Assembly (NCBI GenBank): GCA_016235555.1
Contig: JACRKC010000074.1
Coordinates: forward strand, 1-64,000
From: Verrucomicrobiota bacterium
Lineage (GTDB): Bacteria; Verrucomicrobiota; Verrucomicrobiia; Opitutales; Opitutaceae
Length of the DNA stretch: 64,000 nt
Direction of reading: 5' to 3'
Shown here: one piece after another, positions 1 to 64,000 of the stretch
How positions within the stretch are numbered: position 1 is the first letter of the stretch
Layout: every line of letters begins with the position of its first letter
Position numbers and translations under genes: made by a program
Notes under the pieces: generated by a model
The model's input: the letters and a program-made list of their open reading frames with translations, nothing else
What the model was told of the DNA's origin: nothing
Databases searched by the model: none

Positions 1-2813
1 CTGATCGTGACCCCGGAGCAGTTGTCCCTCGCGGTCGCGGCGAACGTCCCCACCGCCGTGCAGTTGGCCCCGGCGTTCAGCGCCAGATCGGCCGGCGCGG
101 TCACGACCGGTTTCTCGCTGTCGACGACCGTGATCGTGAAGCTGCACGCGGACGTATTGTTGTGCGAATCACGCGCCACAATCGTGACCGTGGTCACGCC
201 CTTGTTAAACACCGAACCGGAGCTGACGGCGCCGGTCGTGGCGCCCGAGGCGGAGTAAGACAACGTCACCGCGCCGCACGAGTCGCTGGCGGTCGCGGCA
301 AACGCGACGGCCGCGGTGCACTTGCCCGCATCAGTGGACACCGTCTGATTGGCCGGGCAGGCGAGCAGCGGAGGCGTGGTGTCGATGACCGTGATGGTGC
401 GCGTCTGCGGCGCCGAGGTGTTGCCGGACGCGTCGACGGCGACATAAGTGAGCGTGTAGGTGCCGACCGCGGCGGTGTTCACTGAACCGGTGACCTGCAC
501 GGTCGCGGCGCCGCAGGCGTCCGTGGCGGAGGCGCCGGGATCCGCGAAAGCCGTGCTGCACTCGACGACCTTGTTGATCGCGCCACCGAGAATCTCGATG
601 CCGTAGATGACCTCGCGGTTGCCGTCGTTGACGCCGGGCACGACCTCCTCGGTCGACACCCAGATCTTGCCCGCGCCGATCGAGAGCAGGTGCCCGCGGC
701 GATCGGAGAGCGAGGGAGTGATCACCGCGCTGGTGAAGACGAGCGCGCCGGTGTCGGGATTGAAGGCGCGGAAGCGCTTGTCGTTCCAGTGGGAGGTCCA
801 GATGAGGTGCCGTTCCGGATCGTAGGTGATGCAGGGCTGGCCGGTCGCGAAGGAGACTCCGGTGTAGGCCCCGGTGGCCTTGACGAATTTGTAGGCGGCG
901 TTGCCGTTGTCGACCCAGACGAAGCTCCCCGCGATCGCCACTCCGAGGCCGCGGGCGCCGAAGGTGCCGGCCGGCACGGTCGAGGCCACGGAGAAGCCGC
1001 CCGGGAGGACGGCGCCCGTGCGGTCGATGTGCGTGATCTGGCCGTTGTTCTCGATATACCAGAGCGTCTTGTCGCTCGGATCGTAGTAGATGCCTTCGAT
1101 GGTGGCGGTGACCGGCGGGTTCAGGCGGGTGAGCGCGGCGACGGTGGAGCCGTGGGGCTGCGTGGCCGGGAACTCGAAGATGTCGTTGCCGAGTTCGGCA
1201 TCGGTCACCCAGACGGTGTTGCGCTCGAGATCGTAGGCGATGCCGTGGGCATGCGCGATGCCACCGGTGGGGCTGCCGGCGACCGAGGTGAACAGCGTGG
1301 TCACACTGCCGAGCGAGCTCAGCGGGCCGCTCACCGGATTGAGCACGAGCGTGGGTGCGGTGACGTCGGCGACGGTGACGGTGAACGTGACCGAGGCGGT
1401 ATTGCCGCCGGCATCGGTCGCCGTGGCCGTGACCGCGGTCGAACCCACCGGGAACGAACTACCCGGCGCGCGACTGTAGCTGACGGTGACGCCGGAACAG
1501 TTGTCCGTCGCGCTCGCAACGAAAGCCACGTTGGCCGCGCAGGTGCCGAGCGGAGCGCTGACCGAGATGTTGCCCGGCGAGACGATCGAGGGCGGCTGTG
1601 TATCAGCGACGGTGACCGTAAAGGTCTTCGTGATTTTGTTGCCCGAAGCATCGGTCGCCGTGCTGGTGACGACCGTCGTGCCCACCGGAAATACCGAGCC
1701 GGAAGCCGGAGTGCTGACCACTGTAGCGGTCCCGCAGTTGTCCGAAGCCGTGACGGAATAAGTGACCGTCGCATCGCACCGGCCGGGGGCCGTGCCGACG
1801 GTGATCGGCGCCGGGACATTCAGTGTCGGAGCCTGTTTGTCCTGCACCGTGATCACGACGGTGTCGGTGTCGGTGGAGCCAAGGGCGTCCGTCACCGTCA
1901 GCGTGATGGTGTTCGCCCCCGTCGGCAGCGCGACGGTCGGATTCGGTCCGGTGGCCGTGCCAAACGAGCCGGACCACGAGAAGGTGTAGGGCGCGTGGGT
2001 CGAGCCCGACACGCTGCCCGACAGTTGCACGACGCCCTGACAATTGGCGTTGGCTTCCATCGCTTGATCCGCTCCGGCATTGGCGATCGGGATGTCCTGG
2101 GCCAGCCCGGCCACGCCGATCGTAAATCCATTCCAGTATTCGTTGGAGAGGCTCTGCCAGTTCACGGTCGAGAACGAGCCGCGGAACTGCAGCACGCCGT
2201 GCGGCTCGCCGGTGCCGAGCAATTGATACTGGGTCGCGCCGCTGACGGTCGTGACGTTCTTGTAGGACGTCCCGGAACCCCAGAACCCGATGTCGTTCCC
2301 GGTCGCCGGATCACCGTAGCTGAGAATGTCGAAGTCCTGGTCGAAACCATAGCCGTTGCCGTTCAGGCTCACGTAGGCAAAGACCGGACTCGCGATCGCG
2401 AGCGAGGCGCCGGACGAGTCGGTGAACTCGAGCCGGTTGATCCCGGCCCGCTGCAACCCGATGATGTCGGTCCCGGTGGGGATGTTGTCGACGATCGCAC
2501 TGGTATACGGCGACGTGGCCGGATTGCGCGTCCCGCCGAAAAATCCATTCGTCCAGTAGTCGGTCCCGCCGGACGCCTGATAGAACGCGATCCCCAGCGG
2601 CGGTGGCGTGAACTTCACCGTCACCTCCAAGGTCGCGCCACCCGGCCGCACGACCGTCATTTTCCCGCGATACTTCGTGACCCCGCCTTCCGCGACGGCA
2701 TCCTGCCAATCAACCCAGTAGATGGTTCCGGCGCGGACGGATGAAAAACCGGCCAACGCCAACAAGGCCGGGAGGAACAGACGACGCAGTAGCGCAGTGA
2801 TGAACGTATTCAT
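1..2813 (-). CDS. Secreted HYR/PKD/beta-propeller protein (3' end beyond window)
   Basis: At least 937 residues are visible from the ATG at 2813; the C-terminus lies beyond the left edge. Residues 1-28 form a Sec signal peptide (LFLPALLALAGFSSVRA). A beta-rich domain of unknown family follows to about 215, then a PKD-like Ig domain near 220-315 (NPTVALPTGANTITLTVTD). Two HYR (hyalin-repeat) domains span 320-485, with paired cysteines such as GRCDATVTY and SDNCG. A beta-propeller-like stretch spans 515-745 (GIAYDLERNTVWVTD, GIYYDPSDKTLWYIENN), and more HYR domains run to the edge. HYR and PKD domains usually mediate extracellular adhesion, so this is probably a cell-surface or secreted adhesion or ligand-binding protein; that role is inferred. 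A sorting signal, if any, lies outside the window. Confidence 0.85.
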   Translation of the reverse strand, partial: MNTFITALLRRLFLPALLALAGFSSVRAGTIYWVDWQDAVAEGGVTKYRGKMTVVRPGGATLEVTVKFTPPPLGIAFYQASGGTDYWTNGFFGGTRNPATSPYTSAIVDNIPTGTDIIGLQRAGINRLEFTDSSGASLAIASPVFAYVSLNGNGYGFDQDFDILSYGDPATGNDIGFWGSGTSYKNVTTVSGATQYQLLGTGEPHGVLQFRGSFSTVNWQSLSNEYWNGFTIGVAGLAQDIPIANAGADQAMEANANCQGVVQLSGSVSGSTHAPYTFSWSGSFGTATGPNPTVALPTGANTITLTVTDALGSTDTDTVVITVQDKQAPTLNVPAPITVGTAPGRCDATVTYSVTASDNCGTATVVSTPASGSVFPVGTTVVTSTATDASGNKITKTFTVTVADTQPPSIVSPGNISVSAPLGTCAANVAFVASATDNCSGVTVSYSRAPGSSFPVGSTAVTATATDAGGNTASVTFTVTVADVTAPTLVLNPVSGPLSSLGSVTTLFTSVAGSPTGGIAHAHGIAYDLERNTVWVTDAELGNDIFEFPATQPHGSTVAALTRLNPPVTATIEGIYYDPSDKTLWYIENNGQITHIDRTGAVLPGGFSVASTVPAGTFGARGLGVAIAGSFVWVDNGNAAYKFVKATGAYTGVSFATGQPCITYDPERHLIWTSHWNDKRFRAFNPDTGALVFTSAVITPSLSDRRGHLLSIGAGKIWVSTEEVVPGVNDGNREVIYGIEILGGAINKVVECSTAFADPGASATDACGAATVQVTGSVNTAAVGTYTLTYVAVDASGNTSAPQTRTITVIDTTPPLLACPANQTVSTDAGKCTAAVAFAATASDSCGAVTLSYSASGATTGAVSSGSVFNKGVTTVTIVARDSHNNTSACSFTITVVDSEKPVVTAPADLALNAGANCTAVGTFAATARDNCSGVTI

Positions 2814-3171
2814 GATGGAGGTGGGAACGAAGGGATCGCATTCAAACACGGCGTTCCGCAACGGTGACCGATGCGATCCGGGACGTGGGATGAAGCGGTT
2901 GGGATGTGGGGCTGATTCCGATACTGGAATCGATCGGAGTCGGTCCGTTGATGCCCTGCTCAAGACCGGCTGTCAATTCCATCCCCTCCCGCTCGACGAA
3001 AATCTTTCTACCATGTAACAGCGCAGGTTGGACAAAATACCGAGTCATTAGGCCCGATCGCACCTAATTGCGCCGGCCGGCGATGGGCTTTCAGAAGGCG
3101 GGCCCGGCCCCTCCTGCAACTTTCCGCGCGCCACCGGGTTCTCCCCACCAACCGATCAACCCGGCTCCGCC
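2814..3171. other. Intergenic gap, probable divergent promoter region
   Basis: About 360 bases separate the divergent HYR-protein gene and the small membrane protein gene. No convincing ORF, RNA or repeat family of this window is seen. It is less GC-rich than its surroundings around 2930-3065 and probably carries promoters for both directions, but no specific promoter motif can be assigned. Confidence 0.4.
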
Positions 3172-3369
3172 ATGAAATTTTTCCTCACCTTGCTGCTTTG
3201 GGCCCTGCTTCTCGTGCTGTGCTGGCCCCTAGCGCTGCTGGTTCTGATCGCCTGGCCGTTTCTCTGGCTGCTCTCGATCCCCTTCCGCATCGTCGGCGCG
3301 GCGATGCGTGCGTTGCTGGCGCTGGTGCGGGCGCTCCTGTTCCTGCCGGCGCGATTGCTGGGCGGTTGA
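3172..3369 (+). CDS. Small hydrophobic membrane protein
   Basis: The product has 65 residues and is almost entirely hydrophobic (FFLTLLLWALLLVLCWPLA, then LVLIAWPFLWLLSIPF). Two membrane-spanning segments around residues 3-20 and 22-38 are followed by an amphipathic tail rich in Leu, Ala and Arg. It starts at an ATG and stands alone, convergent with the zinc-ribbon gene downstream. No family with a known function is recognised. The clean start, stop and consistent hydrophobicity suggest a real small membrane protein rather than a chance ORF, but a shadow cannot be excluded in such GC-rich DNA. Confidence 0.55.
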   Translation: MKFFLTLLLWALLLVLCWPLALLVLIAWPFLWLLSIPFRIVGAAMRALLALVRALLFLPARLLGG

Positions 3370-3384
3370 GCGGTCCGCCGGAGT

Positions 3385-6820
<3,436 letters not shown>

Positions 6821-6827
6821 GCGGAGG

Positions 6828-6846
6828 AAGTAGCGAGTAGCGAGCA
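6828..6846. repeat. Left arm of heptamer inverted repeat flanking S23-like gene
   Basis: The sequence AAGTAGCGAGTAGCGAGCA consists of tandem copies of the heptamer GTAGCGA, directly abutting the ATG of the four-helix-bundle gene. The complementary arm is at 7228-7262, after the stop. A second inverted pair of the same heptamers, without a gene inside, is at 38755-38849. Confidence 0.85.
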
Positions 6847-7211
6847 TGGCAAACAAATCACAGTCTTTCCGAGATGTCGTCGTGTGGCAGAAAGCGCATG
6901 CGTTTACGCTCGCGATTTATCGCCTCACCGAGGCGTTTCCGAAGCACGAGCTGTTTGCACTCACTGCTCAACTCCGCCGCGCCGCAGCGAGCGTCCCTTC
7001 GAACTTCGTCGAAAGATTCCGCAAGCGCACCAAGCCCGACAAACTCCGTTTCTACAACATCGCCCAAGGTTCCGCCGACGAGTGCCTCTACCAGCTCATC
7101 CTCGCTCACGACCTTCGCTACACCGACACCACCGCTCTTCAAACCGACCTCGAGGAAGTCTCGCGCCTCCTGCAAGGCTACATCAACGGCCTCGAACGCG
7201 ACGGCGCCTAG
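6846..7211 (+). CDS. Four-helix-bundle protein, 23S rRNA IVP/S23-like
   Basis: The product has 121 residues and belongs to the four-helix-bundle family first seen in 23S rRNA intervening sequences (TIGR02436), which also includes Avd-type accessory proteins of diversity-generating retroelements. Recognisable segments are FRDVVVWQKAHAFTLAIY, FPKHELFALTAQLRRAA and SVPSNFVE near residues 7-55, then a Tyr/Gln-rich C-terminal half. Family members often contain GxxR/K in this area; here SNFVERFRKRT replaces the more usual SNIAEG. Its function is unknown. It sits between gyrB and gyrA in the same direction, wrapped in inverted heptamer repeats that reach up to its ATG. No Shine-Dalgarno-like sequence is evident, and translation may be coupled to gyrB. 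The layout suggests a mobile insertion. Confidence 0.9.
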   Translation: MANKSQSFRDVVVWQKAHAFTLAIYRLTEAFPKHELFALTAQLRRAAASVPSNFVERFRKRTKPDKLRFYNIAQGSADECLYQLILAHDLRYTDTTALQTDLEEVSRLLQGYINGLERDGA

Positions 7212-7227
7212 TCCCACGCTTCGCGCC

Positions 7228-7262
7228 TGCTCGCTACCCGCTACTCACTACTCGCTACTTTT
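7228..7262. repeat. Right arm of heptamer inverted repeat flanking S23-like gene
   Basis: On the minus strand this reads as tandem heptamers GTAGCGA, GTAGTGA, GTAGCGG and GTAGCGA. It ends with the same GAGCA as the left arm at 6828-6846, and is longer by two heptamers. It reaches to within four bases of the GTG start of gyrA, so it occupies the place where a gyrA ribosome-binding site would be expected. Confidence 0.85.
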
Positions 7263-7265
7263 CCT

Positions 7266-9770
<2,505 letters not shown>

Positions 9771-9815
9771 CCCGCCTCCATTACACCTCCCCTGTCGCGC
9801 CTGCCGGATCAGAAA

Positions 9816-9840
9816 GTTTGTAACGTATTACGTTACAAAC
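9816..9840. repeat. 25-base AT-rich palindrome, GTTTGT...ACAAAC type
   Basis: The perfect 10-base arm GTTTGTAACG and its complement flank the 5-base spacer TATTA, 45 bases after gyrA. It has the same size, spacing and outer bases (GTTTGT/ACAAAC) as the two units inside the exosortase gene at 41539-41620. It could be a hairpin terminator for gyrA or an operator-like site. Confidence 0.6.
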
Positions 9841-9936
9841 AGCCGTCGACAGGCTGTGGCCGGCTTTCGAGGAAGTGCATTACCATCGGTTCGTTTCGTC
9901 GCAGGCTGCGACGATTTCCAGCGCCCGGAATTCTTG

Positions 9937-10005
9937 ACCGCGGATTACGCGCGATGGCGCCGATAATTCCGCGCAGCCGCTGCCTTGATCCGCGTAATCC
10001 GTGGT
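9937..10005. repeat. Inverted repeat, ACCGCGGATTACGCG family
   Basis: The left arm ACCGCGGATTACGCG and right arm CGCGTAATCCGTGGT differ from perfect inversion by one base and enclose about 39 bases. Related units are at 24081-24214, and a single half-like unit (GTGATCCGTGGTT) lies near 18569-18582. Confidence 0.7.
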
Positions 10006-10190
10006 GATTCTGACTCCTTCTTCTTGGGTTGCGGCTGCCACGGTAGGATCAATCCGGGCGAGGCCGGTATCGCGCGAAAGTGCGGAAACCACGCTGCTTC
10101 CGCACCACCGAGCGAACGCCAGAACAGCCAACACCCAGTCCGCGTGACGGCCAACGAGGCGCACCGCCCCAGCCGACCACCAACCCGGGG

Positions 10191-10796
10191 TCATTTGCCG
10201 TTCTCGATTGGCACGACCTTCACCCGCTGGTTGACGCCCTCGATCGTCAGCCAGAAACCGCCCAGCGAAGCCGGCGTGATCTTTACCACCGGGCTCTTGA
10301 TCGCCGGCGTGTAGTAGTGACCCGCATTGGCCATCTGCCAGCGCTGGCCGTTCTCCAACGCAAACACCGCCTTTCCCTGCCAACCGGTGAAATCCCCGGC
10401 AATCCGGCTCTCGATCGCCGCAAACTCCACCGCAGTCCCCGCCGGCAGCAGCGCCTTCGCCTTTGCGAGGAGGCCGCCATCGCCCTTCCTCGACTCGCCC
10501 GCCGGTGCCCCCGCCTTGGCCGCCCGCGCCTCGGCCGCGACCTGGTTCGCTTTCGCCTCCGCCGCCGCGCGCGCCTGTTCCGCGCGCTCGGCTTCGCGCC
10601 GCGCCGCGAGCAGCGCCCCGCTCTGGTAGTCACCCACGAGCGCATCGAGCCGCGCGAGTTCCTCCGGCGTGAGCCTGGCGAGTCCCGCCGCGGCGAAATC
10701 CTCCCGCCGCACCGCCTGTGAAAACCGTTCCTCGGCCGACCGCACGGACGTCACTGCCAGCGCTCCGCACCACAGCCACGCGACCGTTCTTTTCAT
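10191..10796 (-). CDS. Secreted protein with coiled-coil region, unknown function
   Basis: The product has 201 residues with a signal peptide (TVAWLWCGALAVTSVRSA, cleavage near residue 20). Residues ~40-100 are charged and Ala/Glu/Arg-rich, probably coiled coil (REAERAEQARAAAEAKANQ). The C-terminal ~90 residues look like a small beta domain (GWQGKAVFALENGQRWQM, WLTIEGVNQRVKVVP). This beta region resembles small periplasmic proteins of unknown role in related bacteria, but no named family is recognised. It is monocistronic, convergent with gyrA and divergent from the PTS IIA gene. Confidence 0.75.
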   Translation of the reverse strand: MKRTVAWLWCGALAVTSVRSAEERFSQAVRREDFAAAGLARLTPEELARLDALVGDYQSGALLAARREAERAEQARAAAEAKANQVAAEARAAKAGAPAGESRKGDGGLLAKAKALLPAGTAVEFAAIESRIAGDFTGWQGKAVFALENGQRWQMANAGHYYTPAIKSPVVKITPASLGGFWLTIEGVNQRVKVVPIENGK

Positions 10797-10894
10797 CGTC
10801 GTAACCCAGCGCGCCCGCCGCCGCGGCGCAATGCCATTTCCAACCTTGCCTTCACGGCACCACCGGCGCTCTCTCGTGACCCCGCTCGCATCGC

Positions 10895-11365
10895 ATGGCC
10901 GGAAAAATCTCCTCGCTGCTTCACCCGTCCCGTATCGTGCTCCACCTCGCGGTCACCAAGCGCACCGCCGCGCTGCACGACACGGCGCGCCTGCTCGACG
11001 GCCACCCCGACGTCGCCAACTACGCCGGCTTCTACGACGAACTCCTCGCGCGCGACCGCCTCGACACCACTTCGCTCGGCAACGGCATCGCCCTCCCGCA
11101 CGCCCGCACCGAGCACGTGAAAAAAATCGTCGTCGCCGTCGGCCGCTGCGACGCCGGCATCCCTTTCGACGACAAGGGCGAGATCGTGAAACTCTTTTTT
11201 GTGCTCGGCACACCGAAGACGAAGCCGGGTGACTACCTCGCCGTGGTGAGCGCGCTCTGCAAACTCCTCCGCGACCCTGCCGACCGCGCCAGCTTCCTCA
11301 CCGCCCCGACCCCCGAAGCCTTCATCGCGGCCATTGCGGCGGTGGAGACGAGACTGGGGCTGTAG
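10895..11365 (+). CDS. PTS EIIA-type (fructose/nitrogen) domain protein
   Basis: The product is 156 residues, a stand-alone PTS_EIIA_2 domain. The phospho-accepting histidine is in GIALPHAR at about residue 68, preceded by the family's LDTTSLGNG. Such single-domain proteins (PtsN-like) receive phosphate from HPr or NPr and usually regulate rather than transport. No EIIB, EIIC or HPr gene is next to it, so a regulatory role is more likely; this is inferred. It starts at an ATG within a short divergent gap and is followed five bases after its stop codon by the next gene. Confidence 0.88.
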   Translation: MAGKISSLLHPSRIVLHLAVTKRTAALHDTARLLDGHPDVANYAGFYDELLARDRLDTTSLGNGIALPHARTEHVKKIVVAVGRCDAGIPFDDKGEIVKLFFVLGTPKTKPGDYLAVVSALCKLLRDPADRASFLTAPTPEAFIAAIAAVETRLGL

Positions 11366-11369
11366 CCCG

Positions 11370-11945
11370 ATGTCGGCGAAGACGATTGCTGTCGTCCTGC
11401 TCCTAGGTGGAGCGGTTTTGGCGAACGAGCCGAAGCTCGGAGGATTGGTCGCTCATTTCAACGACCTCACAGTATCGATCATGCTCGAACTTCCGGAATC
11501 GGCGAAAGGCGGCCTGCGAAGCACAATGTTATACACCGCTCGATATGATTGCATCGAACCGCACATCCACTGGCTGGATGGCACCCCGGTCAGCAGCGAC
11601 GCGAAACTCACAGCTGACTCGATGTCTAGCTTGATTGAGGTTATTAGCAGTCGCGGGCTCCTCAAACGCGCATCGGAATATTATTCAAACGGAACGCTAG
11701 ATCCCAAGGGAGCGCCACCGGCCGAGAGGCACATCAACACTTTCTTCAAACAGACTAGACCCACACCGGCGGCGATCTTGAAGTTGAATTTCCGAGAGGG
11801 CGATTTTCACCGATATTACGTAGTCCAAATCGGCTGGAACGACGAACTGGTTCCGTTACTCGCCCAACTACGCACAGCCGAACTTGGCCCGACGCCTCGA
11901 TCACTGCTTCTCGATCTGATGAAGACGTGGAAGCGATTTAGGTGA
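11370..11945 (+). CDS. Hypothetical exported protein
   Basis: The product has 191 residues from the ATG at 11370, with a signal-like N-terminus (MSAKTIAVVLLLGGAVLA). The mature part is mixed alpha/beta without a recognised domain; conspicuous segments are CIEPHIHWLDGTPVS and FHRYYVVQIGWNDELVP. Base composition is visibly lower in GC than its neighbours, and codon use is less biased (ATA, TTA and AGG occur), suggesting recent acquisition. It begins five bases after the PTS IIA stop codon, so the two may be co-transcribed. Confidence 0.65.
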   Translation: MSAKTIAVVLLLGGAVLANEPKLGGLVAHFNDLTVSIMLELPESAKGGLRSTMLYTARYDCIEPHIHWLDGTPVSSDAKLTADSMSSLIEVISSRGLLKRASEYYSNGTLDPKGAPPAERHINTFFKQTRPTPAAILKLNFREGDFHRYYVVQIGWNDELVPLLAQLRTAELGPTPRSLLLDLMKTWKRFR

Positions 11946-12028
11946 GTTCGGATTCGCTTCCGCCAGTTTCTTTGCGCCTCTTGTGCTTTTGTAACCATTC
12001 ACGCTCCTGCCCTCCACGCTCCGCCGCG

Positions 12029-12115
12029 ATGATCCCCGCCTTCATCATCAACAGCGGCAAGCTCATCGGTTCGGACCTAGAACAGGAAGCACTGCGGCTC
12101 GTCCGCACACCTTGA
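12029..12115 (+). pseudogene. Remnant of a corA-like 5' end
   Basis: This 28-codon ORF (MIPAFIINSGKLIGSDLEQE... then ALRLVRTP) matches the first 27 residues of intact CorA at 12718, with 19 of 27 residues identical. It then hits a stop. Many differences are synonymous third-position changes, so it diverged under coding constraint before being cut off. The DUF433/DUF5615 pair lies exactly between the remnant and intact corA. It is read as the stump of a corA paralogue or xenologue left by an insertion. Confidence 0.8.
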
Positions 12116-12147
12116 CTCACTCCGGCCGCGGCCTACGCTCCCCGACC

Positions 12148-12387
12148 GTGGACTACCGCGAGCGCATCACGATCGACCCCCGCATCCGCAGCGGCAAGCC
12201 GTGCATCCGCGGCACCCGTATCGCCGTGGCCGATGTGTTCGATTATCTCGGCGGCGGCATGACGGTCGCCGAAGTGCTGGCCGATTTTCCCGATCTCACG
12301 GCGCAGGACATTCAGGCGTGCTTCGCTTTTGCCGCCGAGCGCGACCGCCGGCTGACGGTTGTGCCGCATGAAGCTGCTCTTCGATGA
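12148..12387 (+). CDS. DUF433 antitoxin
   Basis: This is a DUF433-family protein, a winged-helix antitoxin of type II toxin-antitoxin modules. The probable start is the GTG at 12148 (VDYRERITIDPRIRSGKPCI), giving 79 residues; a TTG at 12112 would add 12 unconserved residues. The family signature RIRSGKPCIRGTRIAV at residues 12-27 is complete, followed by the helical VADVFDYLGGGMTVAEVL and FPDLTAQDIQACFAFA. It overlaps the DUF5615 toxin gene by 20 bases, typical of such pairs. Autoregulation of the pair's own promoter is expected from the family. Confidence 0.88.
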   Translation: MDYRERITIDPRIRSGKPCIRGTRIAVADVFDYLGGGMTVAEVLADFPDLTAQDIQACFAFAAERDRRLTVVPHEAALR

Positions 12388-12721
12388 GAATCTCCCGCCG
12401 AGCCTGCCGCGGCTCCCTGCCGTGGATTTTCCGGACAGCCTTCATGTCCGTGACTGCGGCCTGAAAGGCCAGCCGGACGAGGTCATCTGGGAATACGCTG
12501 GGCAGCACGGCTGCGTCCTCGTCTCGAAGGACTCCGATTTCTATGAGCGCAGCCTGCTCTTCGGTCCGCCGCCGAAGTTCGTCTGGCTCAGTCTCGGCAA
12601 TTGCACCCGGGACGAGGTCGTCGCGTTGCTGATCCGGCGCCGGGCCGACATCGCCGCACTCGACTCCGCAGGCGCGGAAGCAACGCTCATTCTGCTGCCA
12701 CAACCCCCAACCATACCATGA
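12368..12721 (+). CDS. DUF5615 PIN-like toxin
   Basis: The product has 117 residues from the ATG at 12368. DUF5615 proteins are PIN-like predicted ribonucleases and the usual toxin partner of DUF433. The N-terminal acidic signature LLFDENLPPSL holds the putative metal-binding Asp and Glu; a second acidic site is in VLVSKDSDFYERS near residue 55. The C-terminal part after ~90 is variable. Its TGA stop overlaps the ATG of corA (ATGA), so corA may be translationally coupled to the toxin. This is unusual for a toxin-antitoxin module next to a housekeeping transporter. Confidence 0.86.
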   Translation: MKLLFDENLPPSLPRLPAVDFPDSLHVRDCGLKGQPDEVIWEYAGQHGCVLVSKDSDFYERSLLFGPPPKFVWLSLGNCTRDEVVALLIRRRADIAALDSAGAEATLILLPQPPTIP

Positions 12722-13692
12722 TCCGCTCCTTCATTTTCAGCGACGGCAAGCTCGTCGGCTCGGACCTCGAGCGCGAGGCGCTCCGGCTCGTGCGGGCGGA
12801 CAAGGGCCTGCTCCTCTGGGTCGACCTCGACAATCCCACCGATGAAGAGTGGAAATTCGTGCTGGAGGGCGTGTTTCATTTCCACCCGCTCGCCGTCGAG
12901 GACTGCGTCGCCCCCAATTCGCTCCCCAAGGTCGAGGACTACGAGGATTACCTCTTCATCGTCACCCATGCCGTCGATTTCACGCGCACGGAGAAATTCA
13001 ACACCACCGAGCTCGATCTCTTTCTCGGCAAGGATTTCCTCGTCTCGTTCCACCGCCAGCCGCTGCGCTCCGTGACCACGCTGTCCGACCGTCTCGCCAA
13101 AGCCGTCGGCATCGGTCCGCGGGGCCCCGACCGCATCGCCCACTCGCTCCTCGACCTGCTGGTCGACAACTACGCCCCTGTGCTCGACGAACTCCGCGCC
13201 GAGCTCGAGGAAATCGAGGAACACGTGCTCGCGAAGGAATCCGCCCACGAGAAACTCGTGAACGAACTGCTCCATGTGCGCGGCGATTTCACCCGCTTGC
13301 GCCACATCGTGCGCCCGCAGCGCGATCTGATCGGCCGTCTCGCGCGCGGCGACTCGAAACTCATCCGCCCCAAGCTGCTCCCCTACTTCCGTGATCTCCA
13401 CGACAACCTTGTGCGCCTCGAAGACACCGCCGCCGGCTACCACGAACGTCTGATGATGGCCTTCGACATCTACCTCAACAAAGCCGCGTTCGAGGCCAAT
13501 GAAGGCATCAAGTTTCTCACCGCGCTCACGGCCGTGACACTCCCGGCGGTGCTCGTCGGCGGCTGGTATGGCATGAATTTCGAACACATGCCCGAGCTGA
13601 AATCCCCGCACGGCTATCTCTGGGCCGCCGGCCTCACCCTCGTCGCCACCGTGCTGATGACCATTTATCTGAAGAAGAAAAAATGGTTCTGA
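12718..13692 (+). CDS. corA: CorA-type magnesium/cobalt transporter
   Basis: The product is 324 residues, a pentameric inner-membrane divalent cation channel. A large cytoplasmic N-terminal domain (1-260) includes VEDCVAPNSLPKVEDYEDY and a long helix. Two C-terminal transmembrane helices follow, with the signature GMNF at ~284 between them in the context GGWYGMNFEHMPE. The tail is basic (KKKKW). The normal GMN motif indicates a functional channel. The start overlaps the toxin gene stop, and a truncated copy of its 5' end is found 690 bases upstream. Confidence 0.93.
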   Translation: MIRSFIFSDGKLVGSDLEREALRLVRADKGLLLWVDLDNPTDEEWKFVLEGVFHFHPLAVEDCVAPNSLPKVEDYEDYLFIVTHAVDFTRTEKFNTTELDLFLGKDFLVSFHRQPLRSVTTLSDRLAKAVGIGPRGPDRIAHSLLDLLVDNYAPVLDELRAELEEIEEHVLAKESAHEKLVNELLHVRGDFTRLRHIVRPQRDLIGRLARGDSKLIRPKLLPYFRDLHDNLVRLEDTAAGYHERLMMAFDIYLNKAAFEANEGIKFLTALTAVTLPAVLVGGWYGMNFEHMPELKSPHGYLWAAGLTLVATVLMTIYLKKKKWF

Positions 13693-13693
13693 C

Positions 13694-13760
13694 GTGGCAC
13701 GGGTCTCCTGACCCGTGAATCCAACCGCGAGTGTCTCACGGATCGGGAGATCCGTGCCAC
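13694..13760. repeat. REPIN-like element, GTGGCACGGGTCTCC family (copy 1)
   Basis: The left unit GTGGCACGGGTCTCCTGACC is itself hairpin-forming (CACGGGTC and GACCCGTG). The right unit is the inverted counterpart ending in CCGTGCCAC. It sits in the 71-base gap between convergent corA and an acetyltransferase gene, where it may act as a bidirectional transcript hairpin. A second copy is at 35536-35590. Confidence 0.8.
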
Positions 13761-13763
13761 GCC

Positions 13764-14351
13764 CTACCGCGCCATCTTCGCCGCCAACCCCGCCTTTACC
13801 CCCGGCCACTCCGCCGCGACAATCGAGAACATCACCGAGTCGCGCACCCAGCCGTCGGGCATCACCATGTGGGCGCGGAGCAGGCCCTCGCGCACGGCGC
13901 CGAGCCGCGCGATCGCCGCCTGCGACCGCTCGTTGCGCGCGTCGGTCTTGAGCTGCACGCGGTTCAACCCGAGCACCTCGAACGCGTGCCGCAACAAAAG
14001 GTATTTGCACTCCGTGTTGATCGGCGTGCGCCACGCCGGCTTCGCCAGCCACGTGTAACCGATCTCCACGCGCTTGTGCGCCTCGGAGTAGTCGAAGAGC
14101 GTCGTCCCGCCCACAGCCTCGCCGCGCGCAAGATCGATGATCGCGAAGGCGGCCATCTCGCCGCGCGCTTGCATCGGCATCACGGTGTCGCACCACACGC
14201 GCACCGACTCGCGCGGGTCCGGGCGCAGCGAGGGCATCCAGCGCCACACGTCGAGGTCGGCGCCGTGGCGCGCGAGCGCGTCGAAGTGCGCTTCGCTAAT
14301 CGGTTCGAGCCGCACGTGGCGGCCGGTGAGTGTGACAGGAGACAGGATCAT
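13764..14351 (-). CDS. GNAT family N-acetyltransferase (RimJ/RimL type)
   Basis: The product has 195 residues and the full acetyltransferase fold used for protein N-terminal or small-molecule acetylation. Typical RimJ/RimL features are LTGRHVRLEPISEAH at the N-terminus and the acetyl-CoA region INTECKYLLLRHAFEVLG (~110-128). Then come NRVQLKTDARNERSQAAI and RLGAVREGLLRAHMVMPDG. The substrate is unknown. It is convergent with corA and separated from it only by a REPIN-like element. Confidence 0.88.
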   Translation of the reverse strand: MILSPVTLTGRHVRLEPISEAHFDALARHGADLDVWRWMPSLRPDPRESVRVWCDTVMPMQARGEMAAFAIIDLARGEAVGGTTLFDYSEAHKRVEIGYTWLAKPAWRTPINTECKYLLLRHAFEVLGLNRVQLKTDARNERSQAAIARLGAVREGLLRAHMVMPDGWVRDSVMFSIVAAEWPGVKAGLAAKMAR

Positions 14352-14383
14352 GTTGGGAAAGCCAGACTGACGGCGCGCTGCGA

Positions 14384-14429
14384 CTGAGGCGAGACGCCTC
14401 AGCCACGTGGACGAGGCGTCCCGCCTCGT
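14384..14429. repeat. Back-to-back REP units, GAGGCGTCCCGCCTC family (copy 1)
   Basis: CTGAGGCGAGACGCCTCAG is followed by CCAC, directly joined to GTGG and ACGAGGCGTCCCGCCTCG. The two units meet at their feet, so this copy is tail-to-tail. The inward-facing copy with the feet at the outer ends is at 22604-22660. Confidence 0.75.
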
Positions 14430-14519
14430 GTTCCGCCATGCACCGCATCGACTTCATTGCAAACGCGCCGTCGATTCGCCGCTTGAGTCGCACCACCCGC
14501 AACGAAATTCTCCGCCCCC

Positions 14520-15902
14520 ATGCGCACAGTGCTCCGCCCGTTCCTCGCATGCAGTCTGCTCGTCTCCGCCCTCGCGGCGCAAAACTCTTCCCCCGACGAA
14601 GCCATGCTCCGGCGGATCTATTCCGCAGCGCTCACCCGCAGCCAGGCCCACGACAATCTGCGCACCCTCGTCACCCAAACGCCCGGCCGCCTCTCGGGTT
14701 CGACTTCCCTCATCCGCGCCGTCGCCTGGGCCGAGCAAACTCTCGCCGCGATCAAACCTGATCGTGTCTATAAACAGGACGTGCTGGTGCCCCACTGGGA
14801 ACGCGGCGCGAAAGAGTCCGTCGCCCTTGTCGCCGCCGATGGTGCCCGCACTCCGCTCGCGGCGCTCGCCCTCGGCGGCTCCGGGTCGGCCCCCGACGGC
14901 GGACTGATCGCGAGCGTGATCGAGGTGCGGTCGCTCGACGAAGTCGAAAAACTTGGCCGCGAAAAAGTCGCCGGCAAGATCGTCTTCTTCAACCGCCCGA
15001 TGGACCCGACCACCATCGTTCCCGGTGTCGCCTACTTCAGCGCCGGCGACCAGCGCAACCGCGGACCGCTCACCGCGGCGAAACATGGGGCGGCCGGCGT
15101 GCTCACCCGCTCGCTCACTCACGCGCGCGACGACTTTCCCCACACCGGCACCATCGGCCGTGGCGCCGACCAGCTGAAAATCCCCTGCGCCGCCCTCTCC
15201 ACCGTCGCCGCCGATCGTCTGAGCGCCGCGCTCGCCGCCAGCCCCGCGCTGCGCGTTGAGCTGAAGGTTTTCTCCCGCTGGCTGCCCGATGCGCCGTCGC
15301 ACAACGTCATCGGCGAAATCCACGGCTCCGAGTCTCCCGACGAAATCATTCTCGTGGGCGGCCATCTCGATTGCTGGGACATCGCGCCCGGGGCCAACGA
15401 CGACGGCTCCGGCGTCGTGCAGGCGATCGAGGTCCTGCGTCTGTTCCGCGCCCTCGGCCTGAAGCCGCGCCACACGCTGCGCTGCGTCCTCTTCACCAAC
15501 GAGGAAAACGGCCTGCGCGGCGCCACCGCCTACGCCGCGAGCGTCAAGGAACGGCGCGAGAAACACCTCTTCGCCGTCGAGTCCGACGCCGGCAGTTTCC
15601 ATCCGCGCGGCTTCAGTCTCGGCAGCACGCAGGGCGACGTCCACCAGCGGGCCGCCCGGTGGCTGCCGCTCTTCGCGCCCTACGGCATCGTCGAGTTTCG
15701 CAAAGGCGCCGCCGGCGCCGTTGTCGTTCCGCTCATGGTGCAGGGGGCCGCCGTCGGCGAGATCATCAACGACTCCCAACGCTACTTCGACTGGCACCAC
15801 ACGGTGAACGACTCGCTCGACAAAGTGAGTCCGCGCGACCTCGCCCTCGGCGCCGCCGCCCTCGCCGCCCTCATCTGGCTCGTCGACACGCAGGGACTGT
15901 GA
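14520..15902 (+). CDS. Exported M28 family zinc peptidase with PA domain
   Basis: The product has 460 residues with signal peptide LACSLLVSALAAQ. A protease-associated (PA) insert lies around 110-240 (KVAGKIVFFNRPMD, AAKHGAAGVL). The catalytic di-zinc M28 domain follows: GGHLDCWD (~282), ANDDGSG (~297), TNEENG (~327), VESDAGS (~356) and WHHTVNDSLD (~425). These supply the expected His, Asp, Glu, Asp and His ligands. This is an aminopeptidase- or carboxypeptidase-like enzyme acting outside the cytoplasm on peptides. It is monocistronic, in the same direction as the permease further down. Confidence 0.93.
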   Translation: MRTVLRPFLACSLLVSALAAQNSSPDEAMLRRIYSAALTRSQAHDNLRTLVTQTPGRLSGSTSLIRAVAWAEQTLAAIKPDRVYKQDVLVPHWERGAKESVALVAADGARTPLAALALGGSGSAPDGGLIASVIEVRSLDEVEKLGREKVAGKIVFFNRPMDPTTIVPGVAYFSAGDQRNRGPLTAAKHGAAGVLTRSLTHARDDFPHTGTIGRGADQLKIPCAALSTVAADRLSAALAASPALRVELKVFSRWLPDAPSHNVIGEIHGSESPDEIILVGGHLDCWDIAPGANDDGSGVVQAIEVLRLFRALGLKPRHTLRCVLFTNEENGLRGATAYAASVKERREKHLFAVESDAGSFHPRGFSLGSTQGDVHQRAARWLPLFAPYGIVEFRKGAAGAVVVPLMVQGAAVGEIINDSQRYFDWHHTVNDSLDKVSPRDLALGAAALAALIWLVDTQGL

Positions 15903-15903
15903 G

Positions 15904-15927
15904 GTAGGGCCGGTCCCTGACCGGCCC
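15904..15927. repeat. Single REP unit, GTAG foot plus GGCCGGTC hairpin
   Basis: The foot GTAG is followed by GGCCGGTC, CCT and GACCGGCC, a perfect 8-base stem with a 3-base loop. It begins two bases after the M28 peptidase stop. It is a solitary unit of the same design as the paired elements elsewhere. Confidence 0.7.
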
Positions 15928-15938
15928 GAGCGGGTGCA

Positions 15939-16065
15939 ACTCAAACTGATGTCAGCTCTCCAATGCCTCGGTTGTAGCGGCGGTCTACGACCGCCGAACG
16001 AATACCCTTGGCGCAACGACGACTGTCATAGACCGCCGCTACAAATCACTGACCTCAGTTTGAGT
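15939..16065. repeat. Composite palindromic element with GTAGCGGCGGTC core (copy 1)
   Basis: The outer arms ACTCAAACTGATGTCAG and CTGACCTCAGTTTGAGT enclose an inner REPIN at 15974-16042, which runs from GTAGCGGCGGTC to GACCGCCGCTAC. The interior carries AACGAATACCCTTGGC, also seen with small changes in the copies at 49867-49935 and 55838-55906. The outer arms differ between copies while the core is constant. Confidence 0.85.
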
Positions 16066-16173
16066 CACACCCGCCCCTACCCGCATCGCGAAAAATCTCT
16101 CGCGTCGTCCGCGTGCGCCTGACTCCCTCGCGCGTCCCCCGGCCGCCGTCACCCCGGCCTCCCCTAGTTCCCC

Positions 16174-17820
16174 ATGCATTGGTCTCAAATCTACGATCCC
16201 GTCGGCCACAGCATCGGCCTCTCGGCGCTGGTCGCCGTCATTCCGGTCTCGGTGCTGCTCGGGCTGCTCGCCTTCTGGCACGTGCGGGCGCACCTCGCCG
16301 CCATCATCGCCCTCGTCGTGGCTCTCGCAGTGGCGGTGGCGGTTTACCGGATGCCGATCCCGCTCGCGCTGGCCTCGGCCGGTTACGGCGCCGCATTCGG
16401 GTTGCTGCCCATCGGCTGGCTGATCCTCAACGCGATCTTCATCTATCAACTCTCCGTCGAAACCGGCCAGTTCGCCGTCCTCCAGCGGCAGATCGCCGGC
16501 GTCTCGGGCGACCGGCGCATCCAGGCGCTGCTGATCGCGTTTTCGTTCGGCGCATTTATCGAGGGCGCGGCCGGCTTCGGTGCACCGGTGGCCATCAGCG
16601 GTGCGCTCATGATCGGACTCGGGTTCCGCCCGCTTGAGGCCGCCAAGCTCGCGCTCATCGGCAACACCGCGCCCGTCGCCTTCGGTTCGCTCGGCACTCC
16701 GCTCGTCACGCTCGCTCCGCTCACCGGCCTCGATCTCCACCTGCTCAGCGCGATGGTCGGGCGCCAGTTGCCGGTGTTCTCGCTCGTCGTTCCGTTCTGG
16801 CTGATCTGGGCCCAGGTCGGCTGGCGCGGCATGGTCGCCGTCTGGCCCGCGTGCCTCGTCGCCGGCGCGACCTTCGGCGCCATGCAATTCTGGATCAGCA
16901 ACGCCCACGGCCCGTGGCTCGTCGACATCGTGGCCGGCGCCGTCTCAATGGCCGCGGTCGTCGGGTTGATGCAATTCTGGCGGCCGGCCGATGAAGAATC
17001 CGTCCCCGAGCCGCCCACCGGCACCGCACCACCGATCACCACCACCCCGCTGCGCGCCCCGCCGTGGAAGGCCTGGCTGCCGTGGATTTTTCTCACCGGC
17101 TTCGTTTTTCTGTGGGGCCTGCCGCAGGTGAAACAGCGGCTGAACGATTGGTTCGCCCCACAGGTTCCCGTGCCCGTGTTGCACCTCGCCATCGACAAGA
17201 TCCCGCCGGTCGCGCCCAAACCCACGCCCGAAAAGGCCGTCTTCAGTCTCAACCTTCTTTCCGCCACTGGCACCGCCTTGCTGCTCGCCGGCATCGCCTC
17301 GACGCTGGCGCTCGGCGTCGGCCTGCGTCGCGCCCTCGAGATCTACGGCCACACGCTCATGCGAGTGCGGGTTTCGCTGCTCACGATCTCCGTGATGATG
17401 GCGCTCGGCTTCACCACGCGCTACAGCGGCACCGACACGACGATGGGGCTCGCCATGGCGGGCACGGGCGTGCTCTTCCCGTTCTTCTCGCCGCTCATCG
17501 GGTGGCTCGGCGTCGCGCTCACCGGCAGCGACACGTCCTCCAACGTCCTGTTCGGCAACCTCCAGAAAGTCACCGCCGAGCAGCTCGGCTTCTCGCCGAT
17601 CCTCATGTGCGCCTCCAACAGCTCCGGTGGCGTGATGGGCAAGATGATCGATGCGCAGAGCATCGTGGTCGCCAGCGTTGCCACCGGCGGACACCAAGAC
17701 AGCCCCGACGCCGGCACCGTCCTGCGCTCGGTCTTCTGGCACAGCCTCGCTCTGGCCGTGCTGGTCGGCATCCTCGTCACGCTCCAGGCCTACGTGTGGC
17801 CGGGTGTCGTGCCGAAGTAG
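16174..17820 (+). CDS. lctP: L-lactate/glycolate permease (LctP family)
   Basis: The product is 548 residues, a polytopic inner-membrane permease of the lactate permease family, which moves L-lactate, D-lactate or glycolate with protons. Characteristic stretches are [29 protein letters not shown] (~128-145), [13 protein letters not shown] (~169), [17 protein letters not shown] (~413) and [14 protein letters not shown] (~451). A hydrophilic cytoplasmic loop lies near 270-340. Three glycolate oxidase genes are nearby on the other strand, which favours glycolate (GlcA-like) or lactate as substrate; the choice cannot be made from sequence alone. Confidence 0.92.
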
Positions 17821-17823
17821 CAA

Positions 17824-17933
17824 ATCCCAAAGGCCAAACCTCCAAGCTCCAAAAAATTTCAACCGCCAATTCCCCAGTCGGATTTGTTTATGGGGATTTT
17901 TTTGGCGTTTGGTTTTTGAGATTTGGGGTTTCC
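17824..17933. repeat. A/C-rich dispersed inverted repeat forming a gene's 3' end
   Basis: The left part (CCCAAAGGCCAAACCTCCAA) and right part (GGCGTTTGGTTTTTGAG then ATTTGGGGTTT) are imperfect inverted copies around a central CCGCCAATTCCCCAGTCGG. The right part is translated as the last ~15 residues of the NTF2-like protein on the minus strand. Confidence 0.65.
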
Positions 17934-18409
17934 ATGCCCGGCACCACGCTGTTGCCCGCCGGCTTCATCGATTGCCAGGCGACCATCCGCCAGGTGCCAC
18001 CCTCGTTGCGCCACACCGACATGAACTTCAATTTGATGTCCGACCAGGTGGGGCCGAGTCTCTTCTTCATCTCCTGCGCCCCCGAGAGGACGATCACTTC
18101 GGGGGCGATCTGCCGCGCCAGCACTTCGGCCGTTTTGAGATCCGTGTAGGCGGTGTCACCCGCCGTCATGGCCTTGATGTAGGACGCTTTTCCCTCGGAC
18201 CGGCCATCCGAGTGGATGAACACGATCTCGTCGGAAAAAATCCGCGCGAGCGCCGGGCCGTCGCTCTGGCGCATCGCCTCCAACCGGGAAAGATCGATGC
18301 GCTTGACGATATCCGCCGCCGTCTCCGCGGCGCGCACGCCGCCGCCGCCGGCAAGCAGCATCACCAGCGCCACCACGCCCCTGATTCGAGCCAAGTGATT
18401 TGTGTTCAT
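17888..18409 (-). CDS. Exported NTF2-like (SnoaL/DUF4440) protein
   Basis: The product has 173 residues with a signal peptide ending near VRAAE (~28). The NTF2-like fold is recognised from LEAMRQSDGPALARIFSDE, FIHSDGRSEGKASYI and the final strands KFMSVWRNEGGTWRMVAWQ. These small cone-shaped domains bind or isomerise small ligands; the role here is unknown. The native end of the fold is at about residue 158. The last ~15 residues (METPNLKNQTPKKSP) are encoded by the adjacent repeat element, so the original stop appears to have been lost. Confidence 0.82.
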   Translation of the reverse strand: MNTNHLARIRGVVALVMLLAGGGGVRAAETAADIVKRIDLSRLEAMRQSDGPALARIFSDEIVFIHSDGRSEGKASYIKAMTAGDTAYTDLKTAEVLARQIAPEVIVLSGAQEMKKRLGPTWSDIKLKFMSVWRNEGGTWRMVAWQSMKPAGNSVVPGMETPNLKNQTPKKSP

Positions 18410-18412
18410 TCT

Positions 18413-18572
18413 CGTTGGGTCCGATACCGCGAAGTTTGCTTCGCCTTGGTTGGGTAGCGACGAGCGCCAGCGAGTCGAAGAGCGTCGGCTCGCTGGCGCT
18501 CGCCGCTACGATGAGTGGTCGAAGATTGCATGGTGGGATGGGTCTAATGCCCCGGGGATGTTTACTCGTGTG
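18413..18572. repeat. Long dispersed repeat with GTAGCGACGAGCGCC core (copy 1)
   Basis: About 160 bases are nearly the same as 44704-44913. The centre (18454-18509) is a REPIN running from GTAGCGACGAGCGCCAGCGA to its inverted counterpart ending GCTCGCCGCTAC. Conserved flanks include TTCGCCTTGGTTGG on the left and an ACTCGTG end on the right. Confidence 0.85.
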
Positions 18573-18596
18573 ATCCGTGGTTGAAAAATTTTCCCT

Positions 18597-19877
18597 TCAC
18601 CCGCGATACGCATCGCGCAGCACCTGCATCGTGTGGCGCACGCGCACGGGCGAGCCGAGCTTTTTCAGGTGCACGCCGAGCTGCGTGAGGCAACCGATGT
18701 TACCACTCGCGACCACGGTCGCACCGGTGGCGATCACCGCCCGCGCTTTCTGCGCCCCGAGCGACGCCGCCGTGTCCGGTTGATCCAGGTTGTAGCTGCC
18801 GGCGCTGCCACAACACAGGTGGGCATCGGCCAACTCGCAGAGCGTCACACCCGGGATCGCGCGCAGGAGTTTGCGCGGCTCCTCGCGCACCCCCTGGGCA
18901 TTGGCGAGGTGACAGGCATCGTGGTAAGCGACCTTCTGCGCGCCCGCGCCCTGCGGGGCTTCGCGCAAGCCGAGGCGATTGAGAAACACACTCACATCCA
19001 TGACGCGTTTCCGAAAAACCTCCGCCCGCGCCTGCAGTGAGCCGGTCGAACCTGCCTCGTCCGGCGTGCCGCGCAGGATCAGGTGATACTCGTGCATGGC
19101 CGAGCCGCAGCCTGCGGCGTTGGTCAGAATCGCATCCACGCCCGCGGGGAACGCATCAAGGTTACGTCGCGCGAAATCCCGCGCTGCGCCGAGGTCGCCC
19201 GTGTGCCACGCGAGTCCGCCGCAGCAACCCTGCGCCTCGGGCACGACGACTTCCACGCCGTTGCGCGCGAGCACGGCGATGGTCGCGAGGTTGATGTCAG
19301 GATCGAGCACCTGCTGCGCGCAGCCCGCGAGCAACGCGACGCGGGCGCGACGCTCTCCCTCGGCCGGTGTGACGCGCGGCAGCGCCACGGCCGGCGGCAC
19401 CGTGTCGGGCGCGAGATCGAGCATCGGCTCGAGCACGGCCGGCACGAGCGGGCGGAGCGCCTTGCCTAGCTTCGCTCCGGCGAGCGCGAGCCGGAACCGT
19501 CCCGGATGAGGAATCGTCTGCGCCGCGAGCCAGCGCCGCAGCTTCTCGCCGGTGCTGCGCTCGGTCCGATCCTGCACCACCGCGCGAAACGGGCTGATGA
19601 GGTCGCGATACGGCACCCCGCTGGGGCACGCTGGTTCGCACGCGAGGCAGCCGAGGCAGCGGTCGATGTGCGGCTGCGCCGCCGCCAGCGGCAGTTCGCC
19701 CTCCAGCACCTGCTTCATCAGCACGATCCGGCCGCGCGGGGAATCCATCTCCTGCCCGAACTCGCGATAGGTCGGACACGCCGCGAGACAGAATCCGCAA
19801 TGCACGCACGTCTGCACCGCCTGCGCCATCGGCTCGCCCAGCGGGCCGTGTTCCTCCGGTTTGATCGTGTGGAGCAT
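18597..19877 (-). CDS. glcF: Glycolate oxidase iron-sulfur subunit GlcF
   Basis: The product has 426 residues. Two [4Fe-4S] ferredoxin motifs appear at 24-35 (CVHCGFCLAACP) and ~73 (CLGCLACEPACP). Two cysteine-rich CCG domains follow (GCCGGLAWHTGD; CHLANAQGVREEP with HLCCGSAGSYNL). It passes electrons from the flavin subunits of glycolate oxidase to the respiratory chain at the membrane. It is the last gene of a glcD-glcE-glcF operon. Its ATG lies two bases inside the edge of a palindromic element (19879-19926) that fills the gap to glcE, so no normal ribosome-binding site is visible. Confidence 0.93.
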   Translation of the reverse strand: MLHTIKPEEHGPLGEPMAQAVQTCVHCGFCLAACPTYREFGQEMDSPRGRIVLMKQVLEGELPLAAAQPHIDRCLGCLACEPACPSGVPYRDLISPFRAVVQDRTERSTGEKLRRWLAAQTIPHPGRFRLALAGAKLGKALRPLVPAVLEPMLDLAPDTVPPAVALPRVTPAEGERRARVALLAGCAQQVLDPDINLATIAVLARNGVEVVVPEAQGCCGGLAWHTGDLGAARDFARRNLDAFPAGVDAILTNAAGCGSAMHEYHLILRGTPDEAGSTGSLQARAEVFRKRVMDVSVFLNRLGLREAPQGAGAQKVAYHDACHLANAQGVREEPRKLLRAIPGVTLCELADAHLCCGSAGSYNLDQPDTAASLGAQKARAVIATGATVVASGNIGCLTQLGVHLKKLGSPVRVRHTMQVLRDAYRG

Positions 19878-19878
19878 G

Positions 19879-19926
19879 GTAGGTCGGGGTTTATCCCCGA
19901 CATGTCGGGCGTAAAGCCCGACCTAC
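19879..19926. repeat. REPIN-like element, GTAGGTCGGG family (copy 1)
   Basis: The first unit is GTAGGTCGGGGTTTATCCCC and the second is its inverted relative ending AAGCCCGACCTAC, with only four bases between the hairpins. It occupies almost the whole 56-base gap between glcE and glcF. Copy 2 is at 49735-49801. Confidence 0.85.
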
Positions 19927-19933
19927 AGGATCG

Positions 19934-20989
19934 CTATTCATCGAGATTCGGAAACCGACTCCGCGGATCGAGTGAGGACTTCACCGCGCGCATGATTTCG
20001 AACCGCGGCTTCGCCCCCGGCCACAACGGCGCCTCGCCGCGCAATGTCACCGCCGGCCAGCGCAATTCCGGAAGCGCCGCGCCGCCCGGCAGCGAAACGT
20101 AGCCCGCATTTCCTCCCGCACTCACGCGCACGTGCGCCGCAGGCAGTGAGAGCAGCGCCGGCACGTCCGCCGGCGTGACCGCCACTTTCACCAGCGTCCC
20201 GCCCGGATGCGCCCACGCAAACTCCGCCGTGCCGCGCCAGAACGCCGCCGCCTCCGCCTCGCCCAGCACTGCGCCCGGCCAACGGCCCAGGATCTCTTTC
20301 GCCAGCACCTCGATCGCCGCCGCCGGCCCGACGAGACGCGTCATGACCGCACGCTCCGCCGGCACTGCTTCGAGCGCGTCGAGTTCCCAACGCGTGTTGG
20401 CCGCCTCGGCCAGAATTCGCCCGACCGCCACCGCATCACCCGCCTCGATGCGCAGCGTCAGCGCCGTCACCGCCCGCGGAAAAACTTTGAATGAGATTTC
20501 CGCCAACGCGCCGAACCGTCCCGCGCTGCCCACGAAAAATTTCGGCAGATCGAATCCCGCCGCGTTCTTCACCACCTTGCCGCCCAGCCGCAGCAGGCGC
20601 CCCTCGCCGTCGACAAACCGCACGCCGAGGATGAAGTCCCGCAGCCCGCCGAACCGGAACCGCCCCGGCCCGCTCAGCCCCGCCGCGACCGTGCCGCCGA
20701 GCGTCGCCCCGGCCTCCGCGAGCATCGGATCGAACGGCAGATACTGTCCCTTTTCCGCCAGCGCCGCCGCGATGTCGCGCAGCGGCGTGCCCGCCAGCGC
20801 CGTGAACGTGAACTCGCTCGGCTCATATTCGACGATCCCGCTGAGCTTCAGGGTCGAGAGGCGCACCACATCCGTCGCGACCCGCGACAGCCGCGGTTTC
20901 GTGCCGGCACCGATCGCAATCACTCGTGGCGCCGAGCGGACACACTCCACGAGATTACTGATGGAACCGGGGCTCAACATGGCACTCAT
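19934..20989 (-). CDS. glcE: Glycolate oxidase FAD-binding subunit GlcE
   Basis: The product has 351 residues from the ATG at 20989. The frame is open to 21037, but those extra residues are encoded by the repeat at 20999-21072 and are rejected. The PCMH-type FAD-binding domain covers residues ~10-170 (VIAIGAGTKPRLS, GTPLRDIAAAL, GATLGGTVAAGLSGPGR, GGKVVKNAAGFDLPKFFVGS). The short C-terminal region ends in DPRSRFPN. With GlcD it forms the flavin part of glycolate dehydrogenase, which oxidises glycolate to glyoxylate. It sits between glcD and glcF, with palindromic elements in both junctions. Confidence 0.92.
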   Translation of the reverse strand: MSAMLSPGSISNLVECVRSAPRVIAIGAGTKPRLSRVATDVVRLSTLKLSGIVEYEPSEFTFTALAGTPLRDIAAALAEKGQYLPFDPMLAEAGATLGGTVAAGLSGPGRFRFGGLRDFILGVRFVDGEGRLLRLGGKVVKNAAGFDLPKFFVGSAGRFGALAEISFKVFPRAVTALTLRIEAGDAVAVGRILAEAANTRWELDALEAVPAERAVMTRLVGPAAAIEVLAKEILGRWPGAVLGEAEAAAFWRGTAEFAWAHPGGTLVKVAVTPADVPALLSLPAAHVRVSAGGNAGYVSLPGGAALPELRWPAVTLRGEAPLWPGAKPRFEIMRAVKSSLDPRSRFPNLDE

Positions 20990-20998
20990 CGGTCTAAT

Positions 20999-21072
20999 TT
21001 GAACAGGAAGGTCGGAAAGTTCGGGAAGAAACGGCACGGGGTCTTCCCGCTCTTCCCGACCTTCCTGTTCAA
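20999..21072. repeat. Inverted repeat between glcD and glcE
   Basis: The arms TTGAACAGGAAGGTCGG and CCGACCTTCCTGTTCAA are perfect 17-base complements. The inside contains a second, weaker inverted pair (GGGAAGA and TCTTCCC). It fills nearly the whole gap between the two genes and might tune operon expression through an mRNA hairpin. Confidence 0.85.
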
Positions 21073-21089
21073 TGTATTGGAAATTGTTT

Positions 21090-22601
21090 TCATTCCCGCG
21101 AAATCACTCCCGCCTGCTCCAGCGGATGCAGCCCGTGCTGGGTCAGCGTCGGGGCGTTTTTCTCGGGAAACATCTTGCCCGGGTTCGCGATGCCGAGCGG
21201 ATCGAACGCCGCCCGGATGCGCTTCAGGCAATCCATCTCCTCGGCGCCGAACATCTCCGGCAGATACTCGCGCTTCTCCACGCCCACGCCGTGCTCACCC
21301 GTGATGGAGCCACCCATCTCGATGCACATGCGCAGGATTTTCCCCGCCAGTTGCTCCGCGCGCTCCAACGCGCCCGCCTCGCGGCCATCGTAGAGAATCA
21401 GCGGGTGCAGGTTGCCATCGCCCGCATGAAACACATTCGCGCACCGCACGCCCATCTCGCGCGACCAGCCGCTGATCTTCCGCAACGCCTCGCCAAGCCG
21501 CCGCCGCGGCACCACGCCATCCTGCACGATGAAATCCGGCGACAGCCGCCCGACCGCGCTGAACGCACTCTTGCGCCCCTTCCAAATCGCCAGCCGCTCC
21601 GCCGCATCCTTCGCCACGCGCACCTCCACCGCGCCGCTCTTTGCCAGAATTTCCTCCAGCCGCAGGCGATCCGCCGCGACCACTTCGCGCGGCCCCTCCA
21701 GCTCGACGATCGCGACCGCTTCGCAACCCGGCGGGTAGTCCGCATGCACCGCCGCCACCGCCGCTTCGAGCGCCAGCGCGTCCATGATCTCCAGTGCCCC
21801 GGGCAGGAGTCCGCTTGCGACCACCGCCGACACCGCATCGCCCGCCTGCTCGAGCGTCTGGTAGCCCGCCAGCACCGTGTGAAACGTCTCCGCCCGCGGC
21901 AGCAGTTGCACCGTGATCTCCAGCGCAATTCCGAACAGCCCTTCGTTGCCGACAAACAACCCCGTCCAGTCCGGACCGACTTGTTCGCGGCTCGCGCCGC
22001 CAAACTCGACCACCTCGCCCGTGGCGAGCACGGCCTTGAGCCCGAGCACGTGATTGGAGGTCATGCCGTATTTCAGGCAGTGCGCGCCGCCCGCGTTGAA
22101 CGCCACATTGCCGCCGATCGTGCACACCGGCTGGCTCGACGGATCGGGCGCGTAGTGCAACCCATGCGGCTGCGCGGCGAGCGTGACCGCGGAGTTGACC
22201 ACGCCCGGCTCCACCACCGCGATGCGCTGCGCCGGATCGAGGCGCACGATACGATTGAGCCGGTTCAACGTGATCACGATGCCACCCGCGACCGGCAGCG
22301 AGCCGCCCGAGAGGCTCGTCCCGCTGCCGCGCGCGACAAACGGCAGCTTCTCCGCATGGCAAAACCGCACCGCAGCGATCACCTCATCCTGCGTCTCCGG
22401 CACGACCACCGCGAGCGGCCGCGTGCGGAACGCCGTCAGCCCGTCGCTCTCGTAGGCCGCCAGCGCCGGCGCCTCGACGAGCACGCGCCCGGTCGGCAAC
22501 AGCGCGAGCAATCGGCGAAGGACGGACGGGGTTTCCATGAATCCCGCAGCGTGAGACAACTCCCGCATCCCTGACGAGCGCGGAATCGTTTCGTGGTTCA
22601 T
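21090..22601 (-). CDS. glcD: Glycolate oxidase FAD subunit GlcD
   Basis: The product has 503 residues from the ATG at 22601; internal ATGs at residues 12 and 22 are possible starts, since conservation begins near [13 protein letters not shown]. The FAD_binding_4 domain spans ~55-195 ([36 protein letters not shown]) and the FAD-oxidase C-terminal domain ~230-480 ([42 protein letters not shown]). The conserved histidines of this flavin family are present. It oxidises glycolate or another 2-hydroxy acid and heads the operon; a REPIN begins three bases upstream of the first ATG. Confidence 0.94.
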
Positions 22602-22603
22602 TC

Positions 22604-22660
22604 GTGGACGAGGCGTCTCACCTCGCGTCCGATCGATCTGAGGCGGGACGCCTCAGCCAC
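22604..22660. repeat. REPIN-like element, GTGGACGAGGCGTC family (copy 2)
   Basis: It runs from GTGGACGAGGCGTCTCACCT to the inverted unit CTGAGGCGGGACGCCTCAG followed by CCAC. It lies between the exported methyltransferase and the start of glcD, immediately upstream of the latter's first ATG. Confidence 0.8.
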
Positions 22661-22674
22661 TACCTGGCTCCGAC

Positions 22675-23337
22675 TCACCGCCCGTAGACGACAAACCACT
22701 TGTCGTCGTAAAGCTTGTGCTCGGCCAAGACTTTGAGCCCCGCTGCCGCCATCCACTGCCGCGTCTGCTCCTTGGTCACCTGCAGCTTCGGATCGTTTTT
22801 GTGCGGCCCCAGTTCCGGATGGAAATCGATCACCGCCACGCGACCGGCTTTCGCGAGATAGGGCGCGAGGTTTTTGAGATAACCGACCCGATCCTCGATG
22901 TGGTGCAGCACGTCGAAAATCAACGCGAGGTCCACATCGCGCGCCGGCAGCTTCGGATCGGTGAAACCGCCGAGCACCGGCCGCACGTTGGCGACCTTCG
23001 CCTCCTGCGCCTTCTTCGCGATGTGGTCCACGAGCCCCTGGTCGATGTCGACGGCATACACCCGGCCCGCCGTCACCACCCGCGCGATCGGCAGCGTAAA
23101 CACGCCCGACCCCGCCCCAATGTCCGCCACCACATCGCCCGGTTTCAACGCCAGGGCCGCGACCGCCGCGTCCACCTTCAACCTGGCCACGCGCCCCTGC
23201 GCCTCGAGCGTCTTGAGCCACTCCTCCGTGCTGCGCGCGCCGAGTTGGGCGCGGACGAGGGGTGCAAGGGCGAGCGAGGCGATCGCCGGCACGAGCGCGG
23301 CGACGAGGTGGCGGCGGAAGGTGGCGGCGGTTTTCAC
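22675..23337 (-). CDS. Exported class I SAM-dependent methyltransferase
   Basis: The product has 220 residues. The Rossmann methyltransferase fold is clear: motif I VVADIGAGSGVFTLPIA (~70-86), acidic residue in VYAVDID (~98), motif IV-like DLALIFDVLHHIEDR (~138) and a C-terminal KWFVVYGR. The N-terminus is a hydrophobic signal peptide (LVAALVPAIASLALAPLVRA), so the enzyme appears to be exported or anchored outside the cytoplasm, where SAM is not expected. Similar signal-bearing methyltransferases occur in Planctomycetes, Verrucomicrobia and Proteobacteria. Substrate unknown. Confidence 0.87.
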   Translation of the reverse strand: MKTAATFRRHLVAALVPAIASLALAPLVRAQLGARSTEEWLKTLEAQGRVARLKVDAAVAALALKPGDVVADIGAGSGVFTLPIARVVTAGRVYAVDIDQGLVDHIAKKAQEAKVANVRPVLGGFTDPKLPARDVDLALIFDVLHHIEDRVGYLKNLAPYLAKAGRVAVIDFHPELGPHKNDPKLQVTKEQTRQWMAAAGLKVLAEHKLYDDKWFVVYGR

Positions 23338-23409
23338 GCCTCACGCCTACCGCCGGCGCCGCCCGAACTCCACGCTTTCTTTTTTCGCCGCCGCCGTTTC
23401 TGTCGCCGG

Positions 23410-24081
23410 GTGATCCGCGCGCTCATCTTCGACTTCGACGGCCTCATCCTCGACACCGAGTCGGCTCTCATCGCCGCCTATGCCGACGTGCATGCCGCGC
23501 ACGGCGTGGCATTCGATCCGGCCGAGATCCTTCGCGCCGTGGGCCATCACGAGTTCGCCTTCGATCCGTGGCATGCGTTTCCCAAGGATTTCGATCGCGA
23601 CGCGCTCGAGGCCGAGCGCACGGCGGCCAACCGTGTGCGCGAGGTCGACCTGAAGATTCTTCCCGGAGTCGTCGCGCTGCTCGACGCGGCCCGCGCGGGC
23701 GGCCTGCGCGTCGGCCTTGCCTCCAACTCCAGCCGCGGCCACTGCGAGCGTCACCTCACGCGTCTCGGGTTGATCGAGCGCTTTCACTTTCTCTCGTGCC
23801 GCGGCGAGGCGCCCTCCCCCAAGCCGGAGCCCGATCTCTACAACCGCGTGCTCGCGCACTTCGGCCTGCGCGGCCACGAAGCGATCGCGTTCGAGGATTC
23901 ACCCGCCGGCTCGACCGCCGCCAAGCGCGCGCACTGCCACGTGGTCGTCGTGCCCGGCCCGACCACGAACCACCACGACTTCGCGCACGCCGATCTCCAG
24001 GTCGGATCGCTCGCCGAATTGACGCTCGACGAGGTGATCGGACGGTTTGAAAGGAAACACCGCAGCGCCTCGGGACTCTGA
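23410..24081 (+). CDS. HAD-superfamily phosphatase (beta-phosphoglucomutase-like)
   Basis: The product has 223 residues from a GTG at 23410, the only start that keeps the full motif I, ALIFDFDGLILDTES, with nucleophile and acid Asp at residues ~9 and 11. The cap domain follows (~18-90). Motif II is in GLASNSSRG (~107), the motif III lysine in SPKPEPDLY (~141) and motif IV in AIAFEDSPAGSTAAK (~160). It belongs to HAD subfamily IA; likely substrates are sugar phosphates. Its TGA stop merges with the first bases of a dispersed repeat. Confidence 0.9.
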   Translation: MIRALIFDFDGLILDTESALIAAYADVHAAHGVAFDPAEILRAVGHHEFAFDPWHAFPKDFDRDALEAERTAANRVREVDLKILPGVVALLDAARAGGLRVGLASNSSRGHCERHLTRLGLIERFHFLSCRGEAPSPKPEPDLYNRVLAHFGLRGHEAIAFEDSPAGSTAAKRAHCHVVVVPGPTTNHHDFAHADLQVGSLAELTLDEVIGRFERKHRSASGL

Positions 24082-24214
24082 CCGCGGATTGTCCAGCGCG
24101 ACGGAGCTGCAACCAAAGCATGAACAAAGGCGTTTTTGACCGCGGATGACGCGGATATCGCGGATAGGGGCAGGAAGGGCTCGGATCATCCGCGCCATCT
24201 GCGCAATCCGCGGT
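24081..24214. repeat. ACCGCGGAT-type repeat cluster (copy 2)
   Basis: A half unit ACCGCGGATT starts at 24081, inside the HAD gene stop codon. A complete inverted element at 24139-24214 runs from ACCGCGGATGACGCGGATAT to GCGCAATCCGCGGT, with inner GGGGCAGGAAGGGC. It is related to the element at 9937-10005 and separates two convergent genes. Confidence 0.75.
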
Positions 24215-24260
24215 GAATGGATTGGAAAAGTTCAGAGGGAAAAGCTCCCGGTCATTGGCA

Positions 24261-27200
24261 TCAGAAGTTCACCGCGAACGTGCAGACGAACACGCGGGGC
24301 TCCACCGTCGCCAGCTTCACGACTTCGCCCGTGGTCCAGGTTTGCACCGGGATCGGCTTGTGCTCGTCGAGGACGTTGCGGACGTTGAGTTGCAGCCGGT
24401 AGTTCAGGCCGCCGAACGCCTTCAGCTTGCCGCGATAACCGAGGATCGCATCCACGTAGAATTCCTCCTGGCCCTTGAACGCCCGGTCGAGATCGAGAAT
24501 CACCGTGCCCGACGAAGTCACCGCGGTGCCGTAGCCAATCGTCGGTTTCGCGCGCCACCGGGCGGCGCCGCCGAGATTGAAGCCCTTCAGCCGTTCGCCG
24601 GTGAACGAGTAGTTGGTGATGAAGTTCGCGCGGGCGTTGCGGGCCGTGTCCGTCGAGCGACCGTCGGCGGCGGCGATGAACGCATAGGAGCGCCCCACGA
24701 CGTTGGCTTGGTAGTATTGGGCGAGCGTCTGCCCCGTCGGCTGGCTGGCATTGTAAGGCGCGGTCGTCCACGTGACCGGCCGGCCCGAGGCATCGAGCTC
24801 GCCGTTCTTCGCCACGACCGACTGCCACACCGGCAGCCGCTGCGCGCCCCACGCGAACCACGGTTTGCCGATATTCGACTCGACGGCCTCGGACTTCGCG
24901 CCGTTGAGGCGGATGTTCCAGTTGCGCACGGGCGTCAGGTTGATCTCCAACTCGTAGCCGTCGGACGCGGCGTCGGACATGATGAAGTAATTCGGCCGGC
25001 CCGCGACGCGATAGCCGCGCTTGTTGCCGTCGGTGATGTTGATCGTCTTGATGGCCGGGTCGAGCTGGAGGACGCGGTTTTCCACGTCGAAGAACGGATC
25101 GCGCAGCTGGTTGATCTGATTCGAGGCGCGCTGGGGGCCGATGGTGTTTTCGTATCTGTTCAACCGCAGCGTGATCTTGTCCGACCACAGGTCGAGGCGC
25201 ACGCCGTAGTCGCGGCCCTTGCCGCCGGCCCCGGGGATTTCGTTGCCGAAGGGATCGTAGCGACCGATGTTCAGATCGAACGTCGTCGAGCGGTTGTAGA
25301 ACACCGAGAGCCAGCGGAAGGGCCGCAGGACGGCGCCCACGTTGCGGTTCAACCCGGTCTGCGCGGGACCATAGTTGCCGAACTTCGCATCCCAGAGGAC
25401 CGGGAACAACCCGGAGAAATCCACCGTGGTGGACGCGGCATCGAGCGTGGCCGCCTTGCCGCTGTCCTTGCGGTAACCGTAGGTGAGCACGAGCCGGTCG
25501 TGCTTCGCGCGGTCCGGCAGGAAGAAGCCCTGCCACGCGAGAATGGCCGCGTTCGACTGGTTGAGGCTGCCGCTCGCCACCTGGCTCGCCGCCAGCCGTT
25601 TGCCGTCCGCCGCACGCAGGCCGGACTCAAAACTGTAGAGCGTGAACGGCCGGCCGTTGGAATCGGTCAGCGTCACGTCGCCCATCATCGAGTGCGCGGC
25701 GAGCGTGGCTTCGTGCGGATCGTTGAAGTAGTGGCGGAAGTTCGGAATGCGCGTCGAGTGCGCCGCCCAGCCCTGGAAGGTCTTCGCCCGCAGGGTCACA
25801 CCCGTGATCACGGGATCGTCGAGGATGCGCCGCTCGAAATTCTGCTGGTCGCGGATTTCGGATTTCCCGGCGGTGTAGAGCGCCGACCAGCGGTGCCGGC
25901 CGAGCCAGTTCGCCCACCGGCCCCGGTCGCGCAACTCCCGCGCGAGATCCAACTCGTAGGACAGCGTGGCCCGCCAGTCATCGCGCGTCTGGAAGTTGAG
26001 ACGCGTGCCGGAATTGCCCTCGACGTAAAACTTGCCGACATTGGGATTCGCCGTGGTCGTGCCGGGCAGAAACTGGTTCGCATCGACGCGCAGGATGTAG
26101 TTGCTGCTGCCGGCCTGGCCGCCGGCGTAGGCGTTGTGCTCGTAGGAATCCTCGCGGTTGTAGGCCAGCTCGAGGAACAGGTTGCGCGCGAGCTTCTGCT
26201 CGAAGATCGCCGTCTTCGTATAGCCGCCCATCAGGTTGGTGCGACTGTCGCCCACGATGTTCACGTCGAACGGGAAGATCTTCGAATCGAGAATCGAACG
26301 ATCGACCGAGGCGTCGAAGGTCGGATCGACGCCCGGCAGCGAGGAGGGATTCCGCGTGATGACCGAGTTGCGCCAGTTCATGATCGGCACGGAGCCGCCC
26401 TGGATGACGAGCGGCGCGTCGGCCGCCTGCGCGAAGATGGGGTTGGTGCCGATGCCCGCCAGGCTGCTGTTGTTATACACGGGCTTCGGGGTCGCGTAGA
26501 TCGTGTTGCGGACGGTGTTCGCGAACAGCCACGGCGTGACGTATTCCGTCGGTGCGATCCGGCCCGCGCGGTTCCAGTTCCGGTGATCCTTCTCGCCCTG
26601 GAGAATCAGCGTGGTGCCCTTGAACGGCTTGAACGTGAGCGCACCGTAGAGGCGATCGTCGCGATCGAGGTTGGGGCGCTTGCGGGTGAATTCGCGCTTC
26701 GTCATCCCCATCGCGCGCACCGCGAGCTTGTCCGGCAGGACGACGACGTTGGCGTCGAACGTCGCGCGTCGCGATTCCTCGGAGTCGTATTGCAGCGTGA
26801 AGCCGTATTTGTTGCGCAGGGCCGCCCGCGCCGGCGCGGTGTCGAGAATGCCCGCCGGGCTGCCGAGCCCGAACAGGATCGCGTTGGGCCCGCTGGCGAC
26901 GGTGGCGCGCTCGACGTTGAAATTGTCGGACGGATTGCGCACCTGGAAAAAATTCCGCGACAACGTGCCCGAGCCGATCCCGCGCACGCGCCCGCCCTGT
27001 CCCGGGCTCGAGAACTGGTTGCCGGGCGTCGCGGGCATGTAGTCGTTCCAGTTCTCGGTGTTGGCGGTGTAAATCAACGCCTGGTCGAGATTCGACACGC
27101 CGAGGTCGTCCATGAATTCCTTCGTCAGCGTCTCGAGCTGGTTCGGCACGTCCTTGAAGTCCGTGCGCAGGCGCGAGCCGGCGAGCGTCTCCGTCGCGAC

Positions 27201-27377
27201 CCAGCCGGTCTCGGACGACGACGAGATGACGAACGGCGACAACTCGACGGCGGGTTCTTCGGCGGCTTTGGGTGGCGCGGACGATGGGGGGACGGCTTGC
27301 GCCGAAAGGATGGCGGGGCACAACAACAGCGCGGCCAACGCGCGCGCGACAGCAACGGGCAACCTTGGGGTGGTCAT
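24261..27377 (-). CDS. TonB-dependent outer-membrane receptor
   Basis: The product has 1038 residues with signal peptide LAALLLCPAILSAQA. A short N-terminal region bears ELSPFVISSSSETGWVATET, the TonB-box-like start typical of large verrucomicrobial receptors. A plug domain spans ~60-190 (LAGSRLRTDFKDVPNQLETL, GRVRGIGSGTLSRNFFQ, VERATVASGPNAILFG). A 22-strand-type barrel follows to the C-terminal Phe (VFVCTFAVNF). It imports a ligand across the outer membrane using TonB-ExbBD energy. The ligand is unknown; the neighbouring second receptor and sulfatase suggest polysaccharide or glycan-derived substrates. Confidence 0.93.
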   Translation of the reverse strand: MTTPRLPVAVARALAALLLCPAILSAQAVPPSSAPPKAAEEPAVELSPFVISSSSETGWVATETLAGSRLRTDFKDVPNQLETLTKEFMDDLGVSNLDQALIYTANTENWNDYMPATPGNQFSSPGQGGRVRGIGSGTLSRNFFQVRNPSDNFNVERATVASGPNAILFGLGSPAGILDTAPARAALRNKYGFTLQYDSEESRRATFDANVVVLPDKLAVRAMGMTKREFTRKRPNLDRDDRLYGALTFKPFKGTTLILQGEKDHRNWNRAGRIAPTEYVTPWLFANTVRNTIYATPKPVYNNSSLAGIGTNPIFAQAADAPLVIQGGSVPIMNWRNSVITRNPSSLPGVDPTFDASVDRSILDSKIFPFDVNIVGDSRTNLMGGYTKTAIFEQKLARNLFLELAYNREDSYEHNAYAGGQAGSSNYILRVDANQFLPGTTTANPNVGKFYVEGNSGTRLNFQTRDDWRATLSYELDLARELRDRGRWANWLGRHRWSALYTAGKSEIRDQQNFERRILDDPVITGVTLRAKTFQGWAAHSTRIPNFRHYFNDPHEATLAAHSMMGDVTLTDSNGRPFTLYSFESGLRAADGKRLAASQVASGSLNQSNAAILAWQGFFLPDRAKHDRLVLTYGYRKDSGKAATLDAASTTVDFSGLFPVLWDAKFGNYGPAQTGLNRNVGAVLRPFRWLSVFYNRSTTFDLNIGRYDPFGNEIPGAGGKGRDYGVRLDLWSDKITLRLNRYENTIGPQRASNQINQLRDPFFDVENRVLQLDPAIKTINITDGNKRGYRVAGRPNYFIMSDAASDGYELEINLTPVRNWNIRLNGAKSEAVESNIGKPWFAWGAQRLPVWQSVVAKNGELDASGRPVTWTTAPYNASQPTGQTLAQYYQANVVGRSYAFIAAADGRSTDTARNARANFITNYSFTGERLKGFNLGGAARWRAKPTIGYGTAVTSSGTVILDLDRAFKGQEEFYVDAILGYRGKLKAFGGLNYRLQLNVRNVLDEHKPIPVQTWTTGEVVKLATVEPRVFVCTFAVNF

Positions 27378-27802
27378 GGCGGGAAATGCTAAACGAGGCA
27401 GCAGCGCGGACGGGAGGGGTGGGGCGCCGCCGCAACGGCGTCACGTTACGAGACGTGGCGGGAATTGCACGCGGTTTTTCCGGCGCCCGGAGCGCGGGGG
27501 CGCATCTTAGTTTCTTTCAGCCCAGCCGACGTTCCGCCCCAACGGGGCGGAATTCGACAGCCCGGGGCAACGCCCCGGGGAACTTCGATGTGAAATCACG
27601 CCGGGCCCTGAAAGGGCGGCACAAGGGTCACCGTGATCGCGCCCCTTCAGGGCGCAGACTGTATTTCAAAGATCTTCCCGGGGCGCTGCCCCGGGCTACC
27701 AACTCGTGCCCCGTTGGGGCACAAGCCAGCTGCGACTCCTTGGGAGAAACTGAGCTGCGCTCCCGAGCGCGGGAGAAGGCCGCTCGCGCCCGCCGGACGG
27801 AC
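27378..27802. other. Intergenic region dominated by a mosaic hairpin repeat
   Basis: About 425 bases lie between two TonB-receptor genes that read in the same direction. Most of the space (27508-27754) is the mosaic repeat listed separately. The remaining ~130 bases next to the first receptor's start presumably hold its promoter; no specific motif is assigned. Confidence 0.55.
27508..27754. repeat. Mosaic of nested hairpins with GCCCGGGGC units
   Basis: The outer partial arms are AGTTTCT and AGAAACT. Inside, in order, are GTTCCGCCCCAACGGGGCGG, AGCCCGGGGCAACGCCCCGG, GGCCCTGAAAGGGC, GCGCCCCTTCAGGGCGC, CCCGGGGCGCTGCCCCGGG and GTGCCCCGTTGGGGCAC. The units on the right are inverted counterparts of those on the left, so the whole can fold into one long branched hairpin. 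Confidence 0.8.
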
Positions 27803-30800
27803 TCACCAACGTCCGCGCAGGCCGAGTGTCCACACGGCGCCGTAAAAGAAATTCGTGCGCATGAGGCCCGGCTGGTTGACGAAGCCGGTGATGGGGGAGT
27901 TCAGGATGTTACGACCGCTGAGCGTGACCTCGTAGCGCGGGCCGAGTTTCCAGCCGCCGCTCACGTCGAACATGATGCGCTCGGTCTGCCACTGCGTCTG
28001 CGTCGCGGCGATGGAGGTGAGGCGCGCGGAGGCCCACGTCGTGCGGAGCTGGAGGTTGAACTTGTGGTTGCTGTAGCGCAGGCCGCCGTTGACGGCTTTC
28101 GGCACGACGCTCACGAGCGACAGATCGGGGATCGCGCGGGTGAGCGAGCCGAACACGCTGAAGCCGCGCGCCCAGCCCGGGAGAAACACGAGCTGTTGGG
28201 AATACTCGACCTCGAGGCCCTTGATCTTGCGCGTGCCGGACAGGTTCGTGGGCTGGAAAAACGTGTAGCCGACATACTCCGGATCGTCGGCGAGGCCGGC
28301 CTGCTCGGCGGTGATCTGGGTGTTGCTCGTGCCCATGTTTTTCACGTTCAGCCGATACGCCGAGACGCTCAGCGTGCCGGCGGGCTCGATGTAGTATTGG
28401 AGGCCGGCGAAGAACTTGTCCGAGGTCTCGGGCTTCAGATCGGGGTTGGGCAGCGAAACCGTGAAGTTGGTGTCGTTGATGGTGAGCGCGCCGGCGAGGT
28501 TGTTGTAGTCGGGGCGGCCGATGGACTGGCTGGCGGAGAGCTGCGCGACGAGGTTCTTCGTGATGGAGTATTTCGCACCGCCGCTGAAGAACGTGTGTTC
28601 GTAGCCGCCGTAGCGGTTGCTGCGCTCGAAGCCGCGATATTGGTAGGTGACAAACGGGATCGTGCCGGCGGTGTAGCCGGCGGCGGTGACAAGGCGGTTG
28701 GGGATGAGGTCGAAGACGCGGCCGATGGTGCGCGTGCGCTCGCGGCGCGCGCCGAGGTTGAGGCGGAGCTGGCGCCAGCGGGTGTTGAACTCGACGTAGC
28801 CGGCGTCGACCTGTTCCTTCACGGCGCGCGGGCTGGCGTTGAGCGCGGTGAAGTTGCCGACGGCGTTCTCCGTGAACTGGCCGGGGTCGCTCTGGAACAG
28901 CCGATACATGAGCGTGGCGTTGGCGATGGGGATGCCGAGCGACGGCACGTTGTCGCCCTGCCGCGGGTCGAACACCGGGTAGGTGTGAATGGCCATCTGC
29001 GTCGTGGCCGCGAGCTGGCTGCGCGCCGGGCCGACGAACGTCCACGTGAGTGCGCCGGTTTTCCAGAGGTCGTAGACGGTGAGGCGCGACTTCACGCCGG
29101 CCTGCACGATGACGGGGATGCCGAGGTTGAACGCTTTCTTCGCGTCGAAGTAGCCCTGCCACACCTGGCTGCGGCCGGTGCGCTCGGAGGTGCCGATGTT
29201 GTTCGCGTTGGCGTCGTCGCGGTTGAAGCTCGCGATGTCGTTCCACGGGCGGCCGGTGAGCTGGCGGATCTGCCAGCCGCCGTCGCGGGTGTTGCTGCGG
29301 GTGGCGGTCCAGCTCATGCGGGTGACACGGTTGTTCGTCGTCGCCCAGTAGCCGCTGCGGCGGTCCTCGTAGTGGGTGCGGCTGCGCGAGTAGCCGCCGC
29401 CGAGCGTGAGGAGGAGGTCGTTGCGCTTGAACTCGAGCTTGGGCGAGTAGGTCGCGGTGTCGTTCCACTTGTCGCTGTGGCCGATGATGGTCTCGAGGCG
29501 CGTGTTGGCGTTGGCTGTCGGCCGCGTGATGATGTTGGTGAACGTGGACGCCGGATCGATGTCGGCGGTGTTGGCGCGGAAGATCACCTGGCGGGCGTTG
29601 ATCTCGTCGTCGAAGTGCGAGCCCTGCGTGCGCAGCGAGGCGACGAGGCCGGGGAGGATTTTGTAGTCGAGATTGAGGCCGAAGGCGGCGCGCGTTGTGA
29701 TCTTCGGGTTGTCGCGGAAGGTGAGGTTGTTGATCACGGGCGCGCGATTCGCGGTGGCGAAATCGTAGGTGTGCGTGATGCCGGCCTGCTCGTTGTAGAG
29801 GGAGTTGTGCGAGAGGCTGAGTTGCACGCCGAAGCGCTGCTGGAACGAGTCGGCGTAGGTGAACACGAAGCCGGGGCGGATCTTGCGGTGCTCGCCGTCG
29901 CCAGGGCCGGGCGTGCGCGCGGTGGTGAGATCGTAGGGGTTGGCGGTGAGCGTGGTCGTGAAGGTGATCTCGCGGCCCTTGCGCTCGAAGGCGTTTTTGC
30001 TGCGCATGTTCATCGAGCCGGCGGGAGCGTCGGCGTCGAGCGAGGCCGTGAGCGTCTTGTTGATCTCGATCGACTCGATGCTGGTGATGGAGGACTGCTC
30101 GAACTCGAACTGCCGCGTCGCACCCGTGAACACCGCCGACGCCGCGCTGGCCATCCGCATCCCGTCGATGCTCACGCCGGCGTATTTCGGATCGAGGCCG
30201 CCGAGGCGCACGGCGCGCGCGTCGGCGTCGACATAGTCGAGCACGACGCCGGGAAGGTATTTCACGAACTCGCCGACGTTGCCGCCGGTGATGTCGCCGA
30301 AGTTGTCGGCCGCGACCACGCTCTTCATGTTGAGCGCGGCGCGCTGCTCCATGATGGCCTTGGCGTTGCCCTCGCGCTCGTTGGAGACGACGAATTTCTC
30401 CAACTGCACGATTTCGCCGGCGGATTTCGCGCCCGCAGCGGCGCTGGAAAAAGTCGCGCCCCGGAGTTCGAAGTCGCGCGTGGCGGTCGCGCCCGCGGCG
30501 ACGTTGAGCGTGGCGGTCGCGCGTTCGTAGCCGGTGTAGGCGACGGCGACCGTGACGGCGCCGGCGGGGACGTTGGGCAGCAGGTAGGAACCGTCGGCGT
30601 CGGAAAACGCCACGATGTCCGTGCCGGCCACCGAGACCTCCGCGTTGCGGACGAATTCCTGCGTAGCGGGATTGAAGACGCGGCCGGTGATGCGGCCGGT
30701 GGCGGCGGACTGGGCGTGCGCGCACACGGCGGCAAGGAGCCAGCAAGCCAGTGCAGTGAAGCGGCGCGCAATCAAGCGGCCGGAGGATGAGGCAGCAGCG

Positions 30801-30805
30801 TTCAT
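27803..30805 (-). CDS. TonB-dependent receptor with carboxypeptidase-regulatory-like domain
   Basis: The product has 1000 residues with signal peptide FTALACWLLAAVCAHAQ. Residues ~35-115 are a carboxypeptidase-regulatory-like beta domain (GRITGRVFNPATQEFVRNAE, GSYLLPNVPAGAVTV). A plug follows at ~130-260 (NFGDITGGNVGEFVKYLPGV, GLDPKYAGVSIDGMRMASA), then a long barrel ending in aromatic W (WTLGLRGRW). Unlike the neighbouring receptor it has the SusC-like N-terminal extension and the FGDITGGNVGEF plug signature of another verrucomicrobial family. It is divergent from the sulfatase gene with 116 bases between starts, so the two may share a regulatory region. Confidence 0.93.
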   Translation of the reverse strand: MNAAASSSGRLIARRFTALACWLLAAVCAHAQSAATGRITGRVFNPATQEFVRNAEVSVAGTDIVAFSDADGSYLLPNVPAGAVTVAVAYTGYERATATLNVAAGATATRDFELRGATFSSAAAGAKSAGEIVQLEKFVVSNEREGNAKAIMEQRAALNMKSVVAADNFGDITGGNVGEFVKYLPGVVLDYVDADARAVRLGGLDPKYAGVSIDGMRMASAASAVFTGATRQFEFEQSSITSIESIEINKTLTASLDADAPAGSMNMRSKNAFERKGREITFTTTLTANPYDLTTARTPGPGDGEHRKIRPGFVFTYADSFQQRFGVQLSLSHNSLYNEQAGITHTYDFATANRAPVINNLTFRDNPKITTRAAFGLNLDYKILPGLVASLRTQGSHFDDEINARQVIFRANTADIDPASTFTNIITRPTANANTRLETIIGHSDKWNDTATYSPKLEFKRNDLLLTLGGGYSRSRTHYEDRRSGYWATTNNRVTRMSWTATRSNTRDGGWQIRQLTGRPWNDIASFNRDDANANNIGTSERTGRSQVWQGYFDAKKAFNLGIPVIVQAGVKSRLTVYDLWKTGALTWTFVGPARSQLAATTQMAIHTYPVFDPRQGDNVPSLGIPIANATLMYRLFQSDPGQFTENAVGNFTALNASPRAVKEQVDAGYVEFNTRWRQLRLNLGARRERTRTIGRVFDLIPNRLVTAAGYTAGTIPFVTYQYRGFERSNRYGGYEHTFFSGGAKYSITKNLVAQLSASQSIGRPDYNNLAGALTINDTNFTVSLPNPDLKPETSDKFFAGLQYYIEPAGTLSVSAYRLNVKNMGTSNTQITAEQAGLADDPEYVGYTFFQPTNLSGTRKIKGLEVEYSQQLVFLPGWARGFSVFGSLTRAIPDLSLVSVVPKAVNGGLRYSNHKFNLQLRTTWASARLTSIAATQTQWQTERIMFDVSGGWKLGPRYEVTLSGRNILNSPITGFVNQPGLMRTNFFYGAVWTLGLRGRW

Positions 30806-30921
30806 GGGGTCGGGCGGGGTTCGGTCAGGTGAGGCAGGCAGTTAGATGGAAATCCGCGCCGGTTTCACCCCAAAACCCGCATCGACTTTGCGGACGCGGG
30901 AGCACAGGGTGCGGGGCCCCC

Positions 30922-32349
30922 ATGAATTCGCTCCTGACTTCGTTGTTCCACACCGGTGCTTTCCTCCTCGCCGCCGCCACGCTGACCGCCGCAACGCCGC
31001 AAAAACCGAACGTCCTCTTCATCGCCATCGACGACTTGCGCGACTGGGTCGGCTACTACGGCCGCAATCTCCAGACGAAGACGCCCAACTTCGACCGCCT
31101 CGCGAAGCTATCCACGGCCTTCTCGCGCGCGTATTGCGCGTCGCCTGTCTGCAACCCCTCCCGCACCGCGCTCATGTCGGGCATGCGCCCGTCGACGACC
31201 GGCGTTTACGAAAACAACATCGACTTCCGCCCGATCATCGCGCCGGACAAGATGCTCACGACCGCGTTCCGCCAGGCCGGCTACCGGGTGACGGGCGCGG
31301 GCAAGATTTACCACGAGGCCTACCGCCGTGACAGCGAGTGGGACGACTACCTCCAGCGTGAAGGCGGCGGCCGCGACCGCCTCCGGGCCGGTCAGAACGA
31401 CGGCGTGGGCGGCATCAAGTTCGCGCCGCTCGACTGCCAGGACGAGGATCTCCCGGACTGGAACATCGCGGACTACGGCATCGCCGAACTCGCGAAGAAG
31501 CACGACAAGCCGTTCTTCCTCGCGGTCGGTTTCCACAAGCCGCACATGCCGTGGAACGTCCCGAAGAAGTGGTTCGACCTGTTCCCGCTTTCGTCGATCC
31601 AGCTGCCGCCCTACCAGGAAAACGACCTGGATGACGTCCCGCCCGCCGGCGTGCGCATGGCGCATCCGGAGACCGACCACGTGCCGATGCAGAAATCCGG
31701 CCGCTGGAAGGAAGCCATCCAAGCCTACCTCGCGACCATCGCCTACTGCGACATGAACCTCGGCCGCGTGCTCGACGCCTACGAGAAGTCACCCGACCGC
31801 GCCAACACCATCCTGTGTCTGTGGAGCGACCACGGCTGGCACCTCGGCGAAAAGCACCACTGGCGCAAGTTCGCGCTGTGGGAGGAGAGCACCCGCTCGC
31901 CCTTCATGTGGATCGTGCCCGGCCTGACCAAACCCGGCACGATTTGCGAACGCACGATCGACTACATGGGCATTTACCCGACGCTCGCCGAGCTGTGCGG
32001 CGTGCCGGTGCCCGCGCACGTCGAGGGCCGGAGTTTCCGCGCGCTGCTCGCCGATCCCAACGCCCCGTGGGACCAGCCCGCCATCACGACCTACAAATAC
32101 AAGAACCACACCGTGCGCTCCGCCGGCTGGCGTTACATCCGCTACGCCAACGGCGACGAGGAGCTCTACGACGAAACCAAAGACCCCAACGAGTGGACCA
32201 ACCTCGCCGCGAAGCCGGAGTTCGCCGCCAGGAAAGCCGAGTTCGCCAGATTCCTTCCAAAGTCCGACATCGCCGATCCGAGCGCCAACGCGAAGGACGA
32301 CGAGACGCGGGCCGCCAAGAAGGCGAAACGGCAGGCGAAGAAGAACTAG
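30922..32349 (+). CDS. Exported sulfatase (iduronate-2-sulfatase-like)
   Basis: The product has 475 residues with signal peptide HTGAFLLAAATLTAATP. Metal ligands are in IAIDDLRDWVGYYG (~36). The formylglycine site CNPSR is at ~77 in SPVCNPSRTALMSG, so it is a Cys-type sulfatase needing formylglycine-generating enzyme. Further active-site residues are in GKIYHEAY, FHKPHMPWNVP and LWSDHGWHLGEKHHW (~300). The C-terminal tail is Lys/Ala-rich. The overall pattern matches iduronate-2-sulfatase-like and related bacterial sulfatases that desulfate glycans outside the cell. It is paired with two TonB receptors, suggesting use of sulfated polysaccharide. Confidence 0.92.
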   Translation: MNSLLTSLFHTGAFLLAAATLTAATPQKPNVLFIAIDDLRDWVGYYGRNLQTKTPNFDRLAKLSTAFSRAYCASPVCNPSRTALMSGMRPSTTGVYENNIDFRPIIAPDKMLTTAFRQAGYRVTGAGKIYHEAYRRDSEWDDYLQREGGGRDRLRAGQNDGVGGIKFAPLDCQDEDLPDWNIADYGIAELAKKHDKPFFLAVGFHKPHMPWNVPKKWFDLFPLSSIQLPPYQENDLDDVPPAGVRMAHPETDHVPMQKSGRWKEAIQAYLATIAYCDMNLGRVLDAYEKSPDRANTILCLWSDHGWHLGEKHHWRKFALWEESTRSPFMWIVPGLTKPGTICERTIDYMGIYPTLAELCGVPVPAHVEGRSFRALLADPNAPWDQPAITTYKYKNHTVRSAGWRYIRYANGDEELYDETKDPNEWTNLAAKPEFAARKAEFARFLPKSDIADPSANAKDDETRAAKKAKRQAKKN

Positions 32350-32386
32350 GGCAAAATCGAGTAAGGCCCGGATGAGGTGGAGCGCG

Positions 32387-32491
32387 TCGACCTCAACGCG
32401 CTTTTTGTGGGAGGGGCTTCACGCCCCGCCGAATCGCGGGGTAAACCCGCTCCCAACTTCAAACCAGCGCGTTGAGGTCAACGCGCTCCAC
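32387..32491. repeat. REPIN-like element, GTGGAGCGCGT family, nested (copy 1)
   Basis: The outer units GTGGAGCGCGTCGACCTCAA and AGCGCGTTGAGGTCAACGCG, ending CCAC, enclose a second element, GTGGGAGGGGCTTCACGCCC with its inverted counterpart CGGGGTAAACCCGCTCCCAA. This is a nested pair of two families between convergent genes. The outer family recurs at 37214-37287. Confidence 0.8.
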
Positions 32492-32495
32492 CCAC

Positions 32496-32795
32496 TCAGT
32501 AATACCGCTTCAGCGTCGTGTTCTCCACGGCCGAGAGCAGCCGCGTGCGCCGCACCGGATCGATGCCGAGGAAGCGGAGACCAAACGTGCGATCCACGAT
32601 GTCACCGATCTTGATGACGCGATCATCGAGGTAAACGCGGACCACGTCGCCCCCGAACACGCCGCGGATTTTCATGCGCCCGACCGCCTCGCGGTAGATC
32701 GTGGGCACCGGCGCAGCCACCGTCACCGGGGCCTCGACGGGCGTGGCGGTCCTGGCGGCCGGTGAAAATGCGACCACAAACCGGCGGCGATACAA
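32496..32795 (-). CDS. Small protein of unknown function downstream of uup
   Basis: The product has up to 99 residues from a TTG at 32795; a GTG six codons later is an alternative, and no ATG is available. The frame is the same as that of uup and is open from the uup stop. The conserved-looking part is the C-terminal two thirds, with a beta-strand pattern (MKIRGVFGGDVVRVYLDD, RVIKIGDIVDRTFGLRFLGI). This weakly resembles the small domains of secretion-pilot proteins such as GspC/PilP, only as a fold impression. It could be a real short gene or a truncated remnant. Confidence 0.45.
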   Translation of the reverse strand: MYRRRFVVAFSPAARTATPVEAPVTVAAPVPTIYREAVGRMKIRGVFGGDVVRVYLDDRVIKIGDIVDRTFGLRFLGIDPVRRTRLLSAVENTTLKRYY

Positions 32796-32837
32796 ATCCG
32801 CGCCCGAGGCGAAAACACGCAGTCGCCGGGGCGCGCG

Positions 32838-34682
32838 TCAGGCGGTTTCCAACTCGCTCCAGCGGGCGTAGGCGGCGGCGACCTGGAGTTCGATCTCGCC
32901 CAGCCGTTGCGTCGCCCGCGCCACCTCGCTGCCACCGCGCCGGAAAAACTCGGCGTCGGCCAGTCTGGCGGTCAACTCCGCCTGCTCTTTTTCGAGGGCT
33001 TCGATCCGCGCCGGCAGCGCGTCGAGCTCGGCACGCTCCTTGTTGGTGAGTTTGCGCGGTTTGGCGAGGGAGGCCGGCGTGGCCCGAGTGTCCTGTCTGG
33101 CATTGCCCGACACGAGTCGGGAGACCCGAGCCAACTCCTTCTGCCAGTCATCATAGCCGCCGATGTATTCCGTCACGCGGCCCCCGCCCTCGAACACGAG
33201 CAGGCTCGTGCACACCTCGTTCAGAAACGCCCGGTCGTGGCTCACCAGCAGCAGCGTGCCGCCGAACTCCACGAGCAAATCCTCCAGCAACTCCAAGGTC
33301 TCGGCGTCGAGATCGTTGGTCGGCTCGTCGAGCACGAGCACGTTGCACGGCTTCGTGAAGAGCCGCGCCAGCAACAGCCGGTTGCGCTCGCCACCCGAGA
33401 GCGCGCGGATCGGCGTGCGGGCGCGCGCGGGCTCGAAGAGGAAATCCTCCAGGTAGGAAATCACGTGGCGCGTGCGGCCGTTGATCGTGACCGTGGCGTT
33501 GCCGTCGGCCACCGCATCCTGCACGCGCATCGTCTCGTCGAGCTGCGCGCGGAGTTGGTCGAAATACACGATCTCCAGCTTGGTGCCCTGCACGACGCGG
33601 CCCGCCGCCGGCGCGAGCTGGCCGAGCAGCAGCCGGAGCAGCGTGGTCTTGCCCGCGCCGTTCGGCCCCACGATGCCGATCTTGTCCCCGCGCTCGATGC
33701 GCACATCGAGGTCGCGCACGATCCAGCGGACCTCCTGCGGCGTAGCGGCCGACGTGAGGAGGCCGGCCTCGTCACCTCGGCCGCTACCAGATTCGTAGAA
33801 AAACCCCGCGCCCTCGCACGTGATCACCTTGAAGCCGCTGCGCTCCGCCTCCTGCGCGGTCATCTTCGCGGTGCCCGTGCGGTCGCGGCGGGCGATGCGC
33901 TCCGCGCGCATTTTTTCAAGGGCATGGATGCGGTTGTTGGCGCGCGAACGCTGCGCCTTCACCCCGCGGCGGATCCACTCCTCCTCCTGCGCGAGCTTCT
34001 TGTCGAATTGCGCCCGCTCCACCTCCTCGGCTTCGAGCACCGCCTGCTTGCGCACGAGAAACGTGTCGTAGTCGCACGCCCAGCCGACCAGACGGCCGCG
34101 GTCCACTTCGACGATCCGCGTGGAAAGCTTGCGCAGAAACGCACGGTCGTGCGTCACGAACAGCAGCGCCCCGCCCCACTGCAACAGGTATTCCTCCAGC
34201 CACTGGATCGAGGCGAGATCGAGATGGTTCGTCGGCTCGTCGAGCAGCAGCAGTTGCGGCGCCTCGACGAGCCCACGCGCGAGCAGCACGCGGCGCTTCT
34301 GCCCCGCCGAGAGCGCGGCGAACTCATGCTCCGCCGGCAGCCCCATGTCCTCGATCAGCCGCTCCACCCGGTCGTGCCGTTCCCAGTCGTTGTGCTCCTC
34401 GTAGGCCCCGCCCTCGCCTTCGATCACCGCCCGCACCGTGCCCGCGAGGCCGGCCGGCACCTCCTGGCGGAGCGTCGCAAACACGGCGCCCGCCTGGCGG
34501 AAAACCTGGCCGCCATCCGGCGTGAGTTCGCCCGCGATCACTTTCATGAGCGTCGATTTGCCCGCGCCGTTGCGCCCCACGAGGCACACGCGCTCGCCGC
34601 GGTCGATCTGGAGATTGACGCGATCGAGCAGCGGCGGACCGCCGAAGCTCAGGCTGACATCGAGGAGACTGACGAGGGCCAT
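32838..34682 (-). CDS. uup: ABC-F ATPase Uup
   Basis: The product has 614 residues with two ABC domains joined by a linker, no membrane segments, and a C-terminal coiled coil (~550-614), as in Uup of the ABC-F class that acts on ribosomes and DNA-repair structures. Walker A motifs are GRNGAGKST (~37) and GPNGAGKTT (~344). Signature motifs are LSAGQKRR and LSGGERNR, and Walker B motifs LLLLDEPTNHLD and VLVLDEPTNDLD. Residues ~299-314 (GSGRGDEAGLLTSAAT) are encoded by a REPIN-like palindrome at 33742-33787 inserted in frame just before the second ABC domain. Confidence 0.93.
   Translation of the reverse strand: MALVSLLDVSLSFGGPPLLDRVNLQIDRGERVCLVGRNGAGKSTLMKVIAGELTPDGGQVFRQAGAVFATLRQEVPAGLAGTVRAVIEGEGGAYEEHNDWERHDRVERLIEDMGLPAEHEFAALSAGQKRRVLLARGLVEAPQLLLLDEPTNHLDLASIQWLEEYLLQWGGALLFVTHDRAFLRKLSTRIVEVDRGRLVGWACDYDTFLVRKQAVLEAEEVERAQFDKKLAQEEEWIRRGVKAQRSRANNRIHALEKMRAERIARRDRTGTAKMTAQEAERSGFKVITCEGAGFFYESGSGRGDEAGLLTSAATPQEVRWIVRDLDVRIERGDKIGIVGPNGAGKTTLLRLLLGQLAPAAGRVVQGTKLEIVYFDQLRAQLDETMRVQDAVADGNATVTINGRTRHVISYLEDFLFEPARARTPIRALSGGERNRLLLARLFTKPCNVLVLDEPTNDLDAETLELLEDLLVEFGGTLLLVSHDRAFLNEVCTSLLVFEGGGRVTEYIGGYDDWQKELARVSRLVSGNARQDTRATPASLAKPRKLTNKERAELDALPARIEALEKEQAELTARLADAEFFRRGGSEVARATQRLGEIELQVAAAYARWSELETA
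33742..33787. repeat. REPIN-like element inside uup, GTAGCGGCCGACGTG family (copy 1)
   Basis: On the plus strand it runs from GTAGCGGCCGACGTGAGGAG to CACCTCGGCCGCTAC, with a central GGCCGGCC. The family's other copy at 37330-37403 is intergenic and shares GTAGCGGCCGACGTGAGGAG exactly. Here it lies within uup and adds about 16 residues without breaking the frame. Confidence 0.85.
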
Positions 34683-34740
34683 GCGAGTAAACGGTCAGCG
34701 TGGACAACGACCCCGCCGCAGCGCAAGGTCGACGTGTTCC

Positions 34741-35508
34741 ATGTCGTCCGCCCCGCCCCGCTACAATGTCACTGGCGTCGGTGTCTCCGCGCTCACGCTG
34801 GCGCAGGCGACCGGCCTCGTGGTGGGCGTGCGCGGGCAGACCCGGCGCGGCTACATCTGCTGCGGCACGGCCGCCGGCCTCACCGCGGCGCGCGCCGATC
34901 CGGCGCTGCAGCGGATTTTCAACGACGCGTGGCTCACCACGCCCGACGGCATGCCGCTCGTCTGGCTCGGCCCACGCGGCGTCAGCCGCGTCTATGGACC
35001 CGATCTCATGCTCGCGGTGTGCGATGCGGGCCGCGCGGTCGGGCTGACGCATTTTTTTCTCGGCGGCGCGCACGGCGTGGCGGACGAGTTGAAACAGAGG
35101 CTCAGCGCGCGTTTCCCCGGCCTCGCGGTGGTCGGGACGTTTTCGCCGCCCTATCGGGCGTTGGAGGCGGGCGAACTCGCCGCCCTCCGCGCCGACCTCG
35201 CCCGCCTGCGGCCCGATGTGGTCTGGGTCGGCCTCGGCACGCCGAAACAGGAGCACTTCATGGCCGAACAGTGGCGCTCGCTCGACGCGGGGGTGCTGAT
35301 CGGCGTGGGGGCGGCGTTCGATTTTCACTCCGGCCGCGTGCGGCAGGCACCGCGCTGGGTGCAGCGCAGCGGCTTCGAATGGCTCTTCCGCCTCGGCACC
35401 GAGCCCCGCCGCCTCGGGCCGCGTTATCTCACGACGACACCGCTCTTCGCGCTGCGCGTGCTGGCACAGTGGAGCGGACTAAAAAAATATCCGCTGGATC
35501 AAAGGTAG
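34741..35508 (+). CDS. WecG/TagA/CpsF family glycosyltransferase
   Basis: The product is 255 residues, a GT26 family enzyme that adds a sugar to a lipid-linked acceptor in surface polysaccharide or teichoic-acid type synthesis. Family motifs are TTPDGMPLVW (~62), FFLGG (~106), VWVGLGTPKQEHFMAEQ (~162) and the C-terminal RAPRWVQRSGFEWLFRL-like stretch (here RQAPRWVQRSGFEWLFRLG). It is divergent from uup. The TAG stop is the foot of the GTAGGAGCCTGC repeat that follows. It probably contributes to the exopolysaccharide made by the cluster at 40799-52274, although 6 kb separates them. Confidence 0.9.
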   Translation: MSSAPPRYNVTGVGVSALTLAQATGLVVGVRGQTRRGYICCGTAAGLTAARADPALQRIFNDAWLTTPDGMPLVWLGPRGVSRVYGPDLMLAVCDAGRAVGLTHFFLGGAHGVADELKQRLSARFPGLAVVGTFSPPYRALEAGELAALRADLARLRPDVVWVGLGTPKQEHFMAEQWRSLDAGVLIGVGAAFDFHSGRVRQAPRWVQRSGFEWLFRLGTEPRRLGPRYLTTTPLFALRVLAQWSGLKKYPLDQR

Positions 35509-35616
35509 GAGCCTGCTTGCAGGCGATGGTTTGGAGTGGCACGGGTCTCCCGACCCGTGTTCGGACTCACGGGTCGGGAGACCCTGCCACGCAATCGCCT
35601 GCCAGCAGGCTCCCAC
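35505..35616. repeat. Nested REPIN-like elements, GTAGGAGCCTGC around GTGGCACGGGTC
   Basis: The outer units GTAGGAGCCTGCTTGCAGGC and ATCGCCTGCCAGCAGGCTCC, ending CAC, surround an inner pair at 35536-35590 (GTGGCACGGGTCTCCCGACC and its inverse). The inner pair is the second copy of the family at 13694. The outer foot GTAG supplies the stop codon of the upstream glycosyltransferase. Confidence 0.85.
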
Positions 35617-35627
35617 CTCCACGCGAT

Positions 35628-36293
35628 TTAAAACAGCTCGCGTTGCGTGAGCGCGTCGCGTTTCTCGCCGTCGAGCGTGCTGAGTGCGAGCAGTTGCATC
35701 GTCGTCAGGCGCGCCAGCTGCGGATCGCGCGCGAGCGAGCTCAGCAGCAGCGCACCCGCGAGCGCATCGTAAAGCGCCGCGTGGTAGCGGCGGCGGTCCG
35801 GCGGGCAGTGCTCGGTGGCGACGTGCTCCAACTCGGCCGACAGTCCCGCCGCCGCGACGAGCGCCTCGAGTTTGCCCGAGTCGAACCGCGGGTAGAACTG
35901 CGCGTAGAGCCGCGCCGTGTCGATCCACGGCCCCCAGTCGACCGTGCGGCTGCCCGGCCGCGCGAAATCCGGCACGCTGCGCGGATAGGGCCACACGGAT
36001 TTGAGCAGCGCATTCTCCACGCCCGCGTAATGCGCCGCGAGCGGGCCGAGCTCGCGCAGGCTCGAAAAATAATTCCACTCCTCGGCAAACGGCGCCTGCT
36101 GCGCCAGCGCCTCCTCGCGCAGCCCGTGCACCGCGGCATCCTCCTCACGCACGCGGCCGGTCGCGCGGCAGAGGCGAGTGCGCGCGCCGGCGATCTTGCC
36201 CCCGACCACCTCCACCACGCCGAATTCGAGGATGCCGCTCGCACGGCTGCCCTCGAAATCGACGAAGAAGATCGGCTGCTGCACCCAGGACAT
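35628..36293 (-). CDS. DnaQ-like 3'-5' exonuclease
   Basis: The product has 221 residues from the ATG at 36293 (MSWVQQPIFFVDFEGS). An upstream in-frame start is rejected because it reads through the repeat at 36297-36376. Exo I DxE is at residues 12 and 14 (VDFEG), the Exo II region in LAAHYAGVENALLKS (~85) and Exo III HxxxxD in YHAALYDALAGALLL (~166-180). This is a DEDDh-type RNase T/DnaQ fold; the substrate may be DNA or RNA ends. The protein stands alone without polymerase domains. Conservation of all three motifs suggests activity. Confidence 0.87.
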   Translation of the reverse strand: MSWVQQPIFFVDFEGSRASGILEFGVVEVVGGKIAGARTRLCRATGRVREEDAAVHGLREEALAQQAPFAEEWNYFSSLRELGPLAAHYAGVENALLKSVWPYPRSVPDFARPGSRTVDWGPWIDTARLYAQFYPRFDSGKLEALVAAAGLSAELEHVATEHCPPDRRRYHAALYDALAGALLLSSLARDPQLARLTTMQLLALSTLDGEKRDALTQRELF

Positions 36294-36296
36294 GAG

Positions 36297-36376
36297 AACC
36301 ACGAAATACACCAAACACCCGAAATCCAAACCTCCAATGCCGGGAATTTTTCGTGTGTTTCGTGGGTTTCGTGGTT
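36297..36376. repeat. Inverted repeat, AACCACGAAATACACCAAACAC type
   Basis: The left part AACCACGAAATACACCAAAC and right part CGTGTGTTTCGTGGGTTTCG, ending GTGGTT, are imperfect complements in tandem 9-10 base periods. It fills the gap between the divergent exonuclease and hisN-type genes, so any promoter for them must lie inside or overlap it. Confidence 0.75.
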
Positions 36377-36388
36377 TCTAACTCTGGC

Positions 36389-37162
36389 GTGGATCTCGCG
36401 CCCTATCGCACCTTCCTCGTCGAACTCGCCGAAAAAAGCGGCGACTTCATCCGCCCACTCTACGGCCAGCCCGGCCTCGCCGTCGAAACCAAAGGGGATC
36501 TCTCACCCGTCACCGCGGCGGATCGCGGCGCGGAGGACTTGCTCCGCGCGCTGATCGCGAAAAAATTCCCGGCGCACGGCATCATTGGCGAGGAGTTCGG
36601 CAGCGAGCGCGACGACGCCGAGTTCGTGTGGGTGCTCGATCCGATCGACGGCACGAAGAGTTTCATCACCGGCGTCCCGCTGTGGGGCACGCTCATCGCC
36701 CTCCTCCACCGCGGCCAGCCCGTGCTCGGCTGCATCCACCAGCCGGTGCTCGGGCAACTCATGATCGGCGACGGCACGACGACCACGCTCAACGGCTGCG
36801 CGGTGCGCTGTCGCGCGACGACGCGCATCGAGGACGCGACCCTGCTCTACAGCGATCCGCTCAATCCGGCGAAATACGCCGACGGCCCGCGTCACGATGC
36901 GCTCCTGCAGCGCGCGAAGCTCGTGCGCACGTGGGGCGATTGCTACGGCTACCTACTCGTCGCCGCCGGCTGGGCCGACGTGATGCTCGACCCGATCATG
37001 AACCCGTGGGACATCGCCGCGCTCATCCCCTGCGTGCGCGGCGCGGGCGGGATGATCACGGACTGGCGCGGCGGCGCGCCGTTCCCGGCGCAATCGACCG
37101 TCGCGTGCGCCACCGCCGCGCTCCACGCGCAGGTGATGGTGGCGCTGCACGTCGCGGCTTAG
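36389..37162 (+). CDS. hisN: Inositol-monophosphatase family phosphatase, HisN-like
   Basis: The product has 257 residues from a GTG at 36389; the frame is open upstream into the repeat, which is not used. It is a lithium-sensitive Mg-dependent phosphatase. Metal sites are in GIIGEEFGS (~64), DPIDGTKSF (~83) and NPWDIAALIPC (~207), with TWGDCYGYLLVA nearby. The GEEFG and WGDCYGY pattern resembles HisN-type histidinol-phosphatases more than inositol phosphatases, so histidinol phosphate is the likelier substrate; no other his gene is nearby. Confidence 0.88.
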   Translation: MDLAPYRTFLVELAEKSGDFIRPLYGQPGLAVETKGDLSPVTAADRGAEDLLRALIAKKFPAHGIIGEEFGSERDDAEFVWVLDPIDGTKSFITGVPLWGTLIALLHRGQPVLGCIHQPVLGQLMIGDGTTTTLNGCAVRCRATTRIEDATLLYSDPLNPAKYADGPRHDALLQRAKLVRTWGDCYGYLLVAAGWADVMLDPIMNPWDIAALIPCVRGAGGMITDWRGGAPFPAQSTVACATAALHAQVMVALHVAA

Positions 37163-37213
37163 CCGGAAGGTTGCAGTCGAACGCGCGCTGATTCGTCACG
37201 GCGCCGCGCAGCG

Positions 37214-37287
37214 GTGGAGCGCGTTGCCCCCAGCGCGCTGTCGCGACCATGACGTAATCCCCGCGCGTTGAGGGCAACGCGCTCCAC
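37214..37287. repeat. REPIN-like element, GTGGAGCGCGT family (copy 2)
   Basis: The units GTGGAGCGCGTTGCCCCCAG and CGCGCGTTGAGGGCAACGCG, ending CTCCAC, face each other over about 30 bases. It is the same family as the outer pair at 32387-32491. Confidence 0.8.
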
Positions 37288-37329
37288 CTCGACCGCCACG
37301 TTGGCGTAGGCGGGACGATGCAGCCGGTC

Positions 37330-37403
37330 GTAGCGGCCGACGTGAGGAGGCCGACGGAAGCTCAGGCGCGTGCACCAGCCTCGTTACCTTGCTCGGCTGC
37401 TAC
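37330..37403. repeat. REPIN-like element, GTAGCGGCCGACGTG family (copy 2)
   Basis: It starts with GTAGCGGCCGACGTGAGGAG and ends with CTTGCTCGGCTGCTAC. It is the intergenic relative of the copy found inside uup, with a longer interior (about 30 extra bases). Confidence 0.8.
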
Positions 37404-37430
37404 GAGGCCTCGACGATCTCGACTGCGTGG

Positions 37431-38192
37431 CTACGGTTTTGGCGCGGGTGCCGGTGCGGCACCGCCCTGCATCTTGGCCTTCTGCTCCATCGCGAAGTCG
37501 CGGGCCATGGTCTGAATTTTCGGGCCGAGCTCGGCCATCCGCGGCACGAGCGAAGCCTGCATCTTCTGCTGCACCTCGGGCTGTTTTGCGAGGAGGACCT
37601 GTCCGAGCGGCGTGTCGTAGAAGGCCGAGATCTGGTTCAATTCCTCTTTCGAGAAAGTCTCGCTGTAGATGCGCGTGATGTCGCCCTTCATTTTGCCGAC
37701 ATCCAGGACCTTCTCGAACTCGGTCATCATCTTCTTCTGCAAGTCCTCGACGTCGGCCTTGTCGGCATTCGGAAAATTCTTGCCGATGCTCTCGATCTGC
37801 GTGGCGAACATCTTCTTCTGCTGCACGACCGTGCGCTCCAACAGCACGTCGATCTGGATCTTGTTCATCACCGCCGCGGCGTCGGCGATCGTCGCGGGCG
37901 TGGGCGCGAGCGGGGCGTTGGTGACGGCGGCGTCGGCCGCGAGCGTGAGGTGCGAGATCTTGCCATCACGCTCGACGTCGAGGGTGCTGGTCTTGGTGTC
38001 GTAGGCCTTGAGCTTGTAGCCTTCGAAGGTGTCGCCGAGCCGGATGAACTCGCTGGTCTTGCCGGCGGGCGAGACGAGCACGAAGCGATGTTCCCTCCCG
38101 ACGGTGAGCGTGGCGTTGAAGACCGGGAGATCGCTGGCGGCGCGGAGCCCGCCGATGGTAATCAGGGCGAAGAGGAGGTGGCGAAGTTTCAT
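37431..38192 (-). CDS. Exported DUF2059 protein
   Basis: The product has 253 residues with signal peptide LLFALITIGGLRAA. An N-terminal beta domain (~20-75) contains VLVSPAGKTSEFIRLGDTF. A helical C-terminal half ~140-240 matches DUF2059 (KGDITRIYSETFSKEELNQI, AFYDTPLGQVLLAKQPEV), ending in a Pro/Ala tail (APAPAPKP). DUF2059 proteins are periplasmic helical proteins of unknown role. The gene is monocistronic and flanked by repeats downstream. Confidence 0.85.
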   Translation of the reverse strand: MKLRHLLFALITIGGLRAASDLPVFNATLTVGREHRFVLVSPAGKTSEFIRLGDTFEGYKLKAYDTKTSTLDVERDGKISHLTLAADAAVTNAPLAPTPATIADAAAVMNKIQIDVLLERTVVQQKKMFATQIESIGKNFPNADKADVEDLQKKMMTEFEKVLDVGKMKGDITRIYSETFSKEELNQISAFYDTPLGQVLLAKQPEVQQKMQASLVPRMAELGPKIQTMARDFAMEQKAKMQGGAAPAPAPKP

Positions 38193-38379
38193 GGTAGGAG
38201 CAGTCCGCCCCAGCGTCGCCGATCAGCCGACGGAGTCCAGCTAGGATCCCGCAACGGTCACCTGACCGGATGAGCGGTAAATCCGGCTGAACTTCAGTTG
38301 AGCGGCGGTCCTGCACTTGTGCGCGGTGCAGCGCGCCCCAGGGGCAGGGCCCGATCTCCGGAAAAATTCATGACAGCCG

Positions 38380-38745
38380 CTAGCGGCGGCGTGCCTTCGC
38401 CGGCCGCCACTCGCAGGTGATGCGCGAGGTGATGCCGCCACGGCCTTTCCAATCGGCGATGATCGCGAGCGAGCGCGGCGCGAGCGCGGCGCCGAGGTCG
38501 TCGCAAATCTTGTTGGTCGCGGCCTCGAAGAAAATGCCCTGGTTCCGGTAGGCGTGGAAGTAGAGCTTGAGCGACTTGAGCTCGACGCACATCCGGTCGG
38601 CGACGTAGCGCACCGTGATCGCCGCGAAATCCGGATGGCCGGTGATCGGGCACATCGAGGTGAACTCGTGGTGCGTGTGCTCGATCAAGTAGTCCCGCTG
38701 CGGAGCGGGATTCGGGAAGGTCTCGAGGATCTTTGGGTCAGCCAT
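38380..38745 (-). CDS. queF: NADPH-dependent preQ0 reductase QueF
   Basis: The product has 121 residues, a unimodular QueF that reduces the nitrile of preQ0 to preQ1 in queuosine biosynthesis. The catalytic Cys32 and Asp39 lie in SMCPITGHPDFA, where His replaces the usual Gln of TGQPDF. The QueF signature ELKSLKLYFHAYRNQGIFFE follows at ~55-74. The length is at the short end for single-domain QueF (typically 120-165). No other queuosine genes are in the window. A heptamer repeat element lies ten bases upstream of its start. Confidence 0.94.
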   Translation of the reverse strand: MADPKILETFPNPAPQRDYLIEHTHHEFTSMCPITGHPDFAAITVRYVADRMCVELKSLKLYFHAYRNQGIFFEAATNKICDDLGAALAPRSLAIIADWKGRGGITSRITCEWRPAKARRR

Positions 38746-38754
38746 GGGCGGTGA

Positions 38755-38849
38755 AAAGTAGTGAGTAGCGAGTAGCGGGTAGCGAGTAGAAATTCCTCCG
38801 AGTTCCGCAGCGTGATGCTCGCTACTCGCTACCCACTACTCGCTACTTC
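38755..38849. repeat. Heptamer inverted repeat without cargo gene
   Basis: The left arm comprises tandem GTAGTGA, GTAGCGA, GTAGCGG and GTAGCGA heptamers from about 38757. The right arm is the inverse ending CTACTT, with 25 unrelated bases (AATTCCTCCGAGTTCCGCAG...) between. It matches the arms surrounding the S23-like gene at 6828-7262 but holds no gene. Confidence 0.85.
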
Positions 38850-38854
38850 AGCCA

Positions 38855-40465
38855 TCACGTCGCCGTTTCGGTGAAGCGCGATTCGCGGATCACCGTGACC
38901 TTGATCGTGCTCGGGTATTGCAACTCGGCTTCGATGCGTTTGCGGAGCTCCTTGGCGATTTCGCGGGCGCGGTCGTCGGTGACTTCGTGAGGCGACACGA
39001 CCACGCGGATTTCTCGGCCGGCTTGGATCGCGAAGGCCTGCTGCACGCCCTCGATCGACATCGCGAGTTTCTCGAGCCGGCCGAGGCGCTGGATGTAACC
39101 CGTCATCGACTCGGCCCGCGCGCCGGGGCGGGTGGCCGAGATCGTGTCGGCGAGGATCACGAGGCCGGCGTAGACGGTCTCGGGCTTCACTTCCTCGTGG
39201 TGCGCGGCGACAGCGTTGACGACGATGGGCGTCTCGCCAAAGCGCTTGATGAACTCCGCGCCGATCACGGCGTGGCTGCCTTCGAGTTCGCCGGGCACGC
39301 CCTTGCCGATGTCGTGGAGCAGGCCCGCGCGTTTCGCGAGGTTCGGGTCGAGGCCGACCTCGCTTGCGATGAGCGAGGCAAGCAGCGCGGTCTCGACCGA
39401 GTGATCGAGCACGTTCTGGTTGTAGGAAAACCGGTAGCGCAGGCGGCCGAGCAGCTTGATGATCTCGGGATGGAGGCCGTTGATGTTGAGCCGCGCGACG
39501 GCGTCCTCGCCCGCCTGCGTCGTCACGAGATCGATCTCCTCCTGCGCGCGCTTCACGAATTCCTCGATGCTCGCCGGGTGGATGCGGCCGTCCTTGATCA
39601 GCGCGTCGAGCGCGGCGCGCGCAACCTCGCGACGCACCGGGTCGAACGACGACACGAGCACCATCTGCGGCGACTCGTCGATGAGCAGTGTGACGCCCGT
39701 GGCGGCTTCGAAGGATTTGATGTTGCGGCCCTCGCGGCCGATGATGCGGCCCTTCATCTCCTCGTTGGGGAGCTGCACGATGGTCGCGGTGAGGTCGTTG
39801 TTGGGGCGGCTGGCGATGCGCTGCATCGCGGCGATGAGCACGCGGCGCGCGTCGGTCTGCATCTCCTGCTCGGACTTCTCGAGCGTGGAGCGGCGGAGGG
39901 CGCGCAGCTCGTCCTGGCACTCGAGCAACACCTCCTCGCGGAGCTGGCGACGGATCTCCTCGGCGTCCATCTGCGAGACGCCCTCGAGCCGCTTCCGCAC
40001 GCTCTTCGACATCGCGCGGATGGCGTCGCGCGCCTGCTTGGCGGCGGCGTTTTCGCGGTTGAGGCGCTCCTGGCGTTGCTCGAGCTGGTAGTCGAGGAGG
40101 GCGAGCGACTCCTCGTGCGCGCGGATTTCGCGCAGGCGCACGTCGGCTTCGATCTCGCGGCGGTCGTAGTCGCGATTGAGTTCCGCGCGTTTCTCGGCAA
40201 TTTCGGCCTCGGCCTTTTGTTTCAGCTCCTCGGCGGCGACGGCGGCCTCGCGGCGGGCGACTTCGATCAGCTCGGCCGCCTGCTCGTGCGCCACGCGGCG
40301 CGTGTGCTTGGTGAGCGCCCATACGACCCAGAAACCGATGCCTCCGCCCACGACCAACGCCACCGGGAGCGACCAGTCAAAAGCGTCGCTCTCAGTGATC
40401 AGAAGGGCGAAGTCGGCTGCGCTTCTTGCGATCAAGGGAGGCGAACGGTAGGCCGCGCCCTTCAA
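38855..40465 (-). CDS. rny: Ribonuclease Y
   Basis: The product has 536 residues. A membrane anchor lies at ~31-52 (LPVALVVGGGIGFWVVWALT), a long Ala/Glu-rich coiled coil at ~55-200, a KH RNA-binding domain with GRIIGREGRNIKSFE (~237) and an HD domain with LDHSVETALLASLIA and GLLHDIGKG (~381). The C-terminal domain contains KVTVIRESRF. It is an endoribonuclease that starts mRNA decay at the membrane. The start is uncertain: no ATG precedes the anchor, so TTG 40465 or a later TTG/GTG is used. The window also encodes an RNase G/E-type enzyme. Confidence 0.94.
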   Translation of the reverse strand: MKGAAYRSPPLIARSAADFALLITESDAFDWSLPVALVVGGGIGFWVVWALTKHTRRVAHEQAAELIEVARREAAVAAEELKQKAEAEIAEKRAELNRDYDRREIEADVRLREIRAHEESLALLDYQLEQRQERLNRENAAAKQARDAIRAMSKSVRKRLEGVSQMDAEEIRRQLREEVLLECQDELRALRRSTLEKSEQEMQTDARRVLIAAMQRIASRPNNDLTATIVQLPNEEMKGRIIGREGRNIKSFEAATGVTLLIDESPQMVLVSSFDPVRREVARAALDALIKDGRIHPASIEEFVKRAQEEIDLVTTQAGEDAVARLNINGLHPEIIKLLGRLRYRFSYNQNVLDHSVETALLASLIASEVGLDPNLAKRAGLLHDIGKGVPGELEGSHAVIGAEFIKRFGETPIVVNAVAAHHEEVKPETVYAGLVILADTISATRPGARAESMTGYIQRLGRLEKLAMSIEGVQQAFAIQAGREIRVVVSPHEVTDDRAREIAKELRKRIEAELQYPSTIKVTVIRESRFTETAT

Positions 40466-40798
40466 AGCTCAAGCCAGGTTTTCGCGGGCGCAGCTCACTT
40501 TCTTGCCCTGCGGAGGGGCGCCTTTCCAAGCGCCCAAGCTCGGCGGCTGAAAATTGCTGCTCCCTCCGGACTGCAAGAAACTGAGACGCGCCCGGTTTTT
40601 GCCGGACGAAAACCTACCGAGGCTCGCATAATTGAGTGACACGCGGTGGTTCGGGGAGCGCCCGCGTCCCGCGGGCCGTCCTCGGCGTCCCGCCGAGGAC
40701 TTCGGAGGTGTCGGCGAGACGCCGACACGAGCGCCCGAGACGGGTGCGCTCCCCGAACCGCTGAACTTTTGTCACTCTATTTCGCGAGACTCAGTAAG
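40466..40798. other. Intergenic region with stacked hairpins
   Basis: About 330 bases between rny and the exosortase gene, both on the minus strand. Most of it (40634-40777) is a palindromic element. The segment 40466-40633 shows no ORF or known motif and presumably includes the rny promoter. Confidence 0.55.
40634..40777. repeat. Stacked hairpin element within outer GAGTGACA/TGTCACTC arms
   Basis: Within outer arms GAGTGACA and TGTCACTC lie GTGGTTCGGGGAGCGC and its complement GCGCTCCCCGAACCGC. Between these are three consecutive short hairpins: GCCCGCGTCCCGCGGGC, GTCCTCGGCGTCCCGCCGAG and GTGTCGGCGAGACGCCGACA. Confidence 0.8.
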
Positions 40799-42571
40799 TT
40801 AAGGTTTTTGCTTCGCAAAAACCTTCTGGAACGCGGGCAGCGTCTCGCTCAGCACCGCCTGCATGCGCGCGAGCGCGGCGGCTTCGCCGTCGGCGGCATC
40901 GGTTTGCAGGAGCACGTAGGCCCAGCGGTCCGCCCGGGCATGCGCGACGCGGTTCCACGCGTCATGCACGAGGCGCTGCCAGTGCGTGGGCACGACGCCG
41001 TCGCTGCCCACAAACCAGTAGGCGACGAGTTGCGGCACGACCACGCGCCCACCGGGCTGACCCGCGACGGCGGGTGGTCGGTTCCGCCCCGGCGGGGCCA
41101 CTTCCCGCTGCACGCGCAGCACCGTCGCGGGAAACGCGGCGGCCGCGTGGCCGGGATACGCGAACGGCCGCGTCGCCGCCCCCGCGATCGTCCACCCCTG
41201 CCCGATCAGACAAAGTTCCGGCCGGTGGATCGACGAGCGGTCGCGACCGCTCAACACGATCGAGACCAGCACGCGTTTCGTCGGATCGCGGTGGTTGAAA
41301 TAGAGCTTGCGCGAGAAACCGGTGTCGGGCGGCAGGATGTCGCGCTCGGCCGGCGTGACTTTCTCGGGCCGGCCCGTCCACTCGATGCCGAGAAACGCGG
41401 GCAGTTCGACCGGATTTTCCCCGTCCGCCGCGAGCCGCACACCGGCCGCCCCGCGCGGCGGCAACGCCGCGAGCTGCCGCAGAAAAAAGACCTCCCCCAC
41501 CGCGATCGCCACCACCGCCGCCGCCACGACCCCGGCACGTTTGTCATCCATTAGATGACAATCATTCCCGCCCGCGCCACTGGTAAAACCGGCCGGTTTG
41601 TCATCTAATGGATGACAAACTTCCGGGGCGGATTCGGGGTGCCAGCGCGCCAGGGCGGCGACCGCAGCGAGCACGCCGCCCAGCACGATCACGAACACGC
41701 CGTAGCCCATGACCTCGTGCGCGCGGTCGCCCCAGACGGGACCGAGCCACTGGGCCGCAAAGACGATCGAGACGATGCGCGCGACGTTGCCGACGTAGAC
41801 GAGCGGGAAGCACAGCGCGAAAACGACGAGCCGGCGCGACCAGCTCCGGAAGTTCAGATAGCCGACGAGCAGCGCCAGCGCGGCGAGCGCGACGAGCGAA
41901 CGCACGCCGGAACACGCGGCGGCGACATCGTAGTGGTAGCGACCATCGGGCGCGAGGAGCTGTGTGCCGCTCTGCAAGACGTCGATGCCCGCGGCGTGCG
42001 CGAGGGTGGCGCTCGCCTGGATCACCCACACCCGCAGCCAGAAACCGACCGAGTCGAGCGCGCTGAACGGGATCGCAAAGACCAGGAAGCCCAGCGGAAA
42101 CACCGCCGCCCTCCCCCACCGCCGCCCGCCGCCGAGCCGCAGCACACCCCAGGCAAACACGAGCAGCCCGATGATCGAGACGCGCGCCTGCTGGGCCGCG
42201 AAGCCGAGCGCGTGGAGGGCGAGGCCGGCGGCCATGGCCGCGGCCGGCGGCCACGGCGACTGGAGGGTGGAGGGTGGAGCGCGGAGAGAGCCGGCCGGAG
42301 GAAGGAGACGCTCAACTTTCCGCAAATTCCGCCACAACAGCCACGCCGCCACCGCGACGATCAGCGGCCCGTGCTCGGTCTCCGCCCGCGGGTCGAACCA
42401 CTGCACGCCCCACCAGTAGAACAGCGATGCGCTCTTGATGTAGCCCAGCGTGGCGTTGCCCCAGAATTGAAACACTGCGGCACCCGCCAGCGCGCAGAGG
42501 ATGGCCGGCCACCAACCATGCGGAGTGCGGCTGGCGTTCGCCGTCGACGCGGTGGTGGGAACCTCGCTCAT
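40799..42571 (-). CDS. Exosortase fused to EpsI (DUF3485) domain
   Basis: The product has 590 residues from the ATG at 42571. The N-terminal ~310 residues form a polytopic exosortase with catalytic Cys in AAACSGVRSL (~219), Arg in GNVARIVS (~262) and His in AHEVMGYG (~281). These membrane transpeptidases cut PEP-CTERM-like sorting signals. The C-terminal ~220 residues after one further membrane segment are an EpsI/DUF3485 domain (HRPELCLIGQGW, YWFVGSDGVVPTHWQR). The two parts are often separate genes. Residues ~317-344 in the linker (CHPLDDK ... CHLMDDK) are encoded by a palindromic element. It heads a polysaccharide locus, as exosortases commonly do. Confidence 0.92.
   Translation of the reverse strand: MSEVPTTASTANASRTPHGWWPAILCALAGAAVFQFWGNATLGYIKSASLFYWWGVQWFDPRAETEHGPLIVAVAAWLLWRNLRKVERLLPPAGSLRAPPSTLQSPWPPAAAMAAGLALHALGFAAQQARVSIIGLLVFAWGVLRLGGGRRWGRAAVFPLGFLVFAIPFSALDSVGFWLRVWVIQASATLAHAAGIDVLQSGTQLLAPDGRYHYDVAAACSGVRSLVALAALALLVGYLNFRSWSRRLVVFALCFPLVYVGNVARIVSIVFAAQWLGPVWGDRAHEVMGYGVFVIVLGGVLAAVAALARWHPESAPEVCHPLDDKPAGFTSGAGGNDCHLMDDKRAGVVAAAVVAIAVGEVFFLRQLAALPPRGAAGVRLAADGENPVELPAFLGIEWTGRPEKVTPAERDILPPDTGFSRKLYFNHRDPTKRVLVSIVLSGRDRSSIHRPELCLIGQGWTIAGAATRPFAYPGHAAAAFPATVLRVQREVAPPGRNRPPAVAGQPGGRVVVPQLVAYWFVGSDGVVPTHWQRLVHDAWNRVAHARADRWAYVLLQTDAADGEAAALARMQAVLSETLPAFQKVFAKQKP
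41539..41620. repeat. Palindromic pair inside the exosortase linker
   Basis: The arms at 41539-41561 and 41598-41620 are perfect 23-base complements of each other. Each arm is also self-palindromic (GTTTGTCATC, five bases, GATGACAA[AC]). Because of this double symmetry both arms translate to similar peptides, CHPLDDK and CHLMDDK. It resembles the 9816-9840 palindrome in length and outer bases. Confidence 0.85.
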
Positions 42572-42590
42572 GCACACCCAGATCCGCGGC

Positions 42591-43496
42591 TCAGCCCGCC
42601 GGATCGATCCGCGGCTGGAGCATCGTATCCCGGGCACGCACGCCGTGCCCGCGCAGACCGTAGCGCGGCGGCTCGTAATGCGTGGCGGCGTCAAACGGCG
42701 CGAGGAACTGGTCGCCCACCAAATCCGCCCGGACAAAAAACGCATTGATCCCCGTGAAGTCGCAGCCGACGAGCGCGTAGCCCCGCGACCGCGCGAGCCG
42801 CTCGCAGGCGGAGAGACTCGCCCCGAAATCCCGGGAGCCATCCCACGGCGGCGCATCGACGGGCGTGACCCATTCGATCGGCGGACGAAACGTGGCGTTG
42901 TATTCCACCACCAGCACCCGCGGCCGCAGCGCCGGCAACGCCGCCCACACGTGGTAGGTGTGCTGGTCGATGTCGATTCCGAGGAAGTCGGGCTCGGTCG
43001 GCACGCCGGCTCCGGCCAGCAAGTCCGCCACCGTCGCGGGCGAGAGCATCTCGGCGCACAGCTGCAGCCGCCCGTCGGCGAGTTCGCCCGGGAACCGCCG
43101 TCGGATCCCGGCGACCGCCCGCGCGCTGCCTTCGCACCACCAGCCGCGCCAGCCGCTGTGCAGCAGCAGGCGCGTGTTGTTCTCCGCGCCGTCGCCCACG
43201 CCGATCTCGACGAACGTGCGGTTGGGCGCGCCGATCCGCCGGAAGGTCTCGGCGATCATGCCGTCCTCGTCGTTCTGCGAAAACGACTGGTAGCCCGCCG
43301 CGTGCAGGCGCCGCGGGTCGCCGTAGCGCGGATGGCGGCCGAGTGCCTCTTCGGCCGCGAGAAACCGGGCGGGCCGCAGCGCGTCGAGCGCCTCGTTCTG
43401 CCGGAGGACGAGTTCCCGCAACTGGCCGAGTTCCCGCACCACCGGCACCTGGCGGTAGAGCTTCTGGAGAACGGCGCTCAGTGACATGGCGGGCAA
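42591..43496 (-). CDS. FkbM-like methyltransferase-fold protein
   Basis: The product has 301 residues (an ATG at codon 4 is an equally good start). The first ~60 residues are helical; then comes a Rossmann-like core: FSQNDEDGMIAETFRRIG, TFVEIGVGDGAENNTRLLL (~92-110), EPDFLGIDIDQHTYHVWAAL (~165) and VEYNATF (~197). This resembles the uncharacterised FkbM-like proteins frequent in bacterial polysaccharide and glycosylation loci. A sugar O-methyltransferase role is plausible but unproven. It is 19 bases upstream of the exosortase gene in the same direction. Confidence 0.78.
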   Translation of the reverse strand: MPAMSLSAVLQKLYRQVPVVRELGQLRELVLRQNEALDALRPARFLAAEEALGRHPRYGDPRRLHAAGYQSFSQNDEDGMIAETFRRIGAPNRTFVEIGVGDGAENNTRLLLHSGWRGWWCEGSARAVAGIRRRFPGELADGRLQLCAEMLSPATVADLLAGAGVPTEPDFLGIDIDQHTYHVWAALPALRPRVLVVEYNATFRPPIEWVTPVDAPPWDGSRDFGASLSACERLARSRGYALVGCDFTGINAFFVRADLVGDQFLAPFDAATHYEPPRYGLRGHGVRARDTMLQPRIDPAG

Positions 43497-43535
43497 TCCC
43501 TGCCGCAGCCGTGGACGCGGTGCAAGCCGTTAGGA

Positions 43536-44669
43536 TTACCGCACGACCGCGCGGAGCGCGTCGATCCGCTCCCGGGCCAGCTTCTCGAACGTGAAACCGG
43601 CGGCGCGCCGCACGCCGGCGGCGCGCAACCGGGCCGCCAGGGCATCATCGGTGCAAATCCGCTCCAGCGCTGCGCCCGCCGGCCCACTCTCCGCGAAATC
43701 GCAAAACAGCGCCGCGCCTTCCGTGACCTCCCGCAGCACCGGCAGATCCTGCACCACGCACGGACAGCCGCACGCCATCGCCTCCGCGACGCTGCGCCCG
43801 AACGTCTCCTCGCTCGTGGCGAGCACGTGCGCCCGCGCCCCGCGATAGAGCGCCGGCAGCGCCGCGTCGTCCACCCAGCCGAGAAAGCGCACGTCGCGTT
43901 CGAGGCCGAGGGCACGCGCCACGGTTTCGGCCCGTGCGCGACCGCCGTCCCAATCGCCGCCCGCGAGCACCAGCGGAAACCGGACGCGCAGCTCCGCGCG
44001 CAACTGCGCATAGGCCGCGAGCGCGAGTTCGACCCGCTTGTAGGCGTAGAAATTACCCGCCCACAGCAGATACTCCTTCGGCAGCCCGCCGCCTTCAAAT
44101 GCGGGCGCAGGGACGCGCCCGCCCACCCCGTCGGCCGGAAAAAAACGGTCGTGTTGCACGCCTTCGTGGCTCACGAGCAGCCGCGAATCCGTGGGCGGCA
44201 AACCCAGCTGCGACGCCGTCCACCGGGAGTTGGCGATCACCAACGCCGCCCGCCGCAATCCGCGCGCCACCGCGACCCGCCGATACCACGCGCCCACTCC
44301 GCCGCCGGGCCGCCGGTGCTGCACCGTGAACACGTGCATCGCCACCGGCAAGCCGGCCGTGAGCAGCGGCACAAATCCCACCGTGAGCAACGCCTGCGCG
44401 CCCAATTCACGCGCCGCCGGCGCCACCGAAAAATGATCGGCCCACAGCCGCGCGGCCCGCCGGTCGTTGGCGGGGAAGTCCCGCACCACGATCACGCGCG
44501 CATCGACAATCGTCCACGGCGCGTCCGGCCCGGCGAAAACCACCCACGCCACGTCGGGCGCAACCTTCAACCCCGCGGCGACGAATTCGTGAAACAGCGT
44601 CGTGAGGCCCGTGCGGTGCCGCGGATTTTCGCAAAGCGTGGAGAGCGCGAGTTTCACGACGACGGCCAT
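43536..44669 (-). CDS. Glycosyltransferase family 4 (GT-B fold)
   Basis: The product has 377 residues. The nucleotide-sugar binding C-terminal half is typical: YLLWAGNFYAYKRVELALAA (~195), RFPLVLAGGDWDGG, VRFLGWVDDAALPALYRGAR and the EX7E motif ETFGRSVAEAMACGCP (~288). The N-terminal half has ALVIANSRWTASQ and VSHEGVQHDRFFP. It transfers a sugar from a nucleotide donor onto a growing glycan. Near residue 185 a small GCGGGCGC/GCGCCCGC hairpin encodes GRVPAPA, a possible short insert before the second domain. It is probably in one operon with the FkbM-like and exosortase genes. Confidence 0.9.
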   Translation of the reverse strand: MAVVVKLALSTLCENPRHRTGLTTLFHEFVAAGLKVAPDVAWVVFAGPDAPWTIVDARVIVVRDFPANDRRAARLWADHFSVAPAARELGAQALLTVGFVPLLTAGLPVAMHVFTVQHRRPGGGVGAWYRRVAVARGLRRAALVIANSRWTASQLGLPPTDSRLLVSHEGVQHDRFFPADGVGGRVPAPAFEGGGLPKEYLLWAGNFYAYKRVELALAAYAQLRAELRVRFPLVLAGGDWDGGRARAETVARALGLERDVRFLGWVDDAALPALYRGARAHVLATSEETFGRSVAEAMACGCPCVVQDLPVLREVTEGAALFCDFAESGPAGAALERICTDDALAARLRAAGVRRAAGFTFEKLARERIDALRAVVR

Positions 44670-44703
44670 TCATTGCCGGCTCCGCCGCCGGTGAATTCAT
44701 TCG

Positions 44704-44913
44704 GCGTGGGTCCGAGACCGCGAAGCCCTGGTCGCCTGCGGCGCCGCCACAGGCGGGTAAACTTGCTTCGGCTTGGTTGGGTAGCGACGAGCGCCAGCGA
44801 GTCGCAGCGCGTCGACTCGCTGGCGCTCGCCGCTCCGATGCGTGGTCGACGGTTGCAGGGCGGCATTGGTCTGATGCCTCGGGGCTTGCCCCGAGGATCT
44901 TCACTCGTGGCCG
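44704..44913. repeat. Long dispersed repeat with GTAGCGACGAGCGCC core (copy 2)
   Basis: It is homologous over about 160 bases to 18413-18572. It differs by an extra ~35-base hairpin (GTCGCCTGCGGCGCC region, 44731-44758) and an extra CTTGCCCCGAG near the right end. The core REPIN starts GTAGCGACGAGCGCCAGCGA at 44781; its closing foot is CTCC, not CTAC. Confidence 0.85.
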
Positions 44914-45039
44914 AACCACAGGCCGGGCACTCGCAGTCCTTCATCCGCGCCGATGAAGCGGCGCAGTGCATCCGAAGCAACGGCAATCCCGCGGTTGGAG
45001 TCAGCACGCGCATCTCTCTTTCTTGCAGAAGGCCGGAAG

Positions 45040-45118
45040 GTGGGCCGGCCGCTCCGCAGGCGGCCAAGCGCGAGCGGGAATCGAAGCGATTTGGCCGTGC
45101 GCGGAGCGCCCGGCCCAC
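45040..45118. repeat. REPIN-like element, GTGGGCCGGCCGCTCCGC family
   Basis: The left unit GTGGGCCGGCCGCTCCGCAG pairs with the right unit GCGGAGCGCCCGGCCCAC with one mismatch and one-base slippage, over about 40 bases. A single copy is seen. Confidence 0.65.
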
Positions 45119-45218
45119 CCCGCGGTGCGGTCACGTTGCAGGAACTTCAGGTGCGCCCAGTTAGCGTGGACATTGCCACCGCAACGGCCAGAGATGCGCA
45201 CGCAGATCGGCCGCACCC

Positions 45219-46550
45219 ATGCTCGACCAAGGCACCGCCCCCCGCGAACCCGGCCTGCGCCACCTCGGCGTGAGCGCGGCCACGCTGGTCGCTGCCCGCG
45301 TCGTCTCGGCTGCGTGCGCGCTGGTGCAGGTGCCGATCGCGCTCGGGGCGCTCGGGCCCGGATGGTTCGGCCTGTGGATCGGCCTCACGGGCCTGCTGTG
45401 GACGTTCGGTTCGCTGGATTTCGGACTCGGCAACGCGCTGCAAAACCGGATCGCCAGCCTCGTCGCCACCGGGCGCGAGGCCGAGGCGGCGAGCCTGCTG
45501 CACGACGGCCGGCGGTGGCTCCGCTGGGTCGGCGTCGCGCTCGCCGTCGCGGGCGTGCCGCTCGTGCGGTGGGGCCGCTGGCCCGAGTGGCTGGGCGTCG
45601 CAGATACCGCCGGCGGGCTCGCGCTCACGCCCGCCCTCGCGCTCGTGTTTGCGGGCGCGGCGTTGCACGTGCCGCTGTCGCTGGCGGCGCGCGTGGCCGC
45701 GGGGGTGCAGCGGATGGAGGTGACGGGGCTGGCCACCGCGGGCGGCAGCGTGTTGTCGCTCGGGTTGGTGGCGGTTGCGGCCTGGCAGCGCTGGCCCTTC
45801 GCGGCCTACGTCGGCATCTCGGCCGTCGCGTTTGTCGCCCCCCATCTCGCGACGTGGTGGTGGTTGCGCCGGCAGCTCGCGTGGCTGCGAACCAGTGCGC
45901 CCGCCCGCGGCGCGGCGGCCGGCCTCGTGGCGGAGAGCGCCACGTTTTTCGCGCTGCAACTCAGCGCGACCGTCACCGGCGCGTTCACCCCGATGCTGGT
46001 CGTGCTGTTTGCCGGTCCGGCCGCCGCCGCAGCCTACGGCGTGCTCCAACGGCTCTACAGCCTGGCCACGCAAGTGCACAGCCTCGCCCTGGCGCCCGCC
46101 TGGCCCGCCTACACACACGCCGACGCACGCGGCCAGGCGGAGTTTGCGCGGCGGACGTTTCGCGCCACCTGGGTCCTGACGCTGGCGGCCTTCGTCGGGC
46201 CGACCCTGGCGCTCACGCCTCTCGTGCCGGCGCTGGTTCGGCTCTGGCTCGGCGAACGCGCCCCGATGATCGAGCCGGCGCTGTTGTGGGCGGTCGCCGG
46301 CTGGCACGTGCTGCAATTCTGCGGACAGCCGCTGGCGATGGTGTTGAACGGCGTCGGCCGCATCGCCGCCAATACCGCCGCGGGCTGGGCGTCCGTCGCC
46401 GTCAGTCTGGTGCTGTGCGCGCAACTCGGCCCGCGCTGGGGCGCGTCCGGCGTGATGCTCGCGCTGGCGATCCCGTTCGCTTTGGTGAATCTCCCGGTCA
46501 GCGCTTGGGAAACGCGACGCATCCTGACCGCGATGCCGTCGACACCATGA
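45219..46550 (+). CDS. Polysaccharide flippase (Wzx/MATE-like)
   Basis: The product has 443 residues and about 12 hydrophobic segments in the arrangement of MOP-superfamily flippases that move lipid-linked oligosaccharides across the inner membrane. Typical signs are the N-terminal ARVVSAACALVQVPIALGAL, GLGNALQNRIA (~75), ATVTGAFTPMLVVLFAGPA and YGVLQRLYSLATQVHSL (~273). It opens a tightly packed operon; its TGA overlaps the ATG of the next gene. Confidence 0.88.
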   Translation: MLDQGTAPREPGLRHLGVSAATLVAARVVSAACALVQVPIALGALGPGWFGLWIGLTGLLWTFGSLDFGLGNALQNRIASLVATGREAEAASLLHDGRRWLRWVGVALAVAGVPLVRWGRWPEWLGVADTAGGLALTPALALVFAGAALHVPLSLAARVAAGVQRMEVTGLATAGGSVLSLGLVAVAAWQRWPFAAYVGISAVAFVAPHLATWWWLRRQLAWLRTSAPARGAAAGLVAESATFFALQLSATVTGAFTPMLVVLFAGPAAAAAYGVLQRLYSLATQVHSLALAPAWPAYTHADARGQAEFARRTFRATWVLTLAAFVGPTLALTPLVPALVRLWLGERAPMIEPALLWAVAGWHVLQFCGQPLAMVLNGVGRIAANTAAGWASVAVSLVLCAQLGPRWGASGVMLALAIPFALVNLPVSAWETRRILTAMPSTP

Positions 46551-47668
46551 ACCCGCGCCCCGCCCTTCCTCCGTGGCTGCGCGGCCTGCTCGCCCGGCGG
46601 CTGGCGCGACCGCCCCGGGCGCCGGCACCGCCGGTGCGACGGCGCGCGTGCCTCTTCAAACTCGACCGGCTCGGCGACTTCGTGCTCGCGACGGGCGCGT
46701 TGCGCCTGCTCATGGATCATTTCGGTCCGCCGCACTGCCGGCTCGTGATCTCCGAGGTGGCCGCGCCGCTCGCCGCGGCGGAATTTCCCGAGGTGGCGCG
46801 ATGGATCGCACCGGCCGGCGCCGCCGGGGTCTGGCGCGACATCCGGCCCGTGCGGGCCCGCTGCGCGCCGGCGTGGGCCGGGGAAAGGTTCGATGAGCTG
46901 GTTTGCCTGCGTCACACGCGTTCGCTCTATCGCGACCTCGCGCTGTGCTGGCTCGACGCGGATCGGTGGCACGGCGTGGGCGAACGCCCGACTCCCGGCA
47001 CGCTCGCACTCGCCGATCGTCCCGGTCCGGCGAACGACTATCCGGACGCGGCCACGCCGCCGTGGAGCCGCGAGTTGCTCGCACACCGCGAAGTCGCGCG
47101 CCGCGTGCTGGCGCGCGAGGTCGGCTGGGAGGAGGTGCGACCGCGCCTGCGCAGCGTCCGAGTTCAGTCCGGCGGCGAAATCGTCTTCTGTCCCTTCGGC
47201 GCCGATCGCATCCGCGACTATCCTCCCGACGCGTGGCTCGCCGCGTGGCGGGCCGCGCTCGAACCAGATGCCGTGGCGCGCCTCGTCGGCCCCGGCTCGC
47301 GTCGCGACGATCTGGAGCGGCTCGCCCACGAGCTGCGCGGGGCCGGCGCCCGCGTCGAAGTTTTGATCGACGTCCCGCACACGGATTTTGTCCGGCTGAT
47401 CGCCGGCGCGCGCCTGGTGCTCACCGTGGAGAGCGCCGCCGCCCACCTCGCGACGGCGCTCGATCAGCCCGCCGTGATTGTCACGGGCGGCGGACATTTC
47501 GGCTGGTTCGGCCCGTGGGGTGACGCGAAACGCCAGCGCTGGGTGCATCACCCGCTCGATTGCTACGGCTGCAACTGGCAGTGCCGCCGCGCCCGCGTCG
47601 AATGCCTGACCGAGATGCCGGGCTCGGCCGTGGCCACCGCGATCAAGGAGGTGTTGCCTCATGGCTGA
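46547..47668 (+). CDS. Glycosyltransferase family 9 (heptosyltransferase-like)
   Basis: The product has 373 residues starting in an ATGA overlap with the flippase gene. The GT9 fold is indicated by CLFKLDRLGDFVLATGAL (~36-53), IVFCPFGADRIRDYP, FVRLIAGARLVLTVESAAAH (~282-301) and GGGHFGWFGPWGD. The C-terminal cysteines CYGCNWQC are frequent in this subfamily. It likely adds a heptose or other sugar during surface polysaccharide assembly. The next gene starts eight bases before its stop. Confidence 0.87.
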   Translation: MNPRPALPPWLRGLLARRLARPPRAPAPPVRRRACLFKLDRLGDFVLATGALRLLMDHFGPPHCRLVISEVAAPLAAAEFPEVARWIAPAGAAGVWRDIRPVRARCAPAWAGERFDELVCLRHTRSLYRDLALCWLDADRWHGVGERPTPGTLALADRPGPANDYPDAATPPWSRELLAHREVARRVLAREVGWEEVRPRLRSVRVQSGGEIVFCPFGADRIRDYPPDAWLAAWRAALEPDAVARLVGPGSRRDDLERLAHELRGAGARVEVLIDVPHTDFVRLIAGARLVLTVESAAAHLATALDQPAVIVTGGGHFGWFGPWGDAKRQRWVHHPLDCYGCNWQCRRARVECLTEMPGSAVATAIKEVLPHG

Positions 47669-48566
47669 GACGCTCCCGGGCCGCGATTGGGCGATCGTCC
47701 CGGCGCACAACCGCCGTGAGCTCACGCTCGGCTGCCTGCGTCATCTGCGCGAGACCGGCACCTTGGTATGGCTGCGCGTCTGCGTGGTCGATGATGGGTC
47801 AACGGACGGCACGGCCGACGCCGTGCGCGCAGAATTCCCCGGCGTCCTCGTGCTCCGCGGTGACGGCCACCTCTGGTGGACCGGTGCGATCGCACGTGGC
47901 ATGGCCCACGCGCTCGCCAACGCGGAGTGCGAAACGATATTCTGGCTCAACGACGACTGCCGGCCAGCGGCCGGCGCGCTCGAGCGGCTTCGCGCCGAGG
48001 CACTGGCGGGCCTGCGTGTCGCGGTCGCCCAGGTGGATTCCCCCGCCGGCCTGCGTTTCGGCGGATGGCGCCGGCACTGGCGGGGACTGGCGCTGGCCGC
48101 CGGCGAGCCGGATGCCGTCGTGTCGGTCGACACGATGAACGGCAACTGCGTCTGCGTGCCAGCCGCCATCGCGCGTCGCGTGGGGCTGCCGGATGCGGCC
48201 CGGTTTCCCCAGGCGTATGGCGATACGGATTTCGGCCTGCGCTGCGGGCGTGCGGGTTTCGACGTGGTCGTGGTCAGCGCGGTGGTGTGTCACGACGTCG
48301 AGCCGGCGGATCGCGACAAGGACTCATGGCTGCGCGGCGGGCGCTCCGTGGCCGAGATCGCGCGCAGCTTTCGCTCGCCGAGGAATTATTTTTATCCACC
48401 GCCGTGGTGGCGCTTCTGCATCCGCCATTGGGGCGCGTGGGGCGCGGTGCTGTTTGTCGCCCCTTACCTGCGGTTCGGCCTGATCGCGTTGCTGCGGGCG
48501 GTCACGTCCTCTGCGATGCGCCGCCGCTGGTTCGCCGCGCGGGAACGGGAGCAAAACGCCCGATGA
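47661..48566 (+). CDS. Glycosyltransferase family 2
   Basis: The product has 301 residues of GT-A fold. The nucleotide-binding N-terminus is WAIVPAHNRRELTLGCLRHL, followed by VCVVDDGSTDGTAD (~41) and the DxD-like motif FWLNDDCRPAAGALE (~94). An aromatic and His-containing acceptor region follows: YGDTDFGLRCGRAGFDVVVV, VCHDVEP. The C-terminus has a weakly hydrophobic stretch (WGAWGAVLFVAPYLRFGLI) that may contact the membrane. It resembles rhamnosyltransferase-like GT2 enzymes. Its stop overlaps the next start (ATGA). Confidence 0.9.
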   Translation: MAETLPGRDWAIVPAHNRRELTLGCLRHLRETGTLVWLRVCVVDDGSTDGTADAVRAEFPGVLVLRGDGHLWWTGAIARGMAHALANAECETIFWLNDDCRPAAGALERLRAEALAGLRVAVAQVDSPAGLRFGGWRRHWRGLALAAGEPDAVVSVDTMNGNCVCVPAAIARRVGLPDAARFPQAYGDTDFGLRCGRAGFDVVVVSAVVCHDVEPADRDKDSWLRGGRSVAEIARSFRSPRNYFYPPPWWRFCIRHWGAWGAVLFVAPYLRFGLIALLRAVTSSAMRRRWFAAREREQNAR

Positions 48567-49591
48567 ACCTCGTCATCTTCAAGTTCGTGAATCTGGGCGA
48601 CAATGTCGTTTTCCTGCCGGTCGTGCAGACGCTGCGCGCACGCTTCCCGGACTGGCGCATCACGCTGCTCACGACTCCGCGCGAAGCGCCGCTCTACGCC
48701 GTGGCCCTGCCCGCGGCCGATGTGCTGACGGCACCGCAGGCGCGTTTCAACTCCGCATGGCGGCGACCGTGGGAGCTCGTGCGCTGGTGGCGGTGGTTGC
48801 GCGCGAGTCGGCCCGACGCCTGCCTCATCAGTTTCGACCAGGGCAACGTCGCGCATCTGCTCGCCCGCCACTCGGGCGCCCGGGTGCGGGTCGGCGCGAC
48901 GCTGCCGCACGTCCGCGTCGCCGGCTCGATCACTCACGACATCTCGCTGCCCGACGATCGTCGCGTGGCGAGCTGGCATTGGGCGATGGCGCGCGCCCTC
49001 GTGCCGGCCGGGAGTGCCGGCGGCTGGCCGGAGGCGCCACCAGCGCCCGATCTCTCCCATCTCGCCGGCCCGGCGGAAAAATCACCGCGGCGCCGCGTGG
49101 TCATCCACGCCGGATCGAACCAAGCGCTCACGCGCTGGCCGCTGGAACATTTCGCCACGGTCGCCGCCCGCCTCGCGTTCGACTGCGACGTCACCTGGAT
49201 CGATCGCCCCGAAACGTCGGCGGCAATGCTGCCGGCGGCGGTGCGGCGCGTCTCGCCCGCCGACCTGCGGGGGCTCGTCACGCTGCTGGCCGGTGCCGAA
49301 CTCTTTCTCGGCAACAACTCGGGACCCATGCACGTCGCCAACGCGCTCGGCTGCCGCGGGGTCGTCGTGAGCGGGCCGACGGCGCACGGCTGGGATCCGT
49401 TCTGGTTTCGCGAGCGCTGGCAGGTGCTGCGGCATCCCGCGCTGCCGTGCGTGCCCTGTGAATGGCGCACCGATTTCCGGCCGGTGCGCGACTGTCACCT
49501 CGCGCACGACCGGCTCGCCTGCCTGCGCCACTGGACGGCGGACGCAGTGGAGACGGCGTGCCGGGAACAACTGACCCGCGCGCCCGCCTGA
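48563..49591 (+). CDS. Glycosyltransferase family 9 (second copy)
   Basis: The product has 342 residues. Features of the GT9 fold are VIFKFVNLGDNVVFLPVVQT (~4-23), RRVVIHAGSNQALTRWPLEH (~177), LLAGAELFLGNNSGPMHVAN (~240) and GPTAHGWDPFW (~268). The C-terminal CVPCEW is similar to the cysteine motif of the first GT9 in this operon, but the two differ strongly elsewhere. It ends the first part of the operon; about 540 bases of repeat-rich DNA separate it from the ligase gene. Confidence 0.88.
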   Translation: MNLVIFKFVNLGDNVVFLPVVQTLRARFPDWRITLLTTPREAPLYAVALPAADVLTAPQARFNSAWRRPWELVRWWRWLRASRPDACLISFDQGNVAHLLARHSGARVRVGATLPHVRVAGSITHDISLPDDRRVASWHWAMARALVPAGSAGGWPEAPPAPDLSHLAGPAEKSPRRRVVIHAGSNQALTRWPLEHFATVAARLAFDCDVTWIDRPETSAAMLPAAVRRVSPADLRGLVTLLAGAELFLGNNSGPMHVANALGCRGVVVSGPTAHGWDPFWFRERWQVLRHPALPCVPCEWRTDFRPVRDCHLAHDRLACLRHWTADAVETACREQLTRAPA

Positions 49592-49702
49592 GCGATCGGC
49601 ACGGCTGTCCGGTGTGAATGGACAAATGGTTCGCGCGCAGGCCAGCGCGTTGACCTACAGTTACGAAACCCAACCGGGAAGCCGTGGAGCGATCGGGGGG
49701 CG

Positions 49703-49844
49703 TAATACCAACGGCTGTTGAGATTTGAACAATCGTAGGTCGGGCTTTACGCCCGACACCTATCCGGCTACGGCGGGTGTCGGGGATAAACCCCGACCTA
49801 CCCACGGGACCCAATCGTCCATTCTTCAGCAGCCGTTGGTATAA
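49703..49844. repeat. Composite element a: TAATACCAACGGCTG arms around GTAGGTCGGG REPIN
   Basis: The outer arms TAATACCAACGGCTG and CAGCCGTTGGTATAA enclose the inner REPIN at 49735-49801, copy 2 of the GTAGGTCGGG family seen between glcE and glcF. Confidence 0.85.
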
Positions 49845-49976
49845 CAGGAAGTGCGGTCAGCCAGCTGTAGCGGCGGTCTGTGACCGCCGTCGATGCGCCA
49901 AGGGTTCTCGTTCGGCGGTCACAGACCGCCGCCACAACCAAGCCATCGGTTCGCTGACCGCACGTCCTGTTATACC
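49839..49976. repeat. Composite element b: GGTATAACAGGA arms around GTAGCGGCGGTC REPIN (copy 2)
   Basis: The outer arms GGTATAACAGGAAGTGCGGT and GCTGACCGCACGTCCTGTTA, closing TACC, enclose the core REPIN at 49867-49935. The core matches those at 15974 and 55838. The arms with AACAGGAAGT and GGTCAG are shared with the copy at 55798-55935. Confidence 0.88.
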
Positions 49977-50063
49977 AGTTACGTAGCGGTTTGGCCTTGT
50001 AGGCCCGCCCACCGGGCGGGCCGACAAAATCCAGAGCGCCCAAGCGCCACGTAACTGGTATTA
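49971..50063. repeat. Composite element c: TATACCAGTTACGT arms with single REP hairpin
   Basis: The outer arms TATACCAGTTACGTAGCG and CGCCACGTAACTGGTATTA enclose a single hairpin unit, GTAGGCCCGCCCACCGGGCG (49999-50022). Its left end coincides with the right end of element b. Confidence 0.8.
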
Positions 50064-50130
50064 CACCCGCGATCGGGGACATGCGCGTTGCGGAGTTGCA
50101 AACGCCAGCGTGGTTCATGGAGTCGCCGTC

Positions 50131-51633
50131 ATGGATCCACGTCTGCGGTTCTGGCTCATCGCCGTGCTCGGCGCGCTGCTGGCCGTGGTCGTATCATTCG
50201 GGATCGCCCAGGAAACCTACACGCTGGCGGGCGTCCTCGCGGTGCTGATCGCGTGGCTGGCGCTGGAGTGGCTGGGCGGCCCGCGGCCCGAAGCGTGGGC
50301 GCTCGCGGCGGCGCTCGCCGGCTACGTGCTCGGCAACCGCGGGTTCGCCCAGATCTCGCTCGCCCCGCGGCTGCCGTTGCTGCCGGCCGAGACGGCCCTG
50401 CTGGCGGGCCTCGCCGCCACCCTGCTGCGGATGGCCCGCCGCGAAAGCGCCGTCATTTTTCGCGATGCCCTGAACTACGCGATCCTCGCCTGGCTCGCGA
50501 TCGGGGCGGGCCGGCTGTGGGTGGATGTGCGGGCGCATGGCGCGCTCGCCCTGCGCGACTTCGCGACGTGCTATTACGCGCTGTTCTTTTTTCTCGCGCA
50601 GGCCATGGCGGCCCACGCGGCCTCGGCCCGGTTGTTGCGGCGGACGCTGCTCGTGGCGCTCGGAGTGCTGCCCCTCACGTTCTTCCTGTTCACGCAGTTT
50701 CAGGATTTCTTCCTCGGCACGCTGCGCGTGCGCGGGGTGCCGATCCTGTTCTACAAGGATGACCTCGTGGCGGCGTATTGCTTCGCCGGCTTCTATCTCG
50801 TGATGACCGCCACGGCCCTGCCCTGGCTCGGCCGCCTCACGATCGCAGCGGCGGCCTACGCCTCGGCGTTCACCATCAACTCGTCGCGCGCCGCGATCAT
50901 GGGGTTGCTGGTCGCCGGCGGCTGGTGGGCGGCGGCGCGACGCTGGACGCCGTGGAGACTGCAGGCCGTGCTCGCGCCGCTCGCGCTGGCCGGGCTGGCC
51001 CTCGTGGCGTTGCTGCGCGGCGGCGATTTCCAACAGAGCCGGGCCTACACGCTCTACGAACACGCGGCGTCCATCGTCGATTTCAGCGGGACCGGGCGCT
51101 ACTCGTCGGAGGACCGGCGCACCGTCGGCGACAACAACCGCTTCCGCCTCGCGTGGTGGCGCTCGGTGGCCGACGACACGATCGAGCAGAACCCCGTCTT
51201 CGGCCTCGGTTTCGGCTACGATCTGGCCGAGCGCTTCGTGCGCACCTACGAGCGCGATCTCGGCGACGACTTCACGACCCGCAGCCCGCACAGCATCGTG
51301 CTGACCGTATTTGGACGCATGGGATTGGTCGGGCTGGCGGCCTTCGGCGCGATGGTCGCGGCGATGGCCGGGGCCACCCGGCGGCTGGCGCGGCTCGCGC
51401 GCACCGACGACGCGGCGCTCGGGCCGCTGGGCTGGTGGAGCGTGGCCTGGGTGATGTTCACGAGCGGGTGCTTCGGGGTGGTGTTCGAGGGACCGATGGG
51501 CGCGGTGATTTTCTGGACGGCGCTCGGGCTGGCGAATGCGCAGACGACCGCACTCCTCGCGCGGACCGAGGACCCGGCGGACGCCGGGAAGGCGCAACCC
51601 GAGCCCGCGGAACCGGCCGCCAGCGCGCGATGA
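50131..51633 (+). CDS. O-antigen ligase/polymerase-like membrane protein
   Basis: The product has 500 residues from the ATG at 50131. There are about 12 membrane segments and a large extracytoplasmic loop (~310-395). The Wzy_C/O-antigen ligase signature lies around NRFRLAWWRSVADDTIEQNP, GLGFGYDL and SPHSIVLTVFGRMGLVG (~390-406). Such proteins polymerise repeat units or attach glycan chains to acceptors. It is followed by a methyltransferase gene starting in its stop (ATGA). Whether it is a polymerase or ligase cannot be decided from sequence. Confidence 0.87.
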   Translation: MDPRLRFWLIAVLGALLAVVVSFGIAQETYTLAGVLAVLIAWLALEWLGGPRPEAWALAAALAGYVLGNRGFAQISLAPRLPLLPAETALLAGLAATLLRMARRESAVIFRDALNYAILAWLAIGAGRLWVDVRAHGALALRDFATCYYALFFFLAQAMAAHAASARLLRRTLLVALGVLPLTFFLFTQFQDFFLGTLRVRGVPILFYKDDLVAAYCFAGFYLVMTATALPWLGRLTIAAAAYASAFTINSSRAAIMGLLVAGGWWAAARRWTPWRLQAVLAPLALAGLALVALLRGGDFQQSRAYTLYEHAASIVDFSGTGRYSSEDRRTVGDNNRFRLAWWRSVADDTIEQNPVFGLGFGYDLAERFVRTYERDLGDDFTTRSPHSIVLTVFGRMGLVGLAAFGAMVAAMAGATRRLARLARTDDAALGPLGWWSVAWVMFTSGCFGVVFEGPMGAVIFWTALGLANAQTTALLARTEDPADAGKAQPEPAEPAASAR

Positions 51634-52274
51634 CCCTCCACCGGCTCTACGGCGCGATTTCACCGGTGTTCCGCCGGCGGCGCATGCAGCGGTTCCGGGC
51701 CGCGGTGAGCCCGCTCCCGGGAGAACGCATCCTGGACGTGGGCGGCACGGCAGCGTTCTGGGCGGAGAGCGGAATCGACGCGGCGGTGACGATCGTGAAT
51801 CGCGATCGCGCCGATGCGGGGCTGGCCGCCGCCGGAGCCGGGGCGCACGACTTTGTCGCCGCCGACGGCTGCGCCCTGCCGTTTGCCGACGGGAGCTTCG
51901 ACGTGTTGTGCTCCAACAGCGTGATCGAACACGTGGGCGGTTGGGAACGGCAGCAGGCGTTCGCCCGCGAAGCGCGCCGCGTGGGGCGACGATTGTGGGT
52001 GCAGACGCCGGCCCGCGAATTCTTCGTCGAGCCGCATCTGGTCGCCCCGTTCATCCACTGGCTGCCGCGCCCCTGGCAGCGGCGCCTGATCCGGAATTTC
52101 ACGGTGCGCGGCTGGATCGAGCGGCCGGGAGCGGCGGCGGTCGACGCGTTCCTCGACGAGGTGCGGCTCCTGCGGTTGGCGGAGATGCAGGCGCTTTTCC
52201 CGGATTGCACGATCCTGCGGGAGCGGTTTCTTGGCCTGACCAAAAGCTACATCGCCGTCCGCCCGCCGCCGTGA
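51630..52274 (+). CDS. Class I SAM-dependent methyltransferase
   Basis: The product has 214 residues. SAM-binding motif I is RILDVGGTAAFW (~33), with post-I near VTIVNRD, then FVAADGCALPFADGSFDVL (~74-92) and SNSVIEHVGGWERQ (~94), the UbiE/Methyltransf_11 pattern. It ends with RFLGLTKSYIAVR. It probably methylates a sugar or lipid intermediate of the polysaccharide pathway, judging by context. It overlaps the ligase gene upstream and rodA downstream by four bases each. Confidence 0.88.
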   Translation: MTLHRLYGAISPVFRRRRMQRFRAAVSPLPGERILDVGGTAAFWAESGIDAAVTIVNRDRADAGLAAAGAGAHDFVAADGCALPFADGSFDVLCSNSVIEHVGGWERQQAFAREARRVGRRLWVQTPAREFFVEPHLVAPFIHWLPRPWQRRLIRNFTVRGWIERPGAAAVDAFLDEVRLLRLAEMQALFPDCTILRERFLGLTKSYIAVRPPP

Positions 52275-53491
52275 ACCTCGCCTCGCCCGCCGATTACCTG
52301 AACGTCTTCAAGCCGACGACGCGCACGCATTGGGATTGGGCGAGCCCGCTGGCGATCATCTGCCTGGGCCTCATCGGCATCGCGTTCATCTATTCCGCGC
52401 AGGTGCCCACGCACGGCAACGACTGGCTCAAGCAGATCGTCTGGTTCGGCTTTGGCGCGGCGGTTTACGTGGCCGTCTCGCTCATCGATTACCGGTTCTG
52501 GCTCAGCATCGTCCACTGGATCTACGTCGCGTGCATCATCACGCTCATTCTGGTGCTGGTTCCCGGCATCGGAAAGATGGTCTACGGGTCGCGGCGCTGG
52601 CTGTTTGTTTTCCAACCCTCGGAGACGGCGAAAATTGCGGTGCTGCTCGTGGCCGGCAGCATCCTCCTGCACGACAAAGTCGGCTCGATCACCCAATCGC
52701 TCGGCACGCTCGGGAAATTGGCCCTTGCGGTGGGTGCACCCATGCTGCTCATTCTGCTCCAACCCGACCTCAAGTCGGCGATTGTCCTGCCCCCGATGGT
52801 TTTTTCGATGCTCTATGTCTCCAAGCTGTCCTCGCGCTTCTTCGCCGGGGCGCTGGCGGCGTTTCTGGTGATCGTCGGGCTGGTCGGCTGGGATACCGTT
52901 CGCTACAAGGATTTCATCGAGGCCAAGGGCTCGCCCGCCCCCTATGTCCACGCGGACAAAAACTGGTCCGGCTCGTGGCTGCCGTTGCGCGACTACCAGC
53001 GCAACCGCATCGTCGCCTTCCTCTGGCCCGACAAGATCGACCCCGCCGGCGTGGGTTGGAACCAGCGGCAGTCCCTCATCTCGGTGGGCAGCGGCGGCCT
53101 CGCCGGCAAGGGCTGGACGGACGGCACGCAGGCGCAACTCGGCTACCTGCCGAGCTCGGTCTCGCACAATGATTTTGTCTTCTCGGTTATCGCCGAGGAG
53201 AAAGGTTTTCTGGGAAGCCTATTGGTCCTGGGCCTGTTTGCAGTGGTGTTGTTCAACGGCATTCGCATCGCGTCGCACGCCCGCGACCGCCTGGGCACTT
53301 TGCTCGCGGTCGGGGTGACTGTGCTGTTCGCGGTGCATGTGTTTGTGAACATCGCCATGACCATCGGGCTGATGCCGATCACCGGCATACCGCTTCCCTT
53401 CATCAGCTACGGTGGCACCTTTATGCTCAGTTGCTGTTTGCTGCAAGGACTGGTCCAGAGCGTCTGGCGCTTCCGAAAGGACTTCGCATGA
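52271..53491 (+). CDS. rodA: RodA, SEDS peptidoglycan polymerase
   Basis: The product has 406 residues from a GTG overlapping the previous stop (GTGA). There are ten membrane segments of the SEDS family, which polymerises lipid II during cell elongation with a class B PBP. Key features are YGSRRWLFVFQPSETAKIAV (~102-121), LILLQPDLKSA, the extracytoplasmic NQRQSLISVGSGGLAGKGW (~265), HNDFVFSVIAEEKGFLG and PFISYGGT (~376). The join to a polysaccharide operon is unusual, as rodA more often follows mreCD and pbp2. rng begins about 100 bases later, as often seen for rng near the cell-shape genes. Confidence 0.92.
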   Translation: MNLASPADYLNVFKPTTRTHWDWASPLAIICLGLIGIAFIYSAQVPTHGNDWLKQIVWFGFGAAVYVAVSLIDYRFWLSIVHWIYVACIITLILVLVPGIGKMVYGSRRWLFVFQPSETAKIAVLLVAGSILLHDKVGSITQSLGTLGKLALAVGAPMLLILLQPDLKSAIVLPPMVFSMLYVSKLSSRFFAGALAAFLVIVGLVGWDTVRYKDFIEAKGSPAPYVHADKNWSGSWLPLRDYQRNRIVAFLWPDKIDPAGVGWNQRQSLISVGSGGLAGKGWTDGTQAQLGYLPSSVSHNDFVFSVIAEEKGFLGSLLVLGLFAVVLFNGIRIASHARDRLGTLLAVGVTVLFAVHVFVNIAMTIGLMPITGIPLPFISYGGTFMLSCCLLQGLVQSVWRFRKDFA

Positions 53492-53587
53492 AGTCCCTTT
53501 TTCGCGCCATGGACCGCCCTGCCAGAATCTCCTGCGCCACAACTGCCGCAGCCGGTGCCGCCGTGACAACCCGCCACGACACCCACC

Positions 53588-55339
<1,752 letters not shown>

Positions 55340-55375
55340 GAGAGAGCGTGTGAGACGCCACACCCCTTCGACTTC

Positions 55376-55405
55376 AAAGGCCGCCCACTCGGGCGGCCTT
55401 TCTTA
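55376..55405 (+). terminator. Intrinsic terminator of rng
   Basis: The stem AAAGGCCGCC and GGCGGCCTTT with a 6-base loop is followed by TTTCTT-like sequence 36 bases after the rng stop. It is the clearest rho-independent terminator in the window. Confidence 0.85.
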
Positions 55406-55464
55406 TCCCCAAAATCCACAGGCATTTCGAAACACAACGGGCCTGCGGAGCCAGTGCGCGGTCT

Positions 55465-55674
55465 ATGCTCCGTAAGATGGGCGATGCGATTCGCGCCCAA
55501 CGCAAGCGCGTGGGAGTCAGCCAGGAAGACTTCGCCGAATAATGCGATCTCCACCGGACCTACATCGGGCAGCTTGAACGCGGTGAGAAAGACGTTTCGT
55601 TCACGAACGCCCTTCGGGTCGCAAGGGCGTTTCGGCTGAAGCCGTCGACGTTGCTATCGGAAGCTAACCTCTAA
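55465..55674 (+). pseudogene. XRE-family HTH regulator with internal stop
   Basis: The frame reads MLRKMGDAIRAQRKRVGVSQ, then EDFAE, a TAA at 55540-55542, then CDLHRTYIGQLERGEKDVSF and on to LKPSTLLSEANL before the final stop. Both halves match a Cro/C.PvuII-type helix-turn-helix protein of about 70 residues in the same frame. The single TAA falls in the turn before the recognition helix, where related proteins have Lys or Arg. It is thus a one-mutation pseudogene, unless the assembly is wrong. This type of regulator accompanies restriction-modification systems and phages; none is seen here. Confidence 0.85.
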
Positions 55675-55796
55675 GCGAGGACGCCGATCTGCTCGTGCGC
55701 ATGGAGAAACTTTTCGGCGTGAAACTGGCCTTCCGCGCCGACCTCAACTACCACGTCGAAGATTTCAAGATCATCAACGCCCAGGCATACCGTTAG
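55674..55796 (+). pseudogene. Duplicate of the 3' end of rng
   Basis: From AGCGAGGACGCC onward, about 107 bases match 55208-55314 of rng with only about four differences. It encodes the same terminal peptide ([20 protein letters not shown] ... DFKIINAQAYR and stop) but ends in QAYR instead of VTGEEYR. The matching starts at the stop codon of the XRE remnant. The layout (rng end, XRE gene, rng end) resembles an insertion flanked by a duplicated target or a tandem duplication. Confidence 0.9.
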
Positions 55797-55797
55797 G

Positions 55798-55935
55798 ATG
55801 TAACAGGAAGTGAGGTCAGAAAACAAAGGCCTTGGTTGTAGCGGCGGTCTGTGACCGCCGAACGAGAACCCTTGGCACATCGCCGGCGGTCATAGACCGC
55901 CGCTACAGCTGGCTGACCTCCCTTCCTGTCGCACC
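55798..55935. repeat. Composite palindromic element with GTAGCGGCGGTC core (copy 3), flanked by a direct repeat
   Basis: The outer arms TGTAACAGGAAGTGAGGTCA and CTGACCTCCCTTCCTGTCGC are near-complements. The core REPIN is at 55838-55906. The 12-base sequence CATACCGTTAGG occurs directly before (55786-55797) and directly after (55936-55947), consistent with a target-site duplication on insertion into the end of the duplicated rng tail. Confidence 0.88.
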
Positions 55936-56072
55936 CATACCGTTAGGCGGCAAACTCGCCCCTTCTTCTGACCTCGCTCGTTCTCCCGGGGGTCCACCAC
56001 GGGCGGCCTCACTGCCGGTCGCAGACTCCCCGGGCCGGCGGCCGCGGGGCTTCGTCCCGGGGCGGGCCGGGG

Positions 56073-59000
56073 CTATTTCGCCGGTCCGTTCAACGGCACC
56101 CGCAACATGACCGTCGTGCCCTGTCCGGGCGCGCCCGTGATTTCCGCCCGGCCGCCGAGCACCTTGGCGCGGGCGGCGATGCTCGCCGTCCCGTAACCCG
56201 TGCCGCGAACCTCCCCCGGCGCAAAACCGCGGCCGCGATCCCGCAGGATCATCACGAAGTCGCCGCCGGAAATCTCCAGCCGGAACTCCGCGGATTTCGC
56301 CTCCGAATATTTCACGCAATTGTGCACCGCCTCCTTCAGCGCCAGGAACAGGCTGTGCCGCGCTTCCGAGCCGAGCACGACCGGCGGCAGCTCTTCCGCC
56401 TGCGGGCGGTGGAGCGCACAGGCGATGCCCGCCGCCCGCAGCGTCTCGACGGTGTAGTGGCCAAACCGCTCGATCACGCTCGCGAGCGTGTCGTGCTGCG
56501 GGTTCACGGCCCACACGATCTCGCGCGCGTGTTGCACCAGCTCTTGCGCCGCACTGCGCACCTGGACGAGCGAGGCGCGGACTTTCTCCGTCTCGCCATT
56601 GGCGCGCTCGGCTTCGTCGGCAAACAGGATCACCCGGCCGAGCCCCGAACCCACCTCATCGTGCAGGTCGCGCGCGAGCCGCAGGCGCTCGCGCTCCACG
56701 GCCGACTGGGCTTCGAGCGATTGCACGCGGCGGCGGAGCGCGCGCGTCGTCCACCAGCGACTGGCGACGGCGACGGCGCCGATCACTGCGGCGCCGCCCA
56801 GGCCGATGAACCACCAGGTGCGCCACCACGGCGGCGCGATGCCAAACGCCAGCGTGCCAATGCCGCTCTCGCGCCCCTCGATATCCCGCGCCTGCACATG
56901 AAACACGAAATTCCGGCCGGGCAGCTGGGAGAATTCACGCCACGGCGTCGGCGACCACGCGCTCCATTCGTCCTCGAGGCCTTCGAGCCGCGTGCGGAAG
57001 ACCGTGCGAATCACGCCGCGATGATCCGGCATGAAGGCGGGCGCCGCGAAGGTGAGGCGGAGGGAATTCCGGCTGGCGTCGAGCATCGGGGGTTGCACGC
57101 GGGGGACCTCGAAACCCGTGCCGGCCCAGATCAGTTCACCGGCCGCCGTGGTGAGCCGGCGCACGCTGGCGCGGAGCGGCGCGGCCGGTTGGGCCGGCTG
57201 CCACGCGGGATCGACGGTCACGGGCGCGCCCCGGCCCGCGACCCAGATCGTGCGGGTCGGCGCATCGTAGTGCAGCGCGCGCGGCACCAGGCCTTGCAGC
57301 GGTCCGGCGGATAAAATCTCGGCACGCCAGCGATTTTCCGCCGCCGGCACCAGTCGGACCAGTTGCGCCGTGGGCGACGCGACGAGCCACCACTGGTCCC
57401 CGTCCCCTCCCGGCGCGGTGGCAGCCGGGTTCAGCGGCGCGGCGTGCTCGAGGCGGGTCTCGGGCACGAACCGGCTGGCGGCGCGATCGTAACGCAGCAG
57501 CACTCCGTCCCGGGTGGTGAGCGTCTCGTCGCCGAGCGTGAAAAAATTGAAGGCATCGCGCCCGCGCCGGAACGGCAGACCGCGCGCGGCATCGAAATAC
57601 GCCGCCGGCGCGTCGCGGCCCGCCCCCGCGCGAAAATCCACGTGCCAGGAGCCACTCCCGGCGTAGCCCAGGGCCCACACGCCACCCTCGCGATCGTCGA
57701 GCACCTGGCGCACACCACCGCGCACGCCCGGCACGACGCCCTCGTCGCGCCAGGCGGCGCCATCGAACTGCAGCCGGCGCAGGCCATTGACGGTGGCGCC
57801 GACAAAGGTGCCCGGCGCACCGGGCAGCGCCGTCACGCCATTGAAGGAAAGGCGCAGCGCCACGACCGCCCGATCGTCGGGGGTGATTTCGCGAAGGAAC
57901 TGGCCGGTGGAAAAAATCCGCCCGCCCACGCTGAAGAGCGAACTGGGGCTGGTCGGGAAGCCCGCGACTGGATGGTAGCGGCCGGTGGCATCGTCGCGCC
58001 AGCCGACGCCTTCATAACAAGAGATGTAGAGCCGCTCGCCTAGCCGCAGAAAAGCCCGCGCCCCATCGAAGGCGCCCTGCGTCGCGTAGCGGGAATCGAT
58101 CTGCAGGCGCGCGAGGCTGTTGACGCGCGCCAGCCAGAGGCCGCCCTGATTGTCCATGGCGAGGTGGTCGATCCGTTCCCCGGAAAATCCGTGCGCCGGA
58201 TCCAGTCGCGTGGAGACCTCCCCGTGATCGTCCAGGATCAGCAGGCCACGTCGCGGGAAGGAGAAGGCCAGCCGTCCGTCGGGCAGAAACGCGGCGGCGA
58301 TCGCGCTCTCGCTGGCAAACTCGGCGGAGGCGGCGGCTGAGACCGGTTCCATCGGCCGGCCGGGACCGGGCCACCGCATGGGCCCGACGTTGGTGAGAAG
58401 CATCGCGCCGGCGCCACCGGACGCCGCCCGCGCCGCAAAAAGGCGCAGCGTGTCCGTCACCGCCGGATTCGGACTGGGCGGTGCGGGCGCCACCGGGACC
58501 AACCCGCCGCCCTCCAGGCGCACCAGACCGGCCGCGCCCTTGCTCGCGTGGAGCGCGCCGTCGAGCCAGCAGAGGCCGTTGAAGTTGGTTGCACCCGATC
58601 CCCAGCTTCGTGCGGTCCCATCTTCCCCCAGGAAAATCAGGCGCGTCGGGCTGGCCAGATAGACCCCGTCGGGCGCGGCGGCACCAACGTAAAGCCGCCC
58701 GAACGTCCGTTCCGCGACGGGCAACCGCTCCGTCATCTCGACGGGCTGCAATTCGCCCCGCGCATCGGGCCGGAGCACCGCGATCTCGTTGGACCCGCCC
58801 ATCCAGACGGCGCCGCGACGGTCGATCACGACGATGGGCACCACGCTTTCGCTCCGAAAGGGAATCTGCCGCCACGCCGCGCCATCGTGCTCGATCAGGC
58901 CAAACGTGTTGCCGACGTAGATGAATCCCGTGGCCGGATGTTGCACCACGTGATAGCCGCCGGTGGCCCCGCCATAGTCGTCCAGGTCCCACGTGGAGAG

Positions 59001-59132
59001 AAACGGCATGCCGGTGAAGCGCGGGTTCGCAACCGTGCGCCGAACTGTCGGCGTGGGTTCCGCGGCGAAAGCCGTCGCCAGCACGATCCAAAGGACCACG
59101 AGCGGGAGCTGGGGACGGCGGGGGAATGGCAT
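56073..59132 (-). CDS. Membrane sensor histidine kinase with beta-propeller and Y_Y_Y domain
   Basis: The product has 1019 residues from the ATG at 59132, with signal peptide LVVLWIVLATAFAAE. A periplasmic region of reg_prop-like propeller blades spans ~40-680 (AVWMGGSNEIAVLRPDARGE, GGLWLARVNSLARLQIDSRY). A Y_Y_Y domain follows at ~690-755 (RTRLEGLEDEWSAWSP, FVFHVQARDIEG), then one membrane helix (~770-795). The HisKA_3 domain has the phospho-accepting His in RLARDLHDEVGSGLGRVI (~814), and the HATPase domain ends the protein (DRGRGFAPGE, GYGTASIAARAKVLGG). It is a NarL-type two-component sensor without receiver domain. No cognate regulator is in the window. Confidence 0.92.
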   Translation of the reverse strand: MPFPRRPQLPLVVLWIVLATAFAAEPTPTVRRTVANPRFTGMPFLSTWDLDDYGGATGGYHVVQHPATGFIYVGNTFGLIEHDGAAWRQIPFRSESVVPIVVIDRRGAVWMGGSNEIAVLRPDARGELQPVEMTERLPVAERTFGRLYVGAAAPDGVYLASPTRLIFLGEDGTARSWGSGATNFNGLCWLDGALHASKGAAGLVRLEGGGLVPVAPAPPSPNPAVTDTLRLFAARAASGGAGAMLLTNVGPMRWPGPGRPMEPVSAAASAEFASESAIAAAFLPDGRLAFSFPRRGLLILDDHGEVSTRLDPAHGFSGERIDHLAMDNQGGLWLARVNSLARLQIDSRYATQGAFDGARAFLRLGERLYISCYEGVGWRDDATGRYHPVAGFPTSPSSLFSVGGRIFSTGQFLREITPDDRAVVALRLSFNGVTALPGAPGTFVGATVNGLRRLQFDGAAWRDEGVVPGVRGGVRQVLDDREGGVWALGYAGSGSWHVDFRAGAGRDAPAAYFDAARGLPFRRGRDAFNFFTLGDETLTTRDGVLLRYDRAASRFVPETRLEHAAPLNPAATAPGGDGDQWWLVASPTAQLVRLVPAAENRWRAEILSAGPLQGLVPRALHYDAPTRTIWVAGRGAPVTVDPAWQPAQPAAPLRASVRRLTTAAGELIWAGTGFEVPRVQPPMLDASRNSLRLTFAAPAFMPDHRGVIRTVFRTRLEGLEDEWSAWSPTPWREFSQLPGRNFVFHVQARDIEGRESGIGTLAFGIAPPWWRTWWFIGLGGAAVIGAVAVASRWWTTRALRRRVQSLEAQSAVERERLRLARDLHDEVGSGLGRVILFADEAERANGETEKVRASLVQVRSAAQELVQHAREIVWAVNPQHDTLASVIERFGHYTVETLRAAGIACALHRPQAEELPPVVLGSEARHSLFLALKEAVHNCVKYSEAKSAEFRLEISGGDFVMILRDRGRGFAPGEVRGTGYGTASIAARAKVLGGRAEITGAPGQGTTVMLRVPLNGPAK

Positions 59133-59462
59133 AGGTGGGCGGAAAAAGCGGATACCCGAGTGAGACGCTGGAACAGCCACACGGCGAGTGCGTTTCAGGC
59201 GCGGGATTCCTTTCGATTCTGCGCCTCCCGCCACCCTCCGGTCGCCGCGGCACCCAGCGTCGGAGATCCGCGTCGATGGAGTGCGCGGGCGCCCGGGTTG
59301 GACCTCGGCTTCGTCGCGTCTGTCGACGCCCCGGCAAAGCGCATCGGGGTGAAATTCCCTGCCCTCGCGAAAAACGTCTTCTCGCCCCCGCCGCCGTCGC
59401 CCGCGCGAGACGCCTTGCGCGCATCGCCACGCTCCATTTGGTTGGAAAGCGTCCGTTCCCCG
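59133..59462. other. Divergent intergenic region
   Basis: About 330 bases between the sensor kinase and the PSD1 protein genes, which diverge. No repeat of the families described here and no convincing short gene is seen. It should hold promoters for both, possibly including a site for the response regulator of the kinase, which is not identifiable. Confidence 0.45.
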
Positions 59463-61985
59463 ATGAAGTTCCCCCCGTCCCTCGTCTTGCTCGCCCTCTT
59501 GGGCCCGGCCGTGGTCTTCGCCCGACTGTCGCCCGCGCAAATCGCCCAACTCCCCGCGCCCGCCGCGCGCCCGATCGATTTCGCGCGCGACATCCAGCCG
59601 ATTTTCGAGGCGAGCTGCGTGCAGTGCCACGCGCGCGGGAAGAGCAAGGGTGCGTTCAGCCTCGAGACGCGGCGCGATTTTCTCGAGGGCGGCGACGCCG
59701 GCGCGCCCGCCGTCGCCGGCCGGGGCGCGGAGAGCCACGTCGTCGAACTGATCTCCGGCCTGAACCCCGAGTCGGTCATGCCGAAAAAAGGAAAGCAGCT
59801 CACGCGCGACCAGGTCGCCGTCTTCCGCGCCTGGATCGATCAGGGCATGCCGTGGCCCGACACGATCACGTTCTTCAAGCATGAGCCTGCCAACCTCCGC
59901 CCGCGCGAGCTCGCCGCCATCGCGCTGCCCGCCGCCAGCGCCGCCCGCTTCGCCAACCCGCTCGACCGCCTCATCGACGCCTATTTCGCGAAAAACCAAA
60001 TCGCCTGGCCGCAATCCGTCGACGATCGCACGTTCGCGCGCCGCGCGTGGCTCGACACGATCGGCGTGCTGCCGGTGCCGGCGGAGCTGGACGCGTTTCT
60101 CGCCGACCGCGCGCCCGACAAGCGGGCGAAGCTGGTTTCGCGCCTCCTCGCCGATCCCCAGCGTTACGCCGAGCACTGGCTCACGTTCTGGAACGATCTT
60201 TTGCGAAACGACTATCGCGGCCCCGGCTACACCGACGGCGGCCGCAAGGCGATCACCGCGTGGGTTTACACCGCGCTCGCGCGCAATCTCCCCTACGATC
60301 AATTTGTCCGCCAGCTCATCAACCCCGGGGCCGAGGCCGAGGGTTTTGCGAACGGCATCCTCTGGCGCGGCGCGGTCAACGCCAGCATGGTGCCCCCGAT
60401 GCAGGCCGCGCAGGGCATCGCGCAGGTCTTCCTCGGCGTGAATCTCAAGTGCGCCTCCTGCCACGACAGCTTCATCAACGAATACACGCTCAACGACTCC
60501 TACGGCCTCGCGAGCATTTACGCCACCGGCCCGCTCGAGATCGCCGAGTGCGACAAGCCCACCGGCCACACCGCGAAGGTGAAGTTTCTCTACGCCGAGC
60601 TCGGCGACATCGACGGCCGCGCCGCGCCCGCCACGCGCAAGCAGCAGCTCGCCGAGATCATCACGGGCCGCCAAAACGGCCGCCTGCCGCGCACGATCGT
60701 GAACCGGCTCTGGCAGCGCTTCATCGGCTACGGACTCGTCGAGCCCGTGGACGAAATGGACAAGCCCGCGTGGTCGCCCGAGGTGATTGACTGGCTCGCC
60801 GAGGACCTCGTGGCGCACCGCCACGACTTGAAGCATACGATGGCGCGCATCCTGACCTCGCGCGCCTACCAACTGCCCGCCGTCAACCTCCGCGAGACCG
60901 AGGAGCGCTACGTCTTCCGCGGCCCGGCCGTGCGCCGCCTGAGTGCCGAGCAATTCTCCGACGCGCTCCACACGCTCGCCGGCCTCCCCTACGCGCGGGC
61001 CGACGGCAAGCTCAACCGCCACGCCGCACTCAGCCCCGCCGCGGCCGCGCTCCCGCTCCAGCCGAAGTGGATCTGGGGCGACGCCAGCGGCGCCACCAAG
61101 TGCGCGCCCGCGACCTACGTGTTCAAGCGCACCGTCACGCTCCCCGCCGCGCCCACCGACGGCCGCTTCGTCATCGCCGCCGACGACAACTACACGATCC
61201 GCATCAACGGCAAGGCCGGCGGCAACTCCGGCCGCCGCAACAGCACCAACGCCGACTGGCTCGACGTGAAAGCCCTCCTGCGCGCCGGCGCCAACGAGAT
61301 CGAAATCACTGTCGCCAACATGCCGCCCGACGACGGTCGTCTCGCCTCGTTCAACACCGACGCCCGCCCCGATCCCGATTCGCCCGCGGGCCTGCTCCTC
61401 TACGCCTACGTGCGCACGGGCGACACCGTCGCCGATTTCGTGTCCGACAAAAACTGGTCCACGACCGAACTCGTCCCGCCCTCGAACGACCGCTTCGGCA
61501 AGCCCGTGGTGAAGCCGCCCGTCGAAGTCGGGGCCGCGACCGAGCTCGGCGGCCTCGACCTCGCGCCGTGGAAATTCGGCCAGTCGTTCCTCGATCTCGC
61601 CGCCGCGGATCGCGACCGGCTGTCCGTGCAGCGCGCTTCGCTCGTCAACGCCGATCCGCTCATGACCGCGCTCGGTCGTCCAAACCGCGAGCAAGTCATC
61701 ACCGTGCGCCAGACCACGGCCACCACGCTCCAGGCGCTCGAGCTCACCAACGGCGCGACGCTCGCGAAGCTCCTCAAACAGGGCGCGGAGAAAATCGCCG
61801 CGGCCGGCGCCGTCGACACCGACGCGCTCGTCGCGGGCATTTTCGTGCAGAGCGTCAGCCGCCCGCCCACCGCCGCCGAACAGCGCCTCGCCCTTCAGGT
61901 CGTGGGCTCGCCCGCGCGTGCCGAGGGCGTCGAGGATTTGCTTTGGGCCGTCACGATGCTCCCCGAATTCCAACTCATCCGCTGA
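59463..61985 (+). CDS. PSCyt1-DUF1549-DUF1553 exported protein
   Basis: The product has 840 residues with signal peptide PSLVLLALLGPAVVFA. A planctomycete-type cytochrome C domain (PSCyt1) near 35-135 has the haem motif CVQCH (~51) and a possible axial Met in SVMPKKGKQL. DUF1549 (PSCyt2) covers ~155-380 with CASCHDSFI (~330), and DUF1553 (PSD1) ~390-840. DUF1553 is split by an extra beta-sandwich-like module at ~535-640 (YVFKRTVTLPAAPTDGRFVI, YTIRINGKAGG, ANEIEITVANM) that looks carbohydrate-binding. Function unknown; it is always paired with a DUF1501 protein, as here. Confidence 0.92.
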   Translation: MKFPPSLVLLALLGPAVVFARLSPAQIAQLPAPAARPIDFARDIQPIFEASCVQCHARGKSKGAFSLETRRDFLEGGDAGAPAVAGRGAESHVVELISGLNPESVMPKKGKQLTRDQVAVFRAWIDQGMPWPDTITFFKHEPANLRPRELAAIALPAASAARFANPLDRLIDAYFAKNQIAWPQSVDDRTFARRAWLDTIGVLPVPAELDAFLADRAPDKRAKLVSRLLADPQRYAEHWLTFWNDLLRNDYRGPGYTDGGRKAITAWVYTALARNLPYDQFVRQLINPGAEAEGFANGILWRGAVNASMVPPMQAAQGIAQVFLGVNLKCASCHDSFINEYTLNDSYGLASIYATGPLEIAECDKPTGHTAKVKFLYAELGDIDGRAAPATRKQQLAEIITGRQNGRLPRTIVNRLWQRFIGYGLVEPVDEMDKPAWSPEVIDWLAEDLVAHRHDLKHTMARILTSRAYQLPAVNLRETEERYVFRGPAVRRLSAEQFSDALHTLAGLPYARADGKLNRHAALSPAAAALPLQPKWIWGDASGATKCAPATYVFKRTVTLPAAPTDGRFVIAADDNYTIRINGKAGGNSGRRNSTNADWLDVKALLRAGANEIEITVANMPPDDGRLASFNTDARPDPDSPAGLLLYAYVRTGDTVADFVSDKNWSTTELVPPSNDRFGKPVVKPPVEVGAATELGGLDLAPWKFGQSFLDLAAADRDRLSVQRASLVNADPLMTALGRPNREQVITVRQTTATTLQALELTNGATLAKLLKQGAEKIAAAGAVDTDALVAGIFVQSVSRPPTAAEQRLALQVVGSPARAEGVEDLLWAVTMLPEFQLIR

Positions 61986-62014
61986 TGAATCTCACGTTCT
62001 CCAATCCGCCAAAG

Positions 62015-62093
62015 GTAGGGCCCGCTCTCCGAGCGGGCCTGGGCTGTGGTCACGCATACTGGAACTCAGGCCCGCTCGGAGAGCGGGCCCTAC
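62015..62093. repeat. REPIN-like element, GTAGGGCCCGCTC family
   Basis: The left unit is GTAGGGCCCGCTCTCCGAGC and the right unit its inverse ending GAGAGCGGGCCCTAC, separated by about 28 bases. Each unit is a hairpin with 8-9 base stem. It lies between the paired PSD1 and DUF1501 genes, about 14 bases before the second. Confidence 0.85.
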
Positions 62094-62106
62094 CACAAGG
62101 CGCGCC

Positions 62107-63645
62107 ATGAACCTCGCCCGCCTCGCCATCCAGCACGCCCAACGCCGCGATCAGCCCGACCTCTGGTCGCGCCGCGATTTCCTGAAGACTGCGTCCGCCG
62201 CGACGCTCGGCGCCCTCGCCGCGGGCGCGCCGCGTTCCCTCCTCGCCGCCGAGTCCGCCGAAAAGCTCAAGCCCACCGCCGATCGCGTGATCGTGTTGTG
62301 GATGGCCGGCGGCATGGCGCACACCGAGACTTTCGATCCGAAGCGCTTCACCGCGTTCACGCCCGGCATGAAGCCGAACGACGTGCTGAGCACGTTTCCC
62401 TCGATCCCCACGAACGTCGATGGCGTGCGTTTCTCGGCCGGCCTCGAAAATCTCGCGCAGGTCATGGACCGCGCCTGCCTCATCCGCGGCATGCAGGCGT
62501 CGGACCTCGGTTTCATCCTGCACTCGCGTCACCAGTTCAACTGGCACACGGGCTACGTGCCGCCGCAGACCGTCGCCGCGCCGCACCTCGGCGCGTGGAT
62601 CGCGCGCACCCTCGGCCCGCTCGATCCGGCGGTGCCCGCGTTCATCAACATCGGCCAGCGCTTCGATCTCGGCGAGGGCGAGGAGCTGAAGGCGTTCACG
62701 ACCGCCGGCTTTCTCGGCAGCGAATACGGACCGTTCAACGTCGCGTTCCCCGAGCAGGCCGCCGACGCCGTGCGCCCGCCCGCGGGCATGAGCCCGGGCC
62801 GTTTCGCGAACCGCGACAAATTCTACCGCGACCTCCTCGCCGCGAGCCCCATCGGACAGGAAGGCAGCACCTACCAGAAGGAATCGCTGCTCCGCGCGAT
62901 GGACAACGCGCACCGCCTGCTCAGCTCGCCCGCCGCGAAAGCCTTCGATCTCGCGCTCGAGCCGCTCGCGAACACGAGGAAATATTTCCCCGACTACGAG
63001 CCCGGCGCGCGCTTCGACACCCCGCGCGATCGCTTCGGCGCGAAATACGAGGAGGGCATGGTCGGCCGCTTCGGCCTCGGCTGCCTGCTCGCGCGGCGCC
63101 TGTGCGAAGTCGGCGCGCGTTTCATCGAGGTTTCGACGGAATACATCCCGTTCCTCAACTGGGACACCCACGAAAACGGCCACCAGCGCCTCGTTGGCAT
63201 GAAGCAATCGATCGACGCGCCCATCGCGCAGCTCGTGCGCGACCTCGACGAACGCGGCCTGCTCGACCGCACGCTCATCGTGCTCGCGAGCGAGTTCAGC
63301 CGCGACATGATGGTCGAGGGCAAACCCGAGAAAAGCGTGAAGGATCAAGTCGAGGTGCCCGACGTCATCCAGGAATCAAAGCACTACGGCATGCACCGGC
63401 ACTTCACCGCCGCGGGCAGCGTGCTGATGTTCGGCGGCGGCCTGAAGCGCGGCTACGTGCACGGCATCACCGCCGACGAGCGCCCCTGCAAAACGATCAA
63501 GGATCCCGTGACCATCCCCGATCTGCACGCGACGATCTACCGCGCGCTCGGCATCCCCGCGAACCACAGCTACGAGGTGGAAAAGCGGCCGTTCTACGTG
63601 ACCAACGACGGCAAAGGCAAAGCGGTGATGGAGCTGTTCGCGTAG
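62107..63645 (+). CDS. DUF1501 Tat-exported protein
   Basis: The product has 512 residues with a twin-arginine signal SRRDFLKTASAATLGALAAG at ~20-40. The rest has the alkaline-phosphatase/sulfatase-like fold of DUF1501: VIVLWMAGGMAHTETFDPK (~62), ACLIRGMQASDLGFILHSRH (~122), WDTHENGHQRL (~355), LIVLASEFSRD (~395) and HYGMHRHFTAAGSVLMFGGG. The DTHEN and EFSR clusters suggest retained metal residues. It forms a two-gene unit with the PSD1 protein; the pair is presumed to degrade a substrate outside the cytoplasm. No direct function is known. Confidence 0.92.
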   Translation: MNLARLAIQHAQRRDQPDLWSRRDFLKTASAATLGALAAGAPRSLLAAESAEKLKPTADRVIVLWMAGGMAHTETFDPKRFTAFTPGMKPNDVLSTFPSIPTNVDGVRFSAGLENLAQVMDRACLIRGMQASDLGFILHSRHQFNWHTGYVPPQTVAAPHLGAWIARTLGPLDPAVPAFINIGQRFDLGEGEELKAFTTAGFLGSEYGPFNVAFPEQAADAVRPPAGMSPGRFANRDKFYRDLLAASPIGQEGSTYQKESLLRAMDNAHRLLSSPAAKAFDLALEPLANTRKYFPDYEPGARFDTPRDRFGAKYEEGMVGRFGLGCLLARRLCEVGARFIEVSTEYIPFLNWDTHENGHQRLVGMKQSIDAPIAQLVRDLDERGLLDRTLIVLASEFSRDMMVEGKPEKSVKDQVEVPDVIQESKHYGMHRHFTAAGSVLMFGGGLKRGYVHGITADERPCKTIKDPVTIPDLHATIYRALGIPANHSYEVEKRPFYVTNDGKGKAVMELFA

Positions 63646-63663
63646 CGAAAGTCGTCGATCCCC

Positions 63664-63863
63664 GTAGCCGCGAGCGCCACAGACCGTGTGAGAACGTGAC
63701 GGTTGTAGCGGAAAGCGTGAGCTTTTCGCCTGAACGCAGGCCAAATCCCACGAAAACCTCACGGTTTCCGCTACACTTCGCGCGGCTGAACGAATGCCGC
63801 CGGATTTTCACACAGTCTGGCCAGCGAGTGGTCGGGCGACCCACTCGCTGGCGCTCGCGGCTA
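63664..63863. repeat. Nested REPIN-like elements at the right end
   Basis: The outer unit GTAGCCGCGAGCGCCA at 63664 and its complement TGGCGCTCGCGGCTAC at 63848-63863 enclose a second palindrome: GACCGTGTGAGAA arms around GTAGCGGAAAGCGTGAGCTT (63705) and ACCTCACGGTTTCCGCTAC (to 63774). The outer right unit with CCAGCGAGTGG belongs to the GTAGCGACGAGCGCC family. The terminal CTAC supplies the TAG stop of the gene at the right edge. Confidence 0.8.
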
Positions 63864-64000
63864 CGCCAGCAATGGCCGGATGAACTCCAGCCCGCGCCGC
63901 ACGAACGCATCACCGTCAGGACACACGTTCTGATAGATGCCCCGCCGGTGGCCGAAGTCGCCGAGCCCGGTGTTGTAGCCCTCGAACGCCACGTAGTCCG
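63861..64000 (-). CDS. C-terminus of a probable sugar-phosphate isomerase/epimerase (5' end beyond window)
   Basis: The last 45 residues are visible, running in from the right edge: DYVAFEGYNTGLGDFGHRRG, then IYQNVCPDGDAFVRRGLEFI, RPLLA and stop. The EGYNTGLGDF and CPDGDAFVRRGLEFI pattern is reminiscent of TIM-barrel xylose-isomerase-like proteins, where a Glu in such a strand binds metal. The assignment is tentative because most of the gene is missing. The stop codon is the outer end of a palindromic repeat. Confidence 0.5.
   Translation of the reverse strand, partial: DYVAFEGYNTGLGDFGHRRGIYQNVCPDGDAFVRRGLEFIRPLLA

Follow-up and report, generated by a model that had tools for sequence, protein, structure and literature searches.

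To our knowledge, the S23/IVP proteins have been labelled "hypothetical" for decades, the rRNA intervening sequences (IVSs) have no known route of spreading, and there is no accepted cause for the over-representation of heptamers in bacteria. A gene within inverted short repeats, dispersed gene-free hairpins and covariation of protein and repeat are together characteristic of REP/REPIN elements and RAYT. The IVS of the Coxiella 23S rRNA was described by Warrier et al. (2016) as containing an S23p ORF and a 28-bp terminal stem and as being excised by RNase III; tandem heptamers, GACAGAT, stand directly before the S23p ATG (PMC4990558). Intergenic heptamer repeats whose cause is not known have been reported by Rehm et al. 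(2015; PMC4692102) and MacGregor (2015; PMC4679880).

We analyzed a stretch of 64,000 nucleotides, hereafter the window, from an Opitutaceae genome of the Verrucomicrobiota. On its forward strand, the gyrB ORF occupies positions 3884 to 6820, with its stop codon at 6818-6820, and the ORF translation and relatives place the real start farther downstream. The next feature is a 5' arm of two heptamers, A(GTAGCGA)2G (6829-6844), which ends 1 bp ahead of the ATG of a 121-aa S23/IVP four-helix-bundle gene (6846-7211) recognized by the PF05635 and TIGR02436 profiles. An inverted 3' arm of four units, TCGCTAC, CCGCTAC, TCACTAC and TCGCTAC followed by a T (7231-7259), ends 6 bp upstream of the GTG start of gyrA at 7266 (7266-9770, from the ORF and relatives). 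The window contains 17 copies of GTAGCGA where 4.0 are expected, a count reached by 0 of 100 shuffles. The profiles, the arm coordinates and this count confirm the original prediction of an S23-like gene within inverted heptamer arrays between gyrB and gyrA. The arrays of GTAGCGA and its variants are likewise real, but the unit is better stated as GTAGYGR, and the arms are unequal, with two heptamers on the 5' side and four on the 3' side, compared with 4 + 4 in relatives such as genome G017. The full element, taken as a whole, folds no better than shuffled sequences (z -1.4).

The arrangement at gyrB-gyrA resembles the 23S IVSs of Coxiella, Leptospira and Xanthomonas in that an S23/IVP gene lies between terminal inverted repeats. 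As in Coxiella, heptamers precede the start of the gene, and the ORF has the same sense as its host transcript (PMC4990558). Unlike those IVSs, the unit sits not inside a 23S rRNA gene but between gyrB and gyrA, and is thus hosted by the transcript of a protein-coding operon instead of an rRNA. In addition, the IVP units found here have many heptamer types, and their gene-free derivatives are dispersed in intercistronic gaps. The arrangement is real and recurs widely, and within the reach of our search the link is a new one: in the open-access literature, no paper was found that ties heptamers to IVP genes generally. The best reading is a selfish unit of the IVS type located outside rRNA. We consider it probable that the gyrB-gyrA insert itself is a copy of such a unit, composed of an IVP gene and its cognate heptamers and accompanied by MITE-like derivatives.

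The window IVP scored 115 bits against TIGR02436 (cut-off 24) and 111 bits against PF05635 (cut-off 33.8). Its AlphaFold model (pLDDT 94) has 2gsc as the top structure match (TM 0.86, rmsd 0.9) and also matches the S23 structure 2rld and, more distantly, Avd; the window IVP is thus predicted to adopt the S23 four-helix-bundle fold. We know of no transposase or nuclease domain in IVP. Within the GTAGCGA clade, the dN/dS ratio of IVP was 0.03-0.13, with synonymous change near saturation, and this strong purifying selection indicates that the protein has been maintained, whereas S23p of Coxiella appears to be decaying. At 7014-7016, the window IVP encodes an arginine in place of a glycine that is nearly invariant among its relatives (E56-G57 to E56-R57), a change that may impair this copy. 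The gyrB-gyrA copy of G028 and its close match L157 contain an in-frame stop (loci L157, L323), and this copy looks like one in decay.

The original prediction had also drawn an analogy with Avd and retroelements, and this adds nothing to the interpretation. The Avd proteins of DGRs share the fold of the IVP model (4dwl, TM 0.77; 8ube, TM 0.75), but their identity to the window IVP is only 11-12% and its score against the Avd equivalog, 26 bits, falls far under the cut-off of 80. RVT_1 (PF00078) was not found in the genome of the window (G000, a draft that is 98.6% complete), nor in G001, G003, G017 or G030, that is, in five of the seven genomes tested. For these five genomes, a reverse transcriptase partner of the IVP unit was rejected. 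Searches with models of defence systems gave no match.

A cargo-free copy of the arrays had been noted at 38755-38849. It exists, on the minus strand at 38758-38846, between genes that we call rny and queF from their translated flanks rather than from a database match. Its 5' arm, (GTAGYGR)4 followed by GCATC, spans 38815-38846, and its 3' arm (38758-38789) ends 12 bp ahead of the queF ATG (38745). With about four units per arm, this copy folds as RNA far better than shuffled sequences (z = -7.2). GTAGCGA arrays are present at about 17 gene-free places in this genome, which bears out the claim of one repeat family with cargo-bearing and cargo-free members. We collected 57 distinct short gene-free elements, 48 of which could be oriented by an internal GCAT motif. 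The order of heptamer variants along the arms was common to the 48 oriented elements (0/500 shuffles), so they are most simply explained as copies of one ancestor rather than as products of independent slippage. The IVP-bearing units of G017 and G030 have the same ordered 5' arm as the gene-free copies, and the sharing of ordered arms and of GAGCAT between these short copies and the IVP units is what is expected of MITEs. By eye, comparison of filled and empty sites revealed no clear target-site duplication at gyrB|gyrA or rny|queF. Comparison of the two arms, element by element, showed no covariation or compensatory change beyond chance, which weakens the case for strong selection on pairing; we make no claim of pairing selection from covariation.

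The association of arrays with IVP genes is not confined to the window. The genome (a draft of 8.03 Mb in 140 contigs) has five IVP genes, all of which are intergenic and lie within inverted arrays of about 7 bases, each with a different unit: approximately GTTGAGA, GTAGCGA, GGTTTAA, CTCTTTC and AACGTTT, the third and fourth being degenerate. In a scan of the window and a 400-kb sample of the genome, inverted pairs of period 7 numbered just one outside the window, which means that these structures are not part of the background. Among 34 IVP loci from this genome and its relatives, period-7 signals above the 99% null were found on the left at 17 and on the right at 22, while other periods exceeded it at 0-3 loci, except for the harmonic 14; at 20 of the 34, the two arms of the locus were each other's best inverted match. 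Beyond these, strong period-7 arrays flank 41 of 80 named IVP loci from about 15 phyla, compared with 5 of 450 control windows drawn from the same contigs. This agrees with the predicted association of heptamer arrays with TIGR02436-type genes, and since the 80 loci were picked by similarity to the window IVP, with a 7-sequence alignment as the contig query, the fraction is a biased estimate for the whole S23/IVP family. Period 8 ranked second to period 7 among them (10 loci), and a few IVP loci, such as L054 and L055, have 8-base instead of 7-base arrays. Period-7 arrays also occur at IVP loci on cyanobacterial plasmids and on an Azospirillum plasmid, and arrays are present at most of 20 extra IVP loci taken from close relatives, low-scoring members among them. 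The IVP genes of gut Bacteroidales (L173, L199-L223) mostly lack both flanking arrays and an rRNA context. At 20 other IVP loci, mostly array-poor, no match to rRNA or any other Rfam family was found, and an rRNA context for array-poor IVPs was rejected.

The similarity of heptamers follows the similarity of the proteins that they flank. At the 72 loci whose arrays are clear, heptamers were the more similar the closer the identity of the IVPs (Mantel r 0.60, 0/2000 permutations), and r was still 0.60 after removal of GC difference and shared phylum. At the 47 loci outside Opitutaceae, r was 0.63, and 0.53 when base-composition similarity was also removed (0/1000). In our reading of these sequences, no other evidence speaks as strongly as this coupling for joint travel or joint evolution of protein and heptamer, and the coupling ties together three subjects: the S23/IVP proteins, the rRNA IVSs and the excess of heptameric repeats. 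In addition, arrays were present in 8 of 8 genomes with the GTAGCGA-type IVP clade compared with 11 of 29 without it (Fisher p 0.003, a value that ignores kinship and is partly circular, as IVP arms were counted as arrays).

These results bear on two explanations in which IVP has no active part. According to the first, the heptamer arrays are simple repeats that grow by slippage in intergenic gaps and have no connection with IVP. Array length is indeed variable, and slippage has been proposed for the over-represented heptameric repeats of bacteria (PMC4692102). Nevertheless, this scenario leaves the strong enrichment at IVP genes over control windows, the protein-heptamer coupling, the unit order common to copies and the inverted pairing around the IVP gene without explanation, and we regard it as highly improbable. 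The second follows the model of REP/RAYT, whose flanked gene, dispersed gene-free hairpins and protein-repeat covariation have counterparts in the IVP units: a Y1 (REP-type) transposase would mobilize the gene-free hairpins, and the IVP gene would simply have been trapped in one of them. These genomes commonly encode Y1 transposases, with 10 matches in G000, and inverted short repeats look like REPIN substrates. However, the flanked gene is not a Y1 transposase but IVP, a four-helix bundle that lacks any Y1/HUH domain, and the repeats differ from those of REP/RAYT in being tandem heptamers with an intercistronic and directional location. Moreover, array number correlates only weakly with Y1 (Spearman 0.32, p 0.058), G017 has the IVP unit but no Y1 match, and trapping cannot account for heptamers that track IVP sequence across many phyla. 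A Y1 driver therefore seems improbable to us, though less so than slippage.

The insertion sites vary among relatives. GTAGCGA-armed IVPs 74-92% identical to the window IVP occupy three junctions: gyrB|gyrA (in several genera), gatA|gatB and pheS|pheT. The gatA|gatB junction holds an IVP at L155 (90% identical to the window IVP) and in G016 and G009, and the pheS|pheT junction holds one in G027 and a more distant one in G009. The empty site that the original prediction called for at gyrB-gyrA was found as a short gap in the close relatives G025, G015, G021 and G018. Other close relatives, including G003, G022, G023 and G031, have at this junction a hairpin that holds no gene and is built from an unrelated heptamer. 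On the gyrBA tree, the junction states are patchy and require 13 changes, at least 3 changes in the presence of IVP being forced by well-supported branches; the junction labels are rough, as hairpins with degenerate arms were missed automatically (G003, G031 and G009 were labelled other). At rny|queF, a GTAGCGA-type hairpin is present in G000, G004, G009 and G016, AGGAGTC in G030, GTGTTAA in G015 and an 8-bp gap in G025. Two observations had been named that would speak against mobility, namely gene and repeats fixed at one locus in all relatives, and arrays elsewhere with no association with the family; instead, we found empty junctions and a link between IVP and the arrays.

The gene-free elements are placed with regularity. 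In 42 of the 43 cases that could be called, the gene 3' of the element runs in the sense direction, and 45 of 48 elements have an ATG within 20 nt downstream (chance 0.23), with the start codon about 9 nt away. This placement raises a third explanation, a regulatory pair in which IVP would be an RNA-binding regulator and the hairpins before start codons would be the binding sites of an operon-spanning regulon. The fixed distance and orientation of the hairpins, the strong purifying selection on IVP and its presence at gyrB-gyrA in several genera would all fit such a role, and post-transcriptional regulation was proposed for the TAACTGA heptamers, with no link to IVP, by MacGregor (2015; PMC4679880). 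Against it, the sites vary between genera, one junction can hold unrelated heptamers, the genes seen show no evident functional theme, and there are genomes with many hairpins and zero IVP. We consider this explanation unlikely, although it is the strongest of the three. The complete genome G004 has 41 array matches and zero IVP, and the assemblies of G020, G024, G022, G010 and G002 contain arrays but yielded no IVP of the GTAGCGA type. A strict need for a cognate IVP was accordingly rejected, and the hairpins in these genomes indicate that cargo is unnecessary for the persistence of copies.

If the gyrB-gyrA insert is an IVS-type selfish unit, as we consider probable, it would have inserted between operon genes and would be co-transcribed with gyrB and gyrA. 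The two arms are predicted to pair in the RNA as a stem of 15-30 bp that RNase III could cleave, by comparison with the 23S rRNA IVS of Coxiella. Cleavage would take the insert out of the gyrB and gyrA messages, or the insert would merely separate them, and in this way it would be nearly silent. IVP, which by homology is of the pentameric nucleic-acid-binding type, may recognize the heptamer of its own unit, as RNA or as single-stranded DNA, and would promote the copying of heptamer-carrying units, including the gene-free MITE-like derivatives. More tentatively, and at somewhat less than even chances, we propose that such units form one class of mobile elements present throughout the bacteria, where a small four-helix-bundle protein, with neither transposase nor reverse transcriptase, recognizes a cognate tandem heptamer and causes the units bounded by it to spread between the genes of operons. 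Such a class would explain rRNA IVSs and much of the unexplained heptamer excess.

The heptamer repeats described earlier are similar to those studied here. The STRRs of Nostoc, GGGNATC of Xanthomonas and TAACTGA of Beggiatoaceae are also intergenic, lie near stop or start codons, are patchy among strains and sometimes form inverted pairs (PMC4692102, PMC4679880). Unlike the arrays of this study, they have no identified protein partner, and a link with IVP is suggested by analogy. In non-Opitutaceae genomes, most of the additional arrays sampled were single rather than paired. AGRAGNC gave 792 array matches in a Sphaerospermopsis genome and 549 in an acidobacterial genome (G057, G059; loci L172, L182), while the reversed-pattern control gave 0 and 4, respectively; at the sampled loci, these arrays were mostly unpaired. 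On cyanobacterial plasmids, IVP genes are located inside CRISPR operons, between cas10 and cmr3 and between cas6 and cas4 (L142, L147, L148). A 2023 survey lists IVP among CRISPR-associated proteins (PMC10910872); the CRISPR-linked IVP genes may be passengers in operon gaps instead of Cas accessories.

Follow-up and report, generated by a model that had tools for sequence, protein, structure and literature searches.

A palindrome within the linker of a fused exosortase-EpsI gene and its dispersed relatives in an Opitutaceae-like family

Classical GTAG REPs carry an unpaired tag and have RAYT partners, and REPINs consist of two inverted palindromic units, separated by a variable spacer and dispersed in the genome. 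The element described here, found in a Verrucomicrobiota bacterium, shares the latter architecture (two inverted units, variable spacer, dispersal). However, REPINs are described as tied to RAYT transposases (PMC3116915), and the present element is without such a tie in the loci examined.

Intragenic palindromic repeats are already known in this bacterial group. In Opitutus terrae, likewise a member of the Verrucomicrobia, the GTAG REPs are short hairpins, often arranged as dimers and located in some cases inside ORFs (Di Nocera et al., 2013; PMC3733652). According to this survey the number of intragenic GTAG repeats is highest in O. terrae, over half of the intragenic inserts consist of dimers or groups and encode 20-30 residues, and CGTC REPs, including RPE-4 and RPE-6, also exist without a dedicated transposase (PMC3733652). 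By contrast, the present unit is AT-rich and symmetric, with neither the unpaired GTAG/CGTC tag nor a RAYT link, and the strings TTTGTCA and TGACAA are absent from the main text of that paper. The Rickettsia palindromic elements, as described in PMC10969869, are also palindromic and lie in frame in unrelated genes, where they encode a recurrent peptide. They are about 150 bp long and come from Rickettsia, whereas the present element is shorter and belongs to another phylum; the two are set apart here by description and not by sequence. A literature search returned no paper for the peptide string CHPLDDK and none for Opitutaceae combined with “repetitive extragenic palindromic.”

The palindrome and its host gene

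The window, that is the whole stretch of 64,000 nt that was analyzed (contig JACRKC010000074.1), includes the following features:

41531-41628, no strand: whole extended inverted repeat, with 31-nt arms (41531-41561 and 41598-41628) that are 90% complementary
41539-41561, no strand: arm 1, 23 nt, with the hairpin core TTGTCATC-CATTA-GATGACAA at 41541-41561
41562-41597, no strand: spacer, 36 nt; the family core is TTTTACCTCTGGG, the window copy TTTTACCAGTGGC on the minus strand (in frame: FTSG)
41598-41620, no strand: arm 2, exact reverse complement of arm 1, with the core TTGTCATC-TAATG-GATGACAA at 41598-41618
40799-42571, minus strand: host gene, encoding a fused exosortase-EpsI protein; start Met inferred from relatives (MSEVPTT)
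41663-42430, minus strand: Exosortase_EpsH domain (PF09721), residues 143-398, 142.5 bits, over the cut-off
40826-41518, minus strand: EpsI-like domain (PF11984/DUF3485), residues 447-677, 55.5 bits, over the cut-off

The sequence GTTTGTCATCCATTAGATGACAA at 41539-41561 is repeated as its exact reverse complement at 41598-41620. Folded alone, each arm is a hairpin (8-bp stem in arm 1, 10-bp stem in arm 2, both with a 5-nt loop), and together the arms form a long hairpin with a fold z of about -7.7 as DNA and as RNA. Thus the first-pass annotation, which had reported two perfect 23-nt inverted arms, each self-palindromic and read in frame as CHPLDDK...CHLMDDK, described a real palindrome. At up to three mismatches, TTGTCATCN5GATGACAA occurs twice in the window, compared with 0.08 expected for its composition. 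The 31-nt arms, 90% complementary, provide terminal inverted repeats of the kind found in MITEs, and 41531-41628 is probably the outer limit of the window element. Among known RNA families the best match was MIR834 (E 0.057; 20.9 bits against a cut-off of 200), rejected as the chance fit of a long hairpin. A search for carriage of the element by plasmids or phages gave no match.

The arms lie in the open minus-strand frame 40799-42856 (685 aa, opening at 42856), with CHPLDDK at residues 414-420 and CHLMDDK at residues 433-439, between the exosortase and EpsI/DUF3485 domains. Translation probably starts at Met 96 (42571), near the starts of the relatives. Counted from Met 96, the residues Cys 220, Arg 265, and His 285 are invariant in the alignment with relatives and are presumably catalytic. 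The window copy is counted as coding by domain homology; a coding heuristic had classed it as lying outside a gene because the second-position GC of the host ORF is unusual. The structure model of the protein (mean pLDDT 48.4, pTM 0.42), in which the element (model residues 319-344) is mostly coil at about 30-40, supports no conclusion. A further hairpin with a 10-bp stem, AGGTTTTTGCGAAGCAAAAACCT, is located at 40802-40824, in the last codons of the same gene just before the stop.

With both domains in one frame, the host protein is an exosortase-EpsI fusion. The XrtD model TIGR04152 spans both domains, and EpsI regions fused with EpsH were already described by Haft et al. (2006; PMC1569441); the domain order of these published fusions (PMC1569441; TIGR02914, XrtD TIGR04152) is that of the host protein. 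However, the host protein scores below the cut-offs of the named exosortase subfamilies, among them XrtD TIGR04152 (123.6 vs. 400), and of the EpsI model TIGR02914 (37.3 vs. 42.8 bits), and it carries the in-frame repeat.

A dispersed family with genome-specific stems

The source genome (8.03 Mb in 140 contigs, 98.6% complete) contains 72 sites of TTGTCATCN5GATGACAA at no more than two mismatches, and the reversed-pattern control none; the unit is therefore present elsewhere in the genome, including between genes, which the earlier note had proposed to check. The 38 stretches fetched around listed sites and close variants, in which a few of the counted sites may be missing, hold together with the window at least 65 arms: 22 regular pairs, all with a spacing of 55-57 bp, and 21 further arms. 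In the alignment of the 22 pairs the arms are nearly invariant and the spacer is variable around the core TTTTACCTCTGGG; the bases flanking each arm covary weakly, chiefly in left arms and at no positions other than 1-2 and 6. With its inverted palindromic units at a fixed distance from each other and its numerous dispersed copies (22 pairs, 72 sites), the family has the arrangement of a REPIN or REP dimer.

The 22 aligned copies have no unpaired GTAG or CGTC tag at their arms, the bases directly before the stem being GT or GA. No arm lies at any of the ten Y1_Tnp loci of the source genome, and one does at the 24 Y1 loci of five other genomes (1/34 over all six). A Y1 profile search of genome G023 gave no match, despite its 27 arm sites. 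Mobilization by a RAYT is rejected on these counts, within the reach of the Y1 profile: the association with RAYT (Y1_Tnp) genes that belongs to GTAG REPs and REPINs was not found, and the Y1 loci of the six genomes yielded no mobilizing enzyme or autonomous partner.

GTAG-type repeats also occur in the source genome, where the core of one family has 158 sites at no more than two mismatches (reversed control, 1). In the window this repeat, GTAGCGGCCGACGTGAGGAGGCCGGCC..., forms a near-perfect palindrome at 33742-33787, inside an ABC-F-like gene (32838-34682), and recurs at 37335-37352; the former corresponds to the second palindromic element of different sequence that had been noted in a protein linker within 8 kb. 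At 62014-62094 lies a GTAG-like inverted repeat, GGTAGGGCCCGCTCTCCGAGCGGGCCTG, whose perfect 28-nt arms are 25 nt apart. The Y1-transposase (RAYT-like) genes at L018, L020, L022, L023, and L025 are flanked by GTAG hairpins whose type often differs per locus, which points to several REP-RAYT systems in one genome. At eight loci (L026, L028, L032, L041, L045, L048, L051, and L060, near position 2001) a single TTGTCATC arm adjoins an arm of the GTAG-type repeat or sits between two of them (at most five mismatches, on at least one side), and the two families therefore form composites.

Of 200 family genomes, 35 contain the element. In the phylum sample the pattern TTGTCANCNATTAGNTGACAA occurs in 9 of 387 genomes, all among the 37 of this family, and in none of the 350 others. 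This restriction to the family, whose named relatives are Opitutae MAGs, holds within the sample searched. The stem types are compensated: the free stem pair is complementary in all 49 listed sites of the phylum sample, as T-A, C-G, or A-T. G023 has 27 sites, mostly of the TTGTCAAC type, and G159 has 36 sites of the TTGTCAC[T/G] type; each genome has the same type in its exosortase-EpsI linker. When the pattern leaves both inner pairs free, the first is complementary in 23/27 (G023), 36/36 (G159), and 39/39 (G153) sites and the second in 27/27, 25/36, and 31/39, respectively; against this trend, each pair is complementary in only one of the four listed sites of G031. The linker hairpin is the genome's own dispersed type in three genomes only (G000, G023, and G159). 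The G160 sample contains one linker-type site in 132 kb, and neither G115 (390 kb sampled) nor G127 (216 kb sampled) showed dispersed copies of its linker type. G000 and G023 have different arm types at the same codon position, both in a TMTC gene (L055, L191) and in a DUF5107/TPR gene (L062, L194).

Copies within genes and the linker as landing pad

An arm has stops in two of its three frames on both strands, C-x-x-x-x-D-D being the sole translatable frame. Therefore, a genic copy would survive only in the C-x-x-x-x-D-K frame and with its arms in phase (57 bp). Eight pairs are in frame: those in the window gene, four TPR paralogs, an epimerase/3beta-HSD protein, an OmpR-type response regulator, in which the element sits between the two domains, and argS. 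The TPR hosts are presumably TMTC-like (Pfam shows TPR repeats only). The eight pairs share with the Rickettsia palindromic elements their in-frame position in unrelated genes, to which they add a recurrent peptide. The spacing is 57 bp in all eight coding pairs, compared with 5 of the 14 others (P=0.004), of which seven have 56 bp and two 55 bp; L052, a 589-aa open frame of atypical codon composition, is counted as non-coding here. This bias is partly mechanical: arms out of phase would disrupt the reading frame.

Empty sites are available for comparison. The argS gene, which has a single match in the source genome, carries the element in the ArgS loop before the DALR domain; as the only copy found of an essential gene, it evidently encodes an enzyme that works despite the insert. 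The 19 argS loci of relatives are without CHxxDDK and mostly show a gap of about 32 residues, although a few (L115, L120, L124) have unrelated extra length at this place. In L115, the argS of G001, a different insert occupies the loop that holds the element in the source genome. Among the TMTC paralogs of the source genome six are empty, with a constant short loop, and five have the element, one of them as a single arm. These genes belong to a large expansion of TMTC-like TPR membrane proteins (L129-L158; 53 stretches matching one member), in which the five elements are at one codon. At this codon the spacer of L037 is oriented opposite to those of L027, L035, and L055, which implies either that the copies were inserted separately or that the segment between the arms was inverted. 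The empty sites are not alignable to the base, and no target-site duplication of the MITE kind was resolved.

The 21-nt arm core is identical in all 16 arms of the eight coding pairs, synonymous sites included, and its codons are mostly AT-ending in host genes with a third-position GC of about 0.8-0.9. The 36-nt spacers of these pairs are 47% identical (58% among the six that share an orientation), compared with 48.5% for the flanks; the TMTC host proteins are only 40-50% identical to each other. Either new copies bring varied spacers, or existing arms are maintained or overwritten where they stand. That whole elements were copied recently is disfavored, because the arms are 16/16 identical while the spacers are scarcely above the flanks, and maintenance or homogenization of the arms in place is possible.

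The exosortase-EpsI gene itself was followed through 200 family genomes, of which 80 matched; the loci of all 80 were fetched, and 74 hold both domains (six are partial). An AT-rich hairpin of the same build is present in the linker of 16 of the 74 genes, mostly just before the EpsI helix; eight are perfect stems of at least 8 bp and eight match only with mismatches, and five further “remnants” were judged by eye. Their stems differ yet stay paired: TTGTCAAC..GTTGACAA in G023, TTGTCACG..AGTGACAA with one mismatch in G159, TTTGTAACG..CGTTACAAA in G160, and GTTTGTAGTC..GACTACAAAC in G115, with the linker peptides CQLLVDK, CHVLSDK, CNVIRYK, and CSLLDYK, respectively. Perfect hairpins, a count that includes GC-rich ones of other kinds, number 21 in 8,254 bp of linker and 19 in the remaining 107,961 bp of the 74 genes (2.54 vs. 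0.18 per kb, a 14-fold difference). In the tree of the 74 proteins the hairpin genes occupy several separate places and do not form one clade, with G000 and G023 as sisters. The tree is used for placement only, as its label-change count compares only 16 vs. 5 rows and is not below that of shuffles (500/500 as low). The linker is a landing pad for hairpins, and the repeat is probably a tolerated passenger.

A scan of an 84,980-species collection added five relatives (L074-L078), which are MAGs labelled Opitutae, Opitutaceae, or Verrucomicrobia. In all five the exosortase and EpsI domains are fused with no CHxxDDK in the linker (in L078 the N-terminal part is split over two frames), and most of the 74 two-domain family genes also have no such hairpin there. 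The Xrt-EpsI gene of L077 (JAUSID010000170.1) contains two loops with other in-frame repeats, one ETGDRKPDSLIP-like and one reading DRGLRIADFE...NPQSAIRNPQ; other kinds of repeat therefore also enter these loops.

Origin and maintenance of the element

The window feature is probably a single member of a dispersed set of non-autonomous palindromic repeats in an Opitutaceae-like family, REP-dimer/REPIN-like or RPE-like, which insert and survive in frame in loops. The first-pass annotation considered it possible that the element helped to join two formerly separate genes, and the element does lie exactly between the two domains. Such a role is hardly credible, as all five named relatives and most of the 74 family genes have the fusion but not the element, fused EpsH-EpsI has been in print since 2006 (PMC1569441), and unfused genes such as argS hold the same repeat. 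Of the earlier interpretation, the discrete, dispersed element in a protein linker stands and the joining of genes does not. A motif selected at the protein level, in which CHxxDDK repeats bind a partner or a metal and codon choice incidentally produces the palindrome, would fit a Cys-His-Asp-rich peptide that occurs twice, but is very improbable: the peptide varies freely at the same place (CQLLVDK, CHVLSDK, CNIIRYK, CSLLDYK, CHHNGDK) while the hairpin is often kept, and the same arm DNA lies between genes and in unrelated proteins. Nor was CHxxDDK seen conserved on non-palindromic DNA in distant fusions, the observation that the first-pass annotation had named as refuting; related linker peptides are usually encoded by hairpin DNA, sometimes imperfect. 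Most likely, the peptide encoded by the element has no function. A conventional GTAG/RAYT REPIN, mobilized by a Y1 transposase of the genome, is suggested by the dimer architecture, by the ten Y1_Tnp loci, several flanked by GTAG repeats, and by the eight single-arm sites that adjoin the GTAG-type repeat. It is nevertheless unlikely, given arms without a GTAG or CGTC tag, the lack of an arm at all ten of the genome's own Y1 loci, and the 27 sites of G023, where no Y1 match was obtained.

The most serious competitor, a possible but less likely reading, is a resident of long standing: the hairpin would have arrived in the linker of an ancestor on one or a few occasions and been retained ever since, while its sequence either drifted through paired changes or was replaced by the arm type prevailing in the genome (concerted evolution); it might be functional in DNA or mRNA. 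A hairpin or by-eye remnant just before the EpsI helix in 6/6 g41 and 6/7 g21 genes with a complete linker agrees with this, as do the different arm types at the same codon in the TMTC (L055, L191) and DUF5107/TPR (L062, L194) genes of G000 and G023 and the invariance of the arms beside scrambled spacers. It is opposed by hairpin genes on several separate branches with empty neighbors (G065 and G025 beside G000 and G023), by copies of opposite orientation at the same TMTC site (L037), and by the GC-rich hairpins of other kinds that occupy the linker elsewhere.

Under the preferred reading, that of a mobile repeat tolerated in loops, the unit is a hairpin arm of 21-25 bp, TTGTCA-N-C-YATTA-G-N'-TGACAA, mostly in head-to-head pairs 55-57 bp apart in the source genome. 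It would spread through a hairpin-recognizing enzyme acting in trans, which is a candidate only. The arm offers the same open frame on both strands, with stops in two of three frames, and insertions out of frame would presumably be lost by selection. Surviving genic copies would sit in loops that tolerate about 26-32 extra residues, such as the linkers of the exosortase-EpsI protein and of the response regulator, a loop of the TMTC-like TPR membrane proteins, and the loop that precedes the DALR domain in ArgS; some of these sites are occupied in several species.

It is proposed tentatively, and as a doubtful reading, that a family of DNA hairpins is kept in concert in each genome, also within genes, with arms identical at synonymous sites, spacers drifting, species showing different base-paired versions at the same codon, and the protein changed to keep the hairpin. 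If true, such concerted maintenance would require a partner acting in trans, be it a hairpin-binding protein, a transposase other than a RAYT, or a conversion process, by which hairpins inside genes are overwritten or selected. The present element extends the palindromic insertion into proteins that is known in Rickettsia and O. terrae to a family of untagged hairpins without visible transposase. One linker, occupied in many genomes by different hairpins, constitutes a natural experiment, and the comparison of strains would make it testable how tagless REPs spread and whether intragenic REPs are maintained or merely tolerated.
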